A stretch of DNA of 28,940 nucleotides, taken from IMG/VR virus record IMGVR_UViG_3300017987_002324, positions 1 through 28,940 of that record. One strand, written 5' to 3'. Each line of letters starts with the position of its first letter. The stretch's first letter is position 1. The notes under the pieces were generated by a model. It was not told the DNA's origin, did not search any database, and saw only the letters and a program-made list of their open reading frames with translations. Below, piece after piece: positions 1-28,940 of this stretch. The position numbers were made by a program, and so were the translations under genes. This stretch comes from a virus.

Positions 1-120
1 CGTGTCAGAGAAAACGACATAATCCGGCGCTGGAAGCCTTCCGAGGAAAACAAGGGCGAGGAGTGCGGTTGAGTTGACGCCAGCACCGTAAGAAAGAGAT
101 ATCGTCGGCCTTTTGTTCAT
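1..120 (-). CDS. PP-loop ATP pyrophosphatase / PAPS-reductase-like protein (N-terminal part, cut by window edge)
   Basis: The frame opens with ATG at 120-118 and runs off the left edge, giving 40 residues. Residues 7-18 read ISLSYGAGVNST and are followed by a hydrophobic helix and then VVFSDT. This matches the start of the adenine-nucleotide alpha-hydrolase fold seen in phage PAPS-reductase-like proteins: a beta strand, a glycine/serine phosphate loop, a helix and a strand ending in DTG or similar. The loop is GAGVNST rather than the usual SGGKDS, a variant known in this superfamily. A GGGG tract about 6 bases upstream of the ATG can serve as ribosome site. It follows the 79-residue gene by 9 bases. 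A related PP-loop gene lies at 4977-5960. The substrate is unknown. Confidence 0.7.
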   Translation of the reverse strand, partial: MNKRPTISLSYGAGVNSTALLALVFLGRLPAPDYVVFSDT

Positions 121-129
121 AGCGCCCCG

Positions 130-369
130 TTAAAGTTGCCGCCTCCCCCGGTTCCGCTGCCGGCGCTTGTGCGCCTCCCAGGCCTCCCAATCAAATCCGC
201 TTTGATACATTTCCCCAAAAATCTCGTCTTCGCCTGTGTCGGTCGAATTATTGGCCGCGTCATATCGGATCCGGTTCAAGCTGGGCCGTCCTTCTTTCAT
301 CGCCTCGGCCAGGGCCGGCCCAACGATCGGGATGGCCCCCAACAACTCCATAAATTCACGTCGTTTCAT
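130..369 (-). CDS. Small unknown protein with Tat-like signal segment
   Basis: A 79-residue protein of unknown function. Its start overlaps the stop of the gene at 366-923 in an ATGA junction, which supports the start and suggests translational coupling. The N-terminus, KRREFMELLGAIPIVGPALAEA, has two arginines followed by xF and a short hydrophobic stretch, resembling a twin-arginine or ordinary signal peptide ending near an ALA-like site. The remainder is charged and rich in aromatic and arginine residues, ending in a basic tail. It could be secreted, or the resemblance may be accidental in a short protein. It lies in the cluster of small genes downstream of the terminase-like gene. Confidence 0.6.
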   Translation of the reverse strand: MKRREFMELLGAIPIVGPALAEAMKEGRPSLNRIRYDAANNSTDTGEDEIFGEMYQSGFDWEAWEAHKRRQRNRGRRQL

Positions 370-923
370 GCCTTACTCCTTTTCCCCCAGCTTGAATCGA
401 CCCCGATTTGAAACAAACGGGCCCTTTCTCCAGAGTCGCTTTCAGGAAAAATTATAAATTCCAGCCGATGGCGCCTGTTTCCTTCCGCGTCGACCTCGAT
501 TTCGATTTCCCTGTGCGGAAACGCCTTGTATATAAATATATAGTCGTCCGGGTTGTCAACGGGGTCTGATCCGACAATCGGTCTTATCATGATCGACCGG
601 GCCGTCGCTTCCAAGCTGCCGGGCCTAAAATTCCTCACCCGCCAGTCAATCATTTTCGCGTAGGCTTCCCTTCCGATGATAACTGACAATCGGGTCTGCG
701 TGCTATACGCCCGGTTGGATGGCGGTTTTTCATAAAACTTTTTCACCTCGAACCTGGCGCCGTGTGATAACGATCGGATATAAACCTCATCGCCGCCGCA
801 ATCCCAGATTATAAGGGCCGGGCCGATAGACGTAAAAGCCGGCCAGTCCTTTATTTCTCGCCCGGGGCCCTTCCTGAAAATCCGCCGGATGGCTGATTTG
901 AAAAAATCAATTATCCGCTTCAT
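366..923 (-). CDS. Hypothetical protein, 185 residues
   Basis: I do not recognise a family. The protein begins with an amphipathic basic segment (KRIIDFFKSAIRRIFRKG, residues 2-19) and continues with an alpha/beta-looking region without Cys clusters, transmembrane segments or clear catalytic motifs. The start ATG at 923-921 has an AAGGA ribosome site within the preceding 20 bases and lies 3 bases after the upstream gene's stop. Its own stop overlaps the next gene by ATGA, so it belongs to the same leftward transcription unit. The basic N-terminal helix could bind membrane or nucleic acid, but this is inference only. Confidence 0.65.
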   Translation of the reverse strand: MKRIIDFFKSAIRRIFRKGPGREIKDWPAFTSIGPALIIWDCGGDEVYIRSLSHGARFEVKKFYEKPPSNRAYSTQTRLSVIIGREAYAKMIDWRVRNFRPGSLEATARSIMIRPIVGSDPVDNPDDYIFIYKAFPHREIEIEVDAEGNRRHRLEFIIFPESDSGERARLFQIGVDSSWGKRSKA

Positions 924-926
924 TTC

Positions 927-1319
927 TCAAAAATCCTTATAGGTGAAAGTCGTCGACCAGCCGTTTTTTCGATCTTGGATCGTTCCCGCCTTGACCCGCC
1001 GCCAGATTAATCGGGCCTCCCCCGGCTTCATTGAAAAGCGCCCCAGAATCAGACCTCGGACCTTTTCGGGCCGGACCATGTCGGCAAGCCATTGATGGCC
1101 TGAATCGGACCGACCCCAAAAATCCCGGCGGTTCGTGTGCTTTGGATTCATTCCCAGGGGGATCTGAAAATCTGGGCCAACAAAAAAAGACAGGCCGTCA
1201 TGCTCTGTGCTTTTTGGAAACCGCCGGCCTGTCCATCCGGTGACTATAACGTCATCAGTCCCAGCTAACATTTCAGGGATGTCCATTTCCTTGGTTAGGA
1301 TCGTTTCCTTTTCGGCCAT
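927..1319 (-). CDS. Hypothetical protein, 130 residues
   Basis: The open frame extends upstream to 1484, but the ATG at 1319-1317 is preceded by GGGAGG with about 5 bases spacing, and the upstream part overlaps the HNH gene, so the short form starting MAEKET is chosen. The product is soluble and mixed alpha/beta, with a run of conserved-looking aromatic and basic residues (NRRDFWGRSD, GWSTTFTYKDF at the C-terminus). I do not recognise a domain. The 38-bp repeat described at 1329-1366 ends 9 bases before its start codon and so could influence its expression. Confidence 0.6.
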   Translation of the reverse strand: MAEKETILTKEMDIPEMLAGTDDVIVTGWTGRRFPKSTEHDGLSFFVGPDFQIPLGMNPKHTNRRDFWGRSDSGHQWLADMVRPEKVRGLILGRFSMKPGEARLIWRRVKAGTIQDRKNGWSTTFTYKDF

Positions 1320-1320
1320 A

Positions 1321-1752
1321 TTATCCTCCCTCTGCGCCCTCTGGCGCCGTATACGGCGGCTTTTTGCCGCCTCCGCAAAGTCGGCCGGGGCCGGCCGGTT
1401 GTAAAGCAGATTTCCGGCCAGCCCGGGCCGTTGACACAATATTTCCCCGGGGCCCTTCCGGACGGTATCCCCCGGGGTCGGCATCGAATAAATTCCCCTG
1501 GCCGGCTTCCCGCTGGCGCCGGCGCTCCGCCCGCTCTTCCGCCAGGTGGCACCTGGCGCATAGGGCGACCATGCGGGCGTCTGGATTTTCCGGATCGTGA
1601 TCCGGATGGTGAACAGTCAAACAGGTCCCCATCGTCCCATCGGATAGATGGCCGGCGCCGCAGCTTTCGCAGACCCAGCCGGCCGCATCCTTGACCGCCC
1701 GGGCCCGGGCTGGCCAGTCGTCGGGATATCGGGATTTATCGACCGGCATCAA
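1321..1752 (-). CDS. HNH endonuclease
   Basis: A 143-residue protein with a clear HNH/zinc core in its first half. CxxC at residues 28-31 is followed by LTVHHPDHDPENPDARMVALC (His48/His49, Asn56), and a second CxxCH at residues 65-69. This order (zinc cysteines, HH, N, zinc cysteines) is that of HNH nucleases. Phage HNH proteins commonly lie near terminase genes and can help DNA packaging; here the terminase-small-like gene is about 1 kb upstream, so a packaging role is plausible. Homing or defence roles are not excluded. The C-terminal third is low-complexity, and its last residues are encoded by the 38-bp repeat shared with 15772-15809. It overlaps the previous gene by 4 bases. Confidence 0.85.
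   Translation of the reverse strand: MMPVDKSRYPDDWPARARAVKDAAGWVCESCGAGHLSDGTMGTCLTVHHPDHDPENPDARMVALCARCHLAEERAERRRQREAGQGNLFDADPGGYRPEGPRGNIVSTARAGRKSALQPAGPGRLCGGGKKPPYTAPEGAEGG
1329..1366. repeat. 38-bp direct repeat, copy 1, containing a 14-bp perfect palindrome
   Basis: Identical over 38 bases to 15772-15809. It contains the palindrome CGCCGTATACGGCG and, on the plus strand, a GGCTTTTT tail. Copy 1 covers the last codons of the HNH gene and ends just before the start of the gene at 927-1319. Copy 2 lies in an intergenic gap before a replication gene. A regulatory palindrome placed before leftward genes is possible. On the plus strand it resembles a short terminator. Confidence 0.8.
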
Positions 1753-2330
1753 TCTTTCCTTTCGGCCATTTTTTCGTCGACCGCCTGGGCCGCTTCTATG
1801 ATGGCGCCCTCGGATGCCTGCATTATCAACTCATGAATAGCGGACAATCGCTTGATCATCGCATCCATGTTTTTGATTTTATCCGCCGGCCGCCTGTGCT
1901 TCGTGTGTTCCTGGGCGAAAACGGCGCCGCCCAGGATATTGTTAACCTCGCCCAGCAGATTGGCCCGTATCGATTCAGGGCTCGGCTGTTTGCGTATCCG
2001 GGAATATGCCATCATGTTCAATTTCCGGACCCATCGGAAAATATCAGCTGAAAATTTAGGATTTTCCGGCTTTACGCTCTGGGCGTATGTTACGGCCGCC
2101 TTTCTGGCGTGGGGGTCGGTGTCCAATCGCAGGACAAAATATTCGGCTTCCGGATCGATCGGATTCCCGTTGACTTTGGAAATGAAATATTTCGGGAAAA
2201 TCAGGCCGTCGGTTTTATATGTTGGGGTCGGCTTCGGCGCCGGCGGCGGGGCTGTCGGCCGCCTGGCGTCGTCGGTGTGTTGCTTCCAGGTTCGCTTCCT
2301 GAGGCCCTCTGTTAGCGGTTTCATCGTCAT
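1749..2330 (-). CDS. Hypothetical protein, 193 residues
   Basis: The start ATG overlaps the stop of the upstream gene (ATGA at 2330-2327) and the stop overlaps the HNH start. The protein has a proline-rich basic N-terminus (about residues 22-38, PTAPPPAPKPTPTYK) followed by a largely helical domain of about 150 residues. That domain includes a segment with HARKAAVTYAQSVKPENPKFSADI and C-terminal helices rich in Ile, Ala, Met and Glu. No family is recognised. Its position between the terminase-small-like gene and the HNH nuclease may imply a packaging or early head role, but no sequence motif shows this. Confidence 0.65.
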   Translation of the reverse strand: MTMKPLTEGLRKRTWKQHTDDARRPTAPPPAPKPTPTYKTDGLIFPKYFISKVNGNPIDPEAEYFVLRLDTDPHARKAAVTYAQSVKPENPKFSADIFRWVRKLNMMAYSRIRKQPSPESIRANLLGEVNNILGGAVFAQEHTKHRRPADKIKNMDAMIKRLSAIHELIMQASEGAIIEAAQAVDEKMAERKD

Positions 2331-2521
2331 CGTAGCACCTCCATAATCGAATCGTGATCGATCTTTTTCATCCGTAGCATTTTGATAAAATCGCCCTCCC
2401 CGTATGCCGGGGCCTGTCCCCTATATTCCCTGTTTTGGTTTTCTGCCTGCATCCCCATGGCCTCGATCATGGCTTCGGCTGCCATAGCCATGATATAGGC
2501 CGCCTTTTGTTCCGGCGTCAT
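2327..2521 (-). CDS. Small hypothetical protein, 64 residues
   Basis: A short helical protein that begins MTPEQKAAYIMAMAAEAMIEAMGMQ, unusually rich in methionine and alanine, with a basic middle and an acidic-basic C-terminus. Both ends overlap neighbouring genes by ATGA, which is good evidence that it is translated. No domain is recognised. Confidence 0.65.
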   Translation of the reverse strand: MTPEQKAAYIMAMAAEAMIEAMGMQAENQNREYRGQAPAYGEGDFIKMLRMKKIDHDSIMEVLR

Positions 2522-2676
2522 TCCGTCACCTCGATTCCGTGATCCTCGAGCCAGACCTTGACGATGGGGACCAGGTCGCCCGGGGTTTCGTGTAAGCTGA
2601 AAATCATCCGCCGGATGTCGCCCAGGCTGATCCGGACCGGCTCTGCAGCCTTTCTTTCCTTTTTGTCTTCCGCCAT
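2518..2676 (-). CDS. Small hypothetical protein, 52 residues
   Basis: This short frame starts with ATG at 2676-2674, 4 bases after a strong GGAGGGG ribosome site, and ends with a TGA that forms an ATGA overlap with the next gene. The product, MAEDKKERKAAEPVRISLGD and on to a C-terminal acidic tail ending EVTE, looks like one small helical domain. It lies 18 bases after the terminase-like gene. The function is unknown. The start signal and the overlap are the main evidence. Confidence 0.65.
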   Translation of the reverse strand: MAEDKKERKAAEPVRISLGDIRRMIFSLHETPGDLVPIVKVWLEDHGIEVTE

Positions 2677-2694
2677 TTTCCCCTCCATGCTTGC

Positions 2695-3885
2695 CTATCT
2701 TGGATTATTGGCCCCGCAGCTGGGGCAAGCGCCTTTCGCCGGGATCTCAGCCATGCAAAACCGGCATCTTGCCTTCGAAGCGGCTGGCTTCCCTTTGGTA
2801 GAATCCGGCCTCTTGACCGCGCCGGCCGGGGCCGCTTTCTTTTTCTGGGCCGGTTTCGGCGCCCTCCCCTTGGCCAGGGCCTCGGCGAATTTCGGATCCT
2901 TCCCAGCTGGCGCCGGCCGTTTCGCCATGGCATCCTTGGCCTGGGCCTGCATTTCCGCGTCGGTTGGGTCCTTATACAGGCCGGCCGCTTCCAGATCGTC
3001 CCCGGCGATGTCGTCCCCGACGACTTCCGGAAGTGCCTCGAGCCCATCCGGGCCCTCCAGGATCTCGCCCTCTATTTCCTCCCCCCGGCTGTCGACCAGT
3101 TCAATCTGCAGTTTTCCGTCCTTCATGGCGCTGGGGATATCGATCTCCCTGGCGTCCCGCCAGTTCTCCGGATCCATGTTTTTGAGATAAAACGCGATGG
3201 CCGAAACCTCCGGGGCCAGGGTCTTGACCTTTTCCTCCGCCAGGATCCGCCGCCCCTGTTTTATGACCTTCCCGGACTTGTCCAGTTCTGGGGCAACGAT
3301 GATAAATTTTCTTTCCAGGGTTTCGAATCCGTTGGCCCGATCGTGCAGGCTGCGGACCGTTTTCTGCAGGGCCGCCTCCCGGCCCCTTTTTATTGTGTAA
3401 CAAAAAGCCGGGTATTTCCGGGACCATCGATTCAATGTCATTCTGGAAACGCCCCAGAGATCGGCTATTTTCTGCATGGTGAATCCCAGGCCGGCCAGGG
3501 CCTCGGCTTCCTTGAACATAAAATCCCGAAAAAGTGTCTTTCGTCCTTTCTTCCTGTACTCTTCCCCCTCCGACCTCGCCAGTTTAATCAGGGCCGCAGC
3601 GTGCCTTTCGTCTATGGGGTATTTTGAAAGCTCCAGTAATTCCTTTTCCCTTTTCTTCCGGGCCCTCTCTCTCGCTTCCCTCTCCCGCCGTCTTTTTAAG
3701 GCTGCCGCCTTTTTCCTTTTCTCGGCCGCGGCCTTCCTCTCCGCAGCCGTCATTTTCTTCCGGGCCGGCTTTTTCGCAGGGGGCTTTTTCCCCTGGGCCG
3801 TTTTCTCTGCCGGCGCCTTCGGCGCTGCGGTGTCGGCCGGTTTTTTTTTGGGCGGCCGCCCCCTTCTCTTTGGCGTTGTTGTCAA
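2695..3885 (-). CDS. Terminase small subunit-like DNA-binding protein with AT-hook and zinc ribbon
   Basis: A 396-residue protein whose centre resembles phage terminase small subunits: a helix-turn-helix (about residues 134-154, FTMQKIADLWGVSRMTLNRW), then KRGREAALQKTV, and later IAFYLKNMDPENWRD, a pattern usual at the end of that domain. Such proteins recognise packaging sites and hand DNA to the large terminase. The N-terminus adds an AT-hook (RRGRPPK) and a long Lys/Ala/Arg helix. The C-terminus adds a four-Cys zinc ribbon (CRFC and CPSC). The start is TTG at 3885, 5 bases after GGAGG and overlapping the methyltransferase stop as TTGA. A TTG at 3897 is possible but sits on the ribosome site itself. 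The large subunit is not in the window and may lie further left. Confidence 0.7.
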   Translation of the reverse strand: MTTTPKRRGRPPKKKPADTAAPKAPAEKTAQGKKPPAKKPARKKMTAAERKAAAEKRKKAAALKRRREREARERARKKREKELLELSKYPIDERHAAALIKLARSEGEEYRKKGRKTLFRDFMFKEAEALAGLGFTMQKIADLWGVSRMTLNRWSRKYPAFCYTIKRGREAALQKTVRSLHDRANGFETLERKFIIVAPELDKSGKVIKQGRRILAEEKVKTLAPEVSAIAFYLKNMDPENWRDAREIDIPSAMKDGKLQIELVDSRGEEIEGEILEGPDGLEALPEVVGDDIAGDDLEAAGLYKDPTDAEMQAQAKDAMAKRPAPAGKDPKFAEALAKGRAPKPAQKKKAAPAGAVKRPDSTKGKPAASKARCRFCMAEIPAKGACPSCGANNPR

Positions 3886-4976
3886 GATATCCTCCAATGC
3901 TCAATCAGTTTTATTTTTTCTATTATTTCATACGCCACCTGGGGCACTATCGCGTTTCCAAGGGCTTTAAGTCGGTCCACCCGATTGGGAACCCCATCAG
4001 ATATTCGACAAAGGCGGGTTGCAACTTCAGACCAGGGCGTTTCCCAACTTTCGTCTGTAGATTTTCCCCACCTTCCCGCCCCTGCGTCCCCGGTCCCGTC
4101 GAGCATGAGGCGTGCGGCGTTGGGAGCATTTTGACGGCCGCATGAACCGAGTCCGCCTTGCCTCGATGCCGTCCCGCATCGAACCCTTCCATTCGTGGAG
4201 TCGGGATCATCTTGTTCAGATCGTGAATATCCGTTCTCAGACTCCGGCCCTGCCCGCCGCCCGTCGCTCCCTTGCAATCCCATGAGGCTGGAGTTGCTGC
4301 CATCTGCGGCAATAATCCAGACTCGGTATCGCCGATGATCGGCTCCAACTGCCGAAGCCGGAACAATAACCGGGATGACCTCGTAACCGATTTTCTCAAA
4401 GTCTTCACAGAATGAATTGAGCAACATTCTCTCTTGTCGTGTGAATACTGCCGCATAAAAGTCGTGGTCCTCGTCTCTGGTAATTGTTCGAACGTCCATT
4501 CGAAGTTCACCAATTTGTTGCCCCATCGAGGTGAGGCCAGCAACATTTTCACTAACGACCCAACGGGGCCGGGCTTCTTTAATAACGCGCAACATTTCCG
4601 GCCAGAGGAAGCGGTTATCCTCCGTGCCTCCCCGCTTCCCGGCAACGCTGAAAGGCTGGCAGGGGAAGCCCCCGGTAAGGAGAGCTGCCCCCCGGTATCG
4701 GGTGCCGTCGAAGTCTCGGATATCGGGGATGACTGGGATTCCAATGTTTCGTTCAGCGGCCGCGAATTCTTCGCCATTGTCTCTATCGACGCCTTCCCGC
4801 TTCTCCAGTCCCGGGATGTTGGCGTCGGCAACAACCGCCCCGAATCTCGCCTCAAGCACCCGCTGGCAGTATTCGTCTTTTTCGCAGAATGCGACCGTTT
4901 GGAATCCCGCCCATTGTGCGGCGAGCGCGAATCCGCCGACCCCAGAAAAAATGTCGACATGCTCAAGACCCTCCAA
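3882..4976 (-). CDS. dcm: C5 cytosine DNA methyltransferase
   Basis: A 364-residue enzyme predicted to transfer a methyl group from SAM to cytosine C5. Motifs are in the canonical order: I, DIFSGVGGF (8-16); IV, GFPCQPFS (103-110, catalytic Cys106); VI, ENV (143-145); VIII, GADHRRYRVWIIA (211-223); and X, LKALGNAIVPQVAYEI near the end. The target-recognition region, about 224-320, is short and compositionally loose. Motif I begins so close to the frame's beginning that the start must be TTG at 4976, which directly follows the stop codon of the PP-loop gene in the same frame. The first well-placed ATG after the ribosome site belongs to another frame (see 3947-4960). It could protect phage DNA from host restriction. 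Confidence 0.93.
   Translation of the reverse strand: MEGLEHVDIFSGVGGFALAAQWAGFQTVAFCEKDEYCQRVLEARFGAVVADANIPGLEKREGVDRDNGEEFAAAERNIGIPVIPDIRDFDGTRYRGAALLTGGFPCQPFSVAGKRGGTEDNRFLWPEMLRVIKEARPRWVVSENVAGLTSMGQQIGELRMDVRTITRDEDHDFYAAVFTRQERMLLNSFCEDFEKIGYEVIPVIVPASAVGADHRRYRVWIIAADGSNSSLMGLQGSDGRRAGPESENGYSRSEQDDPDSTNGRVRCGTASRQGGLGSCGRQNAPNAARLMLDGTGDAGAGRWGKSTDESWETPWSEVATRLCRISDGVPNRVDRLKALGNAIVPQVAYEIIEKIKLIEHWRIS
3947..4960 (-). CDS. Overlapping-frame protein with LPTP and MGFPIGWTDL motifs, nested in the cytosine methyltransferase gene
   Basis: This 337-residue frame lies wholly within the methyltransferase gene in a different phase. Its ATG at 4960-4958 follows GGAGGG by 8 bases, a better start signal than that of the methyltransferase itself. 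It carries LLPTPTSRDWRSGKAS, an MIPTPR segment, a KMLPTPHASCSTG segment, and a C-terminal EYLMGFPIGWTDL. From memory, these repeated LPTP motifs and the MGFPxGWT ending mark a family of unknown function found beside phage cytosine methyltransferases. Here the ending is read from the same bases as the methyltransferase's DGVPNRVDRLKALG. It could be a true overprinted gene, or a frame kept open by conserved methyltransferase codons. Confidence 0.45.
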   Translation of the reverse strand: MSTFFLGSADSRSPHNGRDSKRSHSAKKTNTASGCLRRDSGRLLPTPTSRDWRSGKASIETMAKNSRPLNETLESQSSPISETSTAPDTGGQLSLPGASPASLSALPGSGEARRITASSGRKCCALLKKPGPVGSLVKMLLASPRWGNKLVNFEWTFEQLPETRTTTFMRQYSHDKRECCSIHSVKTLRKSVTRSSRLLFRLRQLEPIIGDTESGLLPQMAATPASWDCKGATGGGQGRSLRTDIHDLNKMIPTPRMEGFDAGRHRGKADSVHAAVKMLPTPHASCSTGPGTQGREGGENLQTKVGKRPGLKLQPAFVEYLMGFPIGWTDLKPLETR

Positions 4977-5960
4977 TTATTTCTGATATCCCTTCCGCGG
5001 CGTCTTCCGCGTATAGTCAAAAATCCAGGGCCGGGTTTCCGCCAGGGCCGTCAGGCCGCCGGCTTTCTCGACCGCGGGCACAATTCGATTTATCGGCTGG
5101 TCGTGTTTGATGGCCAGGATTATCAGCCCCCCGCCCCAATCGACCATAAACCGGCGCCAGGCTTCCGGCCAGGTCCTCCGCAGGACCCGGTATTTGCTCC
5201 CGAAAAATTGGGATCCGCCCCCGCAATAAACGCAGCCGATGGTGTCCGCGCCGCGGGCCCGGGCTGGGTGTTCGGGGATCTTGGCCCGGCGCTTGTATTC
5301 CCGGATATCGGCATCCGTCCATCCGTCCAGGGGGTTGGCGATCCAGATTTTATCCTGTTTGTTGAAAAATATCCGGCCGTCCTTCCGGGCCCGGGTCCCC
5401 CGCAGGGCGTCGTCAGAATCCCCCCGCTGGCCGGTGATCTGACAGCTGGCGCCGGCGTTCTTTGTCATCTGCCGGCCGGGGACGATTTTCATATTTCGAC
5501 AGCAGGATGAACAGTCGACCCGGAAACCAAAACCCGCGTGCCCTTGCATCCATATCCGGGCCGGCCGCTTCCCCAGCATGGGCCATCCGTGCCGGCGCCA
5601 TTGTTCCGTTGGGGTCCGGGCCGCCCGGGCGACCCTCAGCCGCATCCCCAGGCTGTCGACAAACCCCCGGACGAATGCTTCCGTTTCCGGATATTCCATT
5701 TGACTGTCGACCCAAACGACCTCCGCATCCGGCCGGACGCCGGCGGTCAGCTGCAGGGCGACGGATGAATCCCCGCCGCCTGAAAACGCGACGACCAGGC
5801 GCCAGGCCTTCCGGGCCGCCTGCCGGATCGTTTGCCGGGCCGTATCAATCTTTTTGTCCAGGCCCGGGGCCAGGCCCTCCGCTTCCTGGGCTGGCTTCGG
5901 CGGCTCTGGGATCTCTTCCTCGGCCAGGATCGCATCGGCCAGATCTGAAATATCGATCAT
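4977..5960 (-). CDS. PAPS-reductase-like PP-loop protein
   Basis: A 327-residue member of the phosphoadenosine phosphosulfate reductase / adenine nucleotide alpha-hydrolase superfamily. The pyrophosphate-binding loop AFSGGGDSS is at residues 58-66, followed by VVWVDSQMEYPET. Two cysteine groups, CSSCC (150-154) and CVYC (243-246), could bind a metal or Fe-S cluster as in several relatives. Phage members are often near DNA methyltransferases, and some relatives (DndC type) act in DNA sulfur modification, so a role in DNA modification is possible but not shown. It overlaps the ParB-methyltransferase gene by ATGA. Its TAA stop is followed directly, in the same frame, by the TTG start of the cytosine methyltransferase. 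Confidence 0.8.
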   Translation of the reverse strand: MIDISDLADAILAEEEIPEPPKPAQEAEGLAPGLDKKIDTARQTIRQAARKAWRLVVAFSGGGDSSVALQLTAGVRPDAEVVWVDSQMEYPETEAFVRGFVDSLGMRLRVARAARTPTEQWRRHGWPMLGKRPARIWMQGHAGFGFRVDCSSCCRNMKIVPGRQMTKNAGASCQITGQRGDSDDALRGTRARKDGRIFFNKQDKIWIANPLDGWTDADIREYKRRAKIPEHPARARGADTIGCVYCGGGSQFFGSKYRVLRRTWPEAWRRFMVDWGGGLIILAIKHDQPINRIVPAVEKAGGLTALAETRPWIFDYTRKTPRKGYQK

Positions 5961-7276
5961 TTTCCCCCGTCTTTCCGGGCCGGCTTCGGCCTGACGTTCT
6001 TTCGAGTCGCCCGGATCTCTTCCTCCGTCGCGCCCCCGCCGGCCGCGTATCGGCGGATTATGACATCGGCAAATATCGGATCCTTTTCGATGATCCGGGC
6101 CCGCCGGCCCTCCCGATCCGACCCTATTAAGGCCGTCCCGCTGCCGCCGAATGGATCCAGGACCAGGTCGCCGGGCTTCGATGAATTTTGAATAAACCGC
6201 TGGAAAAGCCCCAGGGGTTTCTGTTCCGGATGAATCGATTTTCTGGCCGGGATCGGCGGGACCTCGAGGATATCCGCCTCAAATCGCTGGTCCTGGAAAT
6301 AATGCTTCCCGCCATTCCATCCGTAAAGGATCGGCTGTCCGGCCCTCTTCCCCGTTCTCCCGATTATCGCCTGTCCGTGCCTGGCCTTGTAATCCCCCGG
6401 GCTGATCCCGGCGCCGGCCTTGATCCAAACCAGGACCGCATCCGGGACAAAGCCGGCTTTTCGGATAGCATATAGAAAAATCGGATAGGTTGGGAATCCC
6501 GCGCATAGGTAGAAAGCGGCCCCCTTCCGGACGTTTTCGGCCATCCTGTCAACGGCTGCGATCGAAAATTCAATAAACTGATCGTCCGTCATGGCGCCGG
6601 CCGGGCCTGGGCCGTCGATGTTGGTCGGCGGATCCGTTAGGATCAGGTCGGCCTTTTCCCCTTCCATGATCGCCTCGTATGGCCAGGCTTCGGTCGCGTC
6701 CCCGCATATAAGGCGATGATCGCCCAGGTCGAACATGTCCCCCGGCTTGGAAACCGGGTCGACCTCCGGCGCTGGGATTTCGTCCTCTTCGATCAGCATG
6801 GGGCCGGGCCCGAATTTTTCTACAATGGCATCAAGGGGGGTCTGCTCTTTTGTGTCGATCGCGTACTCGGAAAGCGGAATCTCTTCCTTGTATGGATCGA
6901 CCAGCTCCGCGACCGCCTGGTCGTCGTATTCCCCGAACCGTTGATTTGCCCGCAGGGCCAGGCGGATCCGCTCCGCTTCGTTTTCTGGAAAATTCAGGCT
7001 GATCTGGATCTTGACGTCCGGCTTGTATTTCAGCCGGTGCCGCATCGCCTGATATCGCATATTCCCGCCGCCGGTCTGATATCGGCCCGTATCCTCCGCC
7101 GGATATTCCCCGTATTCCCCCCCCGCCGGCCAGCAGACCAGGTTTTCAAATTGGCCCAGCTCTTCCAGGCTGGCGGCCAGGGCGTCAAGCTTTTCCTCTT
7201 TTATCCGCCTTGGGTTCTGGCCCCATGGCTCGATCTTGTCAAACCGGACCTTTTTAAAAATCGGCTTTCTATGCAT
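5957..7276 (-). CDS. ParB-like domain fused to DNA N-methyltransferase (motif IV variant DPPT)
   Basis: A 439-residue two-domain protein. Residues 8-85 resemble the ParB/Srx N-terminal fold (FDKIEPWGQNPRRIKEEKLDALAASLEELGQ, then a strand with NMRYQAM). From about 165 a beta-class N6-adenine/N4-cytosine methyltransferase follows: DHRLICGDA, TDPPTNID (motif IV, 214-221), HPEQKPLGLF (349-358) and DPFGGSGT (motif I, 374-381). This fusion is common in phages. The aromatic residue of DPPY, which stacks on the flipped target base, is threonine here, so activity may be altered. ATG at 7276 overlaps the previous stop as TGATG with a GGGG ribosome site. An upstream extension to 7396 lies inside the previous gene and is rejected. 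Confidence 0.88.
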   Translation of the reverse strand: MHRKPIFKKVRFDKIEPWGQNPRRIKEEKLDALAASLEELGQFENLVCWPAGGEYGEYPAEDTGRYQTGGGNMRYQAMRHRLKYKPDVKIQISLNFPENEAERIRLALRANQRFGEYDDQAVAELVDPYKEEIPLSEYAIDTKEQTPLDAIVEKFGPGPMLIEEDEIPAPEVDPVSKPGDMFDLGDHRLICGDATEAWPYEAIMEGEKADLILTDPPTNIDGPGPAGAMTDDQFIEFSIAAVDRMAENVRKGAAFYLCAGFPTYPIFLYAIRKAGFVPDAVLVWIKAGAGISPGDYKARHGQAIIGRTGKRAGQPILYGWNGGKHYFQDQRFEADILEVPPIPARKSIHPEQKPLGLFQRFIQNSSKPGDLVLDPFGGSGTALIGSDREGRRARIIEKDPIFADVIIRRYAAGGGATEEEIRATRKNVRPKPARKDGGK

Positions 7277-7812
7277 CAGGTCCCCGTTTTTGATTTCCCG
7301 TTTCTGGCCATGGTTAAAATATGCTCGGCGTTGGCTTTCACTCCAGCATGGGCCGCCTCGATCCGCGTTTCGAATTGCTTGACCGTGGCCTCGCATCTGG
7401 AATTTATCCCAGATATTCCCTTTTCAATTTCCCCTATAGACCGGGTCTGCTCTGACTGCGCCCGCTGGATTGACCCGATCGCGCTGGTGGAAATCGCGCT
7501 GTCTCTTTTGATCTTATCAACGACGACCCGGATTTCCGTCAGGTGGCCGTTCTTTGTCTTGAAATCCCGGGATTTCTTCAATTCCCGGATCCATATCGGA
7601 ACATTGGCCACAAAAACAATAATAGCGGTATAAACGACCCCCGGCCAGGTTGTCGGGGTTTCTTCCGGTTGCCCAGGGATCCGGTCGATGGCGGCCGGCT
7701 GTCCGGCCTCCTCCTGGGTCCGCGGTCGGCTGCTGGCGACCGTGAAAATCAAAAGTCCGGCCAAAAGGCCGGCGGCGAATAGGGCGAAAACCGCCCGGCG
7801 CCTCTTTATCAT
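7276..7812 (-). CDS. Membrane protein with coiled coil, possible lysis accessory
   Basis: A 178-residue protein with a basic N-terminus and hydrophobic segment (about 7-26, AVFALFAAGLLAGLLIFTVA), a short Pro/Glu-rich linker, a second hydrophobic segment (about 56-75, WPGVVYTAIIVFVANVPIW), then a long helical region of about 100 residues that looks coiled-coil. The start overlaps the previous stop as ATGA and its stop overlaps the next start. Two transmembrane segments and a place in the lysis cluster suggest a holin- or spanin-like role, but no specific family is recognised. Confidence 0.6.
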   Translation of the reverse strand: MIKRRRAVFALFAAGLLAGLLIFTVASSRPRTQEEAGQPAAIDRIPGQPEETPTTWPGVVYTAIIVFVANVPIWIRELKKSRDFKTKNGHLTEIRVVVDKIKRDSAISTSAIGSIQRAQSEQTRSIGEIEKGISGINSRCEATVKQFETRIEAAHAGVKANAEHILTMARNGKSKTGT

Positions 7813-8144
7813 TTCTCGCCCGCCCGCATCCGCTTGATTTCGTCCTTCAATTCCCGATAATGCTTCAAAAAATCGGCGTTGACCAGGAAAAAAGCGTCCC
7901 CGACTTCCGGGGCCAGCTCAAGGATGGGGTCCAGCCGAACCAGCCAGCCGCCCTCTTCCATGCTGGCGACCCCGACGGGGTTGATCTCGACCGCTTCCCC
8001 AGGCTTTAAAACGTCGTAGCTTGGGAAAAATGCCGGGTTATATCCTGTGTAGCATGTCGCGCAAATCGCGCAAATCAGCAGGATTCCCGGAATTAACCGC
8101 CTTGTCGCATGCGGCATGTAGTTTTTTCCGCGTTTTGATGTCAT
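7809..8144 (-). CDS. Small secreted or membrane-anchored protein with Cys-rich signal segment
   Basis: The frame encodes up to 111 residues. The ATG at 8144 and an internal ATG at 8117 (MPHATRRLIPG) are both possible, and neither has a strong ribosome site. A basic stretch is followed by a hydrophobic segment containing four cysteines (LLICAICATCYTGYN), then a roughly 70-residue soluble domain ending in a charged helix. The cysteines do not make a clean lipobox, so a lipoprotein such as an outer spanin is possible rather than shown. It overlaps the preceding 64-residue gene by about 80-107 bases in another frame, an arrangement seen in lysis cassettes. Confidence 0.55.
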   Translation of the reverse strand: MTSKRGKNYMPHATRRLIPGILLICAICATCYTGYNPAFFPSYDVLKPGEAVEINPVGVASMEEGGWLVRLDPILELAPEVGDAFFLVNADFLKHYRELKDEIKRMRAGEK

Positions 8145-8232
8145 TTTGCTTTTTGATCTCCGTTGTGATTTCGGTTTTTAAATCGATGATTTTCTCGACC
8201 GCCTTGATTATCGCCCCTAAATCGGCCGCCAT
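8038..8232 (-). CDS. Small helical protein, 64 residues
   Basis: ATG at 8232-8230 follows an AGGGGG ribosome site by 7 bases, 13 bases after the endolysin stop. The product is a charged helical protein (VEKIIDLKTEITTEIKKQ and similar) with one cysteine and no transmembrane segment. Its 3' half overlaps the following gene in another frame. The function is unknown. Placement just after the endolysin suggests co-expression with lysis genes. The overlap leaves some doubt about which frame dominates. Confidence 0.5.
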   Translation of the reverse strand: MAADLGAIIKAVEKIIDLKTEITTEIKKQNDIKTRKKLHAACDKAVNSGNPADLRDLRDMLHRI

Positions 8233-8245
8233 GAAAAGCCCCCTT

Positions 8246-8902
8246 TCACGCCTGTTTAAAGGCGTCGCAAATTTTAAAATTCAATCCTCTGTATCCTAAA
8301 CGATCCGCCCGGATATAGGCGTTCCGCTCGATGGCTTCCCGATGATAAATATATCTTTTCAGGATCCAGGCCAGGTCTGGGTTTTCCTTGACCATCTCCC
8401 GGGCCCCGATTAAACAGACCTCCGTTCTGGCGTAATCCTCCGGCTGGCGCCCGGCGTCATAGATTTCCCTAAGATATCCCAGGGAATCTTTGAAGATAAG
8501 CTCTTCGAATGCCGTATTTCCGGCGATAACGTCTTCCGGCCTCCGGCTCGGGGATCCCCCGCCGCCGGCGTGAATAATAACCTCCCGATGGCCCAGGATG
8601 GCCGTATGAACCGCCCGGCCGGCATCATTGAACCAATAAACAAAATCCCCCGCCTCCCGGTCCTCTGGATCGACGACCTGGCCGCGCTCAAGGTGCCGGC
8701 GGAACAGCCCGTCCGCCGTGAAATCCTCCCCGCGGTTGATCGTGCCGCCCAGGATCTGCAGCTCGATATTAAACCCGCTGCAGTCAAAACCTGCGTGATC
8801 ATCGCCGCCCCAGATATAAGGCCGGCCGACCCATTGGACCGCGTACCAGGCCAGGGTTTTTTTCGTTATTTCCTGGGTTGGGAAAGCCCCATAAAATGGC
8901 AT
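8246..8902 (-). CDS. NlpC/P60-family endolysin
   Basis: A 218-residue predicted cell-wall hydrolase. The N-terminal two-thirds match the NlpC/P60 papain-like fold: GRPYIWGGDDHAGFDCSG (residues 26-43) with catalytic Cys41, then GDFVYW and AVHTAILG with His99, and a third polar position at IIHAGGG (His111). Members usually cleave within peptidoglycan peptides. A C-terminal helical region of about 70 residues may bind the wall. There is no signal peptide, so a holin would be needed for release. GGGGAG lies about 8 bases before the ATG. Holin-like genes are upstream in the same leftward unit. Confidence 0.88.
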   Translation of the reverse strand: MPFYGAFPTQEITKKTLAWYAVQWVGRPYIWGGDDHAGFDCSGFNIELQILGGTINRGEDFTADGLFRRHLERGQVVDPEDREAGDFVYWFNDAGRAVHTAILGHREVIIHAGGGGSPSRRPEDVIAGNTAFEELIFKDSLGYLREIYDAGRQPEDYARTEVCLIGAREMVKENPDLAWILKRYIYHREAIERNAYIRADRLGYRGLNFKICDAFKQA

Positions 8903-9015
8903 GTTTGCTCTCTCCCCTTGTTTAGCGCCCGGCCGGGTTGGGCCCCCGGCCGGGCATCTGGAGGATAATATGAAGGGATCAGGACCCCTTGGCCCTTTTC
9001 CTTTCGACGGAATCC

Positions 9016-9195
9016 TTATTTTTTCCGCGGGGCCGGTTGCCGGGGCGTCCCCCTGTTCCCTTTCCCTCTCGAGGATCCGTCCCGCCGGCGCTGGCCCCCG
9101 CAGGCGCCTCGGCTTCCGCGTCCTGGGTTCCCTCGGCTGGATCCCCTGGTCGCCGCCTGAATCCCCGCTGGCTTGGTGTTGATATTCTCCGACAT
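9016..9195 (-). CDS. Doubtful 59-residue basic frame in the endolysin-holin gap (possibly frameshifted gene, to 8979)
   Basis: The 300-base gap between the holin-like and endolysin genes has no convincing single frame. ATG at 9195 gives MSENINTKPAGIQAAT and then a low-complexity Gly/Arg tail ending at 9016. A neighbouring frame, with no good start, reads a more protein-like end (EGTQDAEAEAPAGASAGG and, further on, NKDSVERKRAKGS) and stops at 8979. A frameshift joining the two, programmed or from a sequence error, would make a protein of about 70 residues. A long GC-rich inverted repeat (CCCGGCCGGG twice) lies at about 8930-8955, without a T-run. Confidence 0.3.
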   Translation of the reverse strand: MSENINTKPAGIQAATRGSSRGNPGRGSRGACGGQRRRDGSSRGKGNRGTPRQPAPRKK

Positions 9196-9202
9196 GGCGG
9201 GC

Positions 9203-9610
9203 CTACAGTTTATCCTTGACCTGGGCCTTGATCGCCTTCCACCAGCCATTGGAAACGCCCCAGGTATAAACCGTATACGCCGCCAGCGGAAAAACCGCCA
9301 GGCTTTCGAATTGATAGAGCGTTATAGCCGTCCCGATCGCCGATAGAATGAAGGAAAATGCATATCCCCGCCAGCCGCTGGCTGTCGACCCAAAAATTTT
9401 TTCAAATCCGATTTTCAGCAGCTGGGTCAATCCGTAAACCCCGCCGGCCAGCAGGGTCTGGATCGCCAGGATGACGGCCGGATCCAGGATCCCAGAAAAC
9501 GGCCAGTCGACCTCCGCCTGATCCTGAATCCCGACGGCCGCAAGGGCCGGCATGGCCGCCAGAAACAAAACGGTCAAAACCGCCGCCAGTAAAACATAAT
9601 TTTTCCTCAT
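9203..9610 (-). CDS. Holin-like membrane protein
   Basis: A 135-residue protein with an N-terminal signal or membrane segment (YVLLAAVLTVLFLAAMPALAA) and three further hydrophobic segments (about residues 43-67, 85-103 and 106-125), with a basic C-terminus ending in KDKL. Size, topology and position just upstream of the endolysin are typical of holins, and the GLTQLLKIGF helix resembles part of some holin families, but no specific class is assigned. ATG at 9610 follows GGAGG by 5 bases. An upstream ATG at 9637 lacks a ribosome site and overlaps the previous gene. Confidence 0.65.
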   Translation of the reverse strand: MRKNYVLLAAVLTVLFLAAMPALAAVGIQDQAEVDWPFSGILDPAVILAIQTLLAGGVYGLTQLLKIGFEKIFGSTASGWRGYAFSFILSAIGTAITLYQFESLAVFPLAAYTVYTWGVSNGWWKAIKAQVKDKL

Positions 9611-9626
9611 AGGTGCCTCCGTTTTT

Positions 9627-9929
9627 TTATTCCGCATCCGGGCCGGCTGATATAAACAAAACTTCCGCCGCCCGGGCGATTCCTTCCCGGCATTCGTCCA
9701 GATTGTGCAGCAGGCCGTCGATGTCGGTTTCCGTCAATTTCCGGATCTCAATCCGAATCCGGGCCTGATCCTTCCGAATCTCCGCAAACCAGATTTCCCC
9801 CCGGGCCCATCCGATCGCGCCGGCCAGCAAAACGCCGACCAGGCCGCCGATCAGATAATACTTGATCCGCCGGAAAGCATCCCCAATGGGGTCATTATTC
9901 CGGACCCGGGCATCCGTGGCCTTTCTCAT
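9627..9929 (-). CDS. Single-pass membrane protein with helical tail (possible inner spanin)
   Basis: A 100-residue protein that starts with ATG at 9929, sharing one base with the previous stop (TGATG). After a basic cytoplasmic N-terminus there is one transmembrane segment (about 29-46, YLIGGLVGVLLAGAIGWA), then a charged helix (FAEIRKDQARIRIEIRKLTETD) and a short C-terminal part with one cysteine. An N-in anchor followed by a periplasmic helix is the layout of inner-membrane spanins, but the protein is short and no family signature is present. The longer frame upstream to 10304 overlaps two other genes and is rejected. Confidence 0.6.
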   Translation of the reverse strand: MRKATDARVRNNDPIGDAFRRIKYYLIGGLVGVLLAGAIGWARGEIWFAEIRKDQARIRIEIRKLTETDIDGLLHNLDECREGIARAAEVLFISAGPDAE

Positions 9930-10090
9930 CACGCCCCCGCGGAAAAAAGCGCCGCGATTAAAAGCGCCATGATAACGATCCCCAGCCAGCCGGCGACCCG
10001 GGAAAAACTTCCCTTTTCGCCTTGTTCGATCTGGGCGACCAGACGGGCGATGAAAAAAAACCCGATCATAAAACCAATGGCTTGAATCAT
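9929..10090 (-). CDS. Small membrane protein, 53 residues, possible holin or antiholin
   Basis: This short frame starts with an ATGA overlap on the previous stop and ends in a TGATG overlap with the next start, so it fits exactly into the operon. The product begins MIQAIGFMIGFFFIARLVAQ, a first hydrophobic segment, then a short polar turn (IEQGEKGSFSR) and a second hydrophobic segment (VAGWLGIVIMALLIAALFSAGA). Two short transmembrane segments joined by a charged turn is a common small-holin topology. Identity is not certain. GGAGGG lies about 5 bases upstream of the ATG. Confidence 0.62.
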   Translation of the reverse strand: MIQAIGFMIGFFFIARLVAQIEQGEKGSFSRVAGWLGIVIMALLIAALFSAGA

Positions 10091-10416
10091 GGGACCCTCC
10101 TTTTTTCGTCCGGGGCGATGGTCCGCTTCCCGGCTTTCTCTGTGATTTTGTATTTCCGGCCGATCTCCAGGCCCTCCGCCGGGACCTCATCGATGACCAG
10201 GGCATGGCCATCCTCGAATAAAACGACCGTTTTTCCGTTGTGTTGGATTTGATCCTCCAGGACGCCCTCGGCGATGACATCCCCAGGATCCAGGGCCCGC
10301 TCAATCTTCGCCGTCGTTATTGAAACGATTGCGATCATGGCCCCCAATATGACCGCCAGGGCCAGGGGGCCGATCCAGACGCTGGAAAATTTCCGATGGG
10401 TAGAATCCAGCCTCAT
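10087..10416 (-). CDS. Single-pass membrane protein, 109 residues
   Basis: ATG at 10416 overlaps the stop of the gene at 10413-11702 as ATGA. Residues about 13-34 (VWIGPLALAVILGAMIAIVSIT) form one membrane segment. The rest is a small beta-rich domain (GKTVVLFEDGHALVIDEV, RKYKITEKAGKRTI) outside it. No family is recognised. Residues upstream of this ATG in the same frame overlap the previous gene and are not used. It is one of four small membrane proteins in a row between the putative glycosidase and the endolysin. Confidence 0.6.
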   Translation of the reverse strand: MRLDSTHRKFSSVWIGPLALAVILGAMIAIVSITTAKIERALDPGDVIAEGVLEDQIQHNGKTVVLFEDGHALVIDEVPAEGLEIGRKYKITEKAGKRTIAPDEKRRVP

Positions 10417-11702
10417 TTCATCGGCTCCCATCGTTCCCAGCCGGCGTCCCCGTAGGCGGCGACATGGGCATTTATCGCTTTGTTTAAGCGCTTGGCCTCT
10501 TCGGTCTTTGTGAAAACCTCCCGCTGGAAACATTCCGCCAGGGGCCAGGTCCGGACCTCGTCGCCGACCTTAAACTTTCGGACCGCAGCCGCTGGCTCGC
10601 ATCCTTCCGGATATCCCTGCAGGGTGCGGAAAAACGTCATCTGATATCCGACCGGCTTATTTTTTAGGGCCCCTTTTTTCATGACGTGCCGCAGCAGATG
10701 GCCCGTCTGGCTTGGCGATCCCTGGGCCCATATTTTCGCCGGCTGATCGCCCGGGCTATAAAGCGCCGTGCCTTCGGCCTTCTCTTTTTCCGCGCCGGCG
10801 CCGGCATCCCCGCCTAACCACCAGACGGACGGGGCCCCCCAGGCCGACCCGAAATAAACGTCGACATCCGTCCCGATGTTTTCCGGGATAGAATATCCGT
10901 GATTGATCGTCTGGACCTCCCGGCGCTTGTATGGGCCCAGAAAAAAATCCGATCCGATCGTCCCGTTACAGTATTCCGTCGGGCTCCCGTTGTAATAGGG
11001 GCATCGATCTTGACCAGAAAACGGCGCCTTCGCCGCCTCGGAATCGGTGATGTCCATATACAACTTGACCATCTTGACCATGTTGGCCATGTTGGATTCT
11101 GAATAAATCGTCCGGGCCCAATCCGCGACCTTGTGCAGCATGCGATGATTCCCACCGTGGGCGATTTCGTTTTCCGGGCAGTATCCGGCCGCGATTTCCC
11201 CATAAACCCGCCTCTCGACATCCAGGCAAGCATTAATGAAATCGATCTGATACGGCCATCCCCGCTCGTCCATAAAGCCGGCGACTCCGTTGACGTTGTT
11301 CCGGAAAACGATATCTGAATATCTCGGCATGAATCCGACCTGCAGGGCCCGATTTCCGGCGTCTTTCAGGATCTCCAGGGCATCCTCGAGCATTCGGAGA
11401 TATTTTGGCCGGACCGTTTTCAGAATAAACGGCTCGCCGGCCTTTTTCGCCCGGGGAAACGGACAGCATTTATGAACATATGCGTTCCCGGGGTCATCCA
11501 GGCGCAGGCCGTACCACCAGGAAAAAAACTTGATCGCGCCGACATGCTTTTCCGAAAACCAGGCCGCCGTCCGGGCCAGCTGCTCCCGGGCGTAGTTTTT
11601 GGTCGCCGCCTCCCACCATAGGGGGGCAAACCAGCCGAAAATACAGCCCATGACATCGGCCTGTAAATATCGAAGTTTCCATTCTTTCGTTTTGTCCGCC
11701 AT
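10413..11702 (-). CDS. Putative TIM-barrel glycosidase-like protein
   Basis: A 429-residue protein without signal peptide. I do not recognise a precise family, but its alternation of strands and helices looks like a beta/alpha barrel: GCIFGWFAPLWW, AIKFFSWWYGLRLDDP, LRMLEDALEILKDAGNRALQVGFMPRYSD, and YCPENEIAHGGN. In clan GH-A glycosidases the acid/base residue follows an Asn at the end of strand four; Asn178-Glu179 here could be that pair. The high Trp and Tyr content also suits sugar binding. Its place at the head of the lysis block suggests cell-wall or polysaccharide degradation, or a virion enzyme. ATG at 11702 follows AAGGACGG, one base after the previous stop. Confidence 0.5.
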   Translation of the reverse strand: MADKTKEWKLRYLQADVMGCIFGWFAPLWWEAATKNYAREQLARTAAWFSEKHVGAIKFFSWWYGLRLDDPGNAYVHKCCPFPRAKKAGEPFILKTVRPKYLRMLEDALEILKDAGNRALQVGFMPRYSDIVFRNNVNGVAGFMDERGWPYQIDFINACLDVERRVYGEIAAGYCPENEIAHGGNHRMLHKVADWARTIYSESNMANMVKMVKLYMDITDSEAAKAPFSGQDRCPYYNGSPTEYCNGTIGSDFFLGPYKRREVQTINHGYSIPENIGTDVDVYFGSAWGAPSVWWLGGDAGAGAEKEKAEGTALYSPGDQPAKIWAQGSPSQTGHLLRHVMKKGALKNKPVGYQMTFFRTLQGYPEGCEPAAAVRKFKVGDEVRTWPLAECFQREVFTKTEEAKRLNKAINAHVAAYGDAGWERWEPMK

Positions 11703-11703
11703 G

Positions 11704-11889
11704 TCAATCCGTCCTTTCTTCCAAAATACCATTTTTTCCGCAATCGAAACAATGGTATTTTTTCGATTCTGGGTAATAAATAAACAACTTGGCGCCGCAG
11801 TCCGGGCATTTGCCGGCGTAAACATGGGCGCCGGCCAGCATTTTTTCGGTCATCCGAATGTTGGCCCCGTCGATTTTAATCGTGATCAT
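11704..11889 (-). CDS. Small zinc-ribbon protein
   Basis: A 61-residue protein with a single zinc ribbon: CPDCGAKLFIYYPESKKYHCFDCGKNG, i.e. two CxxC knuckles about 17 residues apart, like those in primase, transcription factor and many small phage zinc proteins. It may bind nucleic acid or bridge proteins. No catalytic domain is present. The start MITIKID at 11889 overlaps the previous gene by 14 bases. The ribosome site is weak, and longer upstream forms overlap that gene further. Confidence 0.7.
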   Translation of the reverse strand: MITIKIDGANIRMTEKMLAGAHVYAGKCPDCGAKLFIYYPESKKYHCFDCGKNGILEERTD

Positions 11890-12190
11890 TTTCCGCAATC
11901 GTCCAGGATCCGGTCCGGTAGTGTGACCCGCTGTCTTCCGGCTTTTTTCCCTCTGGCCATAGGACCTCAACCTTTACGACTTCCGCGGTCGTCACGCCTT
12001 GGCCGTCTGGGCCAAAATGGACCGACTGCCTGACCAGGGTTTCCTGCGTGGCCGTGCCCAAAAACTCAACGACAGCCCTAAAAATCGGCAGCAGCCGGGC
12101 GCCGTCCAGCAGCCCGGCCGGGCTTTTTTCGATGTCGTGGATCGTCTTTTCAAACCGGGATATAACTTCTTTTTTCGTCCCGGCCATCAT
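11876..12190 (-). CDS. Hypothetical protein, 104 residues
   Basis: It starts with ATGATG overlapping the previous stop (TGA at 12189-12187), so either Met may be used. The product is predicted to be a small alpha/beta protein: an N-terminal helical half (KEVISRFEKTIHDIEKS) and a C-terminal strand-rich half with VVKVEVLWPEG and SHYRTGSWTIAE. No known domain, transmembrane segment or Cys motif is present. It is placed in the leftward early block between the coiled-coil protein and the zinc ribbon. Confidence 0.62.
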   Translation of the reverse strand: MMAGTKKEVISRFEKTIHDIEKSPAGLLDGARLLPIFRAVVEFLGTATQETLVRQSVHFGPDGQGVTTAEVVKVEVLWPEGKKPEDSGSHYRTGSWTIAENDHD

Positions 12191-12924
12191 CGCCTCCCGG
12201 TGCTGGTTTTCGATTTGAAGACGACCCCCGGGACCTTGATCTGGTCGTGATATTTCCGGGCGATGGCCCCCAGCTCGGATGTGTTGGGGATCATCAGCTG
12301 AAACGGGCGCCCGTCAATGTTGATCGTCCTGGGGATTTCGTTTTCGTTTTCGATTTCGGCGTACCATGTCTCGATGGTATAAACGCCGGATTTGCTTTTC
12401 GGGGGGGCGGCCGCCTTCGCCTCCTGGGCCAGGCCCATGGTTCCCCGCTTGGCCTCCCGCTTGGCCTCCTCTTCCTTTCGGGCCGCCATCCTCATCCGCA
12501 GGTCGGCCTCCTCTTCGTCGCCGGATTCCATCGCGTCGATGGCTTTTTCCATGTCTTTCTCGGCCTCTTTCCGCAGCCGCTCCTCTTCCTGCCGGCGGGC
12601 CTCGTCCGCCTTCCGCTTGGCCTCTGCGGCCTCTGCTTTCTTCCGTTGCCGGTATCGGGCGATTAAAAGCCCCGTCTGGGTGATGATCCGGTTCGGCTCT
12701 TTCAGCAGCCGGTCCCGCAGGTCCCGGATTTCATCATAAGCCGCCTTCGCCTTTTTCCGGGCCGGCTCCAGTTCGCCCCTGATCATCTTGACCATGTCCT
12801 TGGCGTCGCTGTATACCGCCTCGACCCGGCCCAGGTCTTCGTCCGTCTGGATCTCGGTCTTGATTTTCTCCAGGGCCTGCGCTGAAAAGCTCTCGACGTT
12901 CTGGGTTAATTTTTTTGTTTCCAT
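12187..12924 (-). CDS. Coiled-coil phage protein, 245 residues
   Basis: The start METKKLTQ at 12924 is preceded by GGAGG with 5 bases spacing; the ATG four codons earlier sits on that site and is rejected. Residues about 20-170 form a long charged helix or coiled coil, very rich in Lys, Glu, Ala and Arg (for example KKAEAAEAKRKADEARRQ). About 60-65 residues at the C-terminus form a beta-rich end (GVYTIETWYAEI to VPGVVFKSKTS). Proteins with this plan (a helical N-terminus around a KIKTEIQ-like region and a small C-terminal domain) are common in early phage regions, but their role is not established. It may act as a scaffold for replication or recombination proteins. Confidence 0.7.
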   Translation of the reverse strand: METKKLTQNVESFSAQALEKIKTEIQTDEDLGRVEAVYSDAKDMVKMIRGELEPARKKAKAAYDEIRDLRDRLLKEPNRIITQTGLLIARYRQRKKAEAAEAKRKADEARRQEEERLRKEAEKDMEKAIDAMESGDEEEADLRMRMAARKEEEAKREAKRGTMGLAQEAKAAAPPKSKSGVYTIETWYAEIENENEIPRTINIDGRPFQLMIPNTSELGAIARKYHDQIKVPGVVFKSKTSTGRR

Positions 12925-12951
12925 GTTATCCTCCATTTTTTTTGTCGGGAA

Positions 12952-13308
12952 TCAATCCCGCTTGATGGTTTTTTTCTTGACCTCGACCTCGCCGAACGAT
13001 GCCGGCGCCGATTCCGGCCCGGAAATCAGAAAGGTCCGGTCTTTGTTGATCCGGCTTTTTTTCGTCTTCGACCCGTCGGGAAACAGGATGTTTTCGCTGG
13101 CCAAGACCCGCAGGGCGCCGCCCTGGTCCCAAAAAATCAGATATCCGGGCCGCTGGCGCTGGATCGTCCCGCCTCCGGTGATCGTTCCGATCAGATCCTG
13201 GCAGAAAAAAATCCTGACGATGATCCCCTTCCCATGCCGGCTTAAAATTTCCAGCCGCACCTCCGATTGAAGGTCAAAATACTGTTCGAAGTCGCAATTT
13301 TCGCTCAT
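12952..13308 (-). CDS. Hypothetical protein, 118 residues
   Basis: Start and previous stop form an ATGA overlap. The protein looks beta-rich (EVRLEILSRHGKGIIVRIFFCQDLIGTITGGG, GYLIFWDQGGALRVLASENILFP), suggestive of an SH3- or OB-like small barrel, followed by a basic C-terminus ending KKKTIKRD. No family is recognised. The beta-rich fold and basic tail could suit RNA or DNA binding, but this is inference. It lies between the MazG-like gene and the coiled-coil protein. Confidence 0.62.
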   Translation of the reverse strand: MSENCDFEQYFDLQSEVRLEILSRHGKGIIVRIFFCQDLIGTITGGGTIQRQRPGYLIFWDQGGALRVLASENILFPDGSKTKKSRINKDRTFLISGPESAPASFGEVEVKKKTIKRD

Positions 13309-13694
13309 TCGTTTATTTTCTCCAGATAAAGTTCGAAGTCTCTGTCATCTTGTAATTCCATTCCGCCCGGCCGGTCGTCGTCTTCATTTTTCTCGATGGT
13401 AGAAACCGCCCTGGTCGGATGATCCCAGGCCAGGCTGACCAGGATCCGGATGGCGACCGCCGCGGTCTGCGCCGCCTCTTCGGCGATGGCCAGGGCCGCC
13501 CCGCCGTGGTATGAATAATCGATCGCCGCCTTTAAGGTTTCCCCGGCCTCTTCCCCCATGATGGCCGCCGCGTGGATTGGGTCGATGGGAAAGCCCGGAT
13601 GTTTTTCCCGGGCCCGGGCCAGGGCCGCCTGGATCTGCGCCATAGCCTCGGTTTCGGTCGCCCGGCTCCAGGATTGCTGATTGCTTGCCTTCAT
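13305..13694 (-). CDS. MazG-like all-alpha NTP pyrophosphohydrolase-like protein
   Basis: The ATG at 13694 overlaps the previous stop (ATGA) and begins MKASNQQ; the frame upstream is rejected because it lies in the previous gene. The 129-residue product is helical, with IHAAAIMGEEAGETLKAA (Glu49xxGlu52) and later AIAEEAAQTAAVAIRIL. Enzymes of the MazG/HisE/dUTPase-2 fold bind magnesium through ExxE and ExxxD. The second motif here reads ExxxQ, so activity could be altered. Such phage proteins may change nucleotide pools or lower host alarmones. The similarity is moderate. Confidence 0.55.
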   Translation of the reverse strand: MKASNQQSWSRATETEAMAQIQAALARAREKHPGFPIDPIHAAAIMGEEAGETLKAAIDYSYHGGAALAIAEEAAQTAAVAIRILVSLAWDHPTRAVSTIEKNEDDDRPGGMELQDDRDFELYLEKINE

Positions 13695-13879
13695 TTCTTC
13701 GCTCCCCGCTTGATATTCCCCGCCCGGGCGGCCGCCTGGAAAATCGGCCGAAACCAAACTTTCACCGCCGCGATCGCGTCCGCTCCATATTCCCCCCAAT
13801 GGTCCCGCTCGGCTCGCTTTGCTAAATATACCAGCCTCCGGCCGGCCAGGCTTCGCCCGTCAAGATTTATCCTGATCAT
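13691..13879 (-). CDS. Small basic protein, 62 residues
   Basis: A short frame with ATGA overlaps at both ends, next to a tiny gene upstream and the MazG-like gene downstream. The product (MIRINLDGRSLAGRRLVYLA and on to a basic KRGAKK tail) is rich in Arg and Ala with an aromatic middle. No family is recognised. Confidence 0.6.
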   Translation of the reverse strand: MIRINLDGRSLAGRRLVYLAKRAERDHWGEYGADAIAAVKVWFRPIFQAAARAGNIKRGAKK

Positions 13880-13971
13880 TCCAGGATTTCTTCGGGGACG
13901 ATGCCGGCCAGGTCGGTCCCGCTGCTGACAATCGCGTCGATCATTTCGGTTTTTTTCAGCTTACTTGCCAC
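13876..13971 (-). CDS. Very small protein, 31 residues
   Basis: GTG at 13971 follows GGAGG by 6 bases, overlaps the previous gene's stop by 11 bases, and the TGA stop makes an ATGA overlap with the next gene. The peptide is acidic at its end (VPEEILE) and basic at its start (ASKLKKTEM). The signals at both ends support translation, though such a short gene might act only to couple its neighbours. Confidence 0.5.
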   Translation of the reverse strand: MASKLKKTEMIDAIVSSGTDLAGIVPEEILE

Positions 13972-14437
13972 CTCTGACCTCCGCCTTGATGTCTTTGTCT
14001 TCCCCCCAGATCGCCCGGTCCGTTTCTTTGTGTGCCTTCCAGACCCATGGAGAAACCCTGTCATCCCGGAAAAAATCCCCCGTCCGCGTTGTTTCCCTTT
14101 TCTCCGTTGTTAGCGCCGGGATAGAATGAAACTCCATAACCTCGATCCGATGGGGCTTCCGGCGAATAAAAATAAAAACCCGGTCAAACATGGGTTCGAA
14201 TGGGACCTTTCGAAATTTTTCGACATAGTGGATAATTGACGGGTTTCGGTCGGCGCTTGCCTGGATCCAATATGTGCAGAGAATCGACCGGCGTTTTGCG
14301 ACCATGTCGGCGCCGAAAACGTCGGGGGTCCGGTTATACTTCGCGCCGATGGGAAAGTTAGCAACGGTCCATCCGATCGATTCTAAAAATACTTTCAATT
14401 CATTCTGGAAAATAAGGCCTTTCTGTCTTTTGTTCAT
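13961..14437 (-). CDS. Possible PD-(D/E)XK nuclease / Holliday-junction-resolvase-like protein
   Basis: A 158-residue protein with ATG 5 bases after GGAGG. It begins with KGLIFQNELKVFLESIGWTV (a helix bearing Glu13) and then has RTPDVFGADMVAKRR (Pro38-Asp39) and a strand CTYWIQAS. This order (acid in helix, PD, hydrophobic strand with Q/E-x-K-like residues) resembles small archaeal-type resolvases and restriction-like nucleases, but the usual ExK is replaced by IQAS, so the assignment is weak. The C-terminal part is charged. It sits among replication genes, which suits a DNA-processing role. Confidence 0.42.
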   Translation of the reverse strand: MNKRQKGLIFQNELKVFLESIGWTVANFPIGAKYNRTPDVFGADMVAKRRSILCTYWIQASADRNPSIIHYVEKFRKVPFEPMFDRVFIFIRRKPHRIEVMEFHSIPALTTEKRETTRTGDFFRDDRVSPWVWKAHKETDRAIWGEDKDIKAEVRGGK

Positions 14438-14449
14438 ACTTTCCTCCGA

Positions 14450-14998
14450 TCAAAAATCATAATCGTCCCCAGCCGCGGCGTCGATCTCTTCGAAAGAAAC
14501 CGTTTTTTTCGTGTCTCTGACGATCTGATCAACGTCCGCATTAACAGACCCCCGCCGGCGCCGCCGGTGTAAAATCGCCTTTTTCGAATCCTTCCGGCGT
14601 AAATTCCCCTCGATCTTTCTCCCCAGACGGCAGTCGCAGGGGACGGCTTTGACGTATCCGCGGGACCGCCAGGGCTCGTCTTCATACGGGACGGTTACAA
14701 ATCCCTGGTCCTGACATTTTGGGCATCCGCCGCCAGGCCCATCTGGGATCTGGTCCCGAACCGTTTCGATCGCTTTGATGATTTCGGCAACTTTTGGGAA
14801 TGACTTTTCCGTCCGGTTGTCGATCAAAAAATTGACGGCCAGGCTCAACAAAAACTCGTCGATATATTTCAATTTCTCGAAATATAAATCAAAAACCTGG
14901 TTTCTCTCTCTCTGGTTCCGCCGGCATGGTAGAAAGGCGATCTCCAAGCGTTCCAGGATCATTTCCATTTTGTGCATGGATATCTGAATCCTTGACAT
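14450..14998 (-). CDS. Helicase-loader-like protein with zinc motif
   Basis: The start is ATG at 14998, sharing one base with the previous stop (TAATG) after GGGGGGAA. The long upstream extension lies inside the replication gene and is rejected. The 182-residue product has an N-terminal all-helical domain (about 1-80, ending in FPKVAEIIKAIE) resembling phage helicase loader/inhibitor proteins of the G39P type, then a Cys motif CPKCQDQGF and CDC (residues 92-123) and a basic Arg-rich stretch near 135-150. Such proteins bring the replicative helicase to the origin. The match is by pattern only. Its coupling to an initiator-like gene is consistent. Confidence 0.55.
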   Translation of the reverse strand: MSRIQISMHKMEMILERLEIAFLPCRRNQRERNQVFDLYFEKLKYIDEFLLSLAVNFLIDNRTEKSFPKVAEIIKAIETVRDQIPDGPGGGCPKCQDQGFVTVPYEDEPWRSRGYVKAVPCDCRLGRKIEGNLRRKDSKKAILHRRRRRGSVNADVDQIVRDTKKTVSFEEIDAAAGDDYDF

Positions 14999-15741
14999 TA
15001 TTCCCCCCGCCCGTTTTCCCTTGACCTGGCCCAGGTCCCGGTATTCGCCGCCATCCTGGTCGGGCCGCGGTCCTGGGCCCGTCGAAGCCATCGGGTGATA
15101 AAACTTTTCCATTTTATTTTCTTCCTGCGTGGCCAGTCGGCCATCAGCCAGGCGACCATCCCGCGCAGCTCGTGGCGGATGTCGACCCCCGGAAACGCCT
15201 CCCTCCATGTCTTGATGTCTTCGGGGGTTATGTTATTAAAAACTCTGTTCTCCGGATCAAAAGAAATATCTAAATTAATTACCTCTTTCGTAGTAGTATT
15301 CTTATATTTCCCCATGACTTTATTTATTACTTCCTTACTTAGAGGAAATTTCCCGGAGTACTCCCGGAGTAATCCGGGACCGCTCCCGGAATTATTGGCC
15401 GGAATCCGGCTCGGGGCCTCCCGGTTACGCCTTAAAGATTGGAAATCGTGAAATCGCGTTATCTCTAAAAACCAGGTTTCCCCGTCCTCCGGATCCGGAT
15501 ATAAATTAATCAGCCCCTTGTCGGCCATGTCGACCAGAGCGCCGGCGATCGTCGTTTTTCCCGTCCGCTCTATCAATGGGACGCATTCCAGCTTGATATC
15601 CGCCGGGTCAGCTGAAAATCTGCCATCAACGTCGACATGCGGATAAATCATCAAATAAAGCATCCTGTGGGCGTCTGAAATAAGCGCCGCCAATTTCTTG
15701 GATCTGTGGATTTCCTTTTTTATCATTCGTCCCTCCGCCAT
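14998..15741 (-). CDS. Phage replication initiator / replisome-organiser-like protein
   Basis: A 247-residue protein. Residues about 10-110 look like a winged helix: ALISDAHRMLYLMIYPHVDVDGRF, then IAGALVDMADKGLINLY and a strand WFLEITRFHDFQ. This is the pattern of phage replisome organiser proteins that bind the origin. A Ser/Pro/Gly linker follows (about 111-145). The C-terminal region, DIKTWREAFPGVDIRHELRGMVAWLMADWPRRKKIKWKSFI, with its WL and KW residues, resembles the DnaD-like helicase-contact region. The next gene is loader-like. ATG at 15741 has GGAGG within 16 bases. The 38-bp repeat lies upstream. Confidence 0.65.
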   Translation of the reverse strand: MAEGRMIKKEIHRSKKLAALISDAHRMLYLMIYPHVDVDGRFSADPADIKLECVPLIERTGKTTIAGALVDMADKGLINLYPDPEDGETWFLEITRFHDFQSLRRNREAPSRIPANNSGSGPGLLREYSGKFPLSKEVINKVMGKYKNTTTKEVINLDISFDPENRVFNNITPEDIKTWREAFPGVDIRHELRGMVAWLMADWPRRKKIKWKSFITRWLRRAQDRGPTRMAANTGTWARSRENGRGE

Positions 15742-15759
15742 TACTGCCTCCAGACAATA

Positions 15760-15852
15760 TCAAAAAACGGACCTCTGCGCCCTCTGGCGCCGTATACGGC
15801 GGCTTTTTGGCTTCCCGGATGTCTGATGCGCGATTTGTTCCGCCGCTTCCAT
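15760..15852 (-). CDS. Doubtful 30-residue basic frame in the 135-base gap before the replication gene
   Basis: The frame begins MEAAEQIAHQTSGKP and ends in an Arg-rich tail encoded by the 38-bp repeat (SRRIRRQRAQR). No good ribosome site precedes it. It may be only a chance frame around the repeat. A TTGACA hexamer at 15879-15874 with AAAAAT 17 bases on could be a weak leftward promoter. Confidence 0.2.
   Translation of the reverse strand: MEAAEQIAHQTSGKPKSRRIRRQRAQRSVF
15772..15809. repeat. 38-bp direct repeat, copy 2, with the palindrome CGCCGTATACGGCG
   Basis: Identical to 1329-1366 over 38 bases. It sits in the 134-base gap between genes at 15876-16052 and 14998-15741, upstream of a replication-initiator-like gene. 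The gap also holds a doubtful 30-residue frame. Confidence 0.8.
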
Positions 15853-15875
15853 TTTTCGGCTTTCTGATGGGCTTG

Positions 15876-16052
15876 TCAAGTGATCTCTTGAAAGTCGACC
15901 CGGATGATGCCTTGCTTACGGATCCGGTATCCCTTGACGTGGAAGTTTCGGCCGGCGATGGTCATATATGAGTCTATCCTGTCGGCGTCTTCCCGGATAA
16001 TAAATTCAAGCATGGTTGCGGCCCGCTCGGGTATTTTTTCCTTATCCGGCAT
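15876..16052 (-). CDS. Small hypothetical protein, 58 residues
   Basis: The ATG at 16052 (MPDKEKIPERAATM) overlaps the exonuclease stop by 11 bases after AGAGAGG. The longer form to 16127 overlaps the exonuclease further and is rejected. The peptide appears alpha/beta, with ADRIDSYMTIAGRNFHVKGYRI and a strand-like end RVDFQEIT. No family is recognised. Confidence 0.6.
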   Translation of the reverse strand: MPDKEKIPERAATMLEFIIREDADRIDSYMTIAGRNFHVKGYRIRKQGIIRVDFQEIT

Positions 16053-17025
16053 CGGCGGCCTCTCTCTTCGGGACCCGTTTGATCTTCGTCGACATCCGGG
16101 CTTCGGTCCCGGTCGTCTTGATTTCAATATCTTTCCAGACCCCCCGCTTTCCTCTAAAGGCGCCGGGTTTCTTTTTTTCGCCGATCAGCCGGCTTTTCAG
16201 GATCTTGTACTCTTCGACGGGGCCCTCTTCCAGGTCGCAATATCTCTCTAACAGGGCGCCGTCTTCGTCGGTGATCTCGTCGATCCGCCGGACGTCCATC
16301 GGTTTGCACAGGTGGGAAAAATCGCACAGGCCGCAAACCTGGGGATGATAAAATATCCGCTGTGGATAGGTGCCGGCCGCGACATGCTCATTGACGGCCC
16401 GGGCCGTTTCGACCGTTTTGTCGCCCAGGTCAAAGTCGATATGCATGGGGATAAATCTCGGCCGCTTCCCGAATGTGGCCAGGGCCAGCATAGCCCAGGG
16501 TTCGTTTTCCATAAACATATATAGGTTGGGCTGGGTTACGATCATCCGGATCCAATAGGCGGAATTATGCGCGATGGCCGCCAGGCTTCGGGTTGAATCC
16601 CAATATCTGGGGTTGACTGACTTAATTTCCAGGATCGGAAGGATATCTCCGACCCGGATCTTTCCATCGATTTTCCCGCTGATCTGCAGGTCCGGCCATG
16701 TGACCCGTTTCTGATTCTCAACGATCGGATATCCGAAATCCTCGATTTTGTGCTGCAGCCAGGTTTCAATCCGCTTCCCTTCCTTGACCCGATGGCGGCC
16801 TTCGGTCGACATTTCTTTCCGACGTTCCCAATCCAGCCGGCTGTAAACCAGGAAACGCCGGCATGGGTGGCCCAGCTGGGACGCCCAATTGTTCGCGCTG
16901 TGATCATAGGGCGCCTTTTTCCCGACGTCCGGATCCCGCTCGATCTCGGCGTCAAATTTACATTCCAGCTCCATGGCCAGATTCCGCAGGCCGGTAAATT
17001 CTTGCGTGTCTCTGTATTCGTCCAT
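16042..17025 (-). CDS. RecB/Cas4-like exonuclease with probable Fe-S cluster
   Basis: A 327-residue PD-(D/E)XK nuclease. Residues about 87, 120 and 133-135 give the catalytic set: KRIE, GKIDGKI, and LEIKS, with a downstream QPNLYMF (QxxxY motif) near 165. Cys55 (GHPCRRFL) and Cys231, Cys234 and Cys240 (CGLCDFSHLC) fit the four-cysteine iron-sulfur arrangement of Cas4 and AddB. Such enzymes resect DNA ends. The gene directly follows the putative annealing-protein gene, as phage exonuclease-annealing pairs do. ATG at 17025 lies after AAGGAGG, directly next to the previous stop. The C-terminus is basic. Confidence 0.82.
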   Translation of the reverse strand: MDEYRDTQEFTGLRNLAMELECKFDAEIERDPDVGKKAPYDHSANNWASQLGHPCRRFLVYSRLDWERRKEMSTEGRHRVKEGKRIETWLQHKIEDFGYPIVENQKRVTWPDLQISGKIDGKIRVGDILPILEIKSVNPRYWDSTRSLAAIAHNSAYWIRMIVTQPNLYMFMENEPWAMLALATFGKRPRFIPMHIDFDLGDKTVETARAVNEHVAAGTYPQRIFYHPQVCGLCDFSHLCKPMDVRRIDEITDEDGALLERYCDLEEGPVEEYKILKSRLIGEKKKPGAFRGKRGVWKDIEIKTTGTEARMSTKIKRVPKREAADAG

Positions 17026-18051
17026 TTATCCCTCCTTATCGAATGGTAGACCGCCCGGGCCTTCCGTCGTTTTTTCGTGGTCGATGACTTCCCGCTCTTC
17101 GGCCGGCGGGACCTTGTCGATGACCTCAGCCTCGATGGTGGCCGCTGTGTCGCCGGCTTCCGCCCGGGCCGCGACGTCCTCGATCTGCTGGGGCGTGATA
17201 TCGGTCCGCCATCCATAAACGACGACATCCGCCGCCGTGACCTTTTTCCTCTTTTGGTTGTCGTTCATCCAATTTTTATAATTCGGGTTGTCAACCTCCC
17301 AGGACGTCGTCGGCTCGACCTGAACGATCCCAATGGCCGGGTGGTCCTTTAAAATATTCCTGGTTACGATAGACTGAGCTATCCGGTCGCCGAATCGTTG
17401 CCGCTGGGTGTGTTCCTCGAGACATCCCTGAATGGCCGGATCCAGATAATTGATCCAGATCCCAAGCGGGGAGGCTGTTTCAAAAAACGTCCATTTGGCG
17501 CCCTCGATCCCTTTCGGCCGATCGCTTCGATGGCCGATCCTGGCCGCGTTGGGGTGCTTGGGTGTGTCGGGGTCGATTTTATTTTTCGTTTTGTCCCAGG
17601 CCCGCCGCTTCATAACCGCCTGGATCGATTGAATAAAATACGTATCGATGTTGTAATACAGGGTCTTGTCGATGATAACGGCGTTTCCGGCCGGGGAATA
17701 TCCGAATCCGATCTTTCGAATGTTGACCGTTTCGATGGCCTTCGTCCGGGGGTTCCGCTCAACGTAGGGGTTGGGGAATTTCTGGCCGCCTACGGAAACA
17801 TCGGGCGGCGTGATGATCGAAATCGAGGCCGTTTTGTTAAGATGTAAATATCCGGAAACGCCCAGGGCCCAGGTCCCGCCGACCTGGTAAATCTGGCCCA
17901 GGTCGGACCGCAGCCGCATCCGGGCTTTGATCGGACGCATGATCTGGCCATCCTGAGTCTGCTTAATATAGACCGTCCCAAAATCCGATTGAAGGGCGAC
18001 CTTTTCCGCGCCGGCCGAAACCAGCGATTTGTCATTTTTCTGATCCGTCAT
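17026..18051 (-). CDS. Putative single-strand annealing / recombination protein
   Basis: A 341-residue protein beginning MTDQKNDK at 18051, 6 bases after GGAGG; earlier ATGs have no such spacing. I see no exact family. The central part (about residues 20-240) is soluble alpha/beta, with strands and loops such as WALGVSGYLHLNKTASISIITPPDV and IGFGYSPAGNAVIIDKTLYYNID. The C-terminal ~45 residues are acidic. Because it is directly upstream of a RecB-like exonuclease with no gap, a RecT/Erf-like annealing role is plausible, but no annealing-family motif is confirmed. Other DNA-binding roles are possible. Confidence 0.45.
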   Translation of the reverse strand: MTDQKNDKSLVSAGAEKVALQSDFGTVYIKQTQDGQIMRPIKARMRLRSDLGQIYQVGGTWALGVSGYLHLNKTASISIITPPDVSVGGQKFPNPYVERNPRTKAIETVNIRKIGFGYSPAGNAVIIDKTLYYNIDTYFIQSIQAVMKRRAWDKTKNKIDPDTPKHPNAARIGHRSDRPKGIEGAKWTFFETASPLGIWINYLDPAIQGCLEEHTQRQRFGDRIAQSIVTRNILKDHPAIGIVQVEPTTSWEVDNPNYKNWMNDNQKRKKVTAADVVVYGWRTDITPQQIEDVAARAEAGDTAATIEAEVIDKVPPAEEREVIDHEKTTEGPGGLPFDKEG

Positions 18052-18148
18052 ATTGACCTCCATGTTTTTTTCCAATAAAATCTGAAATGGCTTTCATCCA
18101 AGGCCGGGCCGGCCCCTCCCTCCTGATTCCGCCAAACAGGGCCGGCCC

Positions 18149-18427
18149 TTATCCATTCGAAATTTCCCGGATCCCGTCGGCGACGACCTTTTCCGTTTCC
18201 ACGAAAAGGCTTTGCGCTGCCGTCAATTTTATAACGGCGTCTTCCAGGACCAGGATCCGGCCCTCGAGCTTGGAAATCTGGCGCTGCCCTCGGCTCCAGT
18301 ATCGATCCTTGCAATTCGAATCTGGGAAAATCGACTTCGGGCAGAATCTGGCGTTGGGATGTTTTTTGAGGAAATCCGCCGGGATCGGCCGGCCGCAATT
18401 TTTACAGACGGCCTGATCATCTTTCAT
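18149..18427 (-). CDS. Small zinc-finger protein
   Basis: A 92-residue protein, overlapping the regulator gene by 11 bases. The N-terminus has CKNCGRPIP (Cys8, Cys11), then FCPKSIFPDSNC (Cys29, Cys39), a four-Cys treble-clef-like finger; the rest is a helix with SKLEGRILVLEDAVIKL. It could bind DNA or RNA or act as a small partner of the annealing gene. A gap of about 70-100 bases follows before the next gene. Confidence 0.65.
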   Translation of the reverse strand: MKDDQAVCKNCGRPIPADFLKKHPNARFCPKSIFPDSNCKDRYWSRGQRQISKLEGRILVLEDAVIKLTAAQSLFVETEKVVADGIREISNG

Positions 18428-18578
18428 CGGCGGCCTTTTCCTGGATCCCCTTTAAAAAATCCTCGATGATTTTCCGGACCAGGCCGGAAACGCTCCGCTC
18501 CTGGCGCCGGGCGACCTCGGCCAGGCGCCGGTGCTGTTCCTCTCGGATAGTCATTGATACCTGTCTCGTTTTTTTCAT
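18417..18578 (-). CDS. Ribbon-helix-helix transcription regulator (53 residues)
   Basis: The first gene of the leftward unit. ATG at 18578 follows AAAGGATG. The product begins MKKTRQVSMTIREEQHRRLAE, i.e. a beta ribbon (VSMTI) followed by two helices (EEQHRRLAEVARRQ and VSGLVRKIIEDFLKG), the CopG/Arc fold. Such proteins bind short repeated operators as dimers. The divergent promoters and direct repeats at 18662-18720 next to it are likely targets, so it may repress its own and the rightward transcript. This is inference from position. Confidence 0.8.
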   Translation of the reverse strand: MKKTRQVSMTIREEQHRRLAEVARRQERSVSGLVRKIIEDFLKGIQEKAADER

Positions 18579-18615
18579 ATCGTCATCCTTTCAAAATAAA
18601 ATTTCTCACACTATA

Positions 18616-18644
18616 AATTTAATCCATTTTTACATGAATGTCAA
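18616..18644 (-). promoter_or_regulatory. Leftward sigma70-type promoter
   Basis: TTGACA at 18644-18639, 17-base spacer, TAAATT at 18621-18616 on the minus strand. It lies 38 bases before the RHH gene and would start the leftward early transcript. The -35 matches perfectly; the -10 matches four of six. Confidence 0.7.
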
Positions 18645-18661
18645 TAAAAAATATTAGGTTC

Positions 18662-18720
18662 GGATAAATTGCTTCCCATATTTTTTTTAATTAATATTAT
18701 TTAATATGGATAATTTGCTT
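18662..18720. promoter_or_regulatory. Operator-like repeats in the AT-rich divergent control region
   Basis: Two direct repeats, GGATAAATTGCTT at 18662-18674 and GGATAATTTGCTT at 18708-18720, differ at one base and are 46 bases apart; the second overlaps the -35 box of the rightward promoter. Between them CCATATT (18676-18682) and AATATGG (18703-18709) form an inverted repeat. A half copy GGATAAA follows at 18728. These suit binding by the adjacent RHH regulator. Confidence 0.6.
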
Positions 18721-18747
18721 GACAAACGGATAAAAAAAACGTATATT
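18719..18747 (+). promoter_or_regulatory. Strong rightward sigma70-type promoter
   Basis: TTGACA at 18719-18724, a 17-base spacer and TATATT at 18742-18747. The transcript would start near 18754 and read into the rightward genes. The 5' end would carry the small hairpin at 18756-18770. Confidence 0.82.
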
Positions 18748-18755
18748 AAGAGTGT

Positions 18756-18770
18756 CCCCCAGGTTGGGGG
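18756..18770 (+). promoter_or_regulatory. 5' leader hairpin (CCCCC-AGGTT-GGGGG)
   Basis: Five C-G pairs around a five-base loop sit 9 bases after the -10 box, so the rightward RNA would begin almost exactly with this stem. Stems at a 5' end can protect RNA from decay. No T-run follows, so it is not a terminator. Confidence 0.5.
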
Positions 18771-18863
18771 ATGAGATCTTTGAAAAATAAAACGCGACTC
18801 GTCAAACCTGACGGGCGCCTCTCCTCCCTGGCCATCGAATCGGGCGATAAGGTGAAAACCTGA
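18771..18863 (+). CDS. Doubtful 30-residue leader peptide
   Basis: ATG directly follows the GGGGG of the leader hairpin, so the ribosome site has no spacing. The frame begins MRSLKNKTRLVKPDGRLSSL. It may be a chance frame in the leader; the region to 19028 otherwise holds the first hammerhead-like ribozyme. Confidence 0.2.
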   Translation: MRSLKNKTRLVKPDGRLSSLAIESGDKVKT

Positions 18864-18934
18864 GAATCGAAAGTTTGCCCAGGGGATCCAGGACGGCGCC
18901 TGGTGCCAGTTCGACGGGGACCGAAACATCGAAA

Positions 18935-18998
18935 GTCGAAACCGGGATCCGATGGGATCCTGGTCGTCCGGGGTTGATCGTCCGGACCTGATGATGAC
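18935..18998 (+). ncRNA. Type II hammerhead ribozyme-like element, copy A
   Basis: The order fits a hammerhead with open stem II. GAAA at 18938-18941; stem III of ten pairs, 18941-18950 with 18955-18964, loop GATG; cleavage dinucleotide TC at 18964-18965; stem I, GTCCGG with CCGGAC (18966-18971/18982-18987), ten-base loop; CTGATGA at 18988-18994. Stem II is GTC with GAC, but an extra T at 18995 must bulge, which may weaken it. The predicted cut is after 18965, 62 bases before the GTG start at 19028. Stems I and III differ in sequence from copies B and C but keep pairing. Confidence 0.72.
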
Positions 18999-19027
18999 AG
19001 ATCAAATTTTCTTTTCTGGAGGATATC

Positions 19028-19570
19028 GTGATTATCACTATTCGGAATGATTTCCATGGCACGGAGTCCCGGATCCGGGTCAAGGCCCTTCCCGCGGTCC
19101 TGACGGATTCCCAGGTTCGCCGCGTCCGGCGTGAATTGTGCGGGATGGCGGATTGTCGATGCGGCGGCGTTCTGAATCAGCGGGGACAGCAAGACGTTTG
19201 GATCGATTCCATCCTGAGAGGCGACGGGTCGACCTGGGTCGAGATTTCCCGCCCGTCCAGAAACACCATGCGGATTTCAAAAGACATGATCGACCGCGTC
19301 CGGCATGTCATCAAAAACTACGACTCGGACAGCGAAGAATATTTTCGGCTGCGGGATTTTCTCGCCGTCGCCCGGGCGACGGAAGTTTATTACCCGGTCG
19401 AACACGTCAAACGGATCGCCTGGGTTTTCTGTACGGCTCTTTCCGGCCGGGAAGAGTGCGAAATTTTCGGCCTGGGGGAACATTTCTGCCCGCTGGCCAG
19501 CCTGCCCGCCCTCGAAGAGCGCCGCCGTTTCCCCCGGTGTCCCCTTGCGCCGGCGGACTCGGATATCTGA
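19028..19570 (+). CDS. Rightward gene, 180 residues, with NDFHGTE and CGMADCRCGG motifs
   Basis: GTG at 19028 follows GGAGG after the first ribozyme element. The N-terminus (IRNDFHGTESRIRVKALPAV, then SQVRRVRRELCGMADCRCGG) matches a short motif I have seen in small phage and bacterial proteins of unknown function, with three cysteines that could bind metal. The middle is a charged helical domain. The C-terminus has two more cysteines and a proline/arginine-rich tail. It is the first gene of the rightward group. A function cannot be given. Confidence 0.72.
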   Translation: MIITIRNDFHGTESRIRVKALPAVLTDSQVRRVRRELCGMADCRCGGVLNQRGQQDVWIDSILRGDGSTWVEISRPSRNTMRISKDMIDRVRHVIKNYDSDSEEYFRLRDFLAVARATEVYYPVEHVKRIAWVFCTALSGREECEIFGLGEHFCPLASLPALEERRRFPRCPLAPADSDI

Positions 19571-19578
19571 TCGAACCC

Positions 19579-19649
19579 GGGCGCTGGTCCTTCCTTTCCC
19601 GTAAACCCCCTGCTAATACAAGCTTTCACCAGCGCCCGCTTTTTCTTTT
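19579..19649 (+). terminator. Terminator-like long-loop hairpin after the first rightward gene
   Basis: GGGCGCTGG (19579-19587) pairs with CCAGCGCCC (19629-19637) around a 41-base loop, followed by GCTTTTTCTTTT. The T-rich tail runs directly into stem II of the next ribozyme copy. The long loop makes full termination uncertain; partial read-through would feed the downstream ribozyme. Confidence 0.6.
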
Positions 19650-19711
19650 GTCGAAACCGGCCCGCCCGGGCCGGTCCTCCGGACCTGACCGCCCGGGGCT
19701 GATGAGACAGG
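19647..19711 (+). ncRNA. Type II hammerhead ribozyme-like element, copy B
   Basis: Full match to the hammerhead core with open stem II: TGTC (19649-19652), GAAA (19653-19656), stem III of CCGGCCC/GGGCCGG plus A-T with loop GCCC, TC cleavage site at 19675-19676, stem I CTCCGG/CCGGGG with one G-T pair and a ten-base loop, CTGATGA (19699-19705), then GACA (19706-19709) closing stem II, extendable by two G-T pairs. The predicted cut is after 19676, 61 bases before the GTG at 19738. Compensatory differences from copy A in stems I and III support folding. Confidence 0.85.
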
Positions 19712-19741
19712 TCAAAACCTTTTCTCTGGAGGATGTCGTGA
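19647..19741 (+). repeat. 95-bp perfect direct repeat, copy 1 of 2 (other at 20481-20575)
   Basis: The ribozyme-like element, the CAGGTCAAAACC spacer, the GGAGG ribosome site and the GTG start plus one base are identical in both copies. Sequence before and after differs. A more diverged third copy covers about 18935-19030. Exact identity suggests recent duplication or gene conversion of a leader cassette. Confidence 0.93.
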
Positions 19742-19902
19742 TGAATCGGAATTATCAGACCAATGTCAACCGGGATCGGGACCGCGTCCGGCTCTCGGAT
19801 CTGGATCGGCGGATCCTGCGGATCGCCCAGGGCGAAAAAAACCGCGTCCGCCAGGACCGCGTCCGCCGGCGCCGGGATGATTTCATGGGGGCGGGCCAAT
19901 GA
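19738..19902 (+). CDS. Small Arg-rich protein, 54 residues
   Basis: GTG at 19738, directly followed by ATG at 19741, stands 6 bases after GGAGG in the repeated leader. The protein is very rich in Arg and Asp, with a repetitive middle (RDRDRVRLSDLDRRILRI and RVRQDRVRRRRDD) suggesting a charged helix that may bind RNA. Its stop overlaps the next start as ATGA. No family is recognised. Confidence 0.6.
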   Translation: MMNRNYQTNVNRDRDRVRLSDLDRRILRIAQGEKNRVRQDRVRRRRDDFMGAGQ

Positions 19903-20120
19903 GCGACCGGCCGGAATATTGGCTTTTTTCGAAGGAATCCGGGAAAATCATCCAGGACGGCGGCCTTTTCAACCGCCGCTCGCTTTTCGCCGCCTGCCCT
20001 CACGCCATTTCAAAAGCCGTCATTTTGAAAAGGACCGTCCAGGTCGTGGGGACGGTCGGGGATGTCCGCCGGGTTGTCGCGGAATTCCATGGCGCCCAGA
20101 TGTCCCGGCTCGTGAAATAG
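19899..20120 (+). CDS. Small hypothetical protein, 73 residues
   Basis: ATGA overlap with the previous stop and a normal stop 3 bases before the next gene. It reads as a small alpha/beta protein (WLFSKESGKIIQDGGLFNRR, then a helix and VGTVGDVRRVVAEFHGAQ) with one cysteine. No family is recognised. Confidence 0.62.
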   Translation: MSDRPEYWLFSKESGKIIQDGGLFNRRSLFAACPHAISKAVILKRTVQVVGTVGDVRRVVAEFHGAQMSRLVK

Positions 20121-20123
20121 GCG

Positions 20124-20402
20124 ATGCCTAAAAAAAACTTTTGGGCGGCGATGGTTTCCGGCTTAAAGCGTGAATGTCCGGAAAGGGATCCCGGGGCGTT
20201 TGTTTCCGGCTGCTGCGGGGCCGAAATCAATTATTTTTCCAGGGGGCCCGGGTCGATGTCCGGGCCCTCGGATCCGGTCGCCTATTGTTCGCTTTGTGAT
20301 CGCCGCTGCAGAAAAATCTGGCTGACGGTCGATGAAATCCGCGCCATGGAATCCGGCGAAAAATCTTTTTCGGATATCCTGAACGATTCCGATCTCTTTT
20401 GA
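20124..20402 (+). CDS. Small zinc-binding-like protein, 92 residues
   Basis: The start lies 3 bases after the previous stop. Cysteines at CPERD, GCCGAE and CSLCDRRC form a likely zinc site; the C-terminal helix WLTVDEIRAMESGEKSFSD is acidic. It may be a small adaptor or regulator. No known family is identified. Confidence 0.6.
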   Translation: MPKKNFWAAMVSGLKRECPERDPGAFVSGCCGAEINYFSRGPGSMSGPSDPVAYCSLCDRRCRKIWLTVDEIRAMESGEKSFSDILNDSDLF

Positions 20403-20412
20403 TCGATTCCAT

Positions 20413-20483
20413 GCGGGCGCCGGCGCTTCCATCAAATCCCCCTTTTTGCTTATTTTCCCAGCCGGCGCCCGCTTTTCTCCTTT
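20413..20483 (+). terminator. Terminator-like hairpin before ribozyme copy C
   Basis: GCGGGCGCCGGC (20413-20424) pairs perfectly over 12 bases with GCCGGCGCCCGC (20461-20472), loop of 36 bases, followed by TTTTCTCCTTT. It has the same plan as the hairpin at 19579 with a different stem, so hairpin plus ribozyme recurs as a unit. Confidence 0.6.
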
Positions 20484-20545
20484 GTCGAAACCGGCCCGCC
20501 CGGGCCGGTCCTCCGGACCTGACCGCCCGGGGCTGATGAGACAGG
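20481..20545 (+). ncRNA. Type II hammerhead ribozyme-like element, copy C
   Basis: Identical in sequence to copy B: TGTC (20483-20486), GAAA (20487-20490), stem III, TC at 20509-20510, stem I, CTGATGA (20533-20539) and GACA (20540-20543). The predicted cut is after 20510, 61 bases before the GTG at 20572. Confidence 0.85.
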
Positions 20546-20575
20546 TCAAAACCTTTTCTCTGGAGGATGTCGTGA
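20481..20575 (+). repeat. 95-bp perfect direct repeat, copy 2 of 2
   Basis: Identical to 19647-19741 throughout; it carries ribozyme copy C, the ribosome site and the GTG start of the next gene. Confidence 0.93.
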
Positions 20576-20820
20576 ATAAGAAAAAAACCTATTTGCTGCT
20601 GTGTCATGTTTGCGGGCGGCCCTTTCGCCTGAAATCGGATTTTCTATCTGTTAGTTCCGTTCATATCCGCCGCCGCGGCGTGCTTCGAAGTTACGGCCTG
20701 GGGACCTGTAACATGGCCGACGTTCACGCTGGGCGGCCTGGGACCCATTCCCAGGATGAAATCGAGGCGTCGTTTTGGGGCGGTCCGTCGGCGGATCTTT
20801 TTGCCTTGTATACGAAATAG
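20572..20820 (+). CDS. Small Cys-motif protein, 82 residues
   Basis: GTG 6 bases after GGAGG, in the repeated leader. The N-terminus CHVCGRPFRLKSDF is a CxxC knuckle, with another Cys later (GTCNMAD), so a zinc site is possible. The middle, SSVHIRRRGVLRSY, is basic and could bind nucleic acid. It is followed after 9 bases by the DUF6166-like gene. Confidence 0.62.
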   Translation: MNKKKTYLLLCHVCGRPFRLKSDFLSVSSVHIRRRGVLRSYGLGTCNMADVHAGRPGTHSQDEIEASFWGGPSADLFALYTK

Positions 20821-20829
20821 GGAGGCGTC

Positions 20830-21309
20830 ATGAATCCTCAAAAAGTTTATGCGATTTCGAGAGAAAAAAAAGGCGTCCGGGCGACCGTCCGGATGACCAT
20901 CCCCCCCGCCGGCCGCGGCTCGATGCCGCTGCCGCTCCATCATGTCGTCCGGCATTCCCCGGATGGCTTCAATTTCGGATATTCTGGATCCGGGCCGTCG
21001 GACCTGGCGCTTTCGATCCTGTGGGATTGCTTCGGGAAAATCGTTGCGGAAGAGTTTTACGTCGATTTCCGCGACCATTTCCTCAAGCCGATCGCCGACG
21101 ACATCAAGGCGTTTTCCATCACTCAATCGGAGATCGAAAATTGGATCGCCCCCATGGGCGCCCGCCTCTTAAAGCTCGCTGAAAGGGCTCGGGAGAATTC
21201 GCTGATCGATGCCCAGATCCCAGATGACGCCTGGGAAATCATATCCGCGGCCATCAAGCCGGACGCCGTCTTCGATCCGGACGCTCCGGCCGGCCGCCGG
21301 TTTTCCTGA
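20830..21309 (+). CDS. DUF6166-like protein, 159 residues
   Basis: The start follows GGAGG. Residues around 38-62 read HHVVRHSPDGFNFGYSGSGPSDLALSIL, close to the signature I know for the DUF6166 domain (short strands, a GYSGSGP turn and a helix), followed by a helical region ending in FRDHFLKPIADDIKAF. DUF6166 proteins are common in phages and plasmids, but their role is unknown. The C-terminal third is helical and acidic. The gene is the last of the rightward group, followed by a strong terminator. Confidence 0.75.
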   Translation: MNPQKVYAISREKKGVRATVRMTIPPAGRGSMPLPLHHVVRHSPDGFNFGYSGSGPSDLALSILWDCFGKIVAEEFYVDFRDHFLKPIADDIKAFSITQSEIENWIAPMGARLLKLAERARENSLIDAQIPDDAWEIISAAIKPDAVFDPDAPAGRRFS

Positions 21310-21332
21310 CCCGGTTTCGACCTCCAGAATAT

Positions 21333-21372
21333 GGCCCGGTGCTGGCTTCGGCTGGCCCGGGCCTTTTTTTTT
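21333..21372 (+). terminator. Strong rho-independent terminator with TTCG loop
   Basis: GGCCCGG (21333-21339) pairs with CCGGGCC (21357-21363); the inner part forms CTGGC-TTCG-GCTGG with two G-T pairs; nine T follow (21364-21372). It closes the rightward group and separates it from the convergent tail genes. A second small stem (TGTGAACA/TGTTCACA, 21372-21402) follows. Confidence 0.88.
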
Positions 21373-21453
21373 GTGAACAAGCCCAATCGGAAAGTGTTCA
21401 CAGATTTTCCGTGCAAAATCGCGCTGGTAGAAAGCGGCCCCCCCCCCCTGGGG

Positions 21454-21891
21454 TCAAACCGCCACCGTCAATTTTTGGTGCCAGTAGGAAACGCCATCGG
21501 AAACGATAAGCCAGGCCTGTCCGCCGGATCCGCCGTCAAACAAAACGACGATGCATCCGTCCCCCAGGGCTGCCGGGGACGTGAAAATCGCGTCCAGCTC
21601 CGCATCGGTCGGCGGATCCGAAACCGCGCCAGAGTACGGGCCCAGGATAACGCCGGAAAAAATCGGAATCACGTCATGGGATGCCGTGGCCTGCAGGATC
21701 TCGTCCCAGGCCTGGGAGTCCGCCCGGCGGTGGTGTAATTTTTCGTCGTCGGAATCGGAAACGATCATCCCCGGCTGCGGATCGGAAAGGTTGTCCTTCG
21801 GATCGCTCTGCCGGTTGTGGTTCTTGTCTTCGTTCCCGTCCTGATAGGTGTATTTTTGATCCCTGGTGTAATCTGTCCCGTTTTCGCTCAT
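21454..21891 (-). CDS. Tail-associated small protein, 145 residues
   Basis: ATG at 21891 follows AGGGGGTGA by a few bases, 11 bases after the stop of the hub-like gene. The N-terminus is hydrophilic and rich in Asp/Asn (about 1-50). The C-terminal part reads SDPPTDAELDAIFTSPAALGDGCIVVLFDGGSGGQAWLIVSDGVSYWHQKLTVAV, a compact beta motif that I know from ends of phage tail-fibre or fibre-associated proteins (TDAELD ... VVSDGxxWW). It is the last gene of the tail block and probably a virion part or receptor-binding accessory. The details are inferred. Confidence 0.6.
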   Translation of the reverse strand: MSENGTDYTRDQKYTYQDGNEDKNHNRQSDPKDNLSDPQPGMIVSDSDDEKLHHRRADSQAWDEILQATASHDVIPIFSGVILGPYSGAVSDPPTDAELDAIFTSPAALGDGCIVVLFDGGSGGQAWLIVSDGVSYWHQKLTVAV

Positions 21892-21902
21892 TGGTCACCC
21901 CC

Positions 21903-24704
21903 TCACGTTTCCCGATCGCATAATTTTTTTCCGGGATCGTTGTTTAAAAACCGCCCGGTTCCCCGGTCGCATAAAAACCCATATTTTCGCTGCTCGTTTG
22001 ATGCGGCGGAGTATGTCGCCGGCAGGCTGTCCCGGTCGCCAAAAATAAAACATTGGCCGGCCAGCCATTGAAGGTCCGCGGCGATGATCTGCATGGAAAA
22101 ATCATCGAAATTATAGGCGATCGATTTGATATAATAATATCGACCCTTTTCTCCGGTCCCGTCCCCGGAAAGCCCAAAAGGATTTTGAAATTTAAAAACC
22201 GTCGCCAGGTCAAGGTCCTCTATAAATCGGATCGGAAGCGAAAATTCGATTTCGTGCCGGCCATATGCCAGCTCCTGCAGGATCTCGGCGATTCTCTGGT
22301 CGACCAGGTCGGCGGAATCAGTCCAGGGAAAATAAAGGCCGCCCTGGATCTCGATCCGCCGGCCAAAATCTTCGACGGATGCGGCGTCCTCCCCTTCGGC
22401 CGTGCCGGCGTAAAAATTCGCCTGCGGGTAAAGGTCATATCGGGCGACCGCATAATTGACGGCGTCGCCCAGATTAAACCGCCGGGTCGCCATTGAAATA
22501 CAGTCGATCTGCTGCCAGATCGTCAATTCAGCCGTTAGGGTTTCCCGGTCGATCCGGCGGATCGTGATCCGGCCGTCCCGGTCCCGCCATAACTTGGCCC
22601 CAATCGTAAAAATCAATTCCTGGATGATCTCCGCCGCCGCCCTCTGTTCCTGGATGGCCAGGCGCCCGGCCGCATCCCAGCCCAGGTCTTCCATTTGGTC
22701 GGCCAGGTCGTCGAAAGAGTCCGTATCAATCAACTCGATGGGGATCTGCTGGGTGATGGCCAGAAAAAATTCGATGATCCGGGCCGGGTTTCGGATGTAT
22801 CCGTCCGCATGATTCCAGCCGGCAAACATATACCCCTTACAATTAAAAGTAATTTTGTTGTCGCCCTGGTCGGCGTTAAAATTGATATACGTCCGGCCGC
22901 CGTCTTCGTAGGTAATAGTGTAATCGTTTCCGGCGCCCTCTGTTTTCTCGACTCCGGCGCTGTATACCTCGAGCATTTCAGCCGCTGATCCCCCCAGGGC
23001 CAGATATTTATTATTGGCCGTGTCGATATAAAGCGCCTCGAGCGCTCCCGGCGCCTCCCCGGTGTGCTGATTTAGGCCCAGGGCGATCGGGAATCCGCGG
23101 CCGCGGGCGGAATCATGAATATTGGGGAATTCGTCTTCTGTGGCGACCTCGGCCGGCGCCGGCTGGCTCATATATTTATTCAAAACATCCCGCAGCCGGA
23201 CGGGGAATTCCGGGCCGGCGATATCGTGATCGTCGACGATCATCGTAAAAAGCGTACTTTTTTCCGCTTCCGCGCCATGCCTCCAGGCTGCATATAGAGT
23301 CATCAGCTGGTTTTTCAGAATATACGAAAAAAGCCGCGTTGAAAAATAATTATCCGTATTCTGCAGGGTAGGGGATAGGTCTGACATCGAATAAAGCCCG
23401 GTTTCGTCATCGAAAGCCCGGGTCAGGGTCCCCCAGGATAAAACAAAGCCGTCATAAAAAACGCCCCCGCCCCTGACGTCGATCTTGGCATAATGATCCG
23501 ACAAAAACTCCCCGTTGTAAAATTTCCAATCGGAAAGAATAATCGGCGGCTCGTCGGGGACCTCGTCTTCGGCGCCGGCGCCGACCCGCAAAACGAACCG
23601 CTCCCCAGGATAGGCCCGGCCGTCGGCGGCGGCCCGGAAATCGCCGGCATATCCTTCCCCATATTCCGCGCCGTGCTTAGAATCCCAAACGGATACTTTG
23701 ATTTCGTATGATCCATCCGGAAGAGCCGGAAGCGTCGCTGTAGCTTGATTATTGGAATCGACGGTAAAATCAATCCCATTGACAAGAGTAAAAGTCCCCT
23801 GCCCTTGCTGGCCGATAAAATAAATCCTGTATAACGTATGCTGGAAATTAACAGAGTTATTATGGGCATAGGCCCATATATCCGCATTAGGAATGTCGAA
23901 AGCATGCCCGTAAAAAATAACCTGGGTTCCTGCCGGGTTTGATGGGGCGGAATAGCGGGAAAGGGAATTTATTACAGCGTTCCAATAATAAATACGAATC
24001 TTGTTTAATTTCGCGGAAATCGAAAACATGTCGCCGTTATTAATTCCGACCGTCGGGTCGAATGAATATATTTTAAAAACCCCGCCATATTTATAAAAAT
24101 CGTCTCTGTTTAAATCCGTGGTTAATCCCCCCCATGTATTCCAAGAGTACGTATACATCATTACTTCGAATGCATCGGACGGAAATGGAAATTGATGCGT
24201 TCCAGCCGGGTCTTCTACGGAATAAGCGGACATTGATGCGGTTGAGGTGTCCGGCTCATAATTCGGCCAATCGTTTACCCCATCATAATATTTCCCAACA
24301 ACTGAATCAACGTTCCAATATGGGCGGGATCCGGCGACTCCCGCCGGGTCTTCCATAAATGAATACCACAGCGAAAACCAATTATACGGTTTCGTGTTAT
24401 CCTCGACCCCGACGGTTGAATAAAGTCCTACGGTCAGGGGCCGGTCAAGACCCTCGGGGAATTCGAATTTATCCGGATTAATCGTAAATAAACAAAATTC
24501 GTACATCCGATTATTGGGCGCGACCCCTATTGAATCGAGCCCCGCTAACAATCGGATGTTTTCCGACCGGTCTTCCGTCATGTCGGCTTTAGTTAGGCTG
24601 CCCCATAGATACTCTCCATATGCGGACAGCCGGACCGCTTGAATATCGAAAAAATCGCGATAGACAGGGCCGGTTGTTTTTCCCCATAGGGTCGTATCGG
24701 ACAT
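21903..24704 (-). CDS. Large tail protein (hub/baseplate-like), 933 residues
   Basis: The first ~420 residues look like a beta-rich structural region, with a segment PDGSYEIKVSVWDSKHGAEYG resembling an immunoglobulin-like module. From about 560 the sequence follows the pattern of tail hub proteins: NPARIIEFFLAITQQIPIELIDTDSFDDLADQM, a helix with EQRAAAEIIQELIFTIGAKLWRDRDGRITIRRID, and later SLPIRFIEDLDLATVFKFQNPFG. Such proteins link tail tube to fibres or pierce the host wall. There is no signal peptide and no catalytic residue is recognised. ATG at 24704 follows AAAGGGAA. The C-terminal 40 residues are hydrophilic and Cys-containing. Confidence 0.65.
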   Translation of the reverse strand: MSDTTLWGKTTGPVYRDFFDIQAVRLSAYGEYLWGSLTKADMTEDRSENIRLLAGLDSIGVAPNNRMYEFCLFTINPDKFEFPEGLDRPLTVGLYSTVGVEDNTKPYNWFSLWYSFMEDPAGVAGSRPYWNVDSVVGKYYDGVNDWPNYEPDTSTASMSAYSVEDPAGTHQFPFPSDAFEVMMYTYSWNTWGGLTTDLNRDDFYKYGGVFKIYSFDPTVGINNGDMFSISAKLNKIRIYYWNAVINSLSRYSAPSNPAGTQVIFYGHAFDIPNADIWAYAHNNSVNFQHTLYRIYFIGQQGQGTFTLVNGIDFTVDSNNQATATLPALPDGSYEIKVSVWDSKHGAEYGEGYAGDFRAAADGRAYPGERFVLRVGAGAEDEVPDEPPIILSDWKFYNGEFLSDHYAKIDVRGGGVFYDGFVLSWGTLTRAFDDETGLYSMSDLSPTLQNTDNYFSTRLFSYILKNQLMTLYAAWRHGAEAEKSTLFTMIVDDHDIAGPEFPVRLRDVLNKYMSQPAPAEVATEDEFPNIHDSARGRGFPIALGLNQHTGEAPGALEALYIDTANNKYLALGGSAAEMLEVYSAGVEKTEGAGNDYTITYEDGGRTYINFNADQGDNKITFNCKGYMFAGWNHADGYIRNPARIIEFFLAITQQIPIELIDTDSFDDLADQMEDLGWDAAGRLAIQEQRAAAEIIQELIFTIGAKLWRDRDGRITIRRIDRETLTAELTIWQQIDCISMATRRFNLGDAVNYAVARYDLYPQANFYAGTAEGEDAASVEDFGRRIEIQGGLYFPWTDSADLVDQRIAEILQELAYGRHEIEFSLPIRFIEDLDLATVFKFQNPFGLSGDGTGEKGRYYYIKSIAYNFDDFSMQIIAADLQWLAGQCFIFGDRDSLPATYSAASNEQRKYGFLCDRGTGRFLNNDPGKKLCDRET

Positions 24705-24707
24705 GAT

Positions 24708-25103
24708 TTATTTCCCTTTCGGGATTTTCATTTCAGGATCTTTCAGATCTGGGTCCAGGATTTTTTTGATCTCCGTAAAAATCCGGACGGACGGAAACGC
24801 CCGATTAATCCGCTGTACGATCTCGACCGCCTCCGCATTGGTCAACTCAATCTCCTCGCCGGCGCCATAAATCCGATCGGCCAACTTGCCGCGGCGCCAT
24901 TTGTCCTCGGCGTCCGGCTCTCCTCTCTGCTCATCGTCGAAAGTCGCCGCGACCGCGGCCCCGATCGCCCGACGTAGAGTCAAGGCCCGCTCTTTGATCT
25001 TCGGGCGCCCGTCTGGGCCCGGATCCCCTCGATCAGGATAATTCTCCATGATGGGGAATCCTTCGTAATCAGTCAAAACCATGTCGATATTTCCTATTTT
25101 CAT
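24708..25103 (-). CDS. Hypothetical tail-region protein, 131 residues
   Basis: ATG overlaps the fibre gene's stop as ATGA, and the next gene starts 3 bases after its stop. The protein starts with MKIGNIDMVLTDYEGFPIMENY and continues as a charged helical domain with EEIELTNAEAVEIVQRINRAFPSV, ending in a basic tail. Position between fibre and hub genes suggests a small structural or assembly protein. No family is recognised. Confidence 0.65.
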   Translation of the reverse strand: MKIGNIDMVLTDYEGFPIMENYPDRGDPGPDGRPKIKERALTLRRAIGAAVAATFDDEQRGEPDAEDKWRRGKLADRIYGAGEEIELTNAEAVEIVQRINRAFPSVRIFTEIKKILDPDLKDPEMKIPKGK

Positions 25104-27787
25104 GCCGGTGCCCCCAATCTTTTGATTTTATCTGTTAAGCCCCGGACCTGCTGCCGCAGGGCCTGGTTTTCCTCGTAAATCTGATGAATCGCGCCGAATG
25201 TCAACATTGATGTCCGCTTGACGGGAAACATCCCACCAGGGCTTAATATCCCAATTTTCCGCATCTTGGCCGCGGAGTATTTCTCGACTTCGCGCCATCG
25301 GCCGGACATGACCCGGGCCAGATCGGCGCATAAAACCGGATCATCGAAGTCGTCCCATGCATTTTCATTCAGGGCCGTATCAAGATACAAGTCCCCATCC
25401 TGGCAAAAAATCGCTTTCGTCCGGCCGGCCCCGGATTCTTGACAGCGGAGAGTCCATAAATTTCCGTTCGCGGTTACATTCGTCACTCCGGTTCCGGAGA
25501 TCAGATAGACCATGTTATCGATCGCCCCGACGGACGTTGATCCCTGGGCTGTTCCGAATGAAGAAACGAAAGCCATCATTCTAAAACCATATCTGTACTC
25601 TGAGAATCCCCGGAAATCAACCCCCCCCTGATTTCCATCTATTTTTTTAAAGACCCCGTATGAATCGGTTTCGGCGTATGTCGTACAGCCATGGGCAATA
25701 TCCGAGGATTTAAAAGTAAAAATCTCGTCGTCGTTCGACCCCTGATTTATCGTCAACCCGATTGTCATGTCGGCGTTCGATGTGTCGTTTATATAAACCG
25801 TATCGGAAAATATCGCCCCGCCTTTTTGCCAGGAATCCCCGTCCTCATCGATCAAATAGAGCGTTGACCAGCTTCCCCCGTTGTCCAGAGTCCGGACCCC
25901 GAAAACATTCATGTCTGCCGGGGCGTTAGAATATCCCGTCCCGGATGAATAAAGCCCGTGAATCATGACGGGGGCATAACTTGCGGACGTTTTTCCGGTG
26001 TATGATTTCCGACTGATCCCGGCTAAGTCAAGAGCAAAACTCGAGGACGCGCCGCTCTCTAAAAATCCGGCGACAGAAAGCCCTCCGTAACTTGAATCCT
26101 GAATTTTTAAATATCCGTAAGTATCGGTTTCGGTTATCGTCGTCATTCCGTGGGCGATTCCTGTTTTTTTAAAAGAAATCGCCTCCGTTGAATAAGTCAA
26201 CTGGTTAATCGTAATGCCAATGTTTTGATTCGTGTTCGTGTTTTCATTCAAAAAAATTCTGGACGCCGATCCGAAATTATACCAAGCCCCGTCCTCCGAT
26301 ATTAATTGCAGCGTTGTCCAGGCGCCGGCATTGGAATATGTCCGGACGGCGAAAATATTTTGCCCAGAATTCGCGGCGGCAGCCGATGATCCGGTCCCTG
26401 TATATTTGATCCCGTAAACCGTTACCATCCCCTCTTGATTTATATCGTGAGTCGTCAAGGTCTGTCCGGATTTCGCGGAAAACCCAAGAGTATAATTTGA
26501 CATCAATGCTTCAGAGTATCCCGTGATTTCCGCTCCTCCGTAATTATTCTTTCTGACAAAAGTCATGAAAGAATCAGTCTCCGTTTGTGCTGTAAATCCA
26601 TGCGCGACAGTCGAAGATTTTAGAGTAAGGATTTCATCCGAATTAGCGGCTTGATTGATCGTCAACCCGATTGTCATGTCGGAATTCGAGGAGTCCCCGA
26701 TAAAGAAAGCTCCGCCCGTTCCCCATCTTCCGCGCTCCGTGGAATTTGTCCAGTAAACGATTGGAACGGATCTCGTCGTGAGGATGTCGAATTGGCCGCC
26801 GTTTGTCCTTGTCCCAATCCATTTTCGGGCTCCGGCGGCGAGGCCTCCGATTGTAATGTCTCCCCCGTCCGTATGGACCCCGAATTCTTCGGAAGCTGCG
26901 TCATAATCCGACAGCCCGTTTACGTCCAATAAAAGGACGGGGGTTGAATCGCCGACCCCCAGTCTTCCGGATGAATCAAGCCGCATCTTCTCGGCGCCGC
27001 TCGTCATAAAAATAATCGGAAGAGCGTTGACTGTGATCAGCTCAAGCGTCCCCGGGGCCGCGTCCCTTGTAATTAACCATTTTCGGCTCCCCGTTGACTC
27101 CCCCCCTAACAAGACATCGCCGCCCCCGGTTGCCGCGCCGATCACGTCCGCAGCTGCGAAATTAGTTATTCCCCCAACATCGAGACGGATTGACGGCGTA
27201 CAATTCAACCCCAAAAAATCGGCGTCTGTAAGAATTGAGGATGAGTTCTGGATGGTATTCCCGCCGGCCCCGTTCCATCGTGCGACAGCATTGTCCGTTG
27301 ATGCGCCGGGCCCGGAAACCCCGCCGGGCATGTCATCATAATCGATTTTATAATGGATCCCGTCCGTCACGTCATAATAAACGAAAAAATCCCCGGAAGC
27401 CGCGCCGGCATCTTCGCCCAGGCCGTTGATGTCCAGGGTTAAATCCGTCCCGTTGATCTGGACCCCCTCCGTGGCTCGCAGCCATTCGGTCGCGCCGGCC
27501 CCGTCGTCCCAGAAAACGACCCGGTCCGCGCCGGGATCCGCCAGGTCCTCGATCCCCAGCATGTCAACCGAAATAGTCACGTTCCCGCCGGCGCCGCCGT
27601 CGGCGACGTTGATCCCGTCCCCGTCAGCCAGGACCCGTTCCTGGGTCAGGTCGCCGTCAAGCGCCAGGGTTATGTATTGGGCATCGTCTGGGGCCCCGCC
27701 GCCCCCGCCGCCGCCGGCGGACGGAAGCCGGATCTCAATAGACAAAATTTGCTTGTTGATCTTCCGGATTTCGTCGGCGATATTCAT
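25100..27787 (-). CDS. Tail fibre / spike-like protein, 895 residues, with three tandem repeats
   Basis: ATG at 27787 (MNIADEIRK) forms an ATGA overlap with the previous stop; a TTG at 27856 would extend it but without such support. After an N-terminal helix and a poly-Gly stretch come beta-rich, Gly/Thr/Ser-rich modules. Three repeats of about 150 residues start near 362, 511 and 664, each with a TIGLTINQ-like core, an IAHG turn, a TETDS/TY turn and a later VRT..(N/D)xGxW segment. The C-terminus, SMLTFGAIHQIYEENQALRQQVRGLTDKI, is a coiled coil typical of trimeric fibres. It probably binds the host receptor. There is no chaperone domain. Confidence 0.8.
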   Translation of the reverse strand: MNIADEIRKINKQILSIEIRLPSAGGGGGGGAPDDAQYITLALDGDLTQERVLADGDGINVADGGAGGNVTISVDMLGIEDLADPGADRVVFWDDGAGATEWLRATEGVQINGTDLTLDINGLGEDAGAASGDFFVYYDVTDGIHYKIDYDDMPGGVSGPGASTDNAVARWNGAGGNTIQNSSSILTDADFLGLNCTPSIRLDVGGITNFAAADVIGAATGGGDVLLGGESTGSRKWLITRDAAPGTLELITVNALPIIFMTSGAEKMRLDSSGRLGVGDSTPVLLLDVNGLSDYDAASEEFGVHTDGGDITIGGLAAGARKWIGTRTNGGQFDILTTRSVPIVYWTNSTERGRWGTGGAFFIGDSSNSDMTIGLTINQAANSDEILTLKSSTVAHGFTAQTETDSFMTFVRKNNYGGAEITGYSEALMSNYTLGFSAKSGQTLTTHDINQEGMVTVYGIKYTGTGSSAAAANSGQNIFAVRTYSNAGAWTTLQLISEDGAWYNFGSASRIFLNENTNTNQNIGITINQLTYSTEAISFKKTGIAHGMTTITETDTYGYLKIQDSSYGGLSVAGFLESGASSSFALDLAGISRKSYTGKTSASYAPVMIHGLYSSGTGYSNAPADMNVFGVRTLDNGGSWSTLYLIDEDGDSWQKGGAIFSDTVYINDTSNADMTIGLTINQGSNDDEIFTFKSSDIAHGCTTYAETDSYGVFKKIDGNQGGVDFRGFSEYRYGFRMMAFVSSFGTAQGSTSVGAIDNMVYLISGTGVTNVTANGNLWTLRCQESGAGRTKAIFCQDGDLYLDTALNENAWDDFDDPVLCADLARVMSGRWREVEKYSAAKMRKIGILSPGGMFPVKRTSMLTFGAIHQIYEENQALRQQVRGLTDKIKRLGAPA

Positions 27788-28629
27788 AAAAGCCTGATCC
27801 CCTTCGAAAGCGTTTTTAATGGCATCGTCCAGGTTCTTAATTCGTCCGTGGGGCAATAGGGCCCGCGTTCGGCAAAATCGGAATCCTTGTCGATCATGAC
27901 GTAATAGCAGAATTTCAAGGCGTCGTCTGGAACGATGATAAATTTCCCGCCGGAATTCTCAACGGCCAGCAGAAAGGTCTGAATCTCGTCCTGGACGGTT
28001 GGATCTCCGACGTTGACAAAAGTCAGGTCCAGGCGTTCGGAGTCGGCCAGCTTGACGGGCCAGTCCATCCCGTAATCAGTCCGTTTGTTCCCCCTGTAGA
28101 AAGCCGGTCCATCCGCCCGGCCCGGCTGCAGGTGTACTCCGGCGCCGAATGATTGAACCAGACCCAGGACCAGCTCCCCGACTTCGATGAATCCGTCCCC
28201 GTTGTTTTCGTCTATGAAATCAAATCGGATCGATGGGTAGGTCTGATCCGTGATCCGATATAAATCATTCCGGTTGGTGATCATCCGGGGTTTTAGGTCG
28301 ATCTCGACGTCTGGGGCGTCCCAATCGCAGGACCCGGACTCTTCGCACGGATCAGAACAAAATTTCAGGCGCAGCTCATCGTTGCCGCCGGCCAGGGCCG
28401 TCAGGTTGTGATTAAAGATTCCGGCGAAAGTGACCCGCTCCCCGCCGGAAACCGTCGATTCAATGCAAATCCATTCCGGATCCCCGGCGGACCCGACCCC
28501 AGTAAATCGAAACGGCTTTGATGGCCTCTTGTTGTATAAAAATTCCTTGACGTATAGATCATCCTCGCTGCTGGTACAGCAAAGCGTTGTTTCATCAATA
28601 ATATTTTCAATCAAGTATCTGACGGCCAT
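27784..28629 (-). CDS. Distal-tail-like protein, 281 residues
   Basis: The start ATG lies after AGGAG, 13 bases from the probable tape-measure gene; the stop overlaps the fibre start. The protein is beta-rich without transmembrane segments (RYLIENIID, WICIESTV, RVTFAGIFNHNLT), with a small cysteine-rich loop (FCSDPCEESGSCDWDAP, about 90-106) and an acidic SIRFDFIDENNGDG turn that could bind Ca. Position just after the tape measure, before the fibres, fits a distal-tail or tail-adaptor protein, but no specific family is certain. Confidence 0.6.
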   Translation of the reverse strand: MAVRYLIENIIDETTLCCTSSEDDLYVKEFLYNKRPSKPFRFTGVGSAGDPEWICIESTVSGGERVTFAGIFNHNLTALAGGNDELRLKFCSDPCEESGSCDWDAPDVEIDLKPRMITNRNDLYRITDQTYPSIRFDFIDENNGDGFIEVGELVLGLVQSFGAGVHLQPGRADGPAFYRGNKRTDYGMDWPVKLADSERLDLTFVNVGDPTVQDEIQTFLLAVENSGGKFIIVPDDALKFCYYVMIDKDSDFAERGPYCPTDELRTWTMPLKTLSKGIRLL

Positions 28630-28642
28630 GGCCTTTTCTCCT

Positions 28643-28940
28643 CTATGCCATTTCCAGGGCCCGCTTTAAATCCGTCTTCTTGAAATTCGCCCGCATCGCC
28701 CGGACGATCGCTGGGATTAATTCGCGCCGGGTGTATTCGTCGGTAGTTATGACCTGGCCGTCAATTTTCACGATGTTCTGAACCGTGATCGGCCCGGCCG
28801 CCCGTTTCCCCGCTGCGGCGGTTACGGCGTTTTTCTCGGCGATCTCCCGCATGACGTTTTCGACCTGGCTGGATCTGGCCGTGATCTCCGGATCCCCGGT
28901 CGTTCCGTGGGTGACGATCATTTCCGTGTTGGTAGAAACG
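28643..28940 (-). CDS. C-terminal end of probable tape-measure protein (cut by window edge)
   Basis: The frame is open to the right edge of the window, so only the last ~98 residues are seen. The ending, VQNIVKIDGQVITTDEYTRRELIPAIVRAMRANFKK, matches the type of C-terminus found in many tape-measure proteins (a beta strand with IDG and a terminal helix with RELIPAI). The tape measure sets tail length and lies before distal-tail and fibre genes, as here. The internal ATG at 28921 is not the true start. No transmembrane segment is visible in this piece. Confidence 0.6.
   Translation of the reverse strand, partial: VSTNTEMIVTHGTTGDPEITARSSQVENVMREIAEKNAVTAAAGKRAAGPITVQNIVKIDGQVITTDEYTRRELIPAIVRAMRANFKKTDLKRALEMA

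Follow-up and report, generated by a model that had tools for sequence, protein, structure and literature searches.

The window, i.e., the whole stretch of DNA analyzed here (28,940 bases), represents a complete IMG/VR virus record. Its genes are mostly directed leftward, except for a short rightward island, the operon in which three type II hammerhead ribozyme-like elements (copies A, B and C) were found (Table 1). The three elements lie within 1.6 kb, with gene blocks of one, three and at least two genes. The promoter-like site listed is the only strong one 5' of the array, and the divergently oriented ribbon-helix-helix protein is a candidate regulator of the operon. Upon scanning of genes 1 and 3-6, PHROGs gave no family for any of them, and the sole Pfam match was DUF6166 in gene 6, genes 1, 3, 4 and 5 being left without a family. 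A homologue of gene 1 was encountered only in a near-identical record (see below); four records contained a homologue of gene 6, and the more distant three among them had no hammerhead match.

Table 1. Features of the rightward operon and its vicinity (window coordinates)
Feature	Position	Strand	Evidence and details
Ribbon-helix-helix (CopG-like) protein, 53 aa, divergent	18417..18578	-	Pfam RHH_7 E 3.8e-4, RHH_5 E 5.1e-4, neither reaching the curated cut-off
Promoter-like site TTGACA-17-TATATT	18719..18747	+	11 of 12 consensus matches; candidate on sequence alone
Hammerhead A, type II with one inserted U at 18995	18935..19005	+	RF02276 match 18934-19006, E 1.3e-6; predicted cut 18965^18966, first base past it 18966; stem I 18966-18971/18982-18987; CUGAUGA 18988-18994; pseudoknot 18974-18979 with 19000-19005
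Gene 1, 180 aa	19028..19570	+	ORF, family searches; GTG start 62 nt past cut A; GGAGG 19018-19022
Hairpin, 11 bp, 39-nt loop, then U-rich tract adjoining hammerhead B	19578..19638	+	-22.6 kcal/mol, z -3.7
Hammerhead B, type II, standard core	19650..19715	+	RF02276 match 19649-19716, E 2e-6; predicted cut 19676^19677, first base past it 19677; stem III 19656-19663/19668-19675; stem I 19677-19682/19693-19698; CUGAUGA 19699-19705; pseudoknot 19686-19690 with 19710-19714
Gene 2, 53-54 aa, basic	19738..19902	+	GTG 19738 or ATG 19741
Gene 3, 73 aa, overlapping the end of gene 2	19899..20120	+	ORF, family searches
Gene 4, 92 aa	20124..20402	+	ORF, family searches
Hairpin, 12 bp, 36-nt loop, then U-rich tract adjoining hammerhead C	20413..20472	+	-30.1 kcal/mol, z -5.5
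Hammerhead C, sequence identical to B	20484..20549	+	RF02276 match 20483-20550, E 2e-6; predicted cut 20510^20511, first base past it 20511
Gene 5, 82 aa	20572..20820	+	ORF, family searches; GTG start 61 nt past cut C
Gene 6, 159 aa, DUF6166	20830..21309	+	PF19663 E 1.7e-17

The near-identical record, IMGVR_UViG_3300029258_001641 (G001), shares 99.97% identity with the window over 10.5 kb and carries the same three hammerheads. Since no variation was observed between the two over positions 18600-20900, it adds no covariation. The record extends the genome with genes of a tape measure protein, a capsid-like protein and an XkdF-type protease, which indicates a tailed phage. Close to these structural genes, sulfotransferase-like and PLP-enzyme genes were noticed (locus L132, G001:15000-34388), an unusual cargo in a tailed phage. 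A distant blastn search of the region against the INPHARED phages returned no matches.

Inspection by eye of the leader of copy A (18771-18935) revealed a possible 30-codon leader peptide starting from ATG 18771, as well as an open frame in another phase that runs on past the stop of this peptide and through the ribozyme; the latter may point to a broken gene or else to a frameshift. A strong hairpin with a U-rich tract precedes both copy B and copy C, the arms before C matching those before B with compensating change of the A-U to C-G type. These hairpins may act as leaky terminators, in which case read-through or antitermination would be needed, or as 3' protectors of the upstream RNA; being terminator-like, they imply that transcription may end before both hammerheads.

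Structure of the three hammerheads

A cmscan search of the window with all Rfam models gave exactly three matches, all on the plus strand and all to RF02276 (Hammerhead_II), with scores of 46.1 bits for copy A and 45.4 bits for each of copies B and C, i.e., above the gathering score of 37, and the window contained no match to any other Rfam family. The three type II elements of the first-pass annotation, which had named a covariance-model search as its check, were thereby recovered. Direct reading of the pairs also reproduced, in all three copies, the circular order that it had described. The 5' half consists of the stem II strand GTC, GAAA, stem III with a 4-nt loop and the UC cleavage site, and the 3' half of a 6-bp stem I with a 10-nt loop, CUGAUGA and the stem II strand GAC. 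This is the order of type II, where stem II is open and stems I and III are closed by loops (10 and 4 nt, respectively).

The type II core is defined by CUGANGA, GAAA, the A15.1-U16.1 pair and a cleavage base other than G; CUGAUGA, GAAA, A15.1-U16.1 and C17 as the cleavage base are present in all three copies. A full hammerhead core had been claimed for each of them, which holds for B and C, where stem II (GTC/GAC) follows directly after A9, but not for A, in which an extra U (18995) separates CUGAUGA from stem II, so that the stem is reached only past a one-base bulge. Neither this insertion nor the pseudoknot between loop I and the 3' tail (TTGATC/GATCAA in A, TGACC/GGTCA in B and C) had been recorded in the first-pass annotation.

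Comparison of A with B revealed changes on both sides at three stem III pairs, one stem I pair and one pseudoknot pair; all pairs of stems I and III are kept, whereas an outer pair of the pseudoknot is missing from B. The compensatory change proposed between A and the other two copies is thus upheld. B and C are an exact and recent duplication of 95 nt (19647-19741), ribosome site included and adjacent genes different, and hence make one independent observation; two independent sequences are available rather than three. Chance is excluded by the absence of elements fitting a strict structural descriptor from shuffles of like sequence (1.2 Mb and 2.4 Mb), together with the presence of the same three elements in the near-identical record. 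When the pseudoknot was ignored, the predicted hammerhead fold of B reached -26.7 versus -28.4 for the best fold, and that of A -29.4 versus -32.4. The GTG codons at 19028, 19738 and 20572 are located 62, 61 and 61 nt past the predicted cuts A, B and C, in agreement with the 61-62 bases given before; the gene behind copy B may start instead at ATG 19741, 64 nt past the cut.

Placement of related elements and the inserted-U core

Related elements were collected with the pattern GTCGAAAC..GTC..CTGATGAGAC, which carries no gene information. It was present in at least 120 stretches of viral contigs and in 39 stretches of a one-genome-per-species set, the latter spanning Firmicutes, Proteobacteria, Desulfobacterota, Spirochaetes, Patescibacteria and one Lokiarchaeota MAG. 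Elements within the fetched loci were located by the strict structural descriptor, and redundancy was removed by downstream DNA, resulting in 177 elements among the matches listed.

A Shine-Dalgarno sequence and a start codon occurred 45-75 nt past the cut in 126 of these 177 non-redundant elements, compared with 6.9% of random same-strand positions (binomial p ~1e-103), and the start-codon distance among the matches listed peaked at 52-63 nt. Such a start was found on the same strand for 147/179 viral elements versus 5/172 on the opposite strand, and none of 218 loci had elements on both strands (again among the matches listed). In the same listed matches, 190 of 379 elements begin -2 to +5 nt from the stop codon of an upstream ORF with 60 or more codons, compared with 4.4% expected at random; TAGTC is read in 105 of 403, which allows the G of a TAG stop to belong to stem II as well; a pseudoknot of at least 4 Watson-Crick bp is formed in 141 of 177 against a mean of 40 with permuted tails; and a median of 6 nt separates the pseudoknot from the Shine-Dalgarno sequence. 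With the element placed at the upstream stop and the Shine-Dalgarno sequence so close, the ribozyme fills the whole space between the two in about half of the cases. Together with the Rfam calls and the gene placement in the window, these statistics bear out the view of type II hammerheads as leaders of small genes. Such stop-to-start placement across unrelated phages points to mRNA processing ahead of each gene.

In the window, about 80 nt separate copies B and C from the previous stop, in contrast to the compact half of the survey. A general terminator ahead of each hammerhead was considered and rejected, as the base composition upstream of the surveyed elements contains no U tract; the hairpins before B and C are therefore a local feature.

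Single virus records contain up to 15, 11, 10 and 9 type II hammerheads by Rfam. They form dense gene-ribozyme-gene arrays with many neighbours one gene apart, in which successive elements usually differ in stems I and III. The first-pass annotation had found it unusual that several genes in a single operon should be led by tandem hammerheads, which was not supported: arrays of 3 to 15 are common among the matches listed, and tandem hammerheads flanking small prophage genes already appear in PMC3088659. Four phage records (L287, G005:25500-37500; L288; L289; L290) exhibit 9 to 15 consecutive type II hammerheads, and in their compact stretches the stop codon of each gene touches the next ribozyme while the Shine-Dalgarno sequence follows directly after the pseudoknot. 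The first downstream genes mostly lack a known family; those recognized encode MoxR-type ATPases, DUF932, ArdA, superinfection exclusion proteins and RusA, and none of the 25 of 62 matched PHROGs listed for them is a structural family. A contig binned as Candidatus Lokiarchaeota (L154) has three type II hammerheads, each 5' of a gene, and may represent an archaeal virus or a binning error.

The insertion found in copy A recurs. To collect further such cores, a second pattern was used in which CTGATGA is followed by one free base; it matched 87 viral stretches. One inserted base before stem II was present in 149 of 403 distinct elements among the matches listed (U in 136, A in 7, C in 6), a proportion that is not a natural frequency, as the loci were chosen by two patterns. 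Among the same matches, a start codon lies within 45-75 nt in 118 of 143 inserted-base elements, with the same spacing as in the standard ones, and the pseudoknot is about as frequent (85% versus 83%); some arrays consist of the inserted-base form only, whereas both forms occur side by side in 14 loci, a mixture also seen in the window.

Possible roles of the array

Judging from sequence and placement, the three type II hammerheads are probably intercistronic processing sites within a short rightward accessory operon of a tailed phage. Such a role is favoured by the RF02276 scores, the compensatory change between A and B, the placement and strand bias in the survey, the pseudoknot, the dense arrays and the published cleavage of tandem arrangements (see below); the core insertion in copy A, the hairpins and the wide gap before B and C, the small gain in Shine-Dalgarno exposure, and best predicted folds (computed with the pseudoknot left out) that are slightly better than the hammerhead count against it. 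RNA started from the promoter near 18719-18747 would fold into each ribozyme as the latter emerges and cut itself at the predicted sites, thus freeing downstream mRNAs of 711 nt (gene 1) and 834 nt (genes 2-4), then one with genes 5-6. Each mRNA would begin at stem I with a 5'-OH and no unpaired 5' bases, the Shine-Dalgarno sequence being a few bases further on, and stem I would stay locked by the pseudoknot between loop I and the tail. Both strands of this pseudoknot are on the 3' side of the cut, which leaves just the 3-bp stem II to connect the halves; these should therefore part after cleavage, and the upstream RNA would depart with the stem III hairpin as its 3' end. The likely outcome would be separate, defined and 5'-protected mRNAs, whose translation and lifetime would be independent of the upstream gene; it is in this sense that we infer cleavage at the locus, release of the products, their stability and an effect on expression. 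A 5'-terminal stem-loop is known to stabilize mRNA in Escherichia coli (Emory et al., 1992, as listed in PMC7509114).

The mean predicted exposure of the Shine-Dalgarno sequence was 0.51 in the cleaved RNA against 0.44 and 0.46 in the controls (0.46 in the uncleaved RNA). As exposure is barely higher upon cleavage, we give stability and uncoupling more weight than activation of translation, a benefit that this modelling weakly suggests. Sequestration of the Shine-Dalgarno sequence was also considered as a general mechanism and rejected: the 5' strand of stem I in B and C (CTCCGG) is by direct reading complementary to the Shine-Dalgarno region (CTGGAG), but such a complement is seen neither in A nor in most relatives, and mean exposure is near-equal in the cleaved product, the uncleaved RNA and other genes.

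The location of half of the surveyed elements (among the matches listed) at an upstream stop, where a terminating ribosome would cover the 5' strand of the ribozyme, would also suit a regulated switch, in which a protein, a metabolite or that ribosome sets the folding, and cleavage raises or lowers expression of the downstream gene. The CTCCGG strand of B and C fits such a switch too, and a regulatory role is left open in PMC3088659. However, the CTCC complement is missing from copy A and most other elements seen, the elements have short loops and no added ligand-binding domain, and copies B and C of the window are situated well beyond the previous stop. Considering these facts, we regard a switch as unlikely.

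The identity of B and C bears on two further readings. Two successive cuts would release a segment with matching ends (834 nt, from B to C), which the hammerhead could then ligate into circular RNA. Hammerheads are capable of ligation, as happens in viroids and retrozymes. Here, however, only the 3-bp stem II would hold the ends, with the pseudoknot wholly on one side, and successive array elements usually do not match in stems I and III; spliced or circular products were sought by Perreault et al. and none were found (PMC3088659). We consider circularization very unlikely. The exact duplication, with the ribosome site inside it and different genes beside it, would equally be expected if the elements were passengers of duplicated gene cassettes, retained as shared recombination sequence and not for cleavage. 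Yet the stems and the pseudoknot are kept by compensatory change, both between A and B and among very different phage elements, which argues against passengers, since shared recombination sequence would not need pairing; this reading, too, is very unlikely.

Processing of the transcript thus stands as the preferred reading, and it yields sharp predictions as to RNA ends, product sizes and the effect of a dead ribozyme, for which any one array suffices. A broader proposition, which we think may equally well hold or fail, is that type II hammerheads are a general punctuation of phage operons, occupying the stretch between one gene's stop codon and the next gene's Shine-Dalgarno sequence, with about 15 per genome at most, that would yield self-cut, gene-sized mRNAs with identical protected 5' ends, and that the U-insert sub-form, copy A included, is a functional core variant making up whole arrays in some phages.

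Relation to known hammerheads

Tandem type II hammerheads by small phage genes have been known since 2011. That work (Perreault et al., 2011; PMC3088659) describes type II hammerheads, their pseudoknot and their clustering in prophages around single genes or short gene blocks, and already proposes processing as the way in which long phage transcripts give rise to mRNAs the length of an operon or a gene. According to the same text, the pseudoknot between loop I and the tail occurs in most type II hammerheads and is needed for fast cleavage, three tandem arrangements cleave in vitro, and a triple array cleaves in vivo in E. coli. In a 2017 review (PMC6155905), which repeats the observation of small ORFs flanked by hammerheads, the role that these ribozymes play in bacteria and phages is termed an open question. 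Stop-to-start packing is not stated in the part of PMC3088659 available; quantified stop-to-start placement, arrays of up to 15 and the recurrent inserted U were not found in the open literature, supplementary alignments aside, and may in part be known already.

The elements of the window resemble RF02276 and the type II hammerheads of PMC3088659 in core, permuted order, short open stem II, closed stems I and III, pseudoknot, phage or prophage setting and Rfam scores above gathering, and differ in the one U between CUGAUGA and stem II of copy A. The closest arrangements in PMC3088659 are prophage clusters, namely the triple array around ardA in Agrobacterium tumefaciens and those of Azorhizobium caulinodans and Clostridium scindens, where several hammerheads likewise flank small genes of phage operons; the window differs from them in its genes and in the hairpin and U tract before B and C, and related arrays among the matches listed have up to 15 elements in a single virus record. 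HHphage of the haloviruses HF1 and HF2 (same source) also lies just 5' of an early gene, with a mapped 5' end within 3 nt of the predicted cut, but it is a single ribozyme of archaeal viruses, has a variant core and stands 13 nt from the start codon.

The RiboJ-type insulators used in synthetic biology (mentioned in PMC12857756) work in a similar way, as a hammerhead in the 5' leader strips the upstream sequence ahead of the ribosome site. These are engineered, and the likeness is a functional analogy, not membership. RiboJ was derived from the sTRSV hammerhead, which is not of type II.

A viroid hammerhead with an extra core nucleotide has been described (De la Pena and Flores, 2001, as cited in PMC3705267). 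Like copy A, this CChMVd ribozyme is a natural one with a single extra nucleotide in the catalytic core. The nucleotide is reportedly placed between A9 and 10.1, the same position as in copy A, and is said to be an A in a type III hammerhead, whereas the insert in the surveyed type II elements is mostly U. The recurrent U insertion presents a natural core variant, the activity of which is amenable to measurement.
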